From Thermoleptolyngbya sichuanensis A183 (GTDB lineage: Bacteria > Cyanobacteriota > Cyanobacteriia > Elainellales > Elainellaceae): 64,000 bases of DNA. Made by a program: the position numbers and the translations under genes. Shown here piece after piece: positions 1-64,000 of this stretch (the stretch's first letter is position 1; each line of letters starts with the position of its first letter). The notes beneath the pieces were generated by a model. The model saw nothing but the letters and a program-made list of their open reading frames with translations, ran no database searches and was not told where the DNA came from. The DNA is taken from positions 4,340,001 through 4,404,000 of the forward strand of contig NZ_CP053661.1 of assembly GCF_013177315.1 (NCBI RefSeq), written 5' to 3'.

Positions 1-322
1 TTTTGGATGGGGCGCTCTGTTCATCGGTGGGGGTGAACATCAGCATCGGCGACAGGTTGATGGTGCCGTAGGTGCCGCTGCCTGCTAGAACTTCTTGCAA
101 AAAGGTGTTGCTGGGGTCGGGCGGGTTGGAGACAATGCGGGGGTTGGTGGTTCCCAGAGAGACATCGGTGAGCATACAAAAGAAGCGCGATCGCCGCCCC
201 TGCACCACCAGAAACTTGCCCACGCGCATGTCTTCGACCGACACATCTGCGTGTAGCCGCACCTCTAGCCCCTGGCTGAGGGAGCCTTGAATCACAGACC
301 CCAATGGATTTTCCAATTCCAT
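1..322 (-). CDS. HerA-like ATP-binding protein, N-terminal part (runs off the left edge)
   Basis: Read on the minus strand from ATG at 322, the first ~107 residues form a small beta-rich HAS-barrel-like module (MELENPLGSV, then ...SVEDMRVGKFLVVQG...). This module precedes the DUF87/HerA-type ATPase domain in a conserved cyanobacterial family. The Walker motifs lie beyond the window, so the ATPase assignment rests on the N-terminus alone. HerA family proteins are hexameric DNA-translocating ATPases; the exact role of the cyanobacterial branch is not established. No neighbour on the same strand helps define its function. Confidence 0.6.
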   Translation of the reverse strand, partial: MELENPLGSVIQGSLSQGLEVRLHADVSVEDMRVGKFLVVQGRRSRFFCMLTDVSLGTTNPRIVSNPPDPSNTFLQEVLAGSGTYGTINLSPMLMFTPTDEQSAPSK

Positions 323-744
323 ACGCTAATTCCGTAACCCGTTCGCACTAGCATTCACGCTCAGTAATTTGCAAGATAATTTGCAGGGTGATTTGCAAGC
401 TTTTGCGGGCGTATTGCAAAGATGTACCGAGCTTTTTGGTTTCGTAATACATACGTTCTTAATGCCATAATACACACGTTCTCAGGATTTTCTATAGTAC
501 ATGCGTTTTGCTGTGCAAACGATTTGGGGCGTGCTTGGACGGAACTGGGGTTTGGGAAAAAGATGGCTGCCCTCTAGCTGCCCTCTAATTTGTCCCCCTG
601 ATTCTTGTCCCCCTGATTCGTCCTCCTGATTTGTCCCCCTATTTGTAATGTTTCGTTTTGCCAAGCGGAGGGTTATCAAGTCCCCCGCTGTGGTTAATAA
701 TGAACGATTAGATTCTCTGCTGTTTATCGCTGTTAGGAATTGCC
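323..744. other. Intergenic region upstream of psaX
   Basis: No convincing gene. It must hold the divergent promoters of the HerA-like gene and psaX. It contains a short tandem array at about 591-645: two 15-bp copies of the form TGTCCCCCTGATTCN followed by two degenerate copies. It also contains repeated variants of AATACAyACGTTCT around 446-510. A weak AGGAA ribosome-binding site lies just before the psaX start. Confidence 0.5.
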
Positions 745-864
745 ATGACTTCTAAATCCAAACCCGCCAGCAAACCTCCCTATACCTTCCGCGCCGGTTG
801 GGCCCTGCTGCTGCTCGGCATCAACTTTGTGGTGGCGGCCTACTACTTCGGCGTTTTGAAGTAA
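745..864 (+). CDS. psaX: Photosystem I subunit PsaX
   Basis: A 39-residue protein: a short basic hydrophilic N-terminus (MTSKSKPASKPPYTFRA), then one transmembrane helix (GWALLLLGINFVVAAYYFGV) and a terminal LK. From recall it closely resembles Thermosynechococcus PsaX, especially the NFxVAAYYFGxLK end. PsaX is a peripheral single-helix subunit of the photosystem I monomer and helps bind an antenna chlorophyll. AGGAA eight bases upstream acts as ribosome-binding site, and a hairpin at 1148-1182 probably ends the transcript. The gene stands alone between arrays of short tandem repeats. It is too short for most automatic gene callers. Confidence 0.9.
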   Translation: MTSKSKPASKPPYTFRAGWALLLLGINFVVAAYYFGVLK

Positions 865-1036
865 TCCGTCAAACAGCTTTGCCCAGTGTGTATGCCCGGT
901 GGATGCCAAGTGTGTATGTCCGGTGTGTATCCCAGAGTCCAGGCCCAGAGTCCAGGACTAGTGTTCATGTCCAGTGTCCAGGCTGTCCCTCTGTCTTGCG
1001 GGCTAGCAGCATTTCGGGACACGTTTCAGGATTGAT

Positions 1037-1135
1037 TTCAGGACGCATTCAGGGCGCATTCGGGACGCATTCAGGACGCATTTAGGTCATACTCAGGACA
1101 TACTTAGGACACATTCAGGACACATTCAGAACAAC
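1037..1135. repeat. 11-bp tandem repeat array downstream of psaX
   Basis: About nine degenerate copies of an 11-bp unit of the form TTCAGGACRCA run head to tail. A less regular repeat-rich stretch precedes it at about 890-990 (variants of GTGTATGyCCGG and AGAGTCCAGG). It lies in the 3' region of the psaX transcript and is not coding. Confidence 0.75.
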
Positions 1136-1147
1136 TAAATCTTTGCA

Positions 1148-1182
1148 ACAGCGAGAGTTCTGCCCTGCGGAGTTCTCGCTGT
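1148..1182 (+). terminator. Hairpin terminator candidate after psaX
   Basis: ACAGCGAGA and TCTCGCTGT form a perfect 9-bp stem with a ~17-base loop, followed by CTTACTTTT. A second inverted pair, GTCGGC/GCCGAC, follows at about 1194-1220. It fits an intrinsic terminator for psaX. Confidence 0.5.
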
Positions 1183-1316
1183 CTTACTTTTGGGTCGGCT
1201 TTGTGCCTTTCGGGCCGACTTTGTGCAGAACTTTTGGGTGGGGCGATCGCCCGACCGGGGGCAAAAAATGCTTGAATCAGGGTGTATTTTAGGTGTATTT
1301 TATCTGTCTCTGAATC

Positions 1317-2675
1317 ATGCAAGCCGAATTCCTGCAAGCTGAGTCCGCGTCTGGTTCTCCATCCCTTGCGGCAGCGCTGCGCCAGCGGCGACAGAGGCTT
1401 GCGACCCTGATTTCTGTTCCCGTGGTGCTGTGGTCGGGGCAGAGTCCCTCGCGCAATTTTCCGGCGAATTCCTACCCGTTTCGCGCCAGCAGCCATTTTC
1501 TGTACTTCGCGGGGTTGAACTTACCCAAGGCGGCGATCGCCCTCCAGGGTTCCCACCTGACGCTGTTCTGGGACGAGCCAACCCCCGCCGAGGTGCTGTG
1601 GCACGGGCCTGGCCCGACGCGATCGCAGCTTGCGGAACAGATCGGCGCGGATGACGCACGGCCCCTGGCCGACCTGGAGCAGTATTGTGCAGGCGCGGCG
1701 ACGATTGCAGTGCAGGATAGCACCACGCGGCAACAGCAAGAGAAGCTCTTGGGGCGATCGCTCGTTGCCCCCAAGTTGGCACAGGAGCCGGATCGGGCCC
1801 TGGTGGGGGCGATCGCCCAGGTGCGGCTCTGTCACGATGACCTGGCGCTGGCAGAAATGCGGCGGGCGGCCCAGGTGACGCGGCGGGCCCACGCGGCAGG
1901 CAGGGCCGCAACCGCAACGGCCACCACCGAAGCCGAGGTGCGGGCGGCCATGGAGCAGGTGATCCTGGCGGCGGATATGACCCCTGCCTACAGCAGCATC
2001 GTCACCGTACATGGGGAGGTGCTGCACAACTGCCACTATGGACATAGGCTGGAGCCAGGGGATTTGCTGCTGGCCGATGTGGGAGCCGAAACGCCCCTGG
2101 GCTGGGCAGCGGACATGACGCGCACCTGGCCGGTGTCGGGGCAGTTTTCGCCCACCCAGTGCGATATTTACGACATTGTGCAAGCGGCCCATGACCGCTG
2201 CATCGAGGCGATCGCCCCTGGGGTGGAATACCGCGAGATTCACCTGCTGGCGGCGCGAGTGCTGGCTGAAGGACTGGTGAGCCTGGGCATTTTGTGCGGT
2301 GCGCCAGAGGAACTGGTCGAGCAAGATGCCCACGCGCTGTTTTTCCCGCATGGCGTGGGGCATCTCTTGGGGCTGGATGTCCACGATATGGAAGACTTGG
2401 GCGACCTCGCGGGTTATGAGCCGGGGCGGACGAGGAGCGATCGCTTCGGGCTATGCTATCTGCGGCTCGATCGTCCCCTGCGGCCGGGCATGGTGGTGAC
2501 GGTGGAACCCGGCTTTTACCAAATTCCGGCCCTGCTGCAAGACCCAGAAAAGCGCGATCGCTATTCCGCCCTGGTGAATTGGGATCGTCTGGCAGGGTTT
2601 GCTGATGTGCGCGGCATTCGCATTGAGGATGACGTTTTGGTTACTGCTACAGGAGTTGAGGTGCTGACGGAGTGA
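1317..2675 (+). CDS. Xaa-Pro aminopeptidase family (M24B) metallopeptidase
   Basis: A 452-residue cytoplasmic aminopeptidase P-type enzyme that would release N-terminal residues preceding proline. The N-terminal third is the creatinase-like domain (SNFLYFAGL-type region near residue 60). The C-terminal pita-bread domain carries the dinuclear-metal ligands D254 and D266 (ADVGAE...AADMTR), H349 (HGVGHLLGLDVHD), E397 (VEPGFY) and E437 (IRIEDDV), so it looks catalytically complete. Length matches bacterial PepP (~440). The ATG at 1317 leaves a normal N-terminus. It converges on the tamB-like gene with 24 bp between stops. Confidence 0.9.
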   Translation: MQAEFLQAESASGSPSLAAALRQRRQRLATLISVPVVLWSGQSPSRNFPANSYPFRASSHFLYFAGLNLPKAAIALQGSHLTLFWDEPTPAEVLWHGPGPTRSQLAEQIGADDARPLADLEQYCAGAATIAVQDSTTRQQQEKLLGRSLVAPKLAQEPDRALVGAIAQVRLCHDDLALAEMRRAAQVTRRAHAAGRAATATATTEAEVRAAMEQVILAADMTPAYSSIVTVHGEVLHNCHYGHRLEPGDLLLADVGAETPLGWAADMTRTWPVSGQFSPTQCDIYDIVQAAHDRCIEAIAPGVEYREIHLLAARVLAEGLVSLGILCGAPEELVEQDAHALFFPHGVGHLLGLDVHDMEDLGDLAGYEPGRTRSDRFGLCYLRLDRPLRPGMVVTVEPGFYQIPALLQDPEKRDRYSALVNWDRLAGFADVRGIRIEDDVLVTATGVEVLTE

Positions 2676-2699
2676 CGAAGGGTTCCTAGCCCAACGCTG

Positions 2700-5600
2700 C
2701 TAAAACCGCGTCTCAAATTCCAGAATCGCCCCGGTTCCGCCATCGGTGTCGATGTAGCTGCGGATTAGGAACTGGTCGTTGATGCGATAGCGCAGGTTGA
2801 ACTGCACAGGCGCATCGGCCGTCAGGATCGCCAGCACAGAGCCGGAGAGGTCAGTGCCAAACAGGTCAATCCCCGCTTCGGCGGCGAGTTCGAGGGTGGT
2901 GCTGGAGGCGTTTTCGGAGGGCAGCAGCGTGGGGAACAGCCGGAAATCCGACAGTCCCAGCACTTCGCTGATGACACCCTGGATGCCAGGGAGCAGGGCG
3001 GAACCTGCTAGGTTGGCGATCGCCAGCGTACTGTCGCCCTGCCCAAAGGTATTGATAAAGCCGCCGCCAATCAGCGCAATAATTTCGCTGTCGCTGCGGG
3101 CGGGGCTGCTGGTTAGCGCAAACGTGTCTGACCCGGTGAGGAATCCATCCAGCATTTCGCTGGCATAGCCGTCTACTGTGGCGATGACCCGCACATTACT
3201 GAGGCTGCCCAAGTCTGTCACCAGGGTTTCGTTAATCTCGGCGGCTCCGCTAGAGGTCGTGATCGGTGTGCGGGTCACCTCTGGTACTGAGGCCACAAGC
3301 TGCACTTGCAGGTAAGGATCGAGTCCCCGCTGCGGCGTAAATTCGGCGGTGTTGTTGTAGCCCCGCACCAAGTTGAATTGCGTGGTGAATAGGTTGACGA
3401 TGCCCCGACGAACTTGCAGTTCTCCCTCTGGACGGGGGGCCCGGACGGTGCCGTTGACCCGCAGTTCGCCCGCCACCAGAAAGTCCAGCAGCGGGTCGAG
3501 TGTAATTCGCAACCCGCGCCCCAGGCTCAATCGCAGGTTATCAAACCGGGGCGGAATGGTGATGTCATTAGGGTCAATGGGATCGTCTTCGGGCGGTGGC
3601 GCGTCGCCGCTGAGCAACTGGACGCGACCGTTGGTGAGCGCAATGTCGCCCCCAATTACCGGCGCAAGGGCGGTTCCGGTAACTTGCACTGCGCCATCGA
3701 CCCCACCGCTATACAGGCCCTTCAGATTCAGCACGACCTGATTAAGGCTGACTGTCAGTGGCTGGTTGACGGTTGTTTCGCTTTGTGGAAAATCATTGGG
3801 GTCAAAAATCGGCAAGATGCCCTCTGCAACCACTTCTCCCTGGCGGAACTGGCCGCGAATGCCTTCCACATCCACAAAGCTGGTGTTGAACTGGGCGCGG
3901 CCGGTGATGTTGGTCAGGGGTTCTGGCAGGGCGGGTGCGGTCATCGAGGCTCCGTTAAACTCGGCCGCGCCCGTCACCAGCGGCGCACTCAGCGTGCCCG
4001 TAATGTCCAAGTTGATATCCGCCTCGCCGCCGGCCCAGGCCACCTGGTTGGTAAACAGGCTGAGCAGTTCCAAGCCTTCGTTTTTGACGGAGAGGTTGAT
4101 GGCGATCGCCTCGCTGTCGGGCGATACGTCCATGAAATCGAAGGCGTAGGGAATATCGGCCCGCAGGCGCAGGGGTTCTGTTTCGTTGACGCTCATTTGC
4201 CCGATGATCCGCGCTCGCGCATCGTCGTAGCTGAAGAGCGCCCTGGCATCTCGAACGGACTGCTGCTGAATCTTGGCATCGAACAAGCTCACTTCGCCGC
4301 GCACCTCTGGATCGCCAAGGCTGCCCTGCAAAAAGGCGTTACCATTCACCCGACCCGTGATGCTAATAGGCAACCGCACGATGTCCTGAAGGGGTGTGAT
4401 ATCCACCGACTGCGCCTGAAGCTGGCCCGAAATCTCGTCTGCGCCAAACTGCCCGTTAAAACTGAGGAAGGCTTCGTCCGACCCCAGCCGCAGCGGTAAC
4501 AGTTCCAGAACCCCATCCTGGAGCGTACCCTGGGCGATCACCTGCTGCGCGTTAAACTCGCCCCATTGCCAGTTTTCTCCCGCCAGGTTGAAGTCTGCGG
4601 TCACGCCCGACCGCACTGAACCAGACAGGTTCAGTGTGGCTTCAAAGTTGCCTTGCAGTTCTGCCAGCCGAGGCAGAGGATTGGCGGCTTCGTCCTGCTG
4701 TTTTTGTAGATCCAGCAGCGCCAGGATCTCGGAATAGCGCTGGAGTTGCTGGTAAATGGGGCGATCGCCCGTTTGTATGGGCACGGTGGCCAGGTCGGTG
4801 GACTGGGCCGTGGGCGGCTGCCGGAAGCCTCGCGCCACGTCGTCGAAGTCATACCAGCGCAGGGTATTCAGCACGTCCTGAATGCGGGCGTTGTCGGTTT
4901 CCAGGGTCGCCTCGAACTGCGGGTCGTCGCCCAGCGTTGCGCTGCCGTTCACTGCGACCGTGCTGTAGGGCTGATCCAGGGGCGGCCGCTCGGTGGGCAA
5001 TGCCAGTGCCAGCAGCCCGTCCTCTAGCTCGATCCGGTCGTTGCGGTAGGTGATGCGCCCGCTGAACTGGTCGGCAAATAGGTAGCCAATGGCAGGGCGG
5101 ACGATGGTGAGATTGCCTTCGGTGGCGTAGGTGTCGAGGTTTACGTCAGCGCTGGCGGTGATCGTGCCCGTGACCGGGCCCAGCCCCAAGTCGGCTGCCG
5201 GGGTGAGGGCAAACCAGTCTAGGGGCAGGTTTTCTAATGTGGTGACCAGCGTGCGATTGCGCCTCGTTCCTGCTGCCCGCGCCCCGTCATGCACCAGCAG
5301 AAACGAGCGCGGCAGATAGTTGCCATCCAGATCGAGCGAAATCTGGTCGCGGCGGCCCGTCAGGTCAGCCCGCACGCCCTGACCCATTGCAAACTGCACC
5401 GGCCCGGCCAGGCGCGGATCAAACTGGCGCTGGTTAATGGCCAGCCCGTTGAGCGCCAGCAGTCCGTTCACATTCGGCGCAGCAGGCGTGCCCGACACCC
5501 GACCGGAAAAGTCCGTCCGCCCAGCCACACGCACCTGGGGCGGCAAGGTGACAGGCAGTCGATTCAGGTCAAAGTCCTGCACCTCCAGCGCCAGGTCAAA

Positions 5601-7577
5601 GCTAGAGATTTCCGGCGTGTTGCCTGTGGTCTGTGCAAAGACTGTGCCATTGGCGCGGAAGCCCGGAGCCGCCGCCCGATTCAGCACAAGGCGATCGCCC
5701 AGCCAGCGAAAATCTGCCGTCAGTGGCCCCGTTAGCAGCGACACGCCCTGCGACAGCCGCACATCGCCCTCTGCCCGAATGCCCGCCAGCGTCGGATCGG
5801 CCAGCGTGCCTGCCAGCCGCACCGTGCCATCCAGCGTGCCCGCCAGCTCCGGCGAAAACGGCCGCAGCCCCACCCCCTGGCTCCGCACCACGGCCTGCCA
5901 GCGATCGCCCACCAGGTCGCCCTCCGCACTCACGCGCCCGCCCGCGACCTCCAGCGTCGTGTTTTGCAGCCGCAGATTCTCGCCCGCAATCAGCAGTTCC
6001 CCCCGTGCTGGGTAGGTCGCCTCCGCCGCCTGCCATTGAATCGCCGTGCGGAGTGCATTAGACGGCCCCTCTACCTGCGCGGTTGCATTAACCCGTCCTA
6101 GCACGATTTCTGGCGGCAGCGTTGCGCCGTAGGTTCGCGCCAGGGCATCGGCGGGCAGATTTCGCGCCTGGACTCGCGCCTGCACGGTCGCCTCCTCGCC
6201 CAGCCCCAGCACGCCGCCCCCCGTCACCACGCCACCGCCCGGAAGCTGCGCCACCAGATCCGTCAAATCAACCCGCTCCTTCACCAGCGAAAAGCGGGCA
6301 CTGAGGCGAGCAATGGCAACTTTGTCAATTAGCAGGGGGCGACTGCTGCGAACCATGCCCGCCACAATCGGCCCATCGGGCGGCCCCGTCACCGTCACAT
6401 CGGCATCAAAGGCCCCAGCAAGGGTGATCGGGGTCGCTACGTCTGCCGTTTCTTCGATCTGGCGAAAATCCACGTTGCGGACGCGAGTGGACAGGTTGTA
6501 GCCCTCACGCAGGTCATAGGTTCCTTCTACTTCAACGGGAATCGTGCCGTAGGTAACGCGCCCGTCTTCGATAGTGATCAGCCGATTGCGAAACCGCAGT
6601 TGGGCCCCGGCCTGGGTAATGCGCTTGGGCACATCGGCGATCGCCACTGCCACATCGGCAAACCGGGCCGTCCCGTTCAGCCCCGTCACCGTGTCGTCGG
6701 CAAACCGGAGTTCCAGGTTAGAAGACAGCCGTCCGTCCTCTAGCGCCACGGGCATCGCCAGCAGCGCCCCCACATCCTGCACGGCAATGCCATCGGACTG
6801 CACCACCAAATTCAGCCGAAAATCGGGCACAGTGATCCCTTCGCCCCGCAGCCGCAGCGCCCCACCCCGGCCAGGATTTCCAGTGACATCAAAGCGAATA
6901 TTTTGCCCTTCCAGCCTCACCCCGCTGGCATCGGTAGCCTCGATGGAGTCCAGGTTTACCTCGCCGTTGACCTGTTGCAGCCGCACCGATAAGTCCGAAT
7001 CAGGCTGCACCCCCGGCTTTTCCGCCTCGATCATCAGTTGCGCCGAGGGAGCCACGGTCACCGTACCGTCTGCGATCAATAGCTGCCGCAGCTCAACCTT
7101 CAGCGGGGGGTCGTCCTCGCTTTCGGCCAGTTCAATGGCGATCCACTTGCCGTCGTCGGTCTGGTCGAGAAAAATGTCGGGGTTTTGCAGGGTCAGCACC
7201 AGCCCCAGACGACGCTGGAGCAGATCCAGGAGGTTAAACCGGGCGCGGACTTGCTGCACCGTAGCGCGATCGCCATCGGTCTCCGTTGGCGGCAAGACTG
7301 ATTCGCCAAACACAATCTCGCCCTGGCCGCGCCAGTTGAGCGCAAGGCCTTGCAGCGGGCCCACCTGAACGGGGCGGTTGATCGTCTCACTCAGCGTAGT
7401 AGACAGCAGCGGAGCTAGGTCGTTTCGCAAAAAACTTCGCACCCACAGCGTTCCGCCCACGCTGCCTGCCAGAGCGACCAGCCCCAACCCCAGGGCAACG
7501 GGTCGCCAGGCCAGGCGGAGACGACGACGGGGCGGACGAGGCGGCTGCGGCGCGGCGGGTGGCTCAGGTGAATTCAC
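2700..7577 (-). CDS. TamB/DUF490-type translocation and assembly module protein
   Basis: 1625 residues: a short proline/arginine-rich cytoplasmic tail, one membrane anchor at about residues 28-50 (LALGLGLVALAGSVGGTLWV), then a very long beta-rich periplasmic region with repeated GxVxGxG-type strands. The C-terminal ~400 residues have the DUF490/TamB signature and end with the motif ...GAILEFETRF. TamB-like proteins form a hydrophobic groove bridging inner and outer membranes; they take part in outer-membrane protein assembly and lipid transport. The start is GTG at 7577, with no in-frame ATG just upstream and no clear Shine-Dalgarno. Two genes away on the other strand is an LptD-like barrel, so this is a small outer-membrane biogenesis neighbourhood. 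Confidence 0.88.
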   Translation of the reverse strand: MNSPEPPAAPQPPRPPRRRLRLAWRPVALGLGLVALAGSVGGTLWVRSFLRNDLAPLLSTTLSETINRPVQVGPLQGLALNWRGQGEIVFGESVLPPTETDGDRATVQQVRARFNLLDLLQRRLGLVLTLQNPDIFLDQTDDGKWIAIELAESEDDPPLKVELRQLLIADGTVTVAPSAQLMIEAEKPGVQPDSDLSVRLQQVNGEVNLDSIEATDASGVRLEGQNIRFDVTGNPGRGGALRLRGEGITVPDFRLNLVVQSDGIAVQDVGALLAMPVALEDGRLSSNLELRFADDTVTGLNGTARFADVAVAIADVPKRITQAGAQLRFRNRLITIEDGRVTYGTIPVEVEGTYDLREGYNLSTRVRNVDFRQIEETADVATPITLAGAFDADVTVTGPPDGPIVAGMVRSSRPLLIDKVAIARLSARFSLVKERVDLTDLVAQLPGGGVVTGGGVLGLGEEATVQARVQARNLPADALARTYGATLPPEIVLGRVNATAQVEGPSNALRTAIQWQAAEATYPARGELLIAGENLRLQNTTLEVAGGRVSAEGDLVGDRWQAVVRSQGVGLRPFSPELAGTLDGTVRLAGTLADPTLAGIRAEGDVRLSQGVSLLTGPLTADFRWLGDRLVLNRAAAPGFRANGTVFAQTTGNTPEISSFDLALEVQDFDLNRLPVTLPPQVRVAGRTDFSGRVSGTPAAPNVNGLLALNGLAINQRQFDPRLAGPVQFAMGQGVRADLTGRRDQISLDLDGNYLPRSFLLVHDGARAAGTRRNRTLVTTLENLPLDWFALTPAADLGLGPVTGTITASADVNLDTYATEGNLTIVRPAIGYLFADQFSGRITYRNDRIELEDGLLALALPTERPPLDQPYSTVAVNGSATLGDDPQFEATLETDNARIQDVLNTLRWYDFDDVARGFRQPPTAQSTDLATVPIQTGDRPIYQQLQRYSEILALLDLQKQQDEAANPLPRLAELQGNFEATLNLSGSVRSGVTADFNLAGENWQWGEFNAQQVIAQGTLQDGVLELLPLRLGSDEAFLSFNGQFGADEISGQLQAQSVDITPLQDIVRLPISITGRVNGNAFLQGSLGDPEVRGEVSLFDAKIQQQSVRDARALFSYDDARARIIGQMSVNETEPLRLRADIPYAFDFMDVSPDSEAIAINLSVKNEGLELLSLFTNQVAWAGGEADINLDITGTLSAPLVTGAAEFNGASMTAPALPEPLTNITGRAQFNTSFVDVEGIRGQFRQGEVVAEGILPIFDPNDFPQSETTVNQPLTVSLNQVVLNLKGLYSGGVDGAVQVTGTALAPVIGGDIALTNGRVQLLSGDAPPPEDDPIDPNDITIPPRFDNLRLSLGRGLRITLDPLLDFLVAGELRVNGTVRAPRPEGELQVRRGIVNLFTTQFNLVRGYNNTAEFTPQRGLDPYLQVQLVASVPEVTRTPITTSSGAAEINETLVTDLGSLSNVRVIATVDGYASEMLDGFLTGSDTFALTSSPARSDSEIIALIGGGFINTFGQGDSTLAIANLAGSALLPGIQGVISEVLGLSDFRLFPTLLPSENASSTTLELAAEAGIDLFGTDLSGSVLAILTADAPVQFNLRYRINDQFLIRSYIDTDGGTGAILEFETRF

Positions 7578-7753
7578 GATGACAGCAGGACGCTTTCAAA
7601 GAGTAGGTTCACTAAGACTTTAGCCCAGATGCTTCGATTGAGCCTATGGCGGCCAAAAGGATTTATTGAACGGGATTTTGCCCTGCTCAGAGAGTCCCTG
7701 AAATGGGGGCAAAGCGGGTGCCAAAGCGGATGCCAAAGCTGGCAAACGGAGGC

Positions 7754-7789
7754 GGGCGATTCGCGAAGCGATCCCTGCGGGAATCGCCC
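7754..7789. repeat. Palindromic repeat, copy A (intergenic)
   Basis: A near-perfect palindrome, GGGCGATTCGCGAAGCGA followed by TCCCTGCGGGAATCGCCC, in the 333-bp gap between the tamB-like gene and psbI. Four further copies lie inside coding sequences of this window (8626, 8766, 9225 and 62142). Nothing else in the gap looks like a gene; the psbI promoter must be here. Confidence 0.85.
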
Positions 7790-7910
7790 AACACTCCCAA
7801 CTGCCTTCTGGAAAAAACCGGGTAAAAGTTGCGCTCACCCTAGGTCGAAAAAGGGGACATCGTTTCGATATGATAATGGAGCTTGTTTTTGAAACCCTGC
7901 TAGAGTATCC

Positions 7911-8027
7911 ATGCTGACGCTTAAAGTGATTGTTTATATCGTCGTGCTGTTCTTCATCAGCCTGTTCGTGTTTGGCTTCCTGTCCAACGACCCCTCGCGC
8001 AACCCCAACCGCCGAGATCTCGAATAG
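7911..8027 (+). CDS. psbI: Photosystem II reaction centre protein I
   Basis: A 38-residue protein with one transmembrane helix near the N-terminus ([19 protein letters not shown]) and the conserved stromal tail [14 protein letters not shown]. Length and tail match PsbI, a low-molecular-mass subunit bound to D1 at the edge of the photosystem II core and important for early assembly. It starts MLTLK where most homologues start METLK. No strong ribosome-binding site is visible. It sits alone between the tamB-like gene (opposite strand) and the LptD-like gene (same strand, 157 bp downstream). It is too short for most gene callers. Confidence 0.95.
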
Positions 8028-8184
8028 TTCTCGAATATTTTTTGTCTAAACAACCCTCCGCCCCCAGCCGCGGCAGGGCACTTAATCGTGGGAAGCGTCG
8101 TCAAGCGTCGTGACTGACCCCCAGGGCTGCTCGCACTCAGGGCTGCTTGCCTGACCTGATGGTTTGACTTAGTTTTAGCTGCGT

Positions 8185-11100
8185 ATGCCCGTCCCGGTTC
8201 CGCCCCCTAGCTTCCCGCCTCCCCCTGCTGCGATTGTCGATATTGCACCTGCTGCCCCGGTTCAGGAGCGCGATCGCCCATCCGCTGATGCACCTGCGAT
8301 CGCATCTGATTCGCGTCCCCTGCCAGAGCTAGGTTCAGGGGTTCGGTGGTCACCCCGGTCAAAGTCTACAAGCGCCGGAACAGCCCCATCGACCGCTGAA
8401 GTTACGCCCAAAGAGTTTACGCCCGAAGGATCTGCGCTTGGAGGATCTGCGCCTGGAGGATCTACGCCTGGAGGATCTACGCCCGGATCAACAGTCGAGC
8501 CGATGAGCGCATCATCGCCTGGGTCGGTTGCGGATGTGGCTTCACGATTCCGCACCCCAGGAGCCAGCGCCTCGCCGACTCGTCCCGCCCGACAATGGCT
8601 GCAAACTCGTCAGGACGGGATAGCTGGTAATTCCCACAGGGATCGCTTTGTGAATCGCCCCGCTGCTCCTGTCGCTGCTGTCGAGCCAGCCGATCCTGTC
8701 TCTGGGGCGCAGTCCGTTCCCACATCGAATCAGGGAAGCGATCTGGGCCGCCGTTCGGTTTCGTCGGGCGATTCCCGCAGAGATCGCTTCACGACTCGTC
8801 CCGCTCGTCTAAGTGGCCGTCTGCCTGCCACGCCGCCGCCTCTGCCTGCCGTTGCTAATGCCCAGTCCGCCGCGTCCCTGGGTGTGCCGCTGTCGGTTAA
8901 CGTCGCCCCAACAGTCGCTCCAGGGGCAGACGGCACAGTGACGCTTCCTGTTGTGGAATCTGGTTCTGGTTTAGCATCCGTCCCAGAATACCTTCCCGCG
9001 CTGACACCGGGGACTCTGCTAGCCGCACCGCCTTCCGACACGACGATATTCCGCTCTGCACCGCCGCACCTGGCTGATGACTGGCGACTGTTGGGAGAAC
9101 CCTGGCAGCCGATTGAATCGCCCGTTGCATCCCTACAGCCTGCGATTACGCGGTCCTCGCTGTCGTTTTGCCCCTCAACCCTGAGCGCCGAGGCGATTGG
9201 GGGAAGGGAAATGGGGCTGATGGAGGGCGATTCGCGGAGCGATCCCTGCGGGAATCGCCCCCTGTCTGTCCCTGCCGAGCGCCAGCTTCCCAGCCAGACC
9301 TGGGCTGTTTCCAGCAATCCCATTCCTTTGCTTGCAGCGCTTTCTAGCCGCAGCGACGCAAGTATCGTTGCCCAGGCTCCTCCCCCGTCGAACCAACCCC
9401 TCAATCCAGACAGCGCCCCAAACCTGCCCGCGCCCATCCCGTTTCCAGAAACCCTGGAGCAAGACCCCGATTCGGGTCGGCAAATTCTGCTGATTCCGCC
9501 CCCAGACGACGGGCCCGACCCGGCGACCCCGCCGCCAGACGGAGAGGCTCCGGTCGATGCGCCGGTTGCTTCCCCGTCGCCGCCTGCTTCTCCCAGCCCT
9601 TCTCCTAGTCCTGCTGCGACGGATTCAGCAACGCCCACCAGCCTGACTGATCTGGTGGAAATTCGGGGCGATCGCCAAGATTTTGACACCCTGCGCGAGG
9701 TCTTCTCCGCCGAAGGCAATGTAGAAATGCGTTTCCGGCGGGCAGTGCTGACGGCAGATCGGGTGCAGGTGAATTTGCAAAATCGCATTGCGGTGGCCGA
9801 GGGCAATGTGCAACTGGTGCGGGGGGCCCAGATTCTTCAGGGCGATCGCCTCGTCTACAACTTTGTGCAAAGCGAAGGCACGGTGGACGGAGCTAGGGGC
9901 GAAATCTTCTTGCCCTCCAGCGGTACGGATCTCACCCTGCTATCGCCGCTGGAAGAAGCCGCTGCGGGCGCTGAACGACCTCGCCCCACGCCTCGTCCTC
10001 CGGGTGCGCCCCCTGTTTCCAGTCCCGGCGGCATCCTGGTAGAAGTGGGGGCCAACCTGGATCAGGGGTTGGCGCTCACGGGGCAGCGCGAAGGCGAGCT
10101 CACCCGCTTTCGCTTCGAGGCCGAATCTATCGAGTTTTTTCCCGACGGCTGGGTCGCCCAAAATGTGCGCCTTACCAATGACCCCTTTTCGCCGCCCGAA
10201 CTGGAACTCCGCACCCCCGAACTCACCTATACCCAGTTCAACCCGCTCCAGGCGGAGGTTCGCGCCCGCAATCCCCGGCTCGTGTTCGACCAGCGCTTCA
10301 GCCTGCCCTTTTTGCAGAACCGGGTGGTGATCGACAATCGCCGCCGCCAGCCGCCCCTGCTTCGGTTGGGCTATGACGAAGAGGTGGGCGGGCTATTTGT
10401 GCAAGCGCCGCTGACGGTGATCAACCAACCCCGCGTGCAGTTTGTGCTTGCGCCCGCAATTCTGCTTCAGCGGGCCGTTACAGACAACAACTTTAATTTC
10501 TTTGATCCCAGCAGTATTGGGCTGTTGGCGCAGTTGGATGCCACCCTCGGCCCCTCCACGTCGCTGGTGGGCACGGCGACCTTTGGCACGCTCGATTTGG
10601 GCGACTTAGAAAACAAGGTGCGGGGCAGTCTGCGGCTGCGGCAGCAGGTGGGCATTCACCAACTGACGCTGGAATATAGCTACCGCGATCGCCTGTTTAA
10701 CGGCACCCTTGGGTTTCAGAACGTGCAGAGCAGCCTGGGTGCTGTTTTTTCTTCCCCCAACATTCCGCTGGGCAGTTCACGTATCAACCTCAACTATCAA
10801 TTCAGCGCCCAGCTAATCAACGCCAACACCGATCGCGAGGACTTGCTCGATCCCCCCCTGGAGCGCCGCAATAGCCGCGTCACGCTGGGTCGATTTCAGG
10901 CCAGTGCGGGGCTAACGCGGGCCTTTTTACTGTGGTCTGCGCCGCCCCTGCCGCCCACTGCTGAAGGAGGACTGCGCTATTCGCCCACGCCCATTGTTCC
11001 CAACCTCGTCGCGGTCGTCGGGTTGCGCGGCACTACTGCCTATTACACTAGCGAAGATAGCCAGAGCAGCCTGACGGCCTTTGCCAGCCTCCAGGGGCAG

Positions 11101-11454
11101 TTTGGCCGGTTCTCCCGGAATTTTCTGGACTACACCCGCTTCAACGTCACCTACTCTAATGCGATTGTGGAGGGGGAATCTCCGTTTCGATTTGACCGGA
11201 TTGCTGATCCTCAGGTTCTGTCCTTTGGGCTCCTGCAACAAATCTACGGGCCGATTCGAGCAGGCTTTCAAACGTCAATTAACCTTGACAAGCGGGAAGG
11301 TTTTGACACGACTTTTTTCCTGGAATATAGTCGCCGCACGTATTCCATCATTCTGCGGGTCAACCCCGACCGAGAGGTGGGATCGCTGGGTATTCGGATT
11401 AACGACTTTAACTGGACGAATCCGCCGGAACCGTTTTCGGGGCAGCCTCAGTAG
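8185..11454 (+). CDS. DUF3769 / OstA-like (LptD-type) outer-membrane protein
   Basis: 1089 residues in three parts. Residues 1-~490 are low-complexity, rich in Pro/Ser/Ala, with no clear signal peptide at the annotated start. Residues ~491-640 form an OstA/LptA-like beta-jellyroll (VEIRGDRQDFDTLREVFSAE..., LTADRVQVNLQNRIAVAEGN). The rest is a beta-barrel typical of the cyanobacterial DUF3769 family. By homology to LptD this protein would take part in lipopolysaccharide export to the outer membrane. The N-terminal region contains three copies of a palindromic DNA repeat, read as G(N/D)SxRDRFxxRP or GDSRSDPCGNRP depending on orientation. The real start could be further downstream if the low-complexity part is not translated, but the frame is open throughout. 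Confidence 0.85.
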   Translation: MPVPVPPPSFPPPPAAIVDIAPAAPVQERDRPSADAPAIASDSRPLPELGSGVRWSPRSKSTSAGTAPSTAEVTPKEFTPEGSALGGSAPGGSTPGGSTPGSTVEPMSASSPGSVADVASRFRTPGASASPTRPARQWLQTRQDGIAGNSHRDRFVNRPAAPVAAVEPADPVSGAQSVPTSNQGSDLGRRSVSSGDSRRDRFTTRPARLSGRLPATPPPLPAVANAQSAASLGVPLSVNVAPTVAPGADGTVTLPVVESGSGLASVPEYLPALTPGTLLAAPPSDTTIFRSAPPHLADDWRLLGEPWQPIESPVASLQPAITRSSLSFCPSTLSAEAIGGREMGLMEGDSRSDPCGNRPLSVPAERQLPSQTWAVSSNPIPLLAALSSRSDASIVAQAPPPSNQPLNPDSAPNLPAPIPFPETLEQDPDSGRQILLIPPPDDGPDPATPPPDGEAPVDAPVASPSPPASPSPSPSPAATDSATPTSLTDLVEIRGDRQDFDTLREVFSAEGNVEMRFRRAVLTADRVQVNLQNRIAVAEGNVQLVRGAQILQGDRLVYNFVQSEGTVDGARGEIFLPSSGTDLTLLSPLEEAAAGAERPRPTPRPPGAPPVSSPGGILVEVGANLDQGLALTGQREGELTRFRFEAESIEFFPDGWVAQNVRLTNDPFSPPELELRTPELTYTQFNPLQAEVRARNPRLVFDQRFSLPFLQNRVVIDNRRRQPPLLRLGYDEEVGGLFVQAPLTVINQPRVQFVLAPAILLQRAVTDNNFNFFDPSSIGLLAQLDATLGPSTSLVGTATFGTLDLGDLENKVRGSLRLRQQVGIHQLTLEYSYRDRLFNGTLGFQNVQSSLGAVFSSPNIPLGSSRINLNYQFSAQLINANTDREDLLDPPLERRNSRVTLGRFQASAGLTRAFLLWSAPPLPPTAEGGLRYSPTPIVPNLVAVVGLRGTTAYYTSEDSQSSLTAFASLQGQFGRFSRNFLDYTRFNVTYSNAIVEGESPFRFDRIADPQVLSFGLLQQIYGPIRAGFQTSINLDKREGFDTTFFLEYSRRTYSIILRVNPDREVGSLGIRINDFNWTNPPEPFSGQPQ
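8626..8660 (-). repeat. Palindromic repeat, copy B (inside the LptD-like gene)
   Basis: Reverse-oriented copy (GGGCGATTCACAAAGCGATC on the minus strand) translated in the host gene as GNSHRDRFVNRP, residues about 148-159. Confidence 0.8.
8766..8797 (-). repeat. Palindromic repeat, copy C (inside the LptD-like gene)
   Basis: Slightly decayed copy in the same orientation as copy B. It is translated as GDSRRDRFTTRP (about residues 195-206), so it encodes nearly the same peptide as copy B. Confidence 0.7.
9225..9260 (+). repeat. Palindromic repeat, copy D (inside the LptD-like gene)
   Basis: Almost identical to intergenic copy A (one base differs in the core) and in the same orientation. It is translated as EGDSRSDPCGNRP, about residues 347-359. 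It introduces a cysteine into the otherwise Ser/Pro-rich linker. Confidence 0.85.
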
Positions 11455-11458
11455 AAGG

Positions 11459-11498
11459 GGGAAGAGGGAAGAGGGAAGAGGGAAGAACGAAGAGCGAG
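11459..11498. repeat. Heptanucleotide STRR array, within the 11455-11882 intergenic region
   Basis: Head-to-tail AGGGAAG heptamers ending in AACGAAG and AGCGAG variants, starting right after the LptD-like stop codon. This is the short tandemly repeated repetitive type known from filamentous cyanobacteria. The remaining ~380 bp before pyruvate kinase has no convincing gene. It holds an imperfect hairpin (GGAACAGT/ACTATTCC near 11717-11740) and presumably the pyk promoter. Confidence 0.8.
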
Positions 11499-11882
11499 TT
11501 TTTGGGGGAGGCTTTAATTGCTTTGAGAGGACTCGTCTTAAGGGAAGTTTGCTTTGGGAGAACCTGTGTTTGGGCGATCGCCCCTGGGTGGCTGACCTGG
11601 CAAATTTGGGAGGCGGCTCTGAGAAATCTTGATCGGAGATGATTACATTTACCCTAAATTATGGAAGGGCCGGGCCCAAAGCAGTTTAGCTAAGAATAGG
11701 AGCGAAACGAGGGGAACAGTCGAAGGGCACTATTCCAGGGGGCGATCGCCACGCTTGACACTGCCCCTTGCACGCCGGACCTCACGCCAGATTTGGCCGC
11801 CAGCGACCAGCCCTGCCCGCTCCTCCAGCTTCCGTGCCGAGAGTTTGTGTCCTGAGTATCCCTTGAGAGAGTTCGAGAACCC

Positions 11883-13664
11883 ATGCAACCGCATCAACAC
11901 CTGCGTCGTACCAAGATTGTCGCCACGATTGGCCCTGCCACCAGCAGCCCCGAAGTTCTACGCAGCCTGATTGAAGCGGGAGCCACCACGCTGCGCCTAA
12001 ACTTTTCCCACGGCACCCACGAAGACCACCAGCGCAATATCCGCACCATTCGCCAGGTGTCGTTTGAACTCAACCAGCCCGTGGGCATTTTGCAAGATTT
12101 GCAGGGCCCCAAGATTCGCCTGGGAAAATTTGAGCAGGGCCCCATCACGCTGAAAAAAGGCGATCCCTACATCCTCACCAGTCGCCCCCTCCTCGGCACT
12201 CAGGATATTAGCTCCGTGACCTACGAGCCGCTGGCAGACGAAGTGCCCGTCGGCGCGACGATTTTGCTGGACGATGGGCGAGTCGAAATGCGGGTGGAAG
12301 CAGTAGACCTCGACCAGCGCGAACTGCATTGCCGCGTGGTGGTGGGCGGCGTGCTGTCGAACAACAAGGGCGTGAATTTCCCCGGCGTGTATCTGTCGAT
12401 CAAAGCGCTGACCGACAAAGACAAGACTGACCTGATGTTTGGGCTGGATCAGGGCGTGGATTGGATCGCCCTCAGCTTTGTCCGCAATCCGCAGGACATT
12501 CTGGAAATCAAAGAAATTATTTCCAGCGCCGGGAAAGACGTGCCCGTAATTGCCAAGATCGAAAAGCACGAGGCGATTGAGCAGATGGAGGCGGTGCTGT
12601 CGATTTGCGATGGCGTGATGGTGGCGCGGGGCGACCTGGGCGTAGAGTTGCCCGCCGAGGAAGTGCCGATTTTGCAGAAGCGGCTGATTGCCACGGCGAA
12701 TCGTTTCGGGATTCCTGTAATCACCGCTACCCAGATGCTCGACAGCATGGTGAGCAATCCCCGTGCTACCCGCGCCGAAATTTCGGATGTGGCGAATGCG
12801 ATTTTGGACGGCACGGATGCGGTTATGCTGTCCAATGAAACGGCGGTGGGCAAGTTTCCGGTAGAGGCCGTCGAGACAATGGCGCGGATTGCGGTGCAGA
12901 TTGAGCAAAATCTGGCGATCGCCCGCAACGTGGACAGCAACTCTGGCGGACACTCCATTCCCAATGCCATCAGCCAGGCCGTCGGGCGCATTGCGGAACA
13001 GCTCCAGGCCGCTGCCATCATGACCCTGACAAAAACGGGAGCCACTGCCCGCAATGTGTCGAAATATCGCCCTGGCACGCCCATCCTGGCCGTCACGCCC
13101 CACGTCGATGTGGCGCGGCAGTTGCAATTGGTTTGGGGCGTGCGGCCGCTGCTGGTGCTAAACCTGCCCTCAACGGGGCAAACCTTCCAGGCCGCGCTCA
13201 ACGTCGCCCAGGAAAAAAACTTTCTCAAAGAAGGCGATCTCGTCGTCATGACGGCGGGAACCCTACAGGGAGTATCCGGTTCTACTGATTTGATCAAGGT
13301 CGAAGTGGTGACTGCGGTGCTGGGGCGCGGCATCGGCATTGGGCAGGGGCTAATCAGCGGCCGCGCCCGCGTTGCCCGCAGCAGCAAAGAAGTAAGCAAC
13401 TTCAACCCTGGTGAAATTCTGGTTGTGCCCAACACTGGAGCCGAATACCTGGATGCCATCCGCAAAGCCGCAGGCATCGTCACTGAGGACGACAGCCTTA
13501 CAGGCCACGCCTCCGTGATCGGTCTCCGCCTGGGCATTCCCGTCATCGTCGGGGTCAAGGATGCCGCTCAGGTGATCCGCGACGGCACGTTGCTGACCCT
13601 GGATATCCAGCGTGGACTGGTTTATTCCGGTTCGCTAAATGGGCAAGCTGATCCGGGGTTGTAG
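11883..13664 (+). CDS. pyk: Pyruvate kinase with C-terminal PEP-utiliser-like domain
   Basis: 593 residues. It catalyses the last step of glycolysis, phosphoenolpyruvate + ADP to pyruvate + ATP. The barrel domain opens RRTKIVATIGPATSSPE, the active-site stretch is VIAKIEKHEAIEQMEAV, and the second signature is ATQMLDSMVSNPRATRAE. After the ~470-residue core comes the extra C-terminal domain seen in many cyanobacterial and Bacillus enzymes. It is a phosphohistidine-domain homologue with TGHASVIGLRLGIPVIVG in place of the catalytic TxH loop. The ATG is the first in the frame and leaves a standard N-terminus (MQPHQHLRRTKI). The gene is followed by an HlyD-type gene 66 bp downstream; a functional link is not obvious. 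Confidence 0.96.
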   Translation: MQPHQHLRRTKIVATIGPATSSPEVLRSLIEAGATTLRLNFSHGTHEDHQRNIRTIRQVSFELNQPVGILQDLQGPKIRLGKFEQGPITLKKGDPYILTSRPLLGTQDISSVTYEPLADEVPVGATILLDDGRVEMRVEAVDLDQRELHCRVVVGGVLSNNKGVNFPGVYLSIKALTDKDKTDLMFGLDQGVDWIALSFVRNPQDILEIKEIISSAGKDVPVIAKIEKHEAIEQMEAVLSICDGVMVARGDLGVELPAEEVPILQKRLIATANRFGIPVITATQMLDSMVSNPRATRAEISDVANAILDGTDAVMLSNETAVGKFPVEAVETMARIAVQIEQNLAIARNVDSNSGGHSIPNAISQAVGRIAEQLQAAAIMTLTKTGATARNVSKYRPGTPILAVTPHVDVARQLQLVWGVRPLLVLNLPSTGQTFQAALNVAQEKNFLKEGDLVVMTAGTLQGVSGSTDLIKVEVVTAVLGRGIGIGQGLISGRARVARSSKEVSNFNPGEILVVPNTGAEYLDAIRKAAGIVTEDDSLTGHASVIGLRLGIPVIVGVKDAAQVIRDGTLLTLDIQRGLVYSGSLNGQADPGL

Positions 13665-13730
13665 GCTCCGATCCCTGCCCTACCCTCCCATCTGCCTTAG
13701 CGTCCCAACCCTCCCCCATCATCCACTCCT

Positions 13731-15107
13731 ATGATCCAGCCCATCTCTCCGGCCCAGGCGCGACAGGCACGGCAGCAGTTTGCCACGCCAGAAGATTACC
13801 TGTCCTATGAGTTGGGAAAGGCGGTGCAAGAGTTGCCGCCGCTGTATACGCGGTTGCTGGCGGGAACGCTGTCGGCGCTGGTGTTGGGGGCGATCGCCTG
13901 GGCCCATTTCAGCAAGGTAGATGAGGTGGCAACGGCGCAGGGGGCGCTGATCCCCGCGCAGCAGATTCGCCCAATTCAGGCGCTCCAGGGCGGCAAGATT
14001 GAGAACATTCTGGTGAAGGAGGGCGATCGCGTCGAGCGGGGCGACGTGCTGCTGGAGCAATCGACCGAGGTGAGCCAGGCCGAAATTGACCGACTGCGGG
14101 AAGCCGCGACGCTGATTCGTCAGGACATTGCACGACTGGAGGCCGAGCGCACAGGGCAGGCGCAAACGGGGGTCGCCCTGCAAGATCAACTGCTGGCCGC
14201 ACGGCGGCGCGAGTTTGAGGGGCGGCGGGCGGCGGCGGAGGCCGAGGCCCAGGGACAACAGGCGGCGATCGCCGAGTCTCGCGCCCGCCTAGCCCGATTG
14301 CAAGAAAACCTGAGCAGCGCCCGTGCCAGCTTGGCCAATGCCGAAGAACGAGAGCGCAGCCTGCGGCCCTTGGTAGAACCTGGCACAGGAGCCGTTCCCC
14401 GGTTTGACTATTTGGAGGCGAAGGATCGGCTAACCCAGGCGCAAGATCAAATCGCCTCACTCCAGCAAGAAATCGTGGCACAGACCCAGGCCATCCGACG
14501 AGCAGAGGAAGCCTATCGCAGCGCCCGCCAGGCCGCCGACCGCCTCAGCTCCGAACGCCAGAGCGAGATTCTGGCGCAGCTCAACCAGCGGCGCGAAGAA
14601 CTAGCGACGGTTGAGGGACAACTCGCCCAGGCGACCCGCGCCCAGGAACAAGATACCGTCCGCGCCCCCGTGACGGGCACGGTTTACAACCTCCAGGTGA
14701 CGCTGGCAGAAGGCACCGTGCAACCCGGCAAAGAACTGATGTCTATCCTGCCGGAGGACAGCGAACTGCTGCTAGAGGTGCAAATTCTGAACCGGGATAT
14801 CGGTTTTATTGCGCCAGGGATGCGGGCCAAGGTGAAGCTGGCCACCTTCCCGTATCAGGAATTTGGCACGATTGAGGGGGAAGTGGTGCAGATTAGCCCC
14901 AATGCCACCATCGACCGGGAGCTTGGCCCGGTGTTCCCAGCGACGATTCGCCTGAGCCGGACTCAGGTGGCCGTGTATGGACAACTGGTAGACCTGACCC
15001 CAGGCATGGCGGGCGTAGCGGAAATCGTGACCCGTCAGCGGACGATTCTCACCTTCTTGATTGAGCCGATTACGCGCCGGTTTGATGAGGCGTTTCAGAC
15101 GCGGTAG
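13731..15107 (+). CDS. HlyD-family periplasmic adaptor (membrane-fusion protein)
   Basis: 458 residues: a cytoplasmic N-terminus, a single membrane segment at about residues 43-60 (LAGTLSALVLGAIAW), a split biotinyl-lipoyl-like domain (GGKIENILVKEGDRVERGDVLL), long Ala/Glu/Arg-rich coiled-coil hairpins (~110-310) and a beta-barrel domain (APVTGTVYNLQVTLAEGTVQPG). Such adaptors link an inner-membrane ABC exporter to a TolC-like outer-membrane channel in type I secretion. No ABC transporter is adjacent, so its partner must be elsewhere; the substrate is unknown. Length is usual for HlyD. Confidence 0.88.
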   Translation: MIQPISPAQARQARQQFATPEDYLSYELGKAVQELPPLYTRLLAGTLSALVLGAIAWAHFSKVDEVATAQGALIPAQQIRPIQALQGGKIENILVKEGDRVERGDVLLEQSTEVSQAEIDRLREAATLIRQDIARLEAERTGQAQTGVALQDQLLAARRREFEGRRAAAEAEAQGQQAAIAESRARLARLQENLSSARASLANAEERERSLRPLVEPGTGAVPRFDYLEAKDRLTQAQDQIASLQQEIVAQTQAIRRAEEAYRSARQAADRLSSERQSEILAQLNQRREELATVEGQLAQATRAQEQDTVRAPVTGTVYNLQVTLAEGTVQPGKELMSILPEDSELLLEVQILNRDIGFIAPGMRAKVKLATFPYQEFGTIEGEVVQISPNATIDRELGPVFPATIRLSRTQVAVYGQLVDLTPGMAGVAEIVTRQRTILTFLIEPITRRFDEAFQTR

Positions 15108-15120
15108 GGTTTACAAGCGT

Positions 15121-15245
15121 CGGTCGCACAAGCGGCATCCGAAGGGTCGGTCGCACAAGGCGATGGGGGTGCCAAGTGACCCTTTGCCACAAGTCGCACA
15201 AGCGGCATCCAAAGAGTCGGTCGCACGAGCGGCATCAGAAGAGGA
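15121..15245. repeat. Degenerate 25-bp repeats between hlyD-like and nanE
   Basis: Copies of GGTCGCACAAGCGGCATCCR followed by AAGRG occur at about 15122, 15147 (degraded), 15197 and 15221. The nanE reading frame stays open across them, which inflates the apparent ORF upstream of the real nanE start. Confidence 0.7.
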
Positions 15246-15276
15246 GAAGAAGTGCAGACGTGATGGGGGGCAGGGA

Positions 15277-15981
15277 ATGGGTGCAGGTTCGGGGATAGAG
15301 GCGCTGCGGGGCGGACTGGTGGTGTCGTGTCAGGCTCCGGCCGATTCGCCACTGCACGAGCCAAGCGTGATTGCGGCGATCGCCCTTGCGTCACAAAACC
15401 AGGGAGCCGTCGGGGTTCGCATCGACACGCCCGCCCATGTCGCCGCCGTGCGCCAGCGGGTGCAGGTTCCCATTATTGGTCTGTGGAAGCGTCAATTAGA
15501 CGGCTGTGATGTGTACATCACGCCCCAGTTTCAGCACGCAGCGGCGATCGCCCAGGCAGGAGCCGACATCATCGCCATTGATGCCACGCTGCGTCCCCGT
15601 CCCGACGGAGAAACGGTGGCAAGCCTGATCCAAAAAATTCACGCCGACCTGGGCAAACCCGTAATGGCAGATGTGGATACGCTGGAAAGCGCGATCGCCG
15701 CTGCTGCCGCCGGAGCCGATCTGGTGGGCACAACGCTCTACGGCTACACGGCCGAGACGCGCCACCTAAAGCCACCGGGCTTTGACCTGCTCAGCCAACT
15801 GTGCAAAACGCTATCGATCCCCGCAATCTGTGAAGGAGGTATCGCCTCCCCCGCAATGGCTCGAACAGCCCTCGACCTCGGCGCGTTTTCGGTCGTCGTG
15901 GGCACGGCAATCACTGGCATTGATTTGCAGGTCAAAGCCTATTGTGAGGAGCTAAGGCGGGATAGCGCAGCAGAGTGCTGA
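15277..15981 (+). CDS. nanE: N-acetylmannosamine-6-phosphate 2-epimerase
   Basis: A 234-residue TIM-barrel protein that would interconvert N-acetylmannosamine-6-P and N-acetylglucosamine-6-P. Recognisable elements are LRGGLVVSCQAPADSPLHEP near the start, VPIIGLWKR, ITPQFQHAAAI, DIIAIDATLRPRP (Lys/Asp region), PVMADVDTLESA and the phosphate-binding end ICEGGIASP...VVVGTAITG. The ATG at 15277 gives the family's normal length; the 72 codons upstream in frame are repeat DNA. A G-rich stretch precedes the start. No other sialic-acid or ManNAc genes are nearby, so its role may be amino-sugar salvage. Confidence 0.88.
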   Translation: MGAGSGIEALRGGLVVSCQAPADSPLHEPSVIAAIALASQNQGAVGVRIDTPAHVAAVRQRVQVPIIGLWKRQLDGCDVYITPQFQHAAAIAQAGADIIAIDATLRPRPDGETVASLIQKIHADLGKPVMADVDTLESAIAAAAAGADLVGTTLYGYTAETRHLKPPGFDLLSQLCKTLSIPAICEGGIASPAMARTALDLGAFSVVVGTAITGIDLQVKAYCEELRRDSAAEC

Positions 15982-16032
15982 GCCTTTTAGGGACGTTTCT
16001 GATTTCTGATAAGGGACGCTCCTAGCGAAGCT

Positions 16033-17220
16033 TCACCGTTTCTCTAGTAGCCACACGCTGAAGACGCTCCCCTGCCCCAGCGTCGAATGGACGGCGATCG
16101 CCCCACCATGCGCTTCCACAATTCGCCGCGATAGGTATAGCCCCAGCCCGCTGCCCGCCCGCTTGTGGTTGCCCTGGCGATAGCGCTCAAACAGAATACT
16201 CTGATCGTCAGGCGGAATGCCCGGCCCCGTGTCTTGCACTTCCACCAAGACCTGGCGAGGGGCATTGCCGTTGGCGGCAGAGGCTTCTGCATCGGCAACG
16301 ACCCGGCTAAGACGCACGGTCACCGATCCCCTGTCGGTGAACTTAATGGCGTTGCCGAGCAGGTTTATAAACAGGCGGCGCAGTTCCAGGCGATCGCCCA
16401 TCACCACCCCACCGCCCTCTGTGCCATCCACCATCTCCAAAGCAAGCTGCTTGTCCTGCGCCCAGGGCATCAGTTCCTGGCACACCTCGCGCAAAATCTC
16501 CGGCAGGTGGCACGGGTCAAACAGCATGGTCTTCTCGCCCGCATCGTGGCGATAGACTTCCAGCAGCGTGTTGACCATTTGCAGCAGGTTTTGGTTGCTG
16601 CGGATCATAATGGCGATCGCGTCGTTCATTTCTGGCGTAATCGAACCAAAGGCATCCTGCTGGAATAGCTTCAGCATTCGGTCGGCGGCCACCAGCGGTG
16701 TTCGCAAATCGTGGGTCAAGCGCGAAACAAAGTCTTCCCGCTGGCGGGCAAGCTGCTCTCGCTGACGCTTGGCTAGCTCGGCCTCCTGCTCTGCCTGATG
16801 AATTCGGAGGGCGTTGCGGAGAATACGCGCCAGCACCTCTGGCGACACTTTCGACTTGGGCAGATAGTCTGACGCGCCGGCCTTCATTAGCTCCACGGCA
16901 ATTTCTTCGTCGCCCTGCCCTGTCAGCACGATCAGCGGCGTTTTGTCGCCCCGCCCTCGCACATCCTGCACGACCGCCAGCCCGTCCCGATCGGGTAGGC
17001 GATAATCCAAAAACACGCAGTCATAGGTGCGTTCCTGGAGTGCGGCGATCGCCGCTGCATAGTCCCCCGCCTCGGTCAGGATCATGTTGATGCCTGCATT
17101 TCGGAGCGATCGCCGCACGGCCATCCGGTCAATCTCGTCGTCATCCACCACCAGCAAAGACAATGGGGCATCCAGTAGACTGCTCTGCCGTAGAGCATCC
17201 GTTGCAGCATTCAAAGACAT
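16033..17220 (-). CDS. Hybrid response regulator / histidine kinase
   Basis: 395 residues: receiver domain first (residues ~20-140; acidic pocket DDD near 26-28, phospho-acceptor D72 in VFLDYRLPD, conserved Thr and Lys in IVLTGQG and YLPKSK), a short coiled coil (~140-165), then HisKA with H170 in RLTHDLRTPL and a HATPase_c domain (LLGNAIKF, DTGPGIP, GSGLGLYLSR). It is a soluble sensor whose input is phosphorylation of its own receiver. It lies 115 bp downstream of a CheY-like regulator and, further up, a CHASE3 kinase on the same strand, so the three are probably one phosphorelay. Confidence 0.92.
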   Translation of the reverse strand: MSLNAATDALRQSSLLDAPLSLLVVDDDEIDRMAVRRSLRNAGINMILTEAGDYAAAIAALQERTYDCVFLDYRLPDRDGLAVVQDVRGRGDKTPLIVLTGQGDEEIAVELMKAGASDYLPKSKVSPEVLARILRNALRIHQAEQEAELAKRQREQLARQREDFVSRLTHDLRTPLVAADRMLKLFQQDAFGSITPEMNDAIAIMIRSNQNLLQMVNTLLEVYRHDAGEKTMLFDPCHLPEILREVCQELMPWAQDKQLALEMVDGTEGGGVVMGDRLELRRLFINLLGNAIKFTDRGSVTVRLSRVVADAEASAANGNAPRQVLVEVQDTGPGIPPDDQSILFERYRQGNHKRAGSGLGLYLSRRIVEAHGGAIAVHSTLGQGSVFSVWLLEKR

Positions 17221-17335
17221 GATTCACGCGCCTCTCAATTGAGGGAGGGTCAGTTTATGAATTATGAAGATGCCAAAGAATCAGCTAGAGGCATCAGCTA
17301 GCAGAGTCCTTAGACCGTCTGTAAAGCGCCGCTGA

Positions 17336-17773
17336 CTAGGGCAACTCGCACAGCATCCAATAGCGATTGAGCGTGGCCATTGTTTCAGCAAAATTGGTGA
17401 ACGTAACAGGCTTCAAAATATAACCCGCCACATTGAGATTGTAAGCTTCAACCCGATCCTTATCCTGATTGGAAGTCGTCAACACGATGACCGGTGTTTT
17501 TCTTAATTCTGGATCAGTTCTCAACTCGTGTAAGAACTCGATCCCGCTCATTTTAGGCATATTTAGATCCAGCAAAATGAGCCGACGAGTCGGCGGCACG
17601 ATGGCTGGATTGCCCCCCTCGCTTCGCAGCATTGAAAGGGCTTCGATTCCATTCGTCGCAACGTACAGCGGATTGGTGATGTTGTTTTTCTTGAACGCTC
17701 GACGGACGTTCATGACATCCACTTCGTCATCTTCTACGAGGAGAATGTTGATAACACGCTCTTGGACTTGCAT
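17336..17773 (-). CDS. CheY-like single-domain response regulator (Rcp1 type)
   Basis: 145 residues from the ATG at 17773 (a GTG four codons upstream is also possible). It is a single receiver domain with acidic residues EDDE near 14-17, phospho-acceptor D69 in LILLDLNMPKMSG, Thr in VIVLTTSNQ and Lys in GYILKPV. The long alpha4-region and LLDLNMPKMSG motif are typical of Rcp1, the partner of phytochrome-like kinases in cyanobacteria. There is no output domain, so it acts by protein-protein contact or as a phosphorelay shuttle between the flanking kinases. Confidence 0.92.
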   Translation of the reverse strand: MQVQERVINILLVEDDEVDVMNVRRAFKKNNITNPLYVATNGIEALSMLRSEGGNPAIVPPTRRLILLDLNMPKMSGIEFLHELRTDPELRKTPVIVLTTSNQDKDRVEAYNLNVAGYILKPVTFTNFAETMATLNRYWMLCELP

Positions 17774-18819
17774 AGCTCGTGACACACTAAACTAACTTTC
17801 AGAACTCTCTAGATCTTTCTATTCAAAAGTCTTTTAACAGAAGTGAAATAACAGAAGTGAAACTCATTGCAAAACCGCAAATCTACAAATACAATTTCGT
17901 AAAATAATCTGAAAGTGGACTAACCCCTTTTGGGTTTTTAGAAAAGCCTCTTTTTATAAAAAACTTCTAACTTGAACCCATCTCGCTACTCTGATCAGGC
18001 TTTGACAGACCAAAGATTTCGACAGGTTTTGACATAGTAAAGCCTGGATACCCAGCCCCTTCTAGCCTATCGCCCTCTCCATCGCCCTCTAAGAACCTGA
18101 AGAACGTTGAAGCTTTGAGAACTTTGAGAACTTTGACTAAACCTTTTTGACTAAACCTTACTGAACTAGTAGTTTAATGCCTGACCCACCTCCCCAAAGC
18201 CTGAGAAATCCGTTAATTTCCTAAACTTTTGACGAATTTAGCCAGTATAAGAAGGGATTTGAATTAGCAGCACTCTATCTCTAACCTGTAGGCAAGTCAG
18301 GCTAGTGAGGAGCGATCGCCATTCATGCGCGACTCGGAATAAACTCGATATCGCATCGCCCTCTCATCATTAAGCACTCCATCATTCAGCAACCCGCCAT
18401 ATCAGCTCTCCGTCACGCTATTAGCGGGCATTTCCGAACTCTGCTGAAAACTGCTGCACATCCGGGGGCAATGCGACTGCTGCGGAGGGCACAGCGATCA
18501 AGAGCAGCACAGTCTTACCTCAGAAGGTTTGCGCTTTTGGAAAACCAGTGCAACCTAGGGGTAGAGCCGCACCAGCCACCAGCAGCAAGCCTTTACTACC
18601 ATAGCTAAATTTTATATAAGCGATGATATCTCTGCCGTCATCCTAGAGTTAGAGTTTTTTGTTTATGAAGGGACAGTCTCCAGATGCACCTGCAATTGCC
18701 CCGGATTCCTAAAGGTGTCATGACTTTCGGGCAAGACAGCACCAAGCCAAATGCTGCGTAAATTTAGTCGGGGCGAGATATGCAGCACTTCTAAGCGTTG
18801 CTAAAACGCCTCTTAACAG
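17774..18819. other. One-kilobase gap inside the kinase/regulator cluster
   Basis: No ORF here looks real on either strand. It is AT-richer than the flanks. It contains short direct repeats at about 18110-18170 (GAACTTTGA and TGACTAAACCTT twice each). Around 18640-18770 several very short ORFs start (for example a 15-codon one at 18665), none recognisable. The promoter of the CheY-like gene must be here. The length is unusual for a two-component operon, so a small RNA or independent promoter is possible. Confidence 0.4.
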
Positions 18820-20997
18820 TTATTTATTCCAGGTAAAGTAGAAGGTTGTGCCTGCGCCCTCTTCCGAATCTAGGTGAATTGTGCCTCCTTCTGTTTCCAC
18901 AATGCGCTTTACGATGGAAAGCCCCACGCCTGTACTTTCCTTCACATCGCGGGCCTGGAGCGTTTGAAAAATCATGAAAATCTTGCGGTGATATTCCGGC
19001 GCGATGCCTGGACCGTCGTCTGCTACGGAAAACTCGTAGCGATCGCCCAAATCTTTGACCCCGATTCGCACTTGCCCATCCGGCCGGTCGTGATGCTTGA
19101 CCGCGTTGCTGATCAGGTTGGCAAAGACCTGTCGCAGGGGCAGCCGCTTGGTAATCAAGGTCGGCAGGTCGGGCGGGATCGTAATGGTAAACGTGTCGGG
19201 CGGGTCGATGGAATCAATGACCTCATCGAGTAGCACCGACAGGGACACCCGCTCCACCGGAGACTCCACACGCCCAACGCGGGAATATTCCAGTAGCCCG
19301 TTGATCAGCGCTTCCATACGATGCACGCGCCCCCGTAGGAGGTGAAGCTGCTGCTGGTTTTCCGGGGGCAGTTGTCCCGATAGGTCTTCTTCGATCCATT
19401 CAGACAGGTTGGCGATCGCCCGTAGGGGAGCCTTCAGGTCGTGGGACGCAACATAGGCAAACTGTTCCAACTCGCGGTTGCGATCCTCTAGCATTTCATT
19501 CGTCTCAGCCAAATCCCGCGTCAAGCGATCCAGTTCATCCGCCCGCGCTTTGAGCTTGGCCTCCGTTTCCAAAAACTGAGTAATGTCGCGAATAATCGCA
19601 ATCCGCCGATCTTCAAACTGAATCTCGCTCAGGGAAATCTCCAGCGGAAACTGGGAACCATCTCGTCGTTGCCCGATGACTTGGTGCGGTTGTCCGGGCT
19701 GAATCCGCGCAAGCGCATGATTTCCCATCCCATCAGACCCGGCAACCCCAACCCCTATAGCCTCAGACCTTGCAGCCTCAGACTCCGCAGCCTCAGACCC
19801 CGAAACCTCAGATTCCGTAACGTCGGACTCACCAGCCTCAGAACTGGAGAACTCAGGATCAATCACCACGAAACCCGCAGACGTAGAATCCAGGGTTTCT
19901 AAATCGACTGCCTCTTCAGAATTTGCGGCTTCCGATTCAGAATTTGCAGCTTCTGAACTGTCCGCCTCGGAATTTGCAGCTTTCGGAGGAGCGGCCGCCA
20001 AACTGGTAACCTCCGAACTGGTAACCTCCGAACTGGTTGTCTGAGAGATTGCGGCTTCTGAACGGGTCGCCTCAGAGACAGGCAACTCCTGCGGGGCTAG
20101 CAGCACGTCCAGCGGCCGCCCTTCGACCTCGTGCGCCTGGTAGCCAAACAGTTGCTCTGCTGCGGTATTGAAAATCTCGATTTCGTCGTGTTCATCCAGC
20201 GTCACCACGCCATCTACCACGTTGCCCACGATCGCCTGAAGCAGCAATCGGCTCTCTTTCAGCAGTTGCTCTCGGCTTTGCAGTTCACGGTCGAGCTGAC
20301 GAAACAGGTATACCGCTGCCGTGGATGCCATCAGGCTCAATCCGGCCGTTAGCCCAATGATGCTAGAAGTCGTATTTAGCAATCGAGAACGCTCAATGGT
20401 GTAGGCATTGAGACGAAGCTGCTCTCGCTGCTGCAACTGGGATACAAATTCTCGCGCCTGATCAACCGTTTTCTTGCCTTCATCTAACAAGCCGACGAAT
20501 GAAGGGGCCGTAATGGGAACGCTGGGCTGGGTCGTTAGTGTGTTGACTGTATCATCTAGTAGCCCCATGCTCCGGTCTACTAGCTGTTCCATTTGAGCCA
20601 CGTCTGCATTGCGGCGATCGCGCTCTGCCTCAGAAACCCCGTATTGGTAGCTCGCCTCCAACCGAGCCAAGCTGTCATCTAAGCTAGCTTTAGCTCGTTT
20701 GTAAGGAGCGAGATAGCTGGTATCGCGCGTAATGCCGTAACCTCGAACTCCGGTTTCTGCATTGAGCAAGTCAATCAGCACATTATCTGTAGCGGTAATC
20801 ACGTCTCGTGTGGCCTCGATCTGCCGTCGAATGCCGCCCAGTGTATTCATCGACCAAATCCAAGACCCAAGGGCGATCGCCAGACAGGTTGCTGGAATCG
20901 CGGCGATCGCGGCTCCTCGATAGGCAACTGGCAACCTCGACCAATTGATAAAAACTTGCCGATTGAGTTCTGAAACCTGCTCCTTACCGCGCCTCAT
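18820..20997 (-). CDS. CHASE3-PAS histidine kinase with Ser/Glu/Ala insertion in the PAS domain
   Basis: 725 residues. Transmembrane helices at ~27-49 and ~211-233 frame a CHASE3 extracytoplasmic sensor domain (~50-210). A PAS domain begins at ~250 (LLQAIVGNVVDGVVTLDEHDEIEIFN). At about residues 308-425 it is interrupted by a low-complexity insert built from repeated SEA(A)-type pentapeptides (SSEVT, ANSEA, ESEAA). The PAS fold then resumes (IGQRRDGSQFPLEISLSEI...IAIIRDITQF). A coiled coil leads into HisKA with H519 (YVASHDLKAPLRAIANL) and HATPase_c (ISNAVKH, DDGPGI, STGVGLSIVKRI). The kinase core resembles those of cyanobacterial phytochrome-like kinases paired with Rcp1 regulators, and such a regulator lies downstream. 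It is probably a membrane-bound sensor; its ligand is unknown. Confidence 0.9.
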   Translation of the reverse strand: MRRGKEQVSELNRQVFINWSRLPVAYRGAAIAAIPATCLAIALGSWIWSMNTLGGIRRQIEATRDVITATDNVLIDLLNAETGVRGYGITRDTSYLAPYKRAKASLDDSLARLEASYQYGVSEAERDRRNADVAQMEQLVDRSMGLLDDTVNTLTTQPSVPITAPSFVGLLDEGKKTVDQAREFVSQLQQREQLRLNAYTIERSRLLNTTSSIIGLTAGLSLMASTAAVYLFRQLDRELQSREQLLKESRLLLQAIVGNVVDGVVTLDEHDEIEIFNTAAEQLFGYQAHEVEGRPLDVLLAPQELPVSEATRSEAAISQTTSSEVTSSEVTSLAAAPPKAANSEADSSEAANSESEAANSEEAVDLETLDSTSAGFVVIDPEFSSSEAGESDVTESEVSGSEAAESEAARSEAIGVGVAGSDGMGNHALARIQPGQPHQVIGQRRDGSQFPLEISLSEIQFEDRRIAIIRDITQFLETEAKLKARADELDRLTRDLAETNEMLEDRNRELEQFAYVASHDLKAPLRAIANLSEWIEEDLSGQLPPENQQQLHLLRGRVHRMEALINGLLEYSRVGRVESPVERVSLSVLLDEVIDSIDPPDTFTITIPPDLPTLITKRLPLRQVFANLISNAVKHHDRPDGQVRIGVKDLGDRYEFSVADDGPGIAPEYHRKIFMIFQTLQARDVKESTGVGLSIVKRIVETEGGTIHLDSEEGAGTTFYFTWNK

Positions 20998-21180
20998 GCT
21001 GTCCCTCTTAGGTTCATAGCTGCTGAGGCTGAGACGGGTTCTCAGAGAGTCCAGCGGCTATCAATTCCCTTCCTCAGCTTGCAACTATTCTTAATCTTGG
21101 CAGTTTAATGGATTCCCTACGCTATGCCTTGGGGGGTATCTTTTTCATCCTGTGCAAATTTAGTCTCTCTCTGCTGACGG

Positions 21181-21360
21181 ATGACGAGAGTGAAAGTTGC
21201 AAACCATAATGCTGCCTATCTTGCAGTTTGGAACGGAAAATCCAGACTTGGCATTCAAGCTAAAAATCTAGGTCATAAGTCAAGCGCCGAGGTTGCCTAC
21301 AGCATTATTTCCGAGTCGATTGGCTTCTCTGAGATGGCTGGTCTAAGAGCTAATTTATGA
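21181..21360 (+). CDS. Small unrecognised ORF (59 codons)
   Basis: ATG at 21181 to TGA at 21360; the peptide begins MTRVKVANHNAAYLAVWNGK. It has no recognisable domain and no membrane segment. No convincing ribosome-binding site is visible, and its last codons run into the inverted-repeat element at 21346-21485. It could be chance or the remains of a gene. Confidence 0.2.
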   Translation: MTRVKVANHNAAYLAVWNGKSRLGIQAKNLGHKSSAEVAYSIISESIGFSEMAGLRANL

Positions 21361-21485
21361 AGCAAATCTTAAGAAGCCTGAAACTCTTGGCATGTGTGGC
21401 TTTGAGGTCATGTTTGCCCAGGAAAAGCGGTTTCTCGGAAATCCTTGATTAACAAGGCTTTCAGGCTCCTTTACAAATTAGCTCT
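21346..21485. repeat. Nested inverted-repeat element (MITE-like or structured RNA)
   Basis: The outer arms AGAGCTAATTT/AAATTAGCTCT are a perfect 11-bp inverted repeat (extendable to about 16 bp with mismatches). Inner arms AGCCTGAAA/TTTCAGGCT lie at about 21376-21384 and 21459-21467. The ~140-bp unit would fold into one long hairpin. There is no coding content. Confidence 0.55.
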
Positions 21486-21593
21486 AAGCAAACTTTTCTA
21501 GCGGGTCTAGATATTTGTTTAGGTAGAGGCTGCATGATGCTTCAGATAGATTTCTCACACTAGTTTCAACCAAGTCCTTCAACCAAATCTCTA

Positions 21594-21770
21594 AGAGGAT
21601 GTTTGAAAAGTTCCACAGTTTGTCCCACTGTTTTTAGAAAAGCGTGCAAGATCCCCCTAAATCCCCCTTGAAAAGGGGGACTTTAAGGCGGGTTCCCCCC
21701 TTTTTAGGGGGGGCTAGGGGGGATCTCTGAGTGCTTAATATTACAGGCGATACCTTTTCAAACACCCTCT
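21594..21770. mobile_element. MITE-like element, left of the NarL-type regulator gene
   Basis: A 177-bp non-coding element bounded by 17-bp terminal inverted repeats with one mismatch (AGAGGATGTTTGAAAAG and CTTTTCAAACACCCTCT). The interior (21650-21726) is a pair of C/G-rich hairpins with GATCCCCCTAAATCCCCCTT and its complement. Related modules appear at 22621-22706 (reversed) and 46177-46416. Confidence 0.7.
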
Positions 21771-21838
21771 AAACGCATACAGCGTTTAATCATCCAGTAA
21801 TCATCTAGTAATCATCAAAAATTGTGGCACTGAAAACT

Positions 21839-22600
21839 ATGGCCCCAGAGCAGGACGGTATGCAAACAGACGTAATGCAAACAGGTGAAATTAGCGTAAC
21901 GCTAATCGAAGACCACGACCTTACCCGCGTAGGCTTGCGGGCGGCACTCCAGCGGCAAGCGGGAATTCGAGTGTTGGGCGAAGCGGCGAATGCGTCCAGT
22001 GGACTGCAAATGCTGCAAGAGGTTCGACCAGACGTGGCGATTGTCGATATTGGGCTGCCGGATATGGACGGGATTGAACTAACCCGCAAGTTTCGGGAGC
22101 AGCAGAGTGGGCTGGAAGACGGGCGCAAGACGAAGGTGCTGATTCTCACCATGCACGACAGCGAGGAGTCGGTGCTGGCGGCATTTGCGGCAGGGGCCGA
22201 TTCCTACTGCATGAAGGACATCAGCATCGACAAGCTGGCAGAAGCGCTGCACGCGACCCACGGCGGCAATTCCTGGATCGACCCAACCATTGCGGGCATT
22301 GTGCTGCGCCAGATGCGACAAGCCGTTCCCGACGGCATGGGCATAGAAACCAAGACGGTGACGATTAGCGCCGTGAAGCCTGAAGTGGAGCAATTGCTGG
22401 AAAATTCTCCACTCACCGAGCGGGAACTGGAAATTCTGGAGCTGATTGTGGCGGGCTACAGCAACGCGGCGATCGCCGAGCAGTTGTTCATCACGGTGGG
22501 CACGGTCAAAACCCACGTCCGCAATATTCTCAACAAGCTCTGTGCCGATGACCGCACCCAGGCGGCGGTGCTGGCGCTGCGCTCTGGGCTAATTAGCTAG
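21839..22600 (+). CDS. NarL/FixJ-type response regulator
   Basis: 253 residues from ATG 21839 (an in-frame GTG at 21824 and an ATG at 21860 are alternatives). The receiver domain has acidic EDHD near 24-27, phospho-acceptor D70 (VAIVDIGLPDMDG), Thr in LILTMHD and Lys in SYCMKDI. A linker of ~50 residues follows, then a LuxR-type helix-turn-helix (LTERELEILELIVAGYSNA, then TVGTVKTHVRNIL). It is probably a DNA-binding transcriptional regulator. It lies divergently from the CHASE3 kinase 841 bp away, so pairing is possible but unproven. The stop codon TAG (22598-22600) is the first base triplet of the MITE-like element that follows. Confidence 0.9.
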   Translation: MAPEQDGMQTDVMQTGEISVTLIEDHDLTRVGLRAALQRQAGIRVLGEAANASSGLQMLQEVRPDVAIVDIGLPDMDGIELTRKFREQQSGLEDGRKTKVLILTMHDSEESVLAAFAAGADSYCMKDISIDKLAEALHATHGGNSWIDPTIAGIVLRQMRQAVPDGMGIETKTVTISAVKPEVEQLLENSPLTERELEILELIVAGYSNAAIAEQLFITVGTVKTHVRNILNKLCADDRTQAAVLALRSGLIS

Positions 22601-22752
22601 GGCGTGTTTTAAAGCCCTTTGATCCCCCCTAGCCCCCCTTAACAAGGGGGGAACCGAGCCGAGCCACTCCAGAAGTCCCCCTTTTTAAGGGGGATTTAAG
22701 GGGGTTCGACTCAGGGCAATCAACGACCTAGAAAGTTTTAAAACAATGCCTA
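22598..22752. mobile_element. MITE-like element, right of the NarL-type regulator gene
   Basis: Ends TAGGGCGTGTTTTAAAG and GTTTTAAAACAATGCCTA form imperfect terminal inverted repeats. The interior (from 22621) carries the same C/G-rich hairpin modules as the 21594 element, in the opposite order. Its first three bases are the stop codon of the preceding gene. Confidence 0.6.
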
Positions 22753-22859
22753 GGCGAGTTTTGTCTGTCTGTTTTGTGTGTCTGGAGAGGGATTCGGGCG
22801 ATCGCCCCCAAGGCGGTACAATCCACTCAGACACAGTTTACAAAACTTAATCCAAGCCT

Positions 22860-23717
22860 ATGTCCCCCAATGCCTCCAACTCTCGTCTGCCGCTGGGCAT
22901 TCGTCGTCGCGACCTGCTGCTGGGCACTTTGGCGGCAGGCTTCGCGGTGGCTGTGCGTCCCATCTCGGCTGAAACCATTACCACCAGCGACGCGGGCCTG
23001 ACGGCGGGGTTCGTTTCGATTCCCGTGGGCGATCGCGATATTCCCGCCTACCGAGCCATGCCCAGCACGGGCACGGGCTTTCCTGTTGTGCTGGTGGTGC
23101 AAGAGATTTTTGGCATCCATGCCTACATTCAGGACGTATGCCGTCGGCTGGCGCAATTGGGCTATTTGGCGATCGCCCCCAATCTGTTCGAGCGCCAGGG
23201 CGACGTGACGCAGCTTCCCAATATCGACGCGATCCGGCCCATCGTGGCCCAGGTGCCCGATGCTCAGGTAATGTCTGACCTGGATGCGACCGCAGCCTGG
23301 ACAGCCACCGCTGGCGGCGATCTAACCCGACTGGGCATCACGGGCTTTTGCTGGGGCGGGCGCATCACCTGGCTCTATGCCGCTCACAATCCCCAACTCA
23401 AGGCAGGCGTTGCCTGGTATGGTCGTTTGGTGGGCACGCCGACCGAGCTACAGCCGCAATTCCCGGTGGATGTGGCAGCAGACATCAAGGCTCCTGTATT
23501 GGGGCTGTATGGCGCAAAGGACGACGGCATTCCGCTGGACAGCGTGGAACAAATGAAGTCTGCACTCAAGGCCGCCAACGCGCCCAGCGAAATTATTGCT
23601 TATCCCGAAGCGCCCCACGGCTTCCATGCCGACTATCGCCCCACCTATCGCCCCGAAGCGGCGGCCGATGGCTGGCGGCGGATGCAGGACTGGTTCAGGC
23701 AGCATGGAGTCATCTAG
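22860..23717 (+). CDS. Dienelactone hydrolase family protein, Tat-exported
   Basis: 285 residues. The N-terminus has a twin-arginine motif ([16 protein letters not shown]) and a hydrophobic stretch, indicating folded export to the periplasm or thylakoid lumen. The mature part is an alpha/beta-hydrolase of the DLH family, with catalytic Cys164 in GFCWGGR, Asp221 in GAKDDGIP and His253 in PHGFHAD, plus the [13 protein letters not shown] oxyanion region. DLH enzymes hydrolyse dienelactones, but many bacterial members have other ester or lactone substrates; the substrate here cannot be predicted. The ATG is the only sensible start since it opens the signal. Confidence 0.9.
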
Positions 23718-23800
23718 AAACGCGGCTCAGGATTGCTAAAGCGATTGGTTTGACGATTAGATAAGGATAGGATGGAAGTTTCTGTCTTATCCCTGTCTTT

Positions 23801-25096
23801 TTGATTGCTGGATTAACAACTGTGGATGATTCCACTCTGAATGGACGCGGCGGCGGGCAGCCAGCACCGGCCTCAGGCCTGCCGCAGCGCGTATTTTTTG
23901 AAGATTCGTCTGAAAATTCGTCAGACTGGCGCTGGCCCTTCTGGCCCCTCGTGCCGCTCTATCCCTACGGCAATCGGCGCACCCTGCGAACCGAGATTGT
24001 GAAAGACACAGTCTGGACATTTGACCAAGTCCAGGGCATTTTCTACGTGGTGGTGCCGATTCGGATGACGGTGGTGCGGCTGGCAGCGGGCGGGCTGCTG
24101 GTCTACGCGCCGATCGCCCCTACCAGAGAATGCGTGCGCCTGCTGCGGGAGCTAGAAGCCCAGCATGGTGCCGTGCAGTACATCATTTTGCCAACGGTGT
24201 CGGGGCTTGAGCATAAGGTGTTTGTGGGGCCGTTTGCGCGGCAGTTCCGCACTGCCCAGGTCTTTGTTGCGCCGCATCAGTGGAGTTTTCCGCTCAACTT
24301 GCCGCTGAGCTGGCTGGGCCTGCCGCTGGGCCGGACGCAGCCCTTGCCCGAACAGCCGCAAGATGCGCCCTTTGCCGATGAGTTTGACTATGCCGTGCTG
24401 GGGCCAATTCATCTTGGCGTGGGACCTTTTGAGGAAGTGGCGTTTTTTCATCGGCGATCGCACTCCCTCCTGCTCACCGATTCCATTGTCTCAATTCCTG
24501 CTGAGCCGCCGCCTGTGGTGCAGCTTGACCCATTTCCGCTGCTGTTCCATGCCCGCGATCGCGCTTCGGAAGTCCCCGAAGACAAACCCGTCAACCGTCT
24601 CAAAGGCTGGCAGCGAATTGTGCTATTTGCCTTTTACTTTAGCCCCGGAGCGCTGGAGGTTCCCCCTTGGGGTAATGTGTTTGCAGAGGCAAGACAGGTG
24701 GGCGATCGCTCTCGGCGCAACTATTTCGGACTCTATCCTTTTCGCTGGAAACCAGGCTGGGAACAGTCCTTTGAAGCCTTGCGCCAAGACGGACGGCTAC
24801 TCGTCGCCCCCATTCTGCAAAAGCTCATCCTCAACCGCGCCCCCCAGCAAACGCTAGACTGGGCCGCCAGGGTCGCAGGCTGGGACTTTCACCGCATTCT
24901 GCCCTGCCACCTGGATGCGCCACTATTGGCAGATTCGCGTCAGTTCCGCCGTGCCTTTACATTTCTAGAAAAGCCGCTCCCGACAGCGGGCACGCCATCG
25001 GCTGCCCTGCCCGAAGCGGATCTGGAGCTTCTGAACCGCCTGGATCATGGATTCAGCCGCCGGGGTATCTTGCCTGCTGCCAAGGAACTCGTTTGA
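23801..25096 (+). CDS. DUF4336 domain-containing protein
   Basis: 431 residues, recognised as the DUF4336 family common in cyanobacteria and plants. The family is related in fold to metallo-beta-lactamases but lacks the canonical HxHxDH site. Landmarks are WPFWPLVPLYPYGNRRTLRTEI near the start, MTVVRLAAGGLLVYAPIAPT, YIILPTVSGLEHKVFVGPF and the C-terminal DWAARVAGWDFHRILPCHLD. There is no signal peptide. The start is uncertain: TTG at 23801 opens the frame and GTG at 23822 is an alternative; no in-frame ATG precedes the conserved part. Function is unknown. It converges on pnp. Confidence 0.85.
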   Translation: MIAGLTTVDDSTLNGRGGGQPAPASGLPQRVFFEDSSENSSDWRWPFWPLVPLYPYGNRRTLRTEIVKDTVWTFDQVQGIFYVVVPIRMTVVRLAAGGLLVYAPIAPTRECVRLLRELEAQHGAVQYIILPTVSGLEHKVFVGPFARQFRTAQVFVAPHQWSFPLNLPLSWLGLPLGRTQPLPEQPQDAPFADEFDYAVLGPIHLGVGPFEEVAFFHRRSHSLLLTDSIVSIPAEPPPVVQLDPFPLLFHARDRASEVPEDKPVNRLKGWQRIVLFAFYFSPGALEVPPWGNVFAEARQVGDRSRRNYFGLYPFRWKPGWEQSFEALRQDGRLLVAPILQKLILNRAPQQTLDWAARVAGWDFHRILPCHLDAPLLADSRQFRRAFTFLEKPLPTAGTPSAALPEADLELLNRLDHGFSRRGILPAAKELV

Positions 25097-25103
25097 GGGT
25101 CTA

Positions 25104-25184
25104 GGGGTCAGGTGCTAAATTTCAACGGCTGGAGAGTAGCTTGGTTTGAACACCTCGCCCTTCCAAGCTCTAAAACCTGACCCC
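25104..25184. terminator. Long hairpin between convergent DUF4336 and pnp genes
   Basis: GGGGTCAGGT and ACCTGACCCC are a perfect 10-bp inverted repeat, with inner arms AGCTTGG/CCAAGCT. It is placed between two stop codons 109 bp apart, so it may terminate transcription from both sides. Confidence 0.5.
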
Positions 25185-25205
25185 CAGTTGATATCGGCTG
25201 CTAAT

Positions 25206-27356
25206 CTACTGCGCGGCTGCTTCCCGCGCCGCGGTTGCCTCGTCGGGATGAATGCCGAGACGAGTCAGGTTGATCCGTCCGCGCTGGTCGATCTCGCGCA
25301 CTTTCACGATCACCTCATCGCCAACGGCAACTTCATCCTCGACCTTGCCCACGCGATAATCCGCCAGTTGCGAAATGTGGATCATGCCCTCTTTGCCGGG
25401 GAGGAATTCCACAAATGCGCCGATGGGAATGATGCGCGTCACTTTGCCCACATAGACATCGCCTGCGCTGAGCTTGCGGGTCATGCCCTCGATGATGGCG
25501 CGGGCAGCCTTTGCCTTTTCGCCGTCGATTGCAGAAATAGTGACGGTGCCATCGTCTTCGATATCGACTTTGGCTCCGGTCTGCTCGGTTATGCCCTTGA
25601 TGGTCTTGCCGCCGGGGCCGATAACCATGCCGATAAATTCGGGGTCAATTTTGATCGTCAGCAGGCGCGGTGCATAGGGCGACAGTTCAGCACGGGGCTT
25701 GTCTATGGCGGCTAGCATTTTTTCAAGGATGTGCAGTCGGGCGGCGCGGGCCTGGTTGATCGCATCCGCCACGACCGAGACAGGCAGCCCCGTAATCTTC
25801 ATGTCCATTTGCAGCGCCGTGATGCCCGTGTCGGTGCCCGCCACCTTGAAGTCCATGTCGCCGAGGAAGTCTTCGATGCCCTGAATGTCGGTCAGGATGC
25901 GGACTTCATCTCCTTCTTTGATCAGCCCCATAGCGGCTCCGCTGACGGGCTTGGAAATGGGCACGCCCGCATCCATCAGCGCCAAGGTGGAGCCACAGAC
26001 CGACCCCATCGAGGTGGAGCCGTTGGAAGACAGCACCTCGGATACGACGCGGATAACATAGGGGAAGTCCGATTTTTCGGGCAAAACTGGCACCAGCGCC
26101 CGCTCTGCCAGGGCCCCGTGGCCGATTTCGCGGCGGCCGGGCGATCGCATCGGTTTTGTTTCCCCGACCGAGTAGGGCGGCATGTTGTAGTGGTGCATGT
26201 AGCGCTTTTCTTCGTCGGGATGCAGGTCGTCCATTTCCTGCGCGTCGCCTGGGGTGCCCAGCGTCACCACCGACAACACCTGGGTTAGCTCCCGTTGAAA
26301 CAGGGCGCTACCGTGAACCCGGCTGGGCAAAACCCCTGTGCGGCAGCTAATCTTGCGGACTTCATCCAGCTTGCGCCCGTCCACGCGCACCCCGTCTTCG
26401 ATAATTTGCTTCCGCATCAGCTTTTTGGTGACGCTCTTAAACACGGTGGGCAGGGCTTTGGGGTTGGCTTCGGCCGCCATGCGGATGGGGCTATCTTCAG
26501 GCATTTCGGCGATTTCAGCGGCAACGGCGGCTTTCACTTCCTCTAGCTTTTCGTCACGCTCGCCCTTCGTGTATTCAAAGTGCGTCAGGATTTCTTTGAT
26601 AGCCTGTGTGGTGCGATCGCCGATAAAGTCTTCTAGCGTAGAATCGACTTCTGGCTCCGCTTCTTTCACCAGTTCGATGCCCAGTTCCTTGATCAGGTCA
26701 AGCTGCGCCTGAATCAGGTCGCGCACCGCTTCATAACCAAAGTCGATCGCCTCGATCATGTCCTGCTCCGGAAGCTGGTTTGCGCCCGCTTCCACCATGA
26801 TCACGCCTTCAGGCGAACCTGCGACCACCAGATCGAGATCGCCTTCCTCAATCTCTTTGTAGGTGGGGTTGATAATAAAGTCGTCGCCAATTAGCCCGAC
26901 ACGCACCGCCGCCATTGGACCATTGAAGGGAATCTTGGCCAACAGCGTGGCGATTGAAGCACCCGTGACGGCCAGCACATCGGGCGGCACTCGCTCATCC
27001 ATCGACATCGTAGTGGCCACAACCTGAATATCGTCCCGCAACCACCCAGGAAACAGGGGGCGCAGGGGGCGATCGATTAATCGACTCACGAGCGTTGCCT
27101 TTTCAGGGGGTCGCCCCTCCCGTCTCAAAAAACCACCCGGAATCCGCCCTGCCGCGTATAATCTCTCTTCGTAATCTACCAGCAGCGGCAAAAAGTCGAT
27201 TCCCTCTCGCGCTGAGGCACGGGTCGCTGTCACAAATACAGCGGTATCTTCTGACTGCACGAGCACTGCGCCGCCTGCCTGGGGAGCCAATAGCCCCACC
27301 TTCAGCCGAATATCCCTGCCATCGAAGGATATCGACTTGTCAATTTCGTCGAACAT
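25206..27356 (-). CDS. pnp: Polyribonucleotide nucleotidyltransferase
   Basis: 716 residues. PNPase degrades RNA 3'-5' by phosphorolysis and can add tails using nucleoside diphosphates. The first RNase PH domain begins [20 protein letters not shown]. An all-alpha domain follows, then the second RNase PH domain ([30 protein letters not shown]). A KH domain has [20 protein letters not shown] and the C-terminal S1 domain has [20 protein letters not shown]. The ATG at 27356 matches the family; the 16 codons upstream are in frame but unlike any homologue, and AAAGGA lies ahead of this ATG. Cyanobacteria add heteropolymeric tails with PNPase in place of a poly(A) polymerase. Confidence 0.97.
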
Positions 27357-28513
27357 GAAGCGATATTTCCTTTTACTTGCCTGACTTTTTTCTTTCTCTC
27401 GCAATCGTAGCGCAATCCCAGCAGGGATGAACGTTGCCGCTTGCTAACGCAAATATCCGTTTCAATCTGTTGCAGTTTGCTTTGCAAATGAGGCGGCGAT
27501 CGCCCTTAGTCCGCACCTCCCGCCCCTGCAAAATAGCGCCCTATTCAGCCTCTTTTTCGATCTTTCTCGGCTTTGCAAATCCTCTAAATCTGGTTTTAGG
27601 AACCAGAATCAGCAGGTTCTTGAGGGCATTGTCCGACTGTAAGGGATTAAGCTAAGAGACCTTTCAACCCGCAAGGCGATCGCTTCTTTTGAGGCTCTAT
27701 TCTGAGCATCTCGCTTGCCAATCAGAATCTTGCAGTCAACCCGTCTCAACTCAGCCACCCGCCCTATCAAGTCAGACAAAGATCAGGCAAAATCGCGATC
27801 GCAGTTTGGATTTTTGGAGCGACTCGTTGCCAAATCTATAGGGAGAATGTGAGGGTTGCTTTCACAGCAGATTCGGCTTTAGGTCTTAAAGGAGAGTCGG
27901 GCAAATTGAAGCGATGGGTCGAATCATTGTGAGGATTTGTATGCTGCATCACCTTGATCTACCAGACCTAAAAAGCCAGCCCGTGATTCTCATCACCAGA
28001 TTCGGACCAATGAAAAACGCAAATTAGTCTTTTTGTACTACAAGACAGGGGCTTTTGAGGTTCGTGGTTTTCAGAATTTCTTTAGAAGTTTAGTGGCAAA
28101 ATGTAGCGGATCGACACAATATATCGCGGGCAGACTTTGCCCTTTCCTGAGTAGGTTTCTTAATCAGCCCTAGTTTACAGATTTGTTGCGATCGCCCGTT
28201 TGCCCATATTTAGAAATATTCCGGGCGATCGCCCCCTTGCTAAATCAAGATTTTTGCACGATCCACTTTGCGATTTTCAGAGTTCGTAGGATAATTCAGG
28301 AAATAGTTTAGGTTTAAAGCTGCCCTTCTTCGCCGTCCATTTCTTTCCAAGAACACGCAGATTCTCATATTGCGGGTGCCCTCTAGAGAGAGATAGCCTG
28401 GGTTTAAATAGTCCCAAGAAGCGTCGATTTTTTTTGGTTTTAACCTGACTAAACCTGAGCCTCGGTTCTGTCTAAAAACATGGAAAACTCGTATTCAACG
28501 AGTGAGGAGACTT
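27357..28513. other. Long non-coding region between pnp and the SH3b gene
   Basis: No recognisable gene or tRNA. It must contain the divergent promoters of pnp and the SH3b protein gene. A 28-codon ORF at 27942 (MLHHLDLPDLK...) is too weak to call. Two HIP1 octamers near 28190-28230 sit in a CGGGCGATCGCCC context. The last 200 bases are AT-rich with runs of T, which fits a long 5' leader for the SH3b gene. Confidence 0.4.
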
Positions 28514-29776
28514 ATGGAATCACTAGCATATATTCATGCTGCGGTTGCCTACGAAGACCCGAATCCGGCTCCTGAACTTCAGGTAAGCCTGGAAATTCCT
28601 AGCTCGGTCTGGCTGGGAACCCTCTCTACCGCAGTCGTCGTATCTGCCGTTGGTGGCGTTGCGCCAGAAGCCCAAGCTGTGGTTCGCTTTGGCGATACCT
28701 GCATCCAGGTAGGCGATGTGCAAAGCGCCCTTGCTTCGGCGGGCTTCAGCCCCGGCTCTGTTGACAGCGTTTTTGGCTCCAACACGCTATCCGCTGTCAG
28801 ACGGTTTCAGTTGTCGAAGGGGCTTTCTGTGGATGGCGTGGTCGGCCCAGCAACCGCCAGCAGCCTCGGTCTGAGTGGTTCGATTTACGACGTGGGCGTT
28901 AGCTGCGGCACTGGCGGCCCTGGCGATGACGGCGGCCCAGATTTCGTCAGAGTTTCGACCAATGGCAGCCCCCTGACCGTTCGCAACGGCCCGGGATCTG
29001 GGTTTGCGCCCATCGACTATCTGTCTAACGGCACGGTGGTTCGCGTGGTGGGTTCCTCAGGCGGCTGGTACAACATCTCAGGTGGTGGCTGGATTTCACA
29101 AGCTTGGACAGTCGAGAGCAGTGGCGGCACTGGCGGTGGCGGTGGCGGTGGCGGCACCGGCAACTATTTCGTCTCCACCAACGGCAGCACGCTGCTGGTT
29201 CGCAATGGCCCCGGCACTGGGTTTGCCGTTATTGATGAACTGTTTAATGGAACCTCGGTCACCATTGTCGAAGTTTCGGGCGGCTGGGGTCGTCTGTCTA
29301 GCGGCGGCTGGGTGTCGATGGACTGGCTGAGCGCTGGCGGCAGTGGCGGCGGCGGTGGCGGCGGTGGCGGCGGCACCGGCAACTATTTCGTCTCTACCAA
29401 CGGCGGCACGCTGCTGGTTCGCAATGGCCCCGGCACTGGGTTTGCCATTATTGATGAACTCTTCAACGGCACCTCGGTCACCATCGTCGAAGTTTCGGGC
29501 GGCTGGGGTCGTCTGTCTGACGGCGGCTGGGTGTCGATGGACTGGCTGAGCGCTGGCGGCAGTGGCGGCGGCGGTGGCGGCGGTGGCGGCATCGGCGGCT
29601 ACTATGTCTCCACCAACGGCGGCACGCTGATCGTCCGGAGCGGCCCTGGCCCTGGCTTCATTGATATTGACGAGCTTCCCAACGGCACCCCGATTGACAT
29701 TGTGGAGATCTCTGGTGGTTGGGGTCGCTTAGCTGGTGGTGGCTGGGTGTCGATGGATTGGGTTGCTTTTGACTAA
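28514..29776 (+). CDS. Peptidoglycan-binding protein with four SH3b modules and poly-Gly linkers
   Basis: 420 residues. The start MESLAYIHAAVAYEDP is shared by a family of cyanobacterial envelope proteins. A hydrophobic stretch (LGTLSTAVVVSAVGGVAPEAQA) at ~34-57 looks like an internal signal or anchor. A PG_binding_1 domain (VGDVQSALASAGFSPGSVDSVFG..., ~68-115) is followed by four bacterial SH3 domains, each with the pattern VSTNGxxLxVRxGPGxGF...GGW, separated by poly-glycine linkers of 8-10 residues. SH3 modules 2 and 3 are almost identical in DNA. ATG 28514 is chosen because GAGGAG lies five bases upstream. It probably binds peptidoglycan in the periplasm. Confidence 0.85.
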   Translation: MESLAYIHAAVAYEDPNPAPELQVSLEIPSSVWLGTLSTAVVVSAVGGVAPEAQAVVRFGDTCIQVGDVQSALASAGFSPGSVDSVFGSNTLSAVRRFQLSKGLSVDGVVGPATASSLGLSGSIYDVGVSCGTGGPGDDGGPDFVRVSTNGSPLTVRNGPGSGFAPIDYLSNGTVVRVVGSSGGWYNISGGGWISQAWTVESSGGTGGGGGGGGTGNYFVSTNGSTLLVRNGPGTGFAVIDELFNGTSVTIVEVSGGWGRLSSGGWVSMDWLSAGGSGGGGGGGGGGTGNYFVSTNGGTLLVRNGPGTGFAIIDELFNGTSVTIVEVSGGWGRLSDGGWVSMDWLSAGGSGGGGGGGGGIGGYYVSTNGGTLIVRSGPGPGFIDIDELPNGTPIDIVEISGGWGRLAGGGWVSMDWVAFD

Positions 29777-29807
29777 GCCTGCTCTAGAGACTCCGTTTTT
29801 TTAGAGT

Positions 29808-29843
29808 GAGGGGTGTAGAGATCAGACTCTACGCCTCTTTTTT
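29808..29843 (+). terminator. Intrinsic terminator after the SH3b gene
   Basis: GAGGGGTGTAGAG and CTCTACGCCTC form an imperfect stem with an ATCAGA loop, followed directly by TTTTTTCTGCTTTTTT. Confidence 0.75.
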
Positions 29844-29868
29844 CTGCTTTTTTCTGCTTTGAATGTCG

Positions 29869-30600
29869 TCAGATCTGAATTTCCTGAAGACTTTCAATCA
29901 CGATGCTGGCTCCTGCTAAGCCGGATACAGCAGCCGGATTGCGGGCGATGCCGATACATCCGGCCGATCGGGCGGCGATCGCCAACTGCACATCTGCCTG
30001 AGAATCACCCACCACCAGCGTTTGTCCTGGCAACACGCCCAATTTCCCACAAACCTGCTCTAGCAAAATCGGATCGGGCTTGCTCGGCCCCTCCTCTGTT
30101 CCCTGACACACCTGCAAATAGGGTGTGAGTTCGTAGCGGTCGGCAAAGTCTACCACCTGAGCCGTCGTATCCGACGACAAAATTGCCAGCTTTAGCCCTG
30201 CACCCGCCAGCCGTTGCAGCGTTTTTGCCACGTCTTCATAGCAGGGCGTGTGGTCGGCCTTTCGAGAAAAGGACTGATCTGCCTCCTGAAATGCTGATTG
30301 AACGAGCGCCAGCGACTCTAGCCAGCCGCGTCCCGTTTCCGAAACGTAGGCGGCGGCCGCAATCTCGTTTTCGCGGCGAGTGCCTACGGCCATTAGTCCA
30401 GCCGGATTCAACTGATCCCCGTCCAGCCCAAAGGCAAGCTGGAGCGCACTTTCCACGCCGGGAATGTGGGCATCAATCAAGCGCGATCGCCGCTGAGCTA
30501 GCACCCGCAGAAAATGCGCCGAATCTGCCAGCGTGCCGTCTTTATCGAAGACCACCGCCTGCACGTCTGGAAACATCACCGAGCCACACCGAATCAGCAT
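29869..30600 (-). CDS. HAD-family hydrolase (phosphoglycolate phosphatase-like)
   Basis: 243 residues with the four HAD motifs in order: VFDKDGTLADS near residue 18 (nucleophile Asp and acid Asp), LAILSSDT (motif II Ser), the Lys in SKPDPILLEQVC (motif III) and VVGDSQADVQLA (motif IV acids). The inserted alpha cap places it with the Gph/phosphoglycolate-phosphatase-like subclass, but the natural substrate is not certain. The ATG at 30600 is preceded by GGGGTAAGG; an alternative ATG is at 30576. It follows rps1 on the same strand but is separated from it by a strong terminator. Confidence 0.85.
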   Translation of the reverse strand: MLIRCGSVMFPDVQAVVFDKDGTLADSAHFLRVLAQRRSRLIDAHIPGVESALQLAFGLDGDQLNPAGLMAVGTRRENEIAAAAYVSETGRGWLESLALVQSAFQEADQSFSRKADHTPCYEDVAKTLQRLAGAGLKLAILSSDTTAQVVDFADRYELTPYLQVCQGTEEGPSKPDPILLEQVCGKLGVLPGQTLVVGDSQADVQLAIAARSAGCIGIARNPAAVSGLAGASIVIESLQEIQI

Positions 30601-30637
30601 CCTTACCCCAAAAGCACACCAACTGCGTCAGTCCTAA

Positions 30638-30664
30638 CAAACAAAAAGGAGGGACAATCCCTCC
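30638..30664 (-). terminator. Intrinsic terminator of rps1
   Basis: On the minus strand GGAGGGA-TTG-TCCCTCC is a perfect 7-bp stem followed by TTTTTGTTTGT, about 145 bases past the rps1 stop codon. Confidence 0.85.
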
Positions 30665-30809
30665 TCAGTCAGAAGCGTCTCCATCTGAAACGCTAACGAT
30701 TAACATGTGATCAATCCACTCTGTAATCAATCCATTCTGTAATCAATCCATTTGCCCTACCGCACCGAGCCTATAGCCTCAAGCGGTCAGGTCTCCGAAT
30801 GCCAGACGC

Positions 30810-31775
30810 TTACTCAGCAGCCAGCAGCACTTCTTCCACTTCGTAGTCTGCTGTCTGCGAAAGCCCAGCATCAGCCGACTGCGCGGGCTGGAGCTTCTGC
30901 TCTCGCCAGCGGGCAGCCATCTCCTCCGCCTTCTCGTAAACCACATCGGGGTTTTTCACCATGTCGCCTGGTTCGGGTTCAAGCTGCTTGGTAGACAGCG
31001 AAATCCGGCCCCGCTCAGCATCTAGGTCAATAATCATGACCTTCACTTCGTCGTTTTGATTGAAGACGCTATGCGGCGTGTCGATGTGGTCGTGAGAGAT
31101 TTCGGAAATGTGCAGCAGACCGCTGACCCCGCCGATATCGATGAACGCACCGTAGGGCTTCAGACCGCGCACCGTGCCGACCACCACTTCGCCCACTTCC
31201 AGGCGATTCATCTTGCGCTCCACCAAGGCGCGGCGGTGGCTCAGCACCAGACGGTTGCGCTCTTCGTCCACTTCCAAAAACTTCAGGGGCAGTTCTTCGC
31301 CCACCAGGTCTTCCTTGGGCTTGCGGGTGCTGATGTGGGAACCTGGAATAAAGCCGCGTAGCCCTTCAATCCGCACTAGGGCACCGCCCCGGTTGGTTGC
31401 AAATACGGCAGAGCGAACCGTTGCGTCTTCTGCCTGAAGCTGACGAACACGCTCCCAGGCCCGCATATACTCAATCCGACGAATAGACAGCGTTAGCTGG
31501 CCTTCTTCGTTTTCGTCGGTGAGGATATAAAACTCACGAGTTTCGTTGGATTGCAACACCTCATCTGGCGTATCGATGCGGTTGATCGACATCTCCTGTA
31601 TAGGGATGTAGGCGGCCGTCTTAGCGCCAATGTCAATCAGAGCGCCCCTCGGCTCCAAACTAAACACCGTCCCCGCCACAATATCACCGGGGCTAAAGTG
31701 ATAGTCATACTGGTCGAGAAGAGCGGCAAAGTCTTCGTGCGTAAAACCAATGTCTACTTTTTCCTGATTGACCAT
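30810..31775 (-). CDS. rps1: 30S ribosomal protein S1 (three-domain cyanobacterial type)
   Basis: 321 residues with three S1 RNA-binding domains. Domain 1 is at ~27-98 (GDIVAGTVFSLEPRGALIDIGAKTA), domain 2 at ~115-181 (SAVFATNRGGALVRIEGLRGFIPGS) and domain 3 at ~196-265 (GEVVVGTVRGLKPYGAFIDIGG). An acidic C-terminal tail follows. Cyanobacterial and plastid S1 proteins have three domains instead of six as in E. coli. It acts at translation initiation by binding mRNA leaders. The ATG at 31775 gives MVNQEKVDIGFTHEDF, the usual start. The ~550-bp upstream region probably includes a long leader. Confidence 0.96.
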   Translation of the reverse strand: MVNQEKVDIGFTHEDFAALLDQYDYHFSPGDIVAGTVFSLEPRGALIDIGAKTAAYIPIQEMSINRIDTPDEVLQSNETREFYILTDENEEGQLTLSIRRIEYMRAWERVRQLQAEDATVRSAVFATNRGGALVRIEGLRGFIPGSHISTRKPKEDLVGEELPLKFLEVDEERNRLVLSHRRALVERKMNRLEVGEVVVGTVRGLKPYGAFIDIGGVSGLLHISEISHDHIDTPHSVFNQNDEVKVMIIDLDAERGRISLSTKQLEPEPGDMVKNPDVVYEKAEEMAARWREQKLQPAQSADAGLSQTADYEVEEVLLAAE

Positions 31776-32328
31776 GCTAATCGTTTCCTAGTGTTCGTCT
31801 CCGTAGTTTTTGTTGGGCCGACATTCTCCTTAAGCTAATGCACAACATGCCCGACCGCTGCCCGCATCAGCCAGCACTGTCCTGACAGATGTACACCCAA
31901 AGGGGCGTAACCAGATACTCCAAGATTCTGCGTTTTAGACGTTGATGTTTCAGCCGCCTTCTATTGTAAGCGCAGCACCGAAGTTGTTGCTAACCCTAGG
32001 AGATCTATCATACCCCACGGTCGCCCTTCAGGTAGCCAGACTTTTGCGGAATTCTTGTATAACTTTGCAATTTTCTCGCGTGTGGGGGGCTGTCTGGCTG
32101 AAGCTCGTGCAAACAGGGTTTCATTGAGCGGCTGGCTGCTCCAAATTTGCAGCAGACTCACGGGTGAACGGGGCTTGCCTGGGCGAACGTTCAGTGGTTT
32201 GTCTCAGGCGTATATCAAGTAAGTTCAGCGTGAAACTTTTTCTGGGCTTGCCTGGGCGAACGTTCAGTGGTTTGTCTCAGGGGCTTGTCTTATGGGTTTG
32301 TCTCAGTGGTTTGTCTCAGGGGCTTGCC
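31776..32328. other. Region between rps1 and nrdR with a 38-bp direct repeat
   Basis: No gene seen. 32171-32208 and 32244-32281 are identical 38-bp direct repeats (GGGCTTGCCTGGGCGAACGT and onward), 73 bp apart, followed by shorter GTTTGTCTCAG repeats running up to the nrdR stop codon. The rps1 promoter and leader occupy the left part. Confidence 0.7.
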
Positions 32329-32871
32329 TCATAAGACACCCAGCTCGTCTTCCTGCTCAGAGGGGTCTAGAACTGAGGGGGCGATCGCCCCTCTCCGCTC
32401 AGACTTGCTGCCGTTTCCCAACGCGCCCTGAAGCTGGTTGAGCGTGTCTACAAAATCTCGAATGCCGCGAAACTGTCGATAGACCGATGCAAAGCGGATG
32501 TAGGCGACTTCGTTCAGGTCTTGCAGCCGATCCAGCACCAGCTCGCCAATTTCCTGGCTGGGCACTTCGCGCACCGATCGTTGCTGAAGTTCGGCCTCGA
32601 TTTCGTCTACCAGATTTTCTAGTTCTAAATGGGGAATACCCGTTTTTTCGCAGGCCCGCATGATGCCGCGCAGCACCTTTGAGCGGTCGAAGGATTCCCG
32701 TGCGCCGTTCCGCTTGACCACAATCACGGGCACAAACTCAATGCGCTCGTAGGTGGTGAACCGTCGTCCGCAGCTCAGGCACTCCCGTCGCCTTCGGACG
32801 CTTTGCCCCGACTCGGCCGAGCGAGATTCCAAAACGCGGTTGTCGGTAAATTGACAGAAGGGACACCTCAT
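32329..32871 (-). CDS. nrdR: Transcriptional repressor NrdR
   Basis: 180 residues. An N-terminal zinc ribbon has C3, C6, C31 and C34 (MRCPFC...CLSCGRRF). The ATP-cone domain at ~48-138 ([22 protein letters not shown]...[11 protein letters not shown]) binds ATP/dATP. NrdR represses ribonucleotide reductase genes when dATP is high. The C-terminus beyond ~155 ([15 protein letters not shown]...) is extended and variable. In many cyanobacteria psbB and psbT precede nrdR; here neither is upstream in the window. Confidence 0.96.
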
Positions 32872-33157
32872 GGGAACCGCCTTTTAGGCAAGGTTATACA
32901 GAATATAATGACATGGGCTTGATCTGGGGTGCGGCTGTGGTTCACGGGGATTTTCGGTGAGCAGGGCGATCGCCCCCACCCCCAAGCGCCAGAACAGCCC
33001 TCCGGCAATTCACCTGGCGATCCACTTGGCAATTCACTTGTCGATCCACTGGAGTCGATTCCTGAGGCACCCAATTCACGGCTTGCGTCCTTTGGCTGTG
33101 TTATGATACTCCAGTTTTCAAAATTTCTAACATAGACTTTGAGGCGAGTTTATTGGG

Positions 33158-34000
33158 TTATTGGGCGGCGCTGGTGGGGCGCGATCGCTCGACCCAGGCA
33201 GGCACATAGCACCAGGCTTTTTGCAGTTCCTGGTCTAGCCGTTCATAGTCGGGTTCTTTTTTGCCCACCAGTGCCCAAAACTGGGCGGAATGGTTCATGT
33301 GAACCGTGTGGCACAGTTCGTGAATAAACACATAGCGCACCAGCGGCGCAGGCAAAAACAGCAGCTTGGCATTTAGGCTGATGGTGCGTTTGCTGGAGCA
33401 GCTTGCCCAGCGCGTCTTTTGCTGGCGGACAGAGGCGCTGGTGTAGGGCAGGTCAATCTCGCGGCTCACCTGCCGCAGCCAGGGCAAAAAGTGGTAGGTC
33501 GCCTTGCGGTTGAGCCAGCGCCGCAGGAGCGATTGGCAGCTTTCCAAATTCTCCGTCGGGCCGTGGACGTGAAGCTGGCAAGGGCTGCGGGTGGTGGCCG
33601 TGAGCTGGGTTCCAGGTGCGGGTGCGTAGATGACGCTCCAGGTTTCGGGGAGCGATCGCAGTTGAATTTCTTCCGGCAAGGGCTGCACCACGTCCAGCGG
33701 CATGGTTTCTTGGCGATCCAAAAAGCGCTGTCGCGTCCGCACGATCCATTCCCGTCGCCGCTCCACAATCTCCGGCACCTGGCGCGGGTCAACGCTGGGG
33801 GGAATGACGATTTCCACGTCGCCCCAATGCGAGACATGAATATTGATATTTTTGGCCCGCTTGCTGACGCGAATGCGGTAGTCTAAGCCGTTTGAACTCC
33901 CGCTTGAACTGGGTAGAGAATCGCCCGCCGTGTTTGCACCCAGCGCCCCCTGATAGCCCATTGCGCCCCGCCCGCTTTGTTTGCTAAACGCATCGTTCAT
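33158..34000 (-). CDS. YgjP/DUF45-type zinc metallopeptidase
   Basis: 280 residues. The C-terminal half has the zinc-binding gluzincin motif HELCHTVHMNHSAQFW (HExxH plus a downstream His) typical of YgjP-like (SprT-related) metallopeptidases. The N-terminal part has YRIRVSKRAKNINIHVSHWG, the usual first strand of the family. A low-complexity N-terminal extension (~1-40) may not be conserved. It is probably cytoplasmic; substrates in bacteria are unknown. A Nudix gene lies 31 bp upstream on the same strand. Confidence 0.85.
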   Translation of the reverse strand: MNDAFSKQSGRGAMGYQGALGANTAGDSLPSSSGSSNGLDYRIRVSKRAKNINIHVSHWGDVEIVIPPSVDPRQVPEIVERRREWIVRTRQRFLDRQETMPLDVVQPLPEEIQLRSLPETWSVIYAPAPGTQLTATTRSPCQLHVHGPTENLESCQSLLRRWLNRKATYHFLPWLRQVSREIDLPYTSASVRQQKTRWASCSSKRTISLNAKLLFLPAPLVRYVFIHELCHTVHMNHSAQFWALVGKKEPDYERLDQELQKAWCYVPAWVERSRPTSAAQ

Positions 34001-34031
34001 AAAAACTTGTCTAATCCACGAAAATCCTGAA

Positions 34032-34469
34032 TCAAGTCGACTTCAGAAAACCCTGCTCCACAAACTCCAGCAAGATTTTGCGATGGGGCTGACCCAGCGG
34101 CCGCACCTGACCCGCCCGTGCCGAGTAGCGATCGCCCCGCTGAATATCCTCCAGGCTGAGCAGGCCCAAGTCCCAGCCTTCATTCAACTGCAAGCGGTCT
34201 AAAGGCACGTCCAGGCGACCGTGAAACACATGCCGCACCACGTCTTCTAGGTCATACCGGGCAAACGGCTCCAGCAGCGCGGGCGCGTAGCCAATTTCCT
34301 CCAGCAGTTCGCGCTGCACTGCCACATCGGGCGCTTCATCTGGCTCGACATGTCCCCCAAAGAAACCCCAGCAACCAGGGTAATAGATCCCCGGAATGTC
34401 GTCCCGCAGTTGCAGGAGAAACTGACCGTCTTGATGCAGAATGGCGATCGCCACATGAACTTGAGACAT
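34032..34469 (-). CDS. Nudix hydrolase
   Basis: 145 residues with a complete Nudix box (GGHVEPDEAPDVAVQRELLEEIGY: GX5EX7REUXEEXGU) that binds the divalent metal for pyrophosphate-bond cleavage. N-terminal strand VHVAIAILHQDGQFLLQLR and the WGFFGG turn are standard. Substrate is not predictable. It is probably co-transcribed with the PD-(D/E)XK-like gene upstream and the metallopeptidase downstream. Confidence 0.9.
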   Translation of the reverse strand: MSQVHVAIAILHQDGQFLLQLRDDIPGIYYPGCWGFFGGHVEPDEAPDVAVQRELLEEIGYAPALLEPFARYDLEDVVRHVFHGRLDVPLDRLQLNEGWDLGLLSLEDIQRGDRYSARAGQVRPLGQPHRKILLEFVEQGFLKST

Positions 34470-34489
34470 AAGTGAATTTGGGCTAGGCG

Positions 34490-35161
34490 CTAAGGTTCTG
34501 CCCCCACGCTATCGCCCGGTGCAGGCTTCAGCAAGCCCACCAGGATTCGCAGCAGCGCCTCCAGATCTGCCGGAACCCGGTACAGGTTGAGATCCTGCGT
34601 TACCTGTCGTGTCTGTCGGTCAAATTGGCCGAACTGCCAGATGCTCCCGGTCGATACTGCCCCCGGCAGCACCCCTTGCTCCGACTCGATCCACTGATCC
34701 AGCGCAATTAGCTCTACTGCTAGCTGCACAAATCCCCGCTCTAGGTCTTCGTTTTTGGCTTCAATTACCAAAACTGTCACGTCCGTTTGCAGAAAATAGT
34801 CCAGCGATCCCTTAAGCTGATTGCTCACCGCCACTGGGTATTCTACATTCAGCAATGCTTGCGTGTAGTGCAGCACATCCGTCAGCACAGGGGCAATCAA
34901 AAACTCGCGCCGCGCCGCTTCACTGGTCAGGCTGAGTCGGGGGAGACTCTCTTCAATGCGCTGTTGCAGGCTGTCCAGTCGATCCAGTTCTCCTCTATGA
35001 GGCGAAAAGGCGATCGCCCGCTTCTGGAGCGTCACCCCAAAATGAGCCAGAATATCCCTCGGCGCAAAGTTGAGCCTGAAATAATCTGCAAACATGTAAG
35101 ACTGATCGGGCTGGAGGATGGGGGCTTTAGGCATGGGAGGAATGGTTGGGGAATCGAGCAA
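34490..35161 (-). CDS. Conserved hypothetical protein, PD-(D/E)XK nuclease-like fold
   Basis: 223 residues, no named family recognised. Residues ~116-145 (LKGSLDYFLQTD, then TVLVIEAKNEDLERGFVQLAVEL) have the D...(E)xK...Q layout of the restriction-endonuclease-like fold, close to type I R-subunit N-terminal-like proteins that are widespread in cyanobacteria. Catalytic activity is not proven. The real start may be the ATG at residue 10 (MPKAPILQPDQSY). It ends 20 bp before the Nudix gene and may be in an operon with it. Confidence 0.55.
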   Translation of the reverse strand: MLDSPTIPPMPKAPILQPDQSYMFADYFRLNFAPRDILAHFGVTLQKRAIAFSPHRGELDRLDSLQQRIEESLPRLSLTSEAARREFLIAPVLTDVLHYTQALLNVEYPVAVSNQLKGSLDYFLQTDVTVLVIEAKNEDLERGFVQLAVELIALDQWIESEQGVLPGAVSTGSIWQFGQFDRQTRQVTQDLNLYRVPADLEALLRILVGLLKPAPGDSVGAEP

Positions 35162-35256
35162 TTAGAAACAGGATGCTTGAGTGACGTAGAAATTGGCTCT
35201 AACACTGACTTAGTATTCTGCCTCTGTTATGCTGCGACGGTTTACTTTCACGTCCT

Positions 35257-35868
35257 TCACAATACAATCTCCTCCCCGCGTTCGGTAAAGCGGACAGACT
35301 TCACATTCCACTCAGGATTTTTCATCAGGGTTTCGCGCAGGCTGCCAAACAGCGCAAACTGTTCGCACGCCGACAGGGAAACGATCTGCCGCTTTGACCC
35401 CGGCACCAGGCGCAGATCGATGGTGGCTTCGCCCGTTTGGGCATTCAGGCTGACGCGATAGCCGCCCAGGTCAAAGTCACCATCGCCCTGTTTTTCCAGC
35501 ACCTTGCCCACGGCTGCCTGCATCGGCCGGTCGGCGGGCACCTGCACCTGCTCTGGCACAAAGTTCACGCACTGGTCATCGGCCTGGTAAACCGTGACCG
35601 TGGTCAGCCGGGGGGCAGCAGTGGGGGAAATCGGCGCGGCGAGGGACTGGGGCGCGGCGGGGGCGGCGGGCGCGGCGGGTTTATCGGAGCTTCTAGGACT
35701 GGAACGGTCTGGGGAAGATGCTGCGATGGGTGTGCGAGTTGGCGACTGGGGTGATGCAGCGTTGGGCGGGGGGGCTGTGCGGCTCCCGCAGCCTGCCAAA
35801 AGCAGCACAGCCAGCAGGAAAAGCAGGCAGGCAGAAAGTTGGCGGGGTGGGGCGATCGCCCTTGGCAT
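35257..35868 (-). CDS. GerMN-domain lipoprotein
   Basis: 203 residues from ATG 35868, chosen because GGGGGTG lies at ribosome-binding distance; an in-frame ATG at 35904 is also possible. The signal peptide ends in the lipobox LLLAGC. A Pro/Ala/Ser-rich linker is followed by a GerMN-type domain (TTVTVYQADDQC...DRPMQAAVGKVL...EATIDLR...IVSLSACEQFALFGSLRETL). GerMN domains occur in sporulation and envelope lipoproteins; in non-sporulating cyanobacteria the role is unknown. It is probably anchored to the periplasmic face of a membrane. Confidence 0.75.
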   Translation of the reverse strand: MPRAIAPPRQLSACLLFLLAVLLLAGCGSRTAPPPNAASPQSPTRTPIAASSPDRSSPRSSDKPAAPAAPAAPQSLAAPISPTAAPRLTTVTVYQADDQCVNFVPEQVQVPADRPMQAAVGKVLEKQGDGDFDLGGYRVSLNAQTGEATIDLRLVPGSKRQIVSLSACEQFALFGSLRETLMKNPEWNVKSVRFTERGEEIVL

Positions 35869-36061
35869 CCGGTTCACCCCCAGGTTCAGCACTCTCGGTT
35901 TCATACAGGAAATTTCATGACAGGGTTCTAGACAGATCGAACAGCAGGGTTTGGCAGCAGGAAGGTGGCGGAGAAGGGCGATCGCCCCAAACTTTGCGGA
36001 TTCTACCGAATCGGGCGCGGAGGAAGTAGAGCAATGGTCTAAACTCTAAATCGTATTGCAT

Positions 36062-37105
36062 ATGACCATTATGGTGACCCCAAACTGGACGCGCCGCCAT
36101 GTCCTTTCGCTGGCCGACTTTTCGCCAGCGGAATACGACACCGTGCTGCAAACGGCGGCCAGCTTCCGCGAAGTGCTATCTACCCGCACCAAAAAAGTGC
36201 CCGCCCTCCAGGGGCAGGTGATTACCAACCTGTTTTTTGAGTCCTCCACCCGCACCCGCAGCAGCTTTGAACTGGCCGCCAAGCGCCTCTCTGCCGACAC
36301 GCTCAACTTTGCCCCCGGCACGTCATCCCTCACCAAGGGCGAAACTATCCTCGACACCGCGAAGACCTATCTGGCAATGGGCACGGACATGATGGTGATT
36401 CGCCACAAAGAAGCAGGTGTGCCCCAGGCGATCGCCCAGGAAATGGATCGGCTCAATACCCACGTCGGCGTGCTGAATGCAGGCGACGGCCAGCACGAAC
36501 ACCCGTCGCAGGGACTGCTCGACCTGTTTACCCTCTGCACGCTGCTAGACCACGACTATCCCCGCGTGGATCTGCTGCGTGGCAAGAAAATTGCGATCGT
36601 GGGAGACATTCTGCATTCCCGCGTGGCCCGCTCCAATCTCTGGAGCCTGACCACCAGCGGCGCAGAGGTTCACCTGGCCGGCCCGCCCACGCTGCTGCCC
36701 CACTGGTTTGCAGAATTTGTGAAACCGCCGTCGAAAAAAGCGGGGGAGCAGGCTAACCCAACTCCCCAACCCTCTATCTTGCCGCCGACCATCCACTGGG
36801 AACTCGATCCTGCGCTCGAAAACGCCGACTTTGTGATGACGCTGCGATTGCAAAAAGAGCGGATGACCAGCCACCTGCTGCCCAGCCTGCGCGAATACCA
36901 CCAGCAGTTTGGTATTACGGGCGATCGCCTCCAGCGCTGCAAGCCCAGCGTCAAAGTGCTGCACCCCGGCCCGGTCAATCGCGGCGTGGAAATTAGCTCT
37001 GAACTGATGGACGATCCAGACTTCAGCCTGATTTCGCAGCAGGTGACCAGCGGCGTGGCCGTGCGAATGGCGCTGCTTTACCTGATGGGCAGCGGCAAAG
37101 GCTGA
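36062..37105 (+). CDS. pyrB: Aspartate carbamoyltransferase catalytic subunit
   Basis: 347 residues. It condenses carbamoyl phosphate with aspartate, the first committed step of pyrimidine synthesis. The carbamoyl-phosphate site has [20 protein letters not shown], the central segment [18 protein letters not shown], and the aspartate site [13 protein letters not shown]. Start ATG 36062 is preferred over TTG 36056 and ATG 36074. A Pro/Lys-rich insertion at ~222-242 ([13 protein letters not shown]) is unusual but lies in a known variable loop. No pyrI regulatory gene is present, as usual in cyanobacteria. It converges on an amylase gene with a 3-bp gap. Confidence 0.96.
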
Positions 37106-37108
37106 GGG

Positions 37109-38770
37109 CTATCCCTGCCAGACAAACACCTTGGCCTCAAACTCGCCCAGGTCGGTCATCAACTGGTCGTCGCCAGACTGCACCTCGTAGTTGCCCGTCC
37201 ATTCGTGCCAGGTGCCATTGGCAGGGAAGTTGGGCACGGTGTAGCCTGCCAAAAACTGGTCAGAGAAGTTCGCCACCACCGCCACGCGGGAGCCTTCGTC
37301 GTTCCAGCGGGTGTAAGCCAGCACCTTGACTTCAGGATTTTCGTGGAAAAACTCGACGTTTTCGGTGTGCAGAGCGGCGTTATGTTTCCGCAGCGCAATT
37401 AGCCCCTTGTAGTAATCAAACAAGCCCTGGTTCAGGTCGTTACTCAGCAGCGTCCAGTCAATCTTGGCGGGATCGGGCGTTTTGTACTTGTACTCTCCAA
37501 ATTCCTCGCCCATCCACAGCATCGGTACGCCCATCGCCGTCATCAGCAGCACTGCGCCCAGCTTCACGCGACGGAATGCGGCTTCGTCAAAAATTTGGCG
37601 ATCGCTCAATTCTGCCATCACATGGTTGTGGTCATGGTTGGTCAGATAGTTCACCACATTGGTCGCGCCCATAAAGCCCTGGCGCTTGGCATCAATGACA
37701 TCCTTGAGCGCTTCCAGATCAAAAGTATCGCCGGTGATGTGGGCCAGCACCGTGTGATAAAAGCTGTCGTGCCAGCAGCCATCCATCGGCCCGTCTACAT
37801 TGGTAATGCTCGTGGTTTCGGGAATGTGTTCTGCGATGTTAAAAAATGGTTTTGCGCCTGCGGTTTCCTTGGCTTCATGTGTGATCCAGTGCATGAAATC
37901 ATAGTTCGCAATCTGACGCGCCGCATCATACCGAATACCGTCTAGATGGTATTCGCGCACCCAGTAGCGCACCGTGTCACCAATGAAGCGGCGGGCAGGA
38001 TAGGTTTCCAGATTTTCATCGTAATGTTCGTAGTTAAACTCTGGACCCCAGTTGTTGTCGGGGTCGCGCGGCTCATGGTGATACCAATAGTCATGGTCGA
38101 TCTGCGTCAGCGGCGACGATGCTTCCGAATGGTTGTAAATCCCGTCCATGAACACGCGAATACCTCGATGATGGCATTCGTCGATCAATCGTTTGAGGTC
38201 AGCCGTAGACCCATAGCTCGACTCGGTGGCAAAGAAGTGGCGAGGGTTGTAGCCCCAGCTATAGTCGCCGGGATACTCCTTCACAGGCATTAGCTCAATG
38301 GCGTTGATGCCCAAGTCACACAAATAATCCAGTTTTTCGATGACATGCTTGTATTGCCCGCGGGCGTGGGGGTCGTCTTCACCCCCCGAAAAGTCCGCCA
38401 CATGCATTTCGTAAATCACCAGCTCGTGATCGGCAGGCAGCGGCGTGTCGTCATATTGCCAAACGTAGGTATCAACGATTCGCTTTCCGTCTTTAATTCG
38501 CGCGATGGCGTTCTCTTCAGAAGATTTTCCATCTACATCGGTGGCGTAGGGATCGGTCACATCTACCCACTGATTGGGTTCAAAAAACCAGGACTTACTT
38601 TGAACCCGAAACTTATAATTATAAACACCATCTTCCAAATCCACGCTAACCCGAAAGAAGCCGTCTTTTCCCTTTTTCATGGGGATTTCTTCCCAGTCTG
38701 AAAAGGAACCAATGAGCGATGCGGCTTCGTTGTAGGGCGCAAACAAACTGAATTCAATAGGACTTGCCAT
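37109..38770 (-). CDS. GH13 alpha-glucan enzyme with N-terminal CBM48 (branching-enzyme-like)
   Basis: 553 residues from ATG 38770. The CBM48/E-set domain starts immediately (IEFSLFAPYNEAASLIGSFSDW). The TIM barrel has the GH13 triad: nucleophile D282 (GIRYDAARQI), acid/base E314 (FFNIAEHI) and transition-state D380 (YLTNHDHNH). Layout resembles glycogen branching and trehalohydrolase relatives, but the exact reaction on alpha-glucan is not certain. The ORF extends 24 codons further to 38842 without a ribosome-binding site. It is divergent from another GH13 gene, suggesting joint use in glycogen turnover. Confidence 0.85.
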   Translation of the reverse strand: MASPIEFSLFAPYNEAASLIGSFSDWEEIPMKKGKDGFFRVSVDLEDGVYNYKFRVQSKSWFFEPNQWVDVTDPYATDVDGKSSEENAIARIKDGKRIVDTYVWQYDDTPLPADHELVIYEMHVADFSGGEDDPHARGQYKHVIEKLDYLCDLGINAIELMPVKEYPGDYSWGYNPRHFFATESSYGSTADLKRLIDECHHRGIRVFMDGIYNHSEASSPLTQIDHDYWYHHEPRDPDNNWGPEFNYEHYDENLETYPARRFIGDTVRYWVREYHLDGIRYDAARQIANYDFMHWITHEAKETAGAKPFFNIAEHIPETTSITNVDGPMDGCWHDSFYHTVLAHITGDTFDLEALKDVIDAKRQGFMGATNVVNYLTNHDHNHVMAELSDRQIFDEAAFRRVKLGAVLLMTAMGVPMLWMGEEFGEYKYKTPDPAKIDWTLLSNDLNQGLFDYYKGLIALRKHNAALHTENVEFFHENPEVKVLAYTRWNDEGSRVAVVANFSDQFLAGYTVPNFPANGTWHEWTGNYEVQSGDDQLMTDLGEFEAKVFVWQG

Positions 38771-39050
38771 AGTTTTTTCGTCGGGAAAGCTTGAACTAGC
38801 GATTTCATTATTGGCGATGCCAAGATTGGGCACATCTGGCATTAGAAATAGGGCATTAGAAATAGGGCGTTAGAAATAGAACCTTAGAAATAAATCAAAA
38901 GGAATAGCATGTCAGGAATGGCGTGTAAGGAATCGGGACGGCGAGAAGGGCGATCGCCCCCTGACGTATTCCCCTTGACCAAGGGTTTTCAATCGCGCCA
39001 ACTATGATCTGGGCACATCGTTCCTCATCAACGTTAGAAATCTAAAAATA

Positions 39051-40907
39051 ATGCTGACTGTTATTGAACCGCAGGCTCCCCGGCGGCTGGCAGATGCAGA
39101 TTTGAATCCTCGCGGCCGCGTATTTCCCAGTCCTCTATCCTGGCGCGATCAGTTTCTCTACCAGCTGTTGCCAGACCGCTTCAGTGACGGTCGCGAGGGA
39201 GAGCGGCCGATGTTCGATCGCCACCGGCCAGAGCAGTTTCGCGCCGAGAGCAAGGCCGCCTGGATGGCTGCAGGCAATCGGTTTAATGGCGGCACGCTGA
39301 AGGGCATTCTCAGCAAGCTGGACTATTTGCAGACTCTGGGGGTGACTACGCTCTGGCTCAATCCCCCCTGGAAGCAGCGGATCGATAGCGAAACCTATCA
39401 CGGCTACGGGATTCAGAATTTCTTGGAGGTCGATCCGCGCTTTGGCACGCGACAAGACCTGCGGGATCTGGTCGATGCGGCGCATGATCGCGGCATGTAC
39501 GTGGTTCTGGACATTATCTACAACCACAGCGGCAGCAATTGGTACTATCGCGGCCCGGAGGGTTCTCCAGCAGAAACCATGCCCTACCGCTTTTCGCCGC
39601 CCTACGAGATTCACGGCTGGCGATCGCACGAGAGCCGCAGCATTCCCCAGCCCCTCACCCTGGAGGATGGGGTGTTTCCCGAAGAATTTCAAAACCCAGA
39701 CTGGTACAACCGGGCAGGCATGATTAGCCAGTGGGAAGTGTCGCCGTGGGAAGACCCGCTCAATCCCTACGTGGAGTTTCGTCAGGGCGACTTTTTTGAA
39801 CTGCGCGATTTCAACTTGGAAAATAAGGAAACGCTGTCGGCGCTGGCCAAGGTCTATCAATACTGGATTGCGCTGACGGACTGCGACGGCTTTCGAGTCG
39901 ATGCCGTCAAGCACGTTTCGCCTGCCTCCTCGCGCCGATTTTGCAGCGAGATCCACGGCTATGCCCAGGCCATTGGCAAGGAAAACTTCTTGCTGGCAGG
40001 GGAACTGACGGATGAAAACCTGGTGCAGGGCTATCGCGACATCTTTGGGCGCAATCTGGACTCGGTGCTGGACATTGCCGCCGCGCCAAATAACCTGATG
40101 GCACTGGTGAAGGGGCTGGGCCATCCTGGAGCCTATTTCGGGCTATATGACGAAGCGCAGCTTTCGGGCAGCATCCGCCAGTTGGGGACGTATCACGTCT
40201 CGGTGCTGGACGACCACGATATGTGTTCGCGGCCAACAAAGCAGCGGTTTGCGGCAGGTAGCGACCTCCCCACCCGCTATCACCAGGCGGCCCATGCGGT
40301 TGGGGTGATGCTGACCATGCCGGGAGTGCCGTCGATTTACTACGGCACAGAGCAGGCGCTCGATGGCTCCGAAAGTTACCACGACTATGGCATCGAGCCG
40401 CAGCACGCCTATATCGACCGCTATATCCGCGAGTGTATGTTTGGCGGCAAGTTTGGCGCGTTTGGCACGGAGGGATGCCACTTTTTTAACCCGCAGCATC
40501 CGACTTATTTGCGAATTGCGGCGATCGCTCGTGTGCGCCAGCGTCCCGATCGCATCGGCCGCGCCCTGCGCCGAGGGCAACACTATCCCCGCGAAACCTC
40601 GTTTATGGATCGTCCCTTTTCCTATCCCGGTGCGGGAGAACTGGCCGCCTGGTCACAAATTCAGTTCAATGCAGAAGTGCTGATGGTGCTGAACACCCAT
40701 GGCACAGAAGGGCGAGGCGCGTATGTAACGATTGATCGCTCGCTGCATCCCAATGGCTCAACCATGACGGTGCTGTACAACAGCGATTGGAGCGACGAGC
40801 AACTCCAGAACCCGCCGACGGATGAAACCGTCACCGTGGAGCATTATCAAGACCGACGGGTGGTTCATGTCAGCTTGCCGCCCGCAGGCATGATGATCTT
40901 GGCTTAG
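39051..40907 (+). CDS. GH13 alpha-amylase family protein
   Basis: 618 residues without CBM48. Catalytic triad: D284 (GFRVDAVKHV), E318 (LLAGELTDEN) and D390 (VLDDHDM). Other GH13 regions are VVLDIIYNHS and SIYYGTEQALDG. No signal peptide is visible, so it acts on cytoplasmic glycogen or maltodextrins. The upstream 280 bp shared with the divergent GH13 gene contains AGAAATAGGGC-type short repeats (38841-38895) and must hold both promoters. Substrate specificity cannot be read from sequence alone. Confidence 0.88.
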   Translation: MLTVIEPQAPRRLADADLNPRGRVFPSPLSWRDQFLYQLLPDRFSDGREGERPMFDRHRPEQFRAESKAAWMAAGNRFNGGTLKGILSKLDYLQTLGVTTLWLNPPWKQRIDSETYHGYGIQNFLEVDPRFGTRQDLRDLVDAAHDRGMYVVLDIIYNHSGSNWYYRGPEGSPAETMPYRFSPPYEIHGWRSHESRSIPQPLTLEDGVFPEEFQNPDWYNRAGMISQWEVSPWEDPLNPYVEFRQGDFFELRDFNLENKETLSALAKVYQYWIALTDCDGFRVDAVKHVSPASSRRFCSEIHGYAQAIGKENFLLAGELTDENLVQGYRDIFGRNLDSVLDIAAAPNNLMALVKGLGHPGAYFGLYDEAQLSGSIRQLGTYHVSVLDDHDMCSRPTKQRFAAGSDLPTRYHQAAHAVGVMLTMPGVPSIYYGTEQALDGSESYHDYGIEPQHAYIDRYIRECMFGGKFGAFGTEGCHFFNPQHPTYLRIAAIARVRQRPDRIGRALRRGQHYPRETSFMDRPFSYPGAGELAAWSQIQFNAEVLMVLNTHGTEGRGAYVTIDRSLHPNGSTMTVLYNSDWSDEQLQNPPTDETVTVEHYQDRRVVHVSLPPAGMMILA

Positions 40908-41069
40908 GTTGGGGTTGTCCACTGCCGATGCCTGATGAGTCGGGAAATGGTGCTCATGTGGCGTAGCGTCTCCACTTTCTGCCCGCTGCCGATTTTGCAA
41001 GTTCGCTCATCCCCCTCAAAATGGGGTAGCTTCCGCACCTCGATGCTGGCGAAGTTGCCTTGAGCAATC

Positions 41070-41648
41070 ATGAAGCTTTTGGCAAGTGAGTTCAAAGCAC
41101 TGAGCGAGAGTATGAATCAGCAAGAAATCGAACACCGCGATCGCGTTCTTCGCAGCTATTTTGAAGGGTGCGATTGGGATCAAAATGGAGAGTATGAGCT
41201 AAAACGAACGCTGGTTTTAAATAGCGATCGCCTCCTGCCTGACTATCCCTACGTTGTGGAAAACGAGTGGGAAGTCGAACCCGGTCGAGGGCATAAGGGG
41301 CGGGGCGATTTGGTGTTTACCGATGGGGCAGGGCGATTTGCGGTGGTAGAGGTCAAGTGCCTAAATCGGACAGGTTGTGGCGGCAATAAAAAAGCTCAAC
41401 AGGAAAAAGTCCGAGTCCGGCGACACCAGGTTATAAAACAGGCGCTTCACTATGCCAACATTTACGCCGCCTCAAAGCTGGAAGCAGGCGTGATTGATGA
41501 CCCAAACGCAGTCGCGGCCTATGTGTTTACGAACGAGCAGGATTATCCCTATTTCCTGTTCAGAGAATCAGAATCCTTGCAGATTACGAATGTCCCCATA
41601 CAAAGTCCTTCAGGTTATCGGGAACCAGTCGCAGCCCTGCATTGCTGA
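41070..41648 (+). CDS. Conserved hypothetical protein, PD-(D/E)XK nuclease-like
   Basis: 192 residues. The centre has ENEWEVEPGRGHKGRGDLVF followed by FAVVEVKCL, the GD...ExK layout of the restriction-endonuclease-like fold. No specific family or partner gene is recognised. An in-frame ATG at 41112 (MNQQEIEHRDRVL) may be the real start. Its last 65 bp overlap, tail to tail, the 3' end of the IS-disrupted Nudix gene. It is not part of any visible restriction or defence module. Confidence 0.5.
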   Translation: MKLLASEFKALSESMNQQEIEHRDRVLRSYFEGCDWDQNGEYELKRTLVLNSDRLLPDYPYVVENEWEVEPGRGHKGRGDLVFTDGAGRFAVVEVKCLNRTGCGGNKKAQQEKVRVRRHQVIKQALHYANIYAASKLEAGVIDDPNAVAAYVFTNEQDYPYFLFRESESLQITNVPIQSPSGYREPVAALHC

Positions 41649-41723
41649 ACTCGGATAGAGATTTCCACTCGGCCAGCAGGGGCTTGTCCCCTTCGGAACC
41701 GGAAAGATGTGGCTGGTTGTAGA

Positions 41724-43240
41724 CTTTAGTTTGGACTAATGGTGAAGAGGAAGGCAGTCAATGAGAAGCACCGACTGCCGTAAGGTCAATGAAGTACAAC
41801 CAACATTGACCCCATGATTTTCAACGAACTTCAGCAATTTCGCCAAACGTTGTATGCCAGCTTGGGAAACGCCAGAGATGCCCTGTTTGATCTGATGGAT
41901 GCCGTGTTAGTGAGTGCGTGCATCGTGTCGTTTGTGAGGCTATCGCAGAGTCCTGTCTTTCGTCGCCAGTGGTCGAGCACCTATGAAGCGTTGCGCGATA
42001 GCCGCCTACCCCGATCAAAGGTGCTGAAGCTGTTGGTGCAGCAGATACCGACTCAGCAGCAACCGTTGTTGGCAGGTGATGCGAGTCGGTGGAACCGTCC
42101 TGCTGCCAGGCGTTTGAAAGACCGCACCTTATCAGGCAGAACAGGACATGCCCCGATAGCCGGACAAAACTACAGTACCTTAGCCTGGATTGCTGAAGAC
42201 AGGGGCAGTTGGGCATTACCATTGCGGCATGAGCGCATCACCAGCTTTGAAACACCCGCCAGTAAAGCGGCATTCCAACTCAAACAAGTGACTCGGCAGT
42301 TAGCGGTGCGTCCGTTGGCGATCTACGACCGAGGGTACGGCAATGCCAGTTTTGTCAACCAAACGGCAGGGATTGAGGCAGACTTGCTGCTGCGGGTTAC
42401 ATCCAATCGATGTGTCTATGGCGCGCCCCCAGCGTATCGAGGGCGAGGCGCACCTGCCAAGCATGGACATAAGATGAAACTCAATGACCCTGACACTTGG
42501 AGTGTCCCGGTCGAAACCGTTGAAGTCGATGATCCCAACTGGGGACGAGTGCGGGTCAGTCGTTGGAGTGCATACCATTTCCGCAAATCCCCCAAACGGG
42601 CAATGGAAGTGTTGCGCGTGGAGGTGCTGGAGACACAGAGCAGCACGCGACGCTTGGCTCCTTTGTGGTTAGTTTGGCTGGGTGAGCAGATGCCTCCGTT
42701 AGAAACCCTGTGGTTGCACTACCTCCGTCGCTTTGCCATTGAACACTGGTATCGCTTTGCCAAGCAGAGGCTATATTGGACACATCCCCAGTTCAGTTCT
42801 GTATCGGCAACCGAACAGTGGAGCAGCCTGATGCCGTTGCTCAGTTGGCAGTTGTGGTTAGCGCGAAAGGACTGTACTGACCACCCCTTGCCCTGGCAGG
42901 CACCGCAAGAAACGTTGACTCCGGGTCGGGTCGCACAAGCGTTTGCAGGCATTTTGGCAGCGATTGGCACCCCTGCTCCTGCGCCTAAACCTCGTGGTAA
43001 ATCGCCAGGACGAGGCAAGGGGCACAAGCCAACTCCTCGTCCCTGCTATCCGATGGTCAAAAAACGAGCCTCGAAACGCAAGACATCCGAACAATCCCTG
43101 AACAGTCCGGTTGCAACAGCAGCTTAACTGCGAGCAGGATTGTATCCAATTCCTTAAGTTCAACTGTTATGAACGGTTGAGCAGATTCTTTATGGCATCC
43201 TGTTGAGCATTATTGTGATGCCAGTTAGTCCAAACTAAAG
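41724..43240 (+). mobile_element. Insertion sequence with 16-bp terminal inverted repeats
   Basis: Ends CTTTAGTTTGGACTAA and TTAGTCCAAACTAAAG are perfect 16-bp inverted repeats. The 6-bp sequence TGTAGA is duplicated on both sides (41718-41723 and 43241-43246). It is 1517 bp long with one transposase gene. The terminal repeats and duplication are intact, so insertion looks recent. Confidence 0.92.
41814..43127 (+). CDS. DDE transposase of the 1.5-kb insertion sequence
   Basis: 437 residues. Likely DDE residues are Asp in LLAGDASRWNRP, Asp in LAIYDRGYGNAS and Glu in FAIEHWYRFAKQRLYW. The start MIFNELQQFRQTLYASLGNA recalls a group of cyanobacterial and actinobacterial IS701/IS4-like transposases; the exact IS family is not assigned. 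The C-terminus is basic (KPRGKSPGRGKGHK). The frame is complete, so the element may still be active. Confidence 0.88.
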   Translation: MIFNELQQFRQTLYASLGNARDALFDLMDAVLVSACIVSFVRLSQSPVFRRQWSSTYEALRDSRLPRSKVLKLLVQQIPTQQQPLLAGDASRWNRPAARRLKDRTLSGRTGHAPIAGQNYSTLAWIAEDRGSWALPLRHERITSFETPASKAAFQLKQVTRQLAVRPLAIYDRGYGNASFVNQTAGIEADLLLRVTSNRCVYGAPPAYRGRGAPAKHGHKMKLNDPDTWSVPVETVEVDDPNWGRVRVSRWSAYHFRKSPKRAMEVLRVEVLETQSSTRRLAPLWLVWLGEQMPPLETLWLHYLRRFAIEHWYRFAKQRLYWTHPQFSSVSATEQWSSLMPLLSWQLWLARKDCTDHPLPWQAPQETLTPGRVAQAFAGILAAIGTPAPAPKPRGKSPGRGKGHKPTPRPCYPMVKKRASKRKTSEQSLNSPVATAA

Positions 43241-43544
43241 TGTAGAGCGTGCGATCGCAAAATTGGGCATCATAAATCAGCACAATTTCATGGCCCGGCT
43301 CGCCCTCCAGCGTGAAGAGATTCTCTAGCGTGCCCAGCCAGGTCAACTGCTCAATTTCTGCGCCCAGTTCTTCGCGTATCTCGCGGATCAGTGCGTCGCG
43401 GCTGGTTTCGCCAAATTCGATGCCGCCGCCCAGCGGTCGATAATAATCAGACTGCTTGACAGAATCATAGTCGCGGGAAACGAGGATGCGGTCTTGATGC
43501 CGAAATAAGCACAGCACCAGTGTTCGAATTTTTTGTTGTTTCAT

Positions 43545-43875
43545 GGTGAGTTTGGGGGTGACAGAAATTAGACTTCTTGAATGAACTGTGGCGCGGTGTT
43601 GCCACACAACAGTTCATGCTTTGGAAAAAATATTTATGCAGGATGTCTATTGATCTGTGGGGGGCGATAATGTGGGAATCCGAGCCAAACAGCCTTGGGG
43701 GACTTTCCCCCAAACCCCCGCTTGCAGGGGACGAAGCGTCCCCCACACCCCCTCCTAAGGGCGGGTCGGTGAGTGGTGAGAGGTCGCTTCGCATTGCATG
43801 GGCGGCAGCCCGCAACTGCCTTCTGCCTACTAGCGCATCCTCAATTAACCTCCCTCTTCACCCTTGCTCCCTGCC
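43545..43875. other. Intergenic region between the split Nudix gene and aroC
   Basis: No gene. It contains a cyanobacterial-type C/G-rich palindromic repeat: GGGGGACTTTCCCCC near 43698, then CGCTTGCAGGGGACGAAGCG near 43726. It presumably holds the promoter of the split Nudix gene. Confidence 0.6.
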
Positions 43876-44964
43876 CTAGAGTAATTCGCACTGCCCATGA
43901 TGGCGCAGCAGGTGATCGCAGAGGACAAGGGCGACCATCGCCTCGACCATTGGCACGGCGCGGGGCAGCACACAGGGATCATGGCGACCTTTGGCAGCGA
44001 GGACGGTTTCTTCGCCGTCGGTGGTCACGGTGCGCTGCTCTTTGCGGATAGTGGCGGTGGGTTTGAATGCGACGCGCAGGATGATGTTTTCGCCGTTGGA
44101 GATGCCGCCCTGGATGCCGCCGGAGCGGTTGGTGACGGTGCGAATTTCGCCCTGGTCGTCGATGTAGAATTCGTCGTTGTGCTGAAGGCCAGTTAGCAGC
44201 GTTCCCGCGAAGCCAGAGCCGATTTCAAAGCCTTTGCTGGCGGGCAGAGACATGACGGCTTTGGCGAGGTCGGCTTCGAGCTTGTCGAACACGGGTTCGC
44301 CGAGTCCTTTGGGCACGGCGCGGGCCACGCATTCCACCACGCCGCCGATGGAGTCGCCCGATCGCCCGGTTTGCTCAATTAGCTCGATCATCCGCTCGGC
44401 GCATTCATGATCGGGGCAGCGAACGATGTTGCTTTCCACCTGCTCCATCGTGACGGTGTTGGGATCAACTGCGCCTTCTAGGTCTTTGATGCGCTTGACG
44501 TAGCCGATGATTTCGACACCAGCGACTTGGTGCAGGATTTTCTTGGCGATCGCCCCTGCGGCCACCCGCCCAATCGTCTCCCGCGCAGAGGAACGCCCGC
44601 CGCCGCGCCAGTTGCGAATGCCGTATTTCGCGTCATAGGTCGCGTCGGCGTGGGACGGGCGATATTTCACCGCCATTTCGTCATAGTCCTGCGATCGCGC
44701 GTCCTTGTTTCTCACCAAGAGGGCGATCGGCGTGCCCAGCGTCTTGCCGTCCATCACACCCGATAGAATCTCGCAGCGGTCTTCTTCCTTGCGCGGCGTG
44801 ACGATGTGGCTCTGTCCGGGGCGGCGGCGGTCTAGCTCTGTTTGAATGTCGGCTTCAGAAATCTCTACACGGGGTGGGCAGCCGTCAATCACCACGCCCA
44901 CGCCGCCGCCATGCGACTCGCCAAATGTTGTAATTCTAAACAAATGCCCAAAGGTACTACCCAT
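43876..44964 (-). CDS. aroC: Chorismate synthase
   Basis: 362 residues. It converts 5-enolpyruvylshikimate-3-phosphate to chorismate, using reduced FMN, for aromatic amino acids, quinones and folate. Signatures are [20 protein letters not shown] (start), [15 protein letters not shown] and the C-terminal [24 protein letters not shown] 44964 gives the normal start ([10 protein letters not shown]). It appears to be a single gene; the ~290 bp upstream, shared divergently with a small membrane protein gene, has no other gene. Confidence 0.97.
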
Positions 44965-45253
44965 ATTGCAACCCGGTGAAAATCCGTTGAACCGCTTGAG
45001 TTAGCGCTGTTTGCGACCCAGCAGCCTTCTATTCTAACTGGTTGTTAAGTAACATTTGATGTCTTGTCAACCGGGCATTTACTCCGCTCTGCTAGTCTAC
45101 AAACATAGCAAGCAGTCAGGCTTTGCCATCAAGCTTTTTCTAGGTTTCCTCTAGGTTTCAGTGCTGCTTTGGGTTCCGAACGATTGATGCTACTGAGCAT
45201 TCTTCGGAATCTTTACTTTTTTAACCTCTTTTGTCGATCGATCCACCGTGGCT

Positions 45254-45565
45254 ATGAATAAGTACTGTACTGAATGGATTCAAGAATGGTGCCTCCAAAA
45301 CGGTTGGACGGATCTGTTTCAGGAGCGTCGGGAATATTGGGCGTTTCCGCCCCACGCCGTGATGCCCCTGCCCATTCCCACAGAAGCGCTGCTGTCTATT
45401 AAGGCGGAAAAGGGCTTTAGCCCCCAAGAGCGGCTGTGGCTGAGTGCGGCCTGGGCGGGAGCCGTGATTTCGGCAGGTCTGGGCGTATACTTCCAGTCGC
45501 CGATGCCACTAGTGGCGGCGTTCGCCTTTTGCGCCGTGATCTTTGGTCTAATGGACGATGAGTAA
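45254..45565 (+). CDS. Conserved small membrane protein of unknown function
   Basis: 103 residues from ATG 45254 (a GTG six bases earlier is also open). The hydrophilic N-terminal ~60 residues (MNKYCTEWIQEWCLQNGWTDLF) are followed by two hydrophobic segments (SAAWAGAVISAGLGVYF and PLVAAFAFCAVIFG) and a short acidic tail MDDE. It resembles conserved cyanobacterial hypothetical proteins. It lies 40 bp ahead of purE on the same strand and may be co-transcribed. Confidence 0.7.
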   Translation: MNKYCTEWIQEWCLQNGWTDLFQERREYWAFPPHAVMPLPIPTEALLSIKAEKGFSPQERLWLSAAWAGAVISAGLGVYFQSPMPLVAAFAFCAVIFGLMDDE

Positions 45566-45605
45566 GGCGCTCTGCGTTTCTCGTTGAATCCATTTCCTGC
45601 TTGAC

Positions 45606-46154
45606 ATGACACAACCATCCACACCATCGCCCGCCGCCTCGCCTGTGGTGGGCATTATTATGGGCAGCGACTCTGACCTGCCCACCATGCAGGGGGCGAT
45701 CGCCATTTGCGAACAGTTCCAGGTTGCCTGCGAAGTAGCGATCGTCTCCGCCCACCGCACCCCAGAGCGCATGGTGGACTATGCCCAGACCGCCCACGAG
45801 CGCGGGCTAAAGGTCATCATCGCGGGTGCAGGCGGTGCGGCACATTTGCCGGGAATGGTGGCCGCCCTCACGCCATTGCCTGTGATTGGCGTTCCCGTGC
45901 CCAGCCGCCATCTGCAAGGACTGGACTCGCTCTATTCCATTGTGCAAATGCCCGCCGGAATCCCGGTGGCCACGGTGGCGATCGGCAACGCTCAAAACGC
46001 CGGCCTCCTCGCCGTGCAGATCCTCGCCTGCCAACAGCCCGACCTGCTGGCCCAGGTACAGCGCTATCGCCAAAGCCTGCGCGATAGGGTGCTAGAAAAG
46101 CAGTCGAAGCTCGATGCGGTAGGATATCAGGCGTATCTCCAGCAAATGTCGTAG
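45606..46154 (+). CDS. purE: N5-carboxyaminoimidazole ribonucleotide mutase
   Basis: 182 residues, class I PurE. It moves the carboxyl group of N5-CAIR to C4 in purine synthesis. Signatures are [26 protein letters not shown] (active-site His), [15 protein letters not shown] and [30 protein letters not shown] 45606 with [16 protein letters not shown] is the first in frame. Its partner PurK is not in the window. Confidence 0.96.
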
Positions 46155-46416
46155 TTTGATGCCGATATGAGATCCCCCTAAATCCCCCTTAATAAGGGGG
46201 ACTTCCGATGCGGTTCCTCGTTTGATGTCGATATGAGATCCCCCTAAATCCCCCTTAATAAGGGGGACTTCCGATGCGGTTCCTCGTTTGATGTCGATAT
46301 GAGATCCCCCTAAATCCCCCTTAATAAGGGGGACTTCCGAATCCGGTTCTTCCCTTTAGTAAGGGGGACACCCGAATCCGGTTCCCCCCTTACTAAGGGG
46401 GGCTAGGGGGGATCTC
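46155..46416. repeat. Tandem 66-bp repeats of a C/G-rich palindromic module
   Basis: Two exact 66-bp periods and a partial third start at 46155, 46221 and 46287; each has TTTGATGyCGATATGAGATC followed by a CCCCCTAAATCCCCCTT / AAGGGGGACTT hairpin. The array ends with a second hairpin (CCCCCCTTACTAAGGGGGG) and GGGGGGATCT. The modules are the same as in the MITE-like elements near 21.6 and 22.6 kb. It separates purE from the GIY-YIG gene. Confidence 0.8.
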
Positions 46417-46449
46417 CAAAGCCCCAGCGATTCACCCACCCCACTGCCT

Positions 46450-46977
46450 ATGCCCACCCTCGCCGAACTGCCCTTTTTGCCCTATCTGGACGACCAGGGC
46501 GAGATTATCCACGAATTCGACGGCAAGGTAGGAGCCTACGCCATCTTTGCGGCTGACCAGACTTTGCAATACATCGGCTATTCCCGTGACATCACCGCCA
46601 GCCTGCTGCAACACTTAGTGCGCGTGCCGCAGGGCTGCCATTGGGTGAAGGTGTGGACGTGCGATCGCCCCAGCCGCACCCTGCTGGAAACCATCCGCAC
46701 CGACTGGATTGCTGAAAGCGGCGCAACACCCCCCGGCAACGGCGACGACGAAGCCCTCTGGAATCAGCCCATTGATGCCAAAGTCCATATGACGAGCCAG
46801 GAGCAGGCGGCCTATGCCAATGCTGACGACCAGGGCAAAATCAAAGCGCTGAAACAGGTGGCGCGACGGGTCGAGGCAGAGGTGCTGCAAGCGCTGGGCG
46901 ATCGCGGCGTGACGACACCCATTCGGTTTGACCCCAAGCTGAAGGAAGAAGGGCTTTTGGGTCTAAAGCCGGTTTGA
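46450..46977 (+). CDS. GIY-YIG nuclease family protein
   Basis: 175 residues. The N-terminal half is a short GIY-YIG-like domain (VGAYAIFAADQTLQYIGYSRDI, ~29-50), with the GIY element degenerate to AYA and the YIG element intact, plus Arg in IGYSRD. The C-terminal half is family-specific (ALKQVARRVEAEVLQALGDRG, FDPKLKEEGLLGLKPV), known from conserved cyanobacterial and plant plastid proteins. Nuclease activity is not assured. Its 3' end overlaps the SGNH gene on the other strand by 15 bp. Confidence 0.75.
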   Translation: MPTLAELPFLPYLDDQGEIIHEFDGKVGAYAIFAADQTLQYIGYSRDITASLLQHLVRVPQGCHWVKVWTCDRPSRTLLETIRTDWIAESGATPPGNGDDEALWNQPIDAKVHMTSQEQAAYANADDQGKIKALKQVARRVEAEVLQALGDRGVTTPIRFDPKLKEEGLLGLKPV

Positions 46978-47577
46978 GCCGTCTAGCTTCCACCAGGCTG
47001 GCCAGCTCAGCACCAGTTGCGCCAGCTCCGCATAGCCCGCTGCATTGGGATGCGCGCCATCGCCCGATCGCACTTCCGTCATCCAGACGGGCGATCGCCG
47101 CAGGGGCGTAAACACGTCCAGATAGGGAATCTCAAAGCCCTCGCAGATTTGCCGCTGATAGCTCACCAGTTCGGCAATGCGTTCATTCTGTGCTTCATCG
47201 GCGATCGCCGGAGGGCTGACCATCAGCACTGGATATTGGCGCTTGGCCACCAGCAAGATCATGCCCGTGTGCCGCAGCGAGTCCGACGTTTTCACCCGCA
47301 TCCCGCCCTGCTCCCAAGTCATATCGTTTGCCCCAAAGGAAAATACCACCCGCCCGTCGCAGCCCTCCGGCAGCCGCGCCATCACCTCAAACTGCCAGCG
47401 CACGCCGATATCAGCGCTGGTTTCTCGCCGCACGCCGAGGTTGTAATAGGTCAACGGCACGCCCCGCTGGCTGGCAAACTGGCAGACTCGCCCCGTCCAG
47501 CCCAGCAGCGTCGAGTCGCCCGTGCCATTCACAAACGAGTCGCCCACAAAGCAGATGCGGAGGTCAGGATTACTCAT
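46963..47577 (-). CDS. SGNH/GDSL-type hydrolase
   Basis: 204 residues from ATG 47577 (AGAGGA upstream). Block I is ICFVGDSFVNGTG with catalytic Ser, block III VVFSFGANDMTW, and block V the SGDGAHPNAAGY His/Asp region. No signal peptide is visible, so it is a cytoplasmic esterase or lipase of unknown substrate. Its start overlaps the stop of the rarD-type gene by four bases (ATGA), so the two are translationally coupled. Confidence 0.88.
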   Translation of the reverse strand: MSNPDLRICFVGDSFVNGTGDSTLLGWTGRVCQFASQRGVPLTYYNLGVRRETSADIGVRWQFEVMARLPEGCDGRVVFSFGANDMTWEQGGMRVKTSDSLRHTGMILLVAKRQYPVLMVSPPAIADEAQNERIAELVSYQRQICEGFEIPYLDVFTPLRRSPVWMTEVRSGDGAHPNAAGYAELAQLVLSWPAWWKLDGSNRL

Positions 47578-48542
47578 ATCCTCTGTGTTCGAGTTCGCAG
47601 CCAGGAGGTCGTGGAATAAATCAGCAAGGCCAGCCAGATGCAGCCAAACGTGACCGCATGGGCAGGCGTAAAGGGTTCGCGATAGAGAAACACGCCTAGG
47701 AGAAGCTGTAAGCTGGGCGCAAGGTATTGCATGAACCCCAGCGTTGAAAGTTGCAGCCGCTTGGCCGCATTGTTGAACCACAGCAGCGGAAACGACGTGA
47801 CAATGCCGCAGCCCATAAACAGCAGCATCAGCCCCAGGCTATCAGAAAAATGCCCTGTGCCCGTTACGTCGCCAAAGCTGATGAATAAGATAGCCGCCGG
47901 AGCGACCCACAACGCTTCTATCGTCAGCCCAACCACGGGCGAAACGGGGACGATCTTTCGCACAAGTCCATACAGCGCAAAGGAAAACGCCAGGAACAGA
48001 GCAATCCAGGGCACTGTACCAAGCTGCCAGATAAAATAAATCACTCCCAGCGTCGCTAATGCCACGGCCAATTGCTGTCCCCAGTGCAACCGCTCCTTTA
48101 GCACCACAAAGCCCAGCAGCACGCTGACCAGGGGGTTAATAAAATAGCCGAGGCTGGTTTCTACGACGCGATCGCTATTCACGCCATAGATATATAGCCC
48201 CCAGTTAAACGCCAGCAGCAGCGCCGTGATCAGCAAAATGCCCAGCGTGCGGGGCGATCGCCCGATAGCCTGCAACTCTGCCCGCCGATCTTGCGCGACT
48301 AGCACGCTGATCAAAAACACCGCCGACCAGAAAAAGCGGTGGCTCAACACTTCTATTGAAGAAACAGAACCAAACGCTTTCCAGTAAATAGGCAGCAATC
48401 CCCACGCGGTATAGGCCAGCAAAGCATAGATTAGCCCCGATTCTCGCCTAAATGAAACGGAGCCGAGAGATGGTTTTGGATTCACGAAATTCAAAGGCAA
48501 GGCTTTGGAGTGGTAGTGCTTAAAGGCAAAGCTTCTGCCCAT
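47574..48542 (-). CDS. rarD: RarD/EamA-family permease
   Basis: 322 residues from ATG 48542, about ten hydrophobic segments with the RarD start ...SGLIYALLAYTAWGLLPIYWKAF and the EamA-type repeats (FFWSAVFLISVLVAQ, NWGLYIYGVNSDRVVETSLGYFINP). RarD proteins are drug/metabolite transporter superfamily members, substrate unknown (originally chloramphenicol sensitivity). The frame extends upstream to 48722 through a 12-bp tandem repeat (PKNR peptide); that extension is unlikely to be translated. It is operonic with the SGNH hydrolase gene. Confidence 0.85.
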   Translation of the reverse strand: MGRSFAFKHYHSKALPLNFVNPKPSLGSVSFRRESGLIYALLAYTAWGLLPIYWKAFGSVSSIEVLSHRFFWSAVFLISVLVAQDRRAELQAIGRSPRTLGILLITALLLAFNWGLYIYGVNSDRVVETSLGYFINPLVSVLLGFVVLKERLHWGQQLAVALATLGVIYFIWQLGTVPWIALFLAFSFALYGLVRKIVPVSPVVGLTIEALWVAPAAILFISFGDVTGTGHFSDSLGLMLLFMGCGIVTSFPLLWFNNAAKRLQLSTLGFMQYLAPSLQLLLGVFLYREPFTPAHAVTFGCIWLALLIYSTTSWLRTRTQRI

Positions 48543-48579
48543 GCTAGAGCCAGGTGCTACATTGCCAATACCACCATGT

Positions 48580-48630
48580 GGGCGATTTTTGGGGCGATTT
48601 TTGGGGCGATTTTTAGGGCGATTTTTGGGC
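48580..48630. repeat. 12-bp tandem repeat upstream of rarD
   Basis: Four copies of GGGCGATTTTTG (third with A for G) in the 376-bp gap between rarD and the Hsp70 gene. In the minus-strand rarD frame they read PKNR repeats. The rest of the gap has no gene and holds divergent promoters. Confidence 0.85.
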
Positions 48631-48918
48631 AATTTCCAAGAGGCAAGTTTTCGCACTCTGCAAGCAAAGCTCTGGCAGCTTGACAGAGCCGTTACATAAT
48701 CGGGTATTCCTAACTGGCACATTCTTTCCCATCCATGCAGGAGGTCTAAGGAATTCGTGAGTGCGATCGCCCCATGCTAGGAAAAATTGCAGGTTTTGCA
48801 GATGGTTTGTAAGGACGGCTTGCGCTAGACAACACAAGTCCTGGCACTTGCTCTCTTTAATTGGTAGTCTCAATTTTGGAGTCATTATCCCAAACCCCCA
48901 ACTCCTGACCCTCGCTCA

Positions 48919-50508
48919 ATGCCTTACGCAATCGACTTTGGCACCAGCAACACCGTCATTGCCCGCTGGAACGCCGCCACGCAGCAGCCCGAAACCGTTG
49001 TTCTAGACCGCCTTTCTCTGCAACTGGGGGGCAATCCGCCGCTGGTGCCCAGCTTGCTGTACATAGAAGATGCGGCGACGGGCAAGACGCTTGCAGGACA
49101 AACGGTGCGCGATCGCGGCTTGGATCTGTCTCGCGACCCGCGCTTTTTTCGCAACTTCAAGCGGGGCGTGGGCGCAGAGATTCAGGGCTTTTTGCCGGAT
49201 CTGGACGGGCGCAGCGTCAGCTTTGAGCAAGTGGGCGAGTGGTTTTTGGCGCAGGTGATTGGGCAGCTTCAGCACACTGACCCTGACCTAGAGACGCTGG
49301 TCTTCACCGTACCCGTGGATAGCTTTGAGGCCTATCGGCTGTGGCTGGCGCAGGCCTGTGAATCGCTGAACGTGCAGCAGGTACGGATGCTGGATGAGCC
49401 GACGGCGGCGGCGCTGGGCTATGGGCTGGCGGGTGGCAGCACGCTGCTGGTGGTAGACTTTGGCGGCGGCACGCTGGATCTGTCGCTGGTGCGGCTGGAG
49501 AAGTCGCTGAGCGGCGCGAAACCCCTGGGCGTGCTGCTGAAGTGGGGACAAAAGACGCTGACGGAATCGGGGCAAAAGTCCAAAACGGCTCGCGTGTTGG
49601 CCAAGGCGGGACAAAACTTGGGCGGTGCAGATATTGACAACTGGCTGGCGGATCACTTTGCGACTGAGCAGGGGTTGCCCGTTTCTTCGCTGACGCTGCG
49701 GCTGGCAGAACGGCTAAAGATTCAGCTTTCGGAACAACCAGAGGCGACGGAGGCCTATTTCAACGACGAAACGCTGGAGAGCGTGGAGCTACACCTGAGC
49801 CGCGATCGCCTCCAGGAGATCTTGCAAGCCAACGGCTTTTTTGACCGACTGGACGACGCGATGAGTCAGGTGCTTCAGCAGGCACGACGCGAGGGACTGG
49901 AAAGCGGCGACATCGATGCAGTGCTGCTGGTGGGTGGCACGGCCCAGATTCCCGCCGTGCAGGCCTGGGTGCGGCAATATTTCCCCGCCGACAAGATCCG
50001 CTCTGAGAAGCCCTTCGAGGCGATCGCCCACGGAGCCTTGCAAATTGCCCAGGGCGTGGAGGTCAAGGATTATCTCTATCACAGCTATGGCGTGCGCTAT
50101 TGGGATCGGCGCAACCGTCGCCACGGCTGGCATCCCATTATCCGCGAGGGACAGCCTTACCCAATGGAAAAGCCCGTCGAGCTAACCCTCGGCGCGTCGA
50201 TGGACAACCAGCCCAGCATTGAGCTAATCATTGGGGAACTGGGCGCAGACACCACCACGACGGAAGTGTTCTTTGAGGGCGATCGCCTCGTTACCCGCGT
50301 CACGGGCGGCACGGCCCAGGTGAAGCCGCTAAACGACACCGACCGCGCCCGCAGCATCGCCCGCCTAGACCCGCCCGGTGCGCCAGGGAGCGATCGCATC
50401 AAGGTGCAATTTTGGGTGGATGGCGATCGCTTCCTCCGCATCACCGTCGATGACCTGCTCACCAACCGCACCCTCACCGAAAATCAAGCCGTCGTGCAGT
50501 TGAGCTAG
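48919..50508 (+). CDS. Hsp70-family protein (DnaK-like ATPase)
   Basis: 529 residues. The ATPase domain has the phosphate-1 loop AIDFGTSNTVIARW, phosphate-2 loop LLVVDFGGGTLDLSLV and adenosine motif AVLLVGGTAQIPAVQAWV. The ~120 residues after the ATPase domain form a shortened beta-rich substrate region (GASMDNQPSIELIIGELG), and the helical lid of DnaK is missing. This short type is common in cyanobacteria. Clients are unknown. The ATG at 48919 matches the family start (MPYAIDFG). Confidence 0.9.
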   Translation: MPYAIDFGTSNTVIARWNAATQQPETVVLDRLSLQLGGNPPLVPSLLYIEDAATGKTLAGQTVRDRGLDLSRDPRFFRNFKRGVGAEIQGFLPDLDGRSVSFEQVGEWFLAQVIGQLQHTDPDLETLVFTVPVDSFEAYRLWLAQACESLNVQQVRMLDEPTAAALGYGLAGGSTLLVVDFGGGTLDLSLVRLEKSLSGAKPLGVLLKWGQKTLTESGQKSKTARVLAKAGQNLGGADIDNWLADHFATEQGLPVSSLTLRLAERLKIQLSEQPEATEAYFNDETLESVELHLSRDRLQEILQANGFFDRLDDAMSQVLQQARREGLESGDIDAVLLVGGTAQIPAVQAWVRQYFPADKIRSEKPFEAIAHGALQIAQGVEVKDYLYHSYGVRYWDRRNRRHGWHPIIREGQPYPMEKPVELTLGASMDNQPSIELIIGELGADTTTTEVFFEGDRLVTRVTGGTAQVKPLNDTDRARSIARLDPPGAPGSDRIKVQFWVDGDRFLRITVDDLLTNRTLTENQAVVQLS

Positions 50509-50674
50509 GAAATTTTTGATATCTATCAACCTCTGATAGAGGGATGCCCCGGGTCTCCAATCATCTGTGGCTCGAATCCAAGCTCAGTGAGTTTTTGAGT
50601 GGTGTAAGGAGCGATCGCTAAGGCTAATCTAGCCACTTGATATAAACTTTTGTGAGAATATTGCAGCTAGCATC

Positions 50675-51989
50675 CTGACTGCCTGACACAAGTGGTTGAA
50701 AGAGTTGAGACCTCGTCAACAGAGGGAAAAGGTGAGCTGACATGAGACGCTGAAATTTGCGTCATCTCAGGGTCTGTATCATGCCAGCCACCACCTGCCT
50801 CTATGATCAAGTGCTGTCGTTATTGCGTCAATCCAGTAATGCCCGCGACCTGCGCCACCTCAAAGCGCTGGCGTGGATGGTGACGGCCCTGGTGTGCAGC
50901 GGTCGGTTGAGCCTGCCGCAGTGGGAAGCCTATGTGCCCAGTCGGGCCCGTCAGGCGCAAAGCACCGAACGCCGGTGGCAGCGCTTCCTAGGCAATCGCC
51001 GGGTGCGGGTCAAAAGTCTGTACGTGCCGCTGGTGCTAGCCGCCATCCATCGCTGGCAAGGTCGGCGGCTTTACCTGGCGCTTGATACGACGGTGTTGTG
51101 GAATCGCTACTGCAGGATTCACCTGACGGTTACCTGTTGCGGACGAGCGGTGCCGCTGCTGTGGCGGGTTTTGGAGCATCCCAGTGCCACCGTCAGCACG
51201 AAGCGATACCTCCCCATGCTGCGGTTAGCCCATCGGCTGTTGCAGTCGTACCCCGATGTGATGGTGTTAGCCGACCGCGGGTTTGCTAACCATGACCTGC
51301 TGGAGTGGCTAAGCCAAAGTCGCTGGCACTATTGTTTACGCTTGCCCAGTGACGTAGTGGTGCAGGGTCCGCGCCGTCATCCTGTTAAGGTAGGCTATCT
51401 GTGGCCTCCCAAAGGTGAAGCTCGACTCTATGAAGGGGTGGGAATCTGGAGCGAGGGGCGCTGGCGCTGCAATTTGGTGCTGGCTCATGTCAAAGGCGTC
51501 GAGGAACCCTGGGCGGTCATCACTGATGAGTCTCCCTCCCTCAATACCCTGTGGCAATATGCTCTCCGCTTTCGAGTCGAGGAGCTTTTCCTCGATTCTA
51601 AATCTGGTGTCTTTGAGTTAGAAGCTTCCGGCATCCGCTCCGCTCCGGCTCTCGAACGCCTCTATCTGGTCGCGGCGATCGCTATCCTTGATGGCACGAC
51701 CCAGGGCATGGCGGTGCAACTCGATGGGCTACGCTGCCAGGTTGACCCGCACTGGAGGCGAGGGATTAGCTATCTCAACATAGGTTTGCGCTGGCTCAAG
51801 GGTGCCGTCAATAAAGGGCGAACACTGCTTCAGCTGATTGCCCTATTTACCGTTGACCCTGAACCCTGTTTTGCCTCTAAAAAAGCTGAAGCCCACTATT
51901 ATGACCGCATTTGGTTTTCTAGAATTCAATCCTTGTGCTGCCAGCCGACACCCGGGCAGTCCGCATAAAAAGATGTGTCAGGCAGTCAG
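50675..51989 (+). mobile_element. IS4-family insertion sequence
   Basis: 1315 bp bounded by perfect 16-bp inverted repeats CTGACTGCCTGACACA and TGTGTCAGGCAGTCAG. No matching target duplication is seen on the two sides (left AGCTAGCATC, right CTTCTGGTCA). A truncated MscS-like gene starts directly at the right end, so the element probably caused a deletion. The 166 bp to the left, after the Hsp70 gene, is non-coding. Confidence 0.88.
50781..51968 (+). CDS. IS4-family transposase
   Basis: 395 residues from ATG 50781 (a TTG at 50757 opens the frame). DDE motifs: Asp in YLALDTTVLWNR, Asp in VMVLADRGFANHDL and Glu in FRVEELFLDSKSG, the last fitting the IS4 Y-(2)-R-(3)-E-(6)-K signature. It is complete. 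Confidence 0.9.
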   Translation: MPATTCLYDQVLSLLRQSSNARDLRHLKALAWMVTALVCSGRLSLPQWEAYVPSRARQAQSTERRWQRFLGNRRVRVKSLYVPLVLAAIHRWQGRRLYLALDTTVLWNRYCRIHLTVTCCGRAVPLLWRVLEHPSATVSTKRYLPMLRLAHRLLQSYPDVMVLADRGFANHDLLEWLSQSRWHYCLRLPSDVVVQGPRRHPVKVGYLWPPKGEARLYEGVGIWSEGRWRCNLVLAHVKGVEEPWAVITDESPSLNTLWQYALRFRVEELFLDSKSGVFELEASGIRSAPALERLYLVAAIAILDGTTQGMAVQLDGLRCQVDPHWRRGISYLNIGLRWLKGAVNKGRTLLQLIALFTVDPEPCFASKKAEAHYYDRIWFSRIQSLCCQPTPGQSA

Positions 51990-52258
51990 CTTCTGGTCAG
52001 GACGAAACTCGATTAGATGACTATACCTATAGCTTTTTGACCTGGCTACGAGACAACTTTAAGGAATCGCAAACCATCTGGAAAGAACCCCAGGTTCGCA
52101 TGACGGATATTCAGGGCAATGCGATGCAGTTTACCATTCGCTTTTACGTGGATAATATCAAGCTAGAACACTGGTTTCGCGGCAACCGGGTGACGAATGA
52201 AGTGCGGCGAGAAATCGTGCGGCGGCTGCGACAAGCCTATATCTTGCATCTGTTGTGA
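51990..52258 (+). pseudogene. 3' remnant of an MscS-type mechanosensitive channel gene
   Basis: The ~85 codons after the IS4 right end read DYTYSFLTWLRDNFKESQ..., then VRMTDIQGNAMQFTIRFYVD and end with EIVRRLRQAYILHLL. From recall this resembles the cytoplasmic C-terminal domain of small-conductance mechanosensitive channels in cyanobacteria. The membrane part is absent from the window, consistent with deletion by the adjacent IS. An apparent ATG at 51935 lies inside the IS, so any translated product would be chimeric and not functional. Confidence 0.6.
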
Positions 52259-52311
52259 TGTTGATTGTGATATCGATTTTGGATTTGCGATTTTGGATTT
52301 TGGATTGCTAG

Positions 52312-54630
52312 TCAAGCGTTTGCAGAATTAGCGCTTGCAGAATTAGCGCTTGCAGGCTTAGGCTGAATCGGTAACCGAATCGTGAAGCTAGTGAGGGCGT
52401 TGGCGCTCTCTACCTGAATCGAACCGCGCAAGCGTTCTACCAGCCGCTTGACCAGTGCCAGTCCTAACCCAGTACCGCCACGATTCCACCGATCTACACT
52501 GACCACCCGGTAAAACTTTTCAAACAGGCGCGGCAGTTCTTCGGCGGGCAGTTCTACTCCTGAATTGCTCACCTGAACGTTCAGCATTCCATCCGCAACG
52601 TGGGCCGTTAGCGTGATTAGTTCATGGGGTGGAGTGTACTTGCAGGCGTTGTGCAGCAGTTCCATTAAGATGCGTTTGAAGCCGTTCAGGTCGGTGGTGA
52701 TGGACGGTAGGTTTTGTGGTAAGTTGACCTTCAAGCGCTGGTGCTGTTCCTGAATGCGGGCCTCGAAGGGTTCAATGATCGACGGAAGCCAATAGTTGAG
52801 ATCGACGTTTTCCAGTTCGATGGATTGCACGCCTGCTTCTAGACGCTGCAAATCGAGTAAATCGTTGATCAGGTTTAGTTCCTGTGAGCATTCATCTTCT
52901 AGGATTTGCACATAGCGCGTGAGGCGTTCGTCCTGAATTTGGTGTTGTTCTAACAGCACTTCGACCATTTGGATTGCCATTTTGATATTGGTCATGGGCG
53001 ATCGCAGTTCGTGAGACACGGTGCTGAGAAAGTCGTCTTTGATTTGATGTAGCTTTTCGAGCTCAGCGACTTGGGCTTGGGCGGTTTGGTACAGGTTGGA
53101 TTGACGCAGGGCGATCGCCGTTTGCAGGCTAATTTGTTGCAGCAGCCGCAGTTCCCAGGCTCGCCAGTCGCAGGGTCCCGTGTTTTGATAAATGGCCAGC
53201 AGTCCCCAAAGCTGTTCGTCTAGGAAAATAGGGGCGATCGCATAGGCCCGCACCTGAAACTGGGCCAGGATTTCGACATGACAATCCGTGTGCCCAGCCT
53301 GATAAATATCGCTGACGGCAAAGGTTTCGCCGTTGCGATAGCGCCCGCCTTCGGTTTCCTGCAAGTAGATATCTTGCCAAACGGTCTGCCCGCCCTCTGC
53401 GACCAGGGGTGACCATTCCTCCCCCACCGACTCTGCCACAAACCGACCGCTCCAGTCGGGCGCAAACTGGTAAACCGTTACTCGATCGACCTGGAGCGTT
53501 TGTCGCGTTGCGTCCAGCACGGTTGCCAGAATTTCGTCTAGATCGAGCGATCGGTGGATATTTTGCACAATCAGCCGCAGCAACCGCTCTTGTTCTGCCT
53601 GCTGCTGCAATGCCAGCGTGCGCTCCTGAACGCGCTGTTCTAGCTCCTGATTCAACTGTTGCAGGGCGGCTTCGGCTCGCTGCCGTTCTGAGAGTTCTAG
53701 CTGGGTCTGGCGATAGAGGTCAGCCTGCTGGAGGGCGATCGCCACTTGGTCTGCCAGGTGCTGCAAAAGCTGAATTTCCTCCGAGTGCCACTGTCGTGTT
53801 TGGCTACAGTGGTGAGCAATCAGCAATCCCCAGAGATAGTTAGGCTGGATAATCGGCACGATCAGACTGGCCCGTACCTGAAGCTGTCGCAGAAACTCTG
53901 CATGGCAGGGCTGGATGCTGCCGTCCTCAATATCGGCGATCGCCCAAGTGTGACCGTGAAAATACTGCTCGATGTAGTTTTCTTGAAAGCAGGGGTCGTA
54001 GAAGTCCTGCCCTAGCAAGGGTTGCCAGCCATCGCCTACCGATTCTTGAACCACATAGCCCTGACTTTGGAGACTGACCCGAAATAGGATCACGCGATCG
54101 GCTTGCAAGAGTTGGCGCACCTCGGTCACGGTTGCGGACAAAATTTCGTCCAAATCGAGCGATCGCCGAATGCGCTCCGTCACCGTCCGCATCAGTTGTT
54201 CGCGCTCTGCCGTTTGTCGCAGTTGAATTTCTGCCTGTCGCCGTTCCGCTCGAACCTGCGCTTCTCGAACCTCGCGGCGCACGGCTTCTGGCAATCGGGT
54301 CAGGTTTTCCTTCATCAGATAGTCGTGCGCCCCGGCCTTCATCATGGCCACCGCCGCGATCTCGCCAATTGTGCCCGACACGACGATAAAGGGCAGATCG
54401 ACTCCACTTTGCTGAAGGATGCTGAGGGCCGCAGGCGCATCGAACCCCGGCAGCCGATAGTCTGAAATCACCACATCCCAAGTGCGCGATACTAGCGCTG
54501 CCCGAAACTGATCGGCCGTTTGCACGCGCTCCCAGACCACATGAAAGCCGTCTTGCTGCAAAGTCCGCAGCACCAACAGCGCATCGTCTTCAGAATCTTC
54601 GACCATAAGCACAATCAGTGGCTCACTCAT
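52312..54630 (-). CDS. Receiver - two cyanobacteriochrome-type GAF - histidine kinase
   Basis: 772 residues. Receiver at ~1-120 with D57 (VVISDYRLP). GAF1 at ~150-305 has the DXCF motif (D212-P-C214-F) and canonical Cys242-His243 ([20 protein letters not shown]), the two-cysteine layout of blue-sensing cyanobacteriochromes. GAF2 at ~355-515 has [25 protein letters not shown] and Cys450-His451 ([20 protein letters not shown]), matching red/green cyanobacteriochromes such as AnPixJ. HisKA has H540 ([14 protein letters not shown]) and HATPase_c ends the protein; the tail repeats [10 protein letters not shown]. It is a soluble light sensor by inference; bilin binding is not shown. Its start overlaps the stop of the upstream regulator gene by four bases. 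Confidence 0.88.
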
Positions 54631-55067
54631 GCCAGCGAACTCCCAGGGAAACTTTCTGGGGGTGGCTCATTAATTAGCGCCCAATATAGCCCCAATTGGC
54701 GTACCGCTTCTGTAAATTGCTCAAACTCAACCGGCTTTCGCACGTAGCTATTTGCTCCTAGGCTATAGCTTTCAATCATGTCGCGATCTTCGCTGGAAGA
54801 GGTCAAGATCACCACGGGCAGCAGGCGGGTGCGCTCATGGGCCCGAATTCGACGCAATACGTCCAAGCCGTCAATTTTGGGCAGTTTCAGATCGAGCAGC
54901 ACCACACAGGGCAGCAACTCTAGTCCAAATAGCAGGTTCAAGGCTTCTTCCCCGTTCCGAGCAATCAGGATCTCATTGCCTAGATTGCCCCGTCGGAGCG
55001 CTCGGAGCGTCAGGCGTTCGTCATCCGGATTGTCTTCGACAAGGAGGATAGGGCGCAAGGAACTCAT
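54627..55067 (-). CDS. CheY-like response regulator (Rcp1 type)
   Basis: 146 residues, one receiver domain: acidic EDNPDD near 11-16, phospho-acceptor D59 in [13 protein letters not shown], Thr in VILTSSSED and Lys in SYVRKPV. It overlaps the kinase gene upstream (stop/start overlap of four bases) and the CBCR kinase gene downstream by four bases, so it is translated with both. It is likely the shared phosphate carrier between the ethylene-receptor-like kinase and the CBCR-containing protein. Confidence 0.92.
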
Positions 55068-58000
55068 AAATCAGATCTTGCCTCAAGTCTTGCCTCAAGC
55101 ACGGGAATTGGAAGCGTGAAATAGATCGTGGCTCCTTGCTCGATTGCCGCCTCTGCCCAGACCTGTCCACCGTGGCGATGGATAATGCGCTGGACAGTCG
55201 CCAGCCCAATGCCCGTGCCGGGAAATTCAGTCATGTTGTGAAGACGCTGGAAGACACCAAACAGCATGGCGGAGTAGGCCATATCAAAGCCGGCCCCATC
55301 GTCTCGAACAAAGTAGACCGTCTGTTCGGGCTGCTGGAGGATGCCAAACTCGATGCGGGCAGTGTTGTGGTGGCTGGTAAATTTCCAGGCATTTTGCAGC
55401 AAGTTGCTGAGGACGACGCGCATCAGGCAGGAATCGGCCCAGACGATGACATCGGGCGTAATGATGCACTCGACCTGACGTTCGGGTTCGGCGGCTCGTA
55501 GCTCTTGCAGAAGCTCGTGGGCGATCGCACTCAGGTCAACAGTGGCATATCGCATCTCCAGCCGCGAAACGCGAGACAGGCTGAGCAGGTCGTCGATTAG
55601 CATTCCCATGCGCTGCACATTGTGCCGAATCCGATTGAAATAATCCCTGCCCTCGTCGTCAAACTGATGACCATAATCCTCCAGCAGCGCCCTGCTAAAG
55701 CCGTCAATCGCGCGGAGGGGCGATCGCAGATCATGCGACACCGAATAGGCAAAAGCTTCTAGCTCCTGGTTGGAGGCTTCGAGCTGGGCCGACTTTCGCA
55801 ACAGTGCTGCTTCGGTTTGCTTGCGGATAGTAATGTCGTAGTTGATGCCTGTCATGCGAAATGGCTTGCCCTCCGCATCGCGCTGCACCACCGCATTAGC
55901 CTTAATCCATCGCAGTTGACCATCGGTGCGCCAGATGCGAAACTCCACATCATAGTCTCCTTCACCGCGAATAGCCGCTTGCAGGGCAGCCTCAGTAGGA
56001 GCTAAATCATCAAGATGTAGGCGATCGCGCCAAACTTGATAGGTTGCTGTCTGACCAGACTCCCACATTTGTTGTAGCCCGTAGATCTCATACATGCGCT
56101 GATCCCAGCTAACCTCATCAACCATGTTCCAATCCCAAGTGCCAATTTCCCCAGCGTTCAGCGCCAGCGTCAGGCGATCGGCCAGTAGGCGGTTTTGTGC
56201 TTCAATCTGTTTGCGTTCGGTGATGTCGAGGACGATGCCTCTCAACTGAATCAAGCGTCCCGTTGCATCCAGCACAACTTCGCCTTTGGCCTGTAAATGT
56301 CCAGTTGATCCATCGCCCCGACAAATCCGAAATTCAACGTCATAAGCCTGATGGGTATCTACTAATGTGTAGACTGCCTGGGCGTGCAACTCGCGATCGC
56401 CCGGATGAATCAACTGCTGAAGCTCTGCAAAGTTCTTTGGCGCTCCCAGAGCCGGATCGCGGTGAAAAATGCGAAAGACCTGATCTGACCAAGTAATCCG
56501 TTCTGTTTGAATGTCAAACTCCCAACTGCCAATGTTGCCGATGCGTTGGGCTTCTTTCAGGTGGGCCTTGCTGGTTTGCAGTTGTGCCTCGATTGTTTTG
56601 AGCGGCGTAATGTCTACATGACAGCCCACCATCCGCAGCATCTCGCCCGACTCGCCCCACTCAATTGCCTGCCCGGTGCAAATCACCCAGACGATTGACC
56701 CATCCTTATGGCGATAGCGAACTTCGTTGTAATATGGCTCTACCCCACGACTCTGGACATGGCGCTCCAGGCAAGCCTTCGTCTTGGGCAAGTCTTCGGG
56801 CAGAATGAACTGCTCCCAGTTGTCGAGCGTGTTGGGGATTTCGTCGTCTGCATAGCCCAACATTCGCTTTAAGCCCGGACTCCAGTAGTTTGTGCCCTCA
56901 CGGAGATTACAATCCCAATAGCCCGCCAGCACCGAGTCGAGGATGGTTTCTAGTAGCTTTAGCTCTTGCTGAAGTCGTTCGGCTTGTAGTCGGGCTGCTT
57001 CGGCTTGCTTGCGTTCGGTGATGTCTTGCCCGATGCCGATGCTGCGACCGTCCGGCAGGGAAATTTGAGTCCAGGCGGTGTCGATCAGGCGGCCGTCGCG
57101 GGTTCGGAGGCGGAACTCTTGCCAGGTGGAGTCGGCGGCTGCGATGTGGCGAGTCACCCGGTCGTAGTCAGCCGGATCGGGGTAACACTCTCGCAGCACG
57201 TCGCGGGTCAGGTGTTCTGCCTGAGTCCAGCCGACGGTCTGCTCAATAGTCTGGTTGACCAGCAAAATGTTGCCCGTTTCTGAATGCACGCTAATCATGA
57301 CCGGGAGATGGTCGAGGGTAATTTGCAACAGTTCTTTCTGGGCCAGCAGTTCGGCTTCGGCAAGCTTGCGATCGCTGATATCGGTTACAAATCCTTCCAG
57401 CCATTGCAGGTTTCCGGTTTCATCGTAAATCCCCCGACCGCGCTCCCAGACCCAGCGTTCCTCGCCGGTCTTTGTCCGAATACGATATTCGCATTCGTAG
57501 GGCGTGCGATCGCCCACGGCTTGTTGCACCCGTTCCCAAACCCACTCTGCGTCATCGGGATGAATTTCCTGACCACAGGAAATCGAGCGCTCAACCAGAT
57601 ACTCCTCCTGACGATAGCCCGTCACGGCTTCTACGCCTGCGCTGATGAAGATGGGCGTAAAGTTGGGGTCATTTTGCACGCGGTAGACATAGCCTGGCAA
57701 GTTGCTGATCAGCGTCGAAAGCTGCCGTTCGCTGGCGGCGAGGGCTTCTTCCGCTTGCTTGCGCTCGGTGATGTCTCTGGAAATGCAGAGGAGAGAGGTA
57801 ATCTTCGCCGCCGATTCTCCGGCCTGCGGCTCGTCCCATTCCGGCGCAATGACCATTTCAAAGGCTCGGACTCCTTCTAGCGTTGGAGTCGAGAACTCGA
57901 TGACCTGCTTTTCTCCTGTCGCCAGCAGGCGATTTACAGCGGCTTCCCAGGTGTTCACCATTGTTTCATCCAGCCCCATCTCGCGGCAGCTTTTGCCCAG

Positions 58001-58981
58001 AAACACCTCGGTAGAAAGGCCTGTGATGCGGGTTAAAGAAGGGCTGACGTAGAGATGCCGCAGGTTTAGGTCAAACCGCTCGATAATGTCGGGTGAATTT
58101 TCGACCAGGTTGCGAAACTGTCGGCGGGATTCGTTCAGGGCGGCTTCGGCGTGCTTGCGTTCGGTGATGTCGTTGATGGAACCTGCCATGCGGGTCACGG
58201 TTCCTGCCTCATTTCGCAGCGCTTGCCCTCGCGACAGCACCCATTTATAAGTGCCGTCTTTGCACTGCAATCGATGCTCTAGGGTATAAAAAAGAGCCTT
58301 GCCCTCTAGGTGTTCGTAGAATGCAGCCGTGACCGCAGGCAAATCATCCGGGTGAATCAGGCTCTCCCAGACTTTTGGGCTATCCATAAACTGGTCTGCA
58401 TCAAAGCCCAGCATTTCTTTGCAGCGGTCAGAAAAAAAGACCTCACCCGTTTGAAAGTTCCAATCCCAAATGCCGTCGTTGGTGCCCTGCAAGGCAAGCT
58501 GCCAGCGTTCTTCACTGAGTTTTAGTGATTGCGTGCGATCGCGCACTAGGTCTTCCAGATTGGCTTTGGCGATTTCTAGCTGGGCGGGGCTAGGCAGAGC
58601 CAAGGCTTCAGGAATTAGCGGAATCAGCTTGGTAGCAGTGGTTAGCGCCAAGATTGCATTAAACGCCTTGATGCCGCCCGATACCCAATAGTCGGGATGC
58701 CACAGCGTCCAGATTTCCATCACATGGCTCAGCCCACACACGCCAACAAAGGCGCTAAAGATCTTAAATAACCAGCGATAGGGCAGATCTTGCCGCTGCT
58801 GCACAAAGTAGAGCAGCGCTGCGGGAATGGCGAAGTAGGAAATTGCAGTCAGCCCATTCGACAGTCCATGTAGCCACACTAGTCGAGGGTCCCATAGATA
58901 GCAGTGGCCATGGGGCACAAACGCTAAAACAGGTAAAGGAATTTTAAATACACTGGACAGGGCGTAAAGGCTTGAGAACAT
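55064..58981 (-). CDS. Ethylene-receptor-like, seven-PAS histidine kinase
   Basis: 1305 residues. The N-terminal ~130 residues, with about three membrane helices, align without gaps to the ethylene-binding domain of plant ETR1 at an offset of 17: Tyr49, Ile52 and Pro53 (YFAIP), then Cys82 and His86 (CGLSH), the copper ligands. The position of ETR1 Asp25 is Asn42. Seven PAS/PAC domains follow (~150-1060), beginning ...[48 protein letters not shown] and [10 protein letters not shown]. HisKA has His near residue 1080 ([15 protein letters not shown]), and HATPase_c follows ([16 protein letters not shown]). The kinase core is of the cyanobacterial phytochrome type. By analogy with SynEtr1 it may sense ethylene, but the Asp/Asn change leaves this open. 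Operon with the regulator and CBCR kinase genes. Confidence 0.88.
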
Positions 58982-59081
58982 CTCTAACGTCTGATTCGAT
59001 TGCTCTCATTTTCGCCCTAATGCATAAACTTGGCTGTATTTCCATCGGCGATCGCCCGAAACAACATCCGCCAAAATGCGG

Positions 59082-59116
59082 AATGCCCCTGCGACGGTAA
59101 AATCACGAGGGGCATT
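59082..59116 (-). terminator. Hairpin downstream of the lytic transglycosylase gene
   Basis: AATGCCCCT and AGGGGCATT are a perfect 9-bp stem with a 17-base loop, about 75 bases past the transglycosylase stop codon on its strand. No T-run follows, so termination is only plausible. Between this hairpin and the gene are three degenerate copies of GGGGCTTAGAAAT (59159-59195). Confidence 0.45.
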
Positions 59117-59192
59117 TGGGGAGTTTGGGATTTAGAGTGAGGGGGCGGTTCGCTGAAAGTGGGGCTTAGAAATGGGGCTTAGAAATGGGGGC

Positions 59193-61625
59193 TTAGGGCA
59201 GCGACTCGGCAATGGCGCGGTGGCTGGCGGAAAGCTGGGCCAGCTTGGCGGATACGTCGGGGTTATACAGCCGTAGATAGTTCCAGTAGTTGGAGAAGAC
59301 GGCTTCAACGTAGCCCTTGGTTTCGGGGTAGGGAATTTGCTCAACAAACAGATCGGGATCGCTGTAGCCAAAGCGCTCGATCCACTGGGCGATCGCCCCT
59401 GGGCCGGCGTTGTAGCTGGCTACGGCAAACAGCGAGTTGTCGCTGTAGGTTTCATGGGTGTAGTTGAGATACCAGGTGCCCAGTTTGATATTGTCGTCGG
59501 GGTTTTCCAGGTCATACTGCGGCTGGTTCAGCTTGCTGGCCACCCAGCTTGCGGTTCCTGGCATCAGCTGCATCAGCCCCTTGGCTCCGGCGGAGGACAC
59601 GATCTTGCGCTCAAAGCGCGACTCTTGGCGGATCAGCGCCGTCACCAAGAGCGGATTTAGCCGCATGGTTTGTGACCACTGCTGAATCGGCTCGGCAAAC
59701 TGAAGCGGAAAGAGCGATCGCCAATAGTCACCCTGCTGTCGGAGTGCTTGCACCTGTGCCTGTTCTGTAGGCTCGGTGCGGCGCACTAGGCTAGAGATCT
59801 GAAAAATGCCCTCCAGGTTGTCGCCCACGCCCAGCCGGATCAGCCCGTCGGTAAATTGCTCCTCCACCGTTGGCGACTGGCGATTGGTAAATTCCGTCTG
59901 CCACAGCGCCCACGCATCCTGATACTGGCCCAGTTGATAGAGTTCCTTCAGCGTGTCGGAGCCAGCCAGCGGCATCGGGTGCATGGCGGGCAGTGCGATA
60001 GGCGGCAGCTTTTGTCGCACGGTGGTAAAGTCGCCCACGTCCCAGCCCAGCATCGTCGCCGATCGCCAGGCGTAGTAAGACTCTGGATAGCGGCTGAGGA
60101 CATATTCGTAGGCCTGGGAGGCTTCTTGGGCCTGTCCTAGCCGTTGCGCCCACTTGCCCACCCAGAAGGCGGCCTCGGCGGCGAGGGGGCTGTCGGGATT
60201 TTCCTGGGCCACCTGTCGCGCCAGAGTCCACGCGCCCTGGATATCACCTTGGGCGGCCTTCTCTTCGGCCAGCATCCAGCGCAGTTCGGCGGCGGCATCG
60301 GTCTTGCTGTGGCTTTCTAGGAGCATTTGGGCAACCTGGGCCGTCAGCGTTGCCTGGGCCGCGTCGGGCTTGACCAGTTTGTATTTCTCTAGCAGCGCGT
60401 CGCCTGCCCGGTCGGGATACTGGCTGATCACTTGGTCGAGATAGGTGAGCTTTGCTGCGCGATCGCGCCCCAACTGGGCCATGCGCAGCAGCGAGGTGGG
60501 GGCTTCGGGCGAGTCGGGAAACTCGGCAACGACTTTGTTGTAGGCGGTGACTGCGGTGTCGCGGCGGCCCGCAAGCTGTGCGCCCCGTCCTTCTCGGTAG
60601 GCGTTGAGCGGCGTGCGGGGGGCTTTGGCATAGGCCTTGCCCGCTTCGCCATAGCGCTGCTTTTCCCAGTTCAGAAAGGCGATCGCCTCCCAGTCTTCTG
60701 GCTCTAGCGTGTCGGCGTAGTCTTTGGTCAGACGGTCGAGATATGCGCCCACTTCTGGCAGATAGTGCCCATAGCGGGCAATTTGTAGCAGCAGTTCGGG
60801 CTGCTTGGGGTCTTGCTTGAGCAGCGTTTGGGCAATTTCGAGCGATCGCGGATGTGCCGGAAAGCGGGCGATCGCCGTTTGCCAATAGCTGGGGTCTGCT
60901 TTGCCCAGCTCATACAGCGCTTCCACCGAGGCGGGCTTCTTTGCAAAGCGATTTGCGAGTTCTTTCCAGGCTTCCGTTTCCTGTTCGGTTTCCCCTGTGG
61001 CAGCATGGGCCTGGGCCCGTCGCTTCAGCGCATAGGCCGCAAGCGTCGAGTAATCCTTATCCAGCTTTTCCAAAAAGGGAACCGCTGCGGCGGCCTGTCC
61101 CTGCTGAATCAGGTCGCTGGCCAGCAGAAATCGCGCCCGCTTTTGATCGTCGGATCGTTTGCCCTGGGCCAGCAGTTGCAGTTGGGCGGCTCGCTGCTGG
61201 GGGGGCTGCGTCGCTAGGGAAAACACGGCCGATTGCGGCGTTTCGGGAATCGCCAGCGTTTCTTCTCCAGTCGGGTTCTGGGCTGAATTGGAGGATGCCT
61301 GGGGCCAAAGTCGCGTCGCGGCGGCACCTAGCAGCAGCACAGTCAATCCCGTGCCGATGGATAGCCATAGGGCATTTGCAGTTCGCTTCCGTTTCATCTT
61401 GCGGAGAATCGCTCTAGGGGAGTGGGCAGGGAGTTGTCTCCGCACCGTCTTGTTTAGCGGAGTCTTGAGCGATGGTAACCGCTTTGGAGGGGAACTTGCC
61501 ACTGGGCGGGGGGCAGGACGACGACCCGGCGATGGGTGAGACGGCTGAGGCGGTTTGGGAACGAGCGACTTTCCGGAGCGGGCGGGCGGACGTTTACCAG
61601 CAGAGCGAGAGGAGGCCGATCGCAT
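59193..61625 (-). CDS. Soluble-lytic-transglycosylase family protein (SLT domain with TPR-like repeats)
   Basis: 810 residues from ATG 61625; a GTG at 61664 is also in frame. A Pro/Arg/Lys-rich cytoplasmic N-terminus (~1-80) is followed by one membrane anchor (ANALWLSIGTGLTVLLLGAA). About 500 residues of TPR-like helical repeats follow (AQLQLLAQGKRSDD, ALYELGKADPSYW, RYPESYYAW). The C-terminal SLT domain has catalytic Glu668 (ALIRQESRF) and GAKGLMQLMPGTA, AVASYNAGPG. It cleaves peptidoglycan glycan strands to 1,6-anhydro products in the periplasm. Layout matches E. coli Slt70 and cyanobacterial homologues. Confidence 0.93.
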   Translation of the reverse strand: MRSASSRSAGKRPPARSGKSLVPKPPQPSHPSPGRRPAPRPVASSPPKRLPSLKTPLNKTVRRQLPAHSPRAILRKMKRKRTANALWLSIGTGLTVLLLGAAATRLWPQASSNSAQNPTGEETLAIPETPQSAVFSLATQPPQQRAAQLQLLAQGKRSDDQKRARFLLASDLIQQGQAAAAVPFLEKLDKDYSTLAAYALKRRAQAHAATGETEQETEAWKELANRFAKKPASVEALYELGKADPSYWQTAIARFPAHPRSLEIAQTLLKQDPKQPELLLQIARYGHYLPEVGAYLDRLTKDYADTLEPEDWEAIAFLNWEKQRYGEAGKAYAKAPRTPLNAYREGRGAQLAGRRDTAVTAYNKVVAEFPDSPEAPTSLLRMAQLGRDRAAKLTYLDQVISQYPDRAGDALLEKYKLVKPDAAQATLTAQVAQMLLESHSKTDAAAELRWMLAEEKAAQGDIQGAWTLARQVAQENPDSPLAAEAAFWVGKWAQRLGQAQEASQAYEYVLSRYPESYYAWRSATMLGWDVGDFTTVRQKLPPIALPAMHPMPLAGSDTLKELYQLGQYQDAWALWQTEFTNRQSPTVEEQFTDGLIRLGVGDNLEGIFQISSLVRRTEPTEQAQVQALRQQGDYWRSLFPLQFAEPIQQWSQTMRLNPLLVTALIRQESRFERKIVSSAGAKGLMQLMPGTASWVASKLNQPQYDLENPDDNIKLGTWYLNYTHETYSDNSLFAVASYNAGPGAIAQWIERFGYSDPDLFVEQIPYPETKGYVEAVFSNYWNYLRLYNPDVSAKLAQLSASHRAIAESLP

Positions 61626-61765
61626 AACAAAACCCTGGAGATGCTGAGAGCGCAATCTTTTCACGAAACTTATAGCTCAAAATCCCAGAATCCGGCCCGC
61701 TTTTCTCAAAATTCAGGATTTCTACTGATGACGCTCAAAGGACACTGTGCCCACCAATCTATTAC

Positions 61766-61853
61766 CTCTTCCCTCTTCGTTCTTCGTTCTTCGTTCTTCC
61801 CTCTTCCCTCTTCCCTCTTCCCTCTTCGTTCTTTTCCCCCTTCCCCCTTCCCC
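61766..61853. repeat. Heptanucleotide STRR array downstream of a kinase gene
   Basis: TTCCCTC and TTCGTTC heptamers in blocks, ending with TTCCCCC copies, directly after the kinase stop codon (61855). These are the complement of the AGGGAAG/AACGAAG heptamers at 11459-11498. Confidence 0.85.
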
Positions 61854-61854
61854 C

Positions 61855-64000
61855 TCAATCTCCCCCTCCTCCCTGCCGAATCGGAATTTCAATCCGAAAC
61901 ATCGCCCCCTGGCCCGGTTCGGAAATGCACTCCAGAATGCCCCCATGTCGTTCCGTGACGATCTGGTAGCTGATGGACATGCCAAGTCCCGTGCCTTTGC
62001 CGACGGGCTTGGTGGTAAAGAGGGGGTCGAACAGGCGCTTCTGAACCGATTCGGGGATGCCAGGGCCGTTGTCGATCAAGTAGATAGCAACGCGATCGGG
62101 CACGATGTATTCCGTGCGGATGGTGATGCGGGGGGAATCGGAGCCATTCCTGCCGGGATTGCTTTGCGAATTGCCCCAGTCTCCTTTTTCCAGCGCCTCG
62201 TCAAGCGCGTCGATGGCGTTGCTGAGGATGTTCATAAACACCTGATTCAGCGAGCTAGCGTAGCACTCCACCTTGGGCAGCGAGTCATATTCCCGCACCA
62301 CCTCGATGGCGGGCTGGCCCGGCTTTCCCTTAAGCCGATTCTGCAAAATCATCAGCGTGTTGTCGATGCCCTCATGCAAATCGACGGCTTTGAATTCCGC
62401 CTCATCCATGCGCGAGAAGTTGCGGAGCGACATGACGATTTTCTGAATGCGCTCTGCCCCAACCCGCATAGACTTTAGCAGCTTGGGCATATCTTCTAGC
62501 AAGAAGTCCAGGTCGGTGTTGCCCAGCAAGTCTTGAATGGCAGGCACAGGGTCAGGATAGTGCTGTTGATAGAGGCGTACCACTTGCAGCAGGTCTTCGG
62601 TGTATTCGTTTGCATAGTTGAGATTGCCGTAGATGAAGTTCACCGGGTTGTTGATTTCGTGAGCCACGCCTGCCACCAGTTGCCCCAGTGATGACATTTT
62701 TTCGCTTTGAATCAGTTGCGATTGGGTGCGCTGGAGTTCCCAAAGTGTGTTTTGCAATTCGTCAGTTTGTTGGCGCAGTTGGGCTTCCGACTGCTGGAGG
62801 GCTTCTTCGGCAAATTTGCGATCGCTGATGTCAAAGCGAATAGCCAGATACTTTTGCACGCGCCCATCCTGGTCGAGCGCGGGCACGATGGTGGTAGATA
62901 CCCAGTAAAAATGACCTGCTTTGGCGCGATTTTTCACCTCGCCGCGCCACACCTTGCCGCTGCGAATCGTCGCCCACATGTCCCGGAAAAACTCCGGTGG
63001 ATGATAGCCAGAGTTAACAATCCGGTGGGTTTTGCCAATTAGTTCTGCCTCGCTATAGCCTGAAAGCTCGCAAAACTTATCATTGACATAGGTGATTATG
63101 CCGTGGGGATCGGTCACTGCAAGAATGGCAGCCTGATCCATTGCGAACTGGCGGAACTGGAGTTCCTTCAGCGTTTTCAGCAGGGAATGCTCAGCCCGTT
63201 CGCGGATAGAGACAGCCTTTTGCAGTTCATCGACGGTTTCCTGGAGTTCGGCGGTGCGCTCCTCCACGCGAAACTCCAACTCTTCCTTGGCCTGGCGCAG
63301 GGCTTCTTCGGCGTGGCGGCGATCGCTCACCTCCATCGAGATGCCCGTCGTGCCGATAACCTGCCCTGCCTCGTCATACATCGGCGTTTTGGTTGTGCTA
63401 AACCAGCGTATGGTGCCGTCTGGCATGGGAAGCTGCTCTTCTAGCGAGAAGATCTGACCCGTGTTCATCACGGCCTGGTCTTCATCCTGGAACATTTGCG
63501 CCTTGTCGGTCGGCCAGAGATCAAAATCGGTTTTGCCAATCAGGGCTGCCGGAGCAGTCCCTACCGACTCGGCAAAAGATTGGTTTACCACCACATGTTG
63601 TCCCTGACAATCCTTTAGCCAGATGCGATGAGGAATGTTGTCCAGTACGGATTTGAACAGGTGTTTTTGGCGGCGCAGTTCTTCCTCGGCCTGCCTGCGA
63701 TCGGTGACATCGCGAAATGTGCCGACGGCTTTGAGCGGGATACCGTTTTCGTCGTGGATGGTAACGCCAATATCGCGATACCAGCGGCATTCGCCCGTGC
63801 GGGTAAACATGCGGTATTCCACGTCGTAGGGGGTTTGCCCTGTGGGGTCTTGGATGTGGGCTAGTAGGGCGGCGGTGACCCACTCGACATCGTCGGGATG
63901 GATGCGATCGCGCCAAGCATCTACTCGGTTAGGAAACTCATCCACTGTCTGAAAGCCCAACAGTTCGCGAAACTTGGGCGACCACCAGACGGGATTATCG
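61855..64000 (-). CDS. PAS histidine kinase (5' end outside the window)
   Basis: At least 715 residues are seen; the frame continues past 64000, as the bases 63961-64000 still read PAS sequence (NPVWWSPKFREL). Four PAS domains (the first cut by the window edge), among them WLKDCQGQHVVVNQSF and LAVTDPHGIITYVNDKFCELSG, precede HisKA with the H-box GVAHEINNPVNF. HATPase_c follows (ILSNAIDAL, DNGPGIPE, GTGLGMSISYQIV). The family is the large group of cyanobacterial cytoplasmic PAS kinases. Between the N-box and the strand ITIRTEYIV an insertion GNSQSNPGRNGSDS is encoded by a palindromic repeat (62142-62176). Confidence 0.9.
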   Translation of the reverse strand, partial: DNPVWWSPKFRELLGFQTVDEFPNRVDAWRDRIHPDDVEWVTAALLAHIQDPTGQTPYDVEYRMFTRTGECRWYRDIGVTIHDENGIPLKAVGTFRDVTDRRQAEEELRRQKHLFKSVLDNIPHRIWLKDCQGQHVVVNQSFAESVGTAPAALIGKTDFDLWPTDKAQMFQDEDQAVMNTGQIFSLEEQLPMPDGTIRWFSTTKTPMYDEAGQVIGTTGISMEVSDRRHAEEALRQAKEELEFRVEERTAELQETVDELQKAVSIRERAEHSLLKTLKELQFRQFAMDQAAILAVTDPHGIITYVNDKFCELSGYSEAELIGKTHRIVNSGYHPPEFFRDMWATIRSGKVWRGEVKNRAKAGHFYWVSTTIVPALDQDGRVQKYLAIRFDISDRKFAEEALQQSEAQLRQQTDELQNTLWELQRTQSQLIQSEKMSSLGQLVAGVAHEINNPVNFIYGNLNYANEYTEDLLQVVRLYQQHYPDPVPAIQDLLGNTDLDFLLEDMPKLLKSMRVGAERIQKIVMSLRNFSRMDEAEFKAVDLHEGIDNTLMILQNRLKGKPGQPAIEVVREYDSLPKVECYASSLNQVFMNILSNAIDALDEALEKGDWGNSQSNPGRNGSDSPRITIRTEYIVPDRVAIYLIDNGPGIPESVQKRLFDPLFTTKPVGKGTGLGMSISYQIVTERHGGILECISEPGQGAMFRIEIPIRQGGGGD
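62142..62176 (-). repeat. Palindromic repeat, copy E (inside a histidine kinase)
   Basis: On the minus strand GGGCAATTCGCAAAGCAATC then CCGGCAGGAATGGC, a diverged copy of the 36-bp palindrome. It is translated in the same frame as copy D, giving GNSQSNPGRNGS where copy D gives GDSRSDPCGNRP. Confidence 0.65.

Follow-up and report, generated by a model that had tools for sequence, protein, structure and literature searches.

A probable SDR5-type 24-nt repeat inserted within HIP1 octamers adds eight residues to proteins of Thermoleptolyngbya sichuanensis A183

Main finding

A palindromic repeat dispersed in the genome of the cyanobacterium Thermoleptolyngbya sichuanensis A183 is very probably a very small dispersed element of the SDR5 type, copied into the middle of HIP1 octamers and adding eight residues to the protein where it lies in a gene. 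Insertion at HIP1 was precise and repeated, and it took place in both orientations, inside and outside genes, and after two congeners had parted. Growth of many proteins by one inserted mobile DNA is chiefly known from Rickettsiales.

Repeat unit and insertion site

The host genome was searched as one contig of 5,525,100 bases. The mobile unit is a 24-nt sequence inserted mid-octamer in cyanobacterial HIP1, GCGA/TCGC (GCGATCGC). A genome-wide list of copies, as suggested with the original prediction, contained 99 matches to the 24-mer at up to three mismatches, with 0 for the backwards control and with no HIP1 flank required by the search. An exact HIP1 was split by the insert in 62 of these copies and a HIP1 with at most one mismatch in 91; in two (3556125 and 5094678) HIP1 was not recognisable. 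Across the 99 copies, base conservation drops outward of the GCGA/TCGC flanks. The 36-mer around the unit occurred 46 times genome-wide at up to three mismatches (backwards control 0).

The insertion point fits GCG + 24 nt + ATCGC, between the third and fourth nucleotides of HIP1. As AT is repeated at both ends, this point is ambiguous by up to 2 nt, and an insert of 24 nt without duplication and one of 22 nt with a 2-nt duplication are indistinguishable. The length is a multiple of three, so that eight amino acids are added and the reading frame stays intact. The absence of stop codons, which had been pointed out for both orientations, extends to all six frames of the 24-nt consensus, but is nothing special, since 21.6% of 20,000 shuffled 24-mers were equally open; six-frame openness was therefore rejected as a sign of selection.

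Adjacent copies less than 2.5 kb apart formed 20 pairs against 4.3 expected, 14 of them in the same orientation. Neighbouring copies were no more similar to each other than to the rest (mean distance 3.30 vs 3.33 for others), which leaves local copying or hopping of the repeat unsupported; regions permissive to insertion are the likelier reason for the clusters. Noted by the way at G000:C1:1307805-1308008 were three copies, two of them with the variant CCGTGCGG, in about 200 nt within one open frame of 240 codons.

Copies in the window

The window, i.e. the whole stretch of DNA that was analysed (64,000 nucleotides), gave eight matches to a 20-mer of the repeat at five places, a single palindrome being able to match on both strands; 100 shuffles gave 0. 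The copies and the gene that holds three of them are as follows:

7754-7789 (insert proper 7760-7783), plus strand: intergenic copy, core with 0 mismatches, HIP1 halves on both sides
8185-11454, plus strand: LptD-like gene, 1089-aa ORF, N-terminal part low-complexity
8627-8658 (insert 8631-8654), minus strand, antisense to the gene: lptD copy A, reads GNSHRDRFVNRP (from 8626)
8768-8799 (insert 8772-8795), minus strand, antisense to the gene: lptD copy B, reads GDSRRDRFTTRP (from 8767)
9227-9258 (insert 9231-9254), plus strand, sense: lptD copy C, reads GDSRSDPCGNRP (from 9226)
62143-62174, minus strand: fifth, decayed copy, core with 4 mismatches, in frame in an ORF, reads GNSQSNPGRNG

The three in-frame copies in the low-complexity N-terminal region, two in one orientation and the third in the other, and the intergenic copy at 7754 were thus all found as originally predicted. 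The intergenic copy sits between a tamB-like gene (2700-7577, minus strand) and psbI (7911-8027, plus strand). In lptD copy A one HIP1 half has decayed, with two mismatches. The LptD-like protein carries PF12600 (DUF3769) at 637-1076 (E 4e-173) and a weak LptD_N match at 523-559 (E 5e-4, just over the cut-off). The ORF holding the fifth copy is presumably a histidine kinase, judged by its motifs.

Secondary structure

The unit can fold as two adjacent hairpins, A (TCGC-GAA-GCGA) and B (TCCC-TGC-GGGA). Covariation was assessed on 122 distinct 32-mers with 2000 shuffles. Hairpin B showed ten double changes, a total reached in none of the 2000 shuffles, although these changes are not independent events, related copies sharing them; seven sequences had a double change at one of its pairs, the highest value among all column pairs. 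Hairpin A showed three double changes, without excess over the shuffles (438/2000 reach it), and the outer stem zero. The long palindrome was rejected as a conserved fold, five double changes at its inner pairs being reached in 966 of 2000 shuffles. DNA folding gave the long palindrome on one strand and the two-hairpin form on the other.

Short, hairpin-forming, dispersed and non-autonomous repeats are also what REP/REPIN sequences are, and the genome encodes one Y1_Tnp match (426653-426988). An origin as REP-type palindromes mobilised by a Y1 transposase of the RAYT/IS200-like kind is nevertheless very improbable: the consensus has neither of the tetranucleotide tags GTAG and CGTC, none of the 99 copies is near the Y1_Tnp match (the nearest are at 406791 and 455420), the target is an octamer, and the copies largely score as in-gene instead of being mainly extragenic.

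Copies within genes

Gene placement was done with a 3-periodic coding score trained on 135 long ORFs of the fetched stretches. The score placed 53 of the 99 copies inside genes, 31 at gene edges or in ambiguous positions and 15 between genes; lptD copies A and B were scored intergenic because of their low-complexity setting, and errors are possible in the opposite direction too. The claim that the repeat builds protein sequence was borne out by these in-gene copies, which are in frame and add residues.

Intact HIP1 sites were scored internal in 507 of 715 cases and random positions in 899 of 1447. In-gene positions are thus less common for the repeat than for its target (Fisher p 0.0007; p 0.11 when compared with random positions), a deficit that would be expected if selection removes some insertions, and that is a rough figure given that in-gene detection demanded an open frame across the copy.

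The residues gained depend on the frame of HIP1 and the orientation of the element. All six readings were found among the 53 in-gene copies (phases 0/1/2: sense 15/17/2, antisense 5/9/5), namely GDSRSDPCGNR, GDSRRDRFANR, AIREAIPAGIA, AIPAGIASRIA, GRFAKRSLRESP and GRFPQGSLRESP. Of 20 insert-bearing proteins scanned against Pfam, 17 had a family, as did three scanned in addition. The insert lay within the matched domain in 13 of the 20 proteins with a family and in a linker or beside domains in seven:

Within domains (13): UPF0227, Exo_endo_phos, HisKA, Fer2_3 (a protein we take to be SdhB-type), methyltransferase, Metallophos (presumably SbcD-like), Hydantoinase_A, Peptidase_U32, DUF3536, Glyco_transf_4, PfkB, Carb_kinase, GAF
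In linkers or beside domains (7): GNAT protein, two glycosyltransferases, PurK_C, ABC_transp_aux, PUA/methyltransferase, CHAT

An alternative would be that the peptide is a selected protein module (for binding, localisation or as a linker) and the DNA repeat its consequence. This would agree with the one common codon phase of lptD copies A, B and C, with their G(D/N)S-like starts and NRP/TRP ends, and with the sense orientation being commoner in genes (34/53, binomial p 0.053). We consider it very improbable, as all six frame and orientation readings occur genome-wide, the host proteins are unrelated, and some copies lie outside genes. Slower decay of in-gene copies was not found either; within the three-mismatch limit of the search, they were as diverged as the others. 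Most likely the inserted peptides have no function themselves and are simply tolerated.

Filled and empty sites in related genomes

The congener used for comparison was Cyanobacteria bacterium J069 (G001, RFIF01), a metagenome-assembled genome that is 85% complete; at three pairs of loci, G001 and the J069 record had all tested 100-mers in common (68 of 68, 62 of 62 and 62 of 62). Of 55 in-gene segments, 47 were searched in J069 and in two other genera of the family (G004 and G016), and all 55 were aligned with the loci obtained, among the matches listed. A J069 row spanned the copy in 32 of 55 cases among the loci obtained; the remaining 23 copies were absent from the fetched J069 loci, which is no proof of absence at 85% completeness.

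For 15 of the 32 compared copies, J069 lacked exactly eight residues at the element, in a clean gap. The J069 junction read exactly GCGATCGC in 14 of these and had one mismatch in the other one. Of 1600 24-nt windows drawn at random from these J069 stretches, 76 contained the octamer. In the best J069 rows, the 2731 columns away from the element windows contained eight gaps, none of them eight residues long. The insert was common to A183 and J069 in six cases (924854, 1157615, 1986842, 2356452, 2557020 and 3127843), and the other 11 showed neither a clean gap nor a clear shared insert, with paralogues, replaced stretches, other gap lengths or misalignment, the last as at lptD copy C.

The comparison of the LptD-like gene with a relative, which had been proposed as a check, gave a clear result at one of the three copies and a probable one at another. 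The J069 counterpart is divided, with its N-terminal part at a contig end and its C-terminal part on another contig. At lptD copy B it reads GGC GAT CGC CCT (GDRP), with a clean eight-residue gap and the 24 nt absent from within HIP1. As this site lacks exactly 24 nt, the outer six bases on each side of the 36-bp palindrome, which had been taken for the unit as a whole, are the target and its usual context, and the unit proper is the central 24 nt. lptD copy C probably also faces an empty HIP1 site in J069: the sequence is GGC GAT CGC CCA (GDRP) with HIP1 present, in a site read by eye because the stretch just upstream differs in length and the aligner had set a gap of 17 residues. A diverged stretch (IANR) lies opposite lptD copy A, where a clear empty site was not found in J069. 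At the place matching the decayed copy at 62143-62174, J069 carries a less decayed insert.

In the reverse direction, six in-gene copies of J069 were checked in A183, where two sites were empty with an intact HIP1 octamer, three had a shared or decayed counterpart and one was ambiguous. One insert present only in J069 lies in a gene that, by a motif, resembles dihydropteroate synthase. Two of the six being absent from A183, copies were gained in both lineages, in line with spread after the species split. The recent in-gene spread proposed originally is accordingly supported in part: the repeat has entered genes after A183 and J069 diverged, as indicated by the empty HIP1 at copy B and at 14 of the 15 clean gaps in other genes, and some copies, the six shared ones, are older.

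One congener alone does not give the direction of change, and the inserts might be ancestral and have been deleted precisely from HIP1 sites in relatives. The outgroups G004 and G016 make this highly improbable. They have an eight-residue gap with exact HIP1 at nine loci, so that the direction is insertion:

Eight-residue gap with exact HIP1 in the outgroup alignment (9 loci): 296833, 455420, 754059, 2270396, 2599590, 2921797, 3432117, 3815585, 3863330
Eight-residue gap without exact HIP1 in the outgroup alignment (7 loci): 406791, 467812, 1986842, 2268050, 2356452, 2557020, 3439763

Neither outgroup genome holds a 32-mer of the repeat at up to three mismatches, and within the family matches were restricted to two genomes of this genus among the 28 examined.

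Distribution among cyanobacteria

Among 242 genomes sampled from the class, the 32-mer was found at up to three mismatches in 11, a patchiness in keeping with a mobile element. When named genomes were scanned for an exact pattern, 18 stretches were obtained, six from J069 and 12 from Planktothricoides, Tildeniella, Nodosilinea, Leptolyngbya, Microseira, Planktothrix and further cyanobacteria. Each of the 12 copies from outside J069 lies within an open frame, a candidate gene, with a length of 135 to 1329 codons. Variants from other genera, e.g. CCGTCCCGG for CCCTGCGGG, keep hairpin B paired. The broad pattern GCGATT...AATCGC, sought in nine other genomes, was above the backwards control in eight, the exception being G147 (3 vs 6 in the control), all among the matches listed. 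Reading by eye in G068 and G129 showed further HIP1-nested inserts, of 24-27 nt and with two hairpins that differ in sequence from those of the present unit, which suggests a broader class of HIP1-nested elements.

Proposed mechanism and known systems

In the explanation preferred here, a 24-nt unit, or equally a 22-nt unit of two hairpins between repeated AT, would be copied into HIP1, converting GCG-AT-CGC to GCG-AT-[two hairpins]-AT-CGC. HIP1 is frequent inside genes, hence many copies would land there; and because the length equals eight codons and the consensus is free of stops, each such insertion would add eight residues and often be tolerated. A folded single-stranded copy, either RNA or DNA, may be joined in trans to a HIP1 site that an activity recognising HIP1 or GATC has opened. 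No mobilising enzyme for the 24-nt repeat was found. A specific cutting activity at HIP1 sites has been raised as a possibility in an earlier study (PMC4390886).

The closest known system is SDR5, compared here by description, with which target, position of insertion and size agree. Elhai et al. (2008, Genome Res. 18:1484) reportedly presented SDR5 as a small repeat dispersed in Nostoc punctiforme and its relatives, with a length for SDR sequences of 21-27 nt and compensatory changes that support a fold. The present unit has 24 nt, with exact eight-codon gaps at 15 of the 32 J069 comparisons, and shows covariation in hairpin B and none beyond shuffles in hairpin A or the outer stem. It differs in its host, Thermoleptolyngbya, and perhaps in that 53 of 99 copies score in-gene. 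The study that raised cutting at HIP1 also describes SDR5 as inserting within HIP1 between the third and fourth nucleotides (PMC4390886).

A likeness to the palindromic elements of Rickettsia (RPEs) had been drawn in the original prediction, and it holds for the consequence, as both are palindromic and readable in frame in unrelated genes, here in proteins of unrelated Pfam families. It does not extend to kinship. A 2024 review describes RPEs as ten families of elements with a length of about 150 bp, each with a conserved peptide, and places almost half of the first set within ORFs (PMC10969869). The present repeat has 24 nt, is read in any frame and orientation, targets HIP1 in a cyanobacterial host and has no single conserved peptide; weighed by description, it has a negligible chance of being a distant member of that group. 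The review treats a similar mechanism of protein growth in other prokaryotes as conceivable (PMC10969869).

In the titles and abstract openings of the open-licence literature, no report was found of such a repeat spreading in frame through proteins of cyanobacteria, and the 2008 SDR5 paper may mention it; the new aspect seems to be the extent of the spread through conserved proteins. We give about even chances to a wider reading, in which a live HIP1-nested 24-nt element has enlarged about 50 proteins by eight-residue inserts in any of six readings, many of the inserts lying in conserved enzyme domains (SdhB-type Fe-S protein, methyltransferase, histidine kinase, nuclease/phosphatase and, in the sister species, a dihydropteroate-synthase-like protein). 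It would then parallel the RPEs as a second case, of independent origin and far smaller, with HIP1 as a portable, frame-tolerant landing site. With at least 15 sites filled in one congener and empty in the other, and with one of the two being a hot-spring isolate, the comparison allows tests of the effect of an eight-residue insert on enzymes, of the mobility of the 24 nt and of specific cutting at HIP1.

Other repeats

Further repeats were recorded in the window and the host genome. Heptamer-like tandem repeats of the GAAGAGG/GAAGAAC type lie in opposite orientations at 11454-11497 and 61762-61845; they resemble the short tandem heptamers that occur in cyanobacteria. Repeats of 66 nt around CCCCTTAATAAGGGGG-type palindromes, three in tandem, are found at 46149-46386, with relatives about 24 kb off at 21628-21727 and 22621-22709. 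Short tandem arrays are present at 1026-1135 (11 nt), 32264-32332 (13 nt) and 48580-48627 (12 nt, unit GGGCGATTTTTG), and a GGC-rich 219-nt repeat occurs three times at 29132-29785, the second copy being 94% and the third 68% similar to the first. A 46-nt repeat, GCGATTGGCACC...GGTAAATCGC (e.g. G000:C1:63135-63180), was near-identical at dozens of places on both strands among the matches listed and is possibly part of an insertion sequence.
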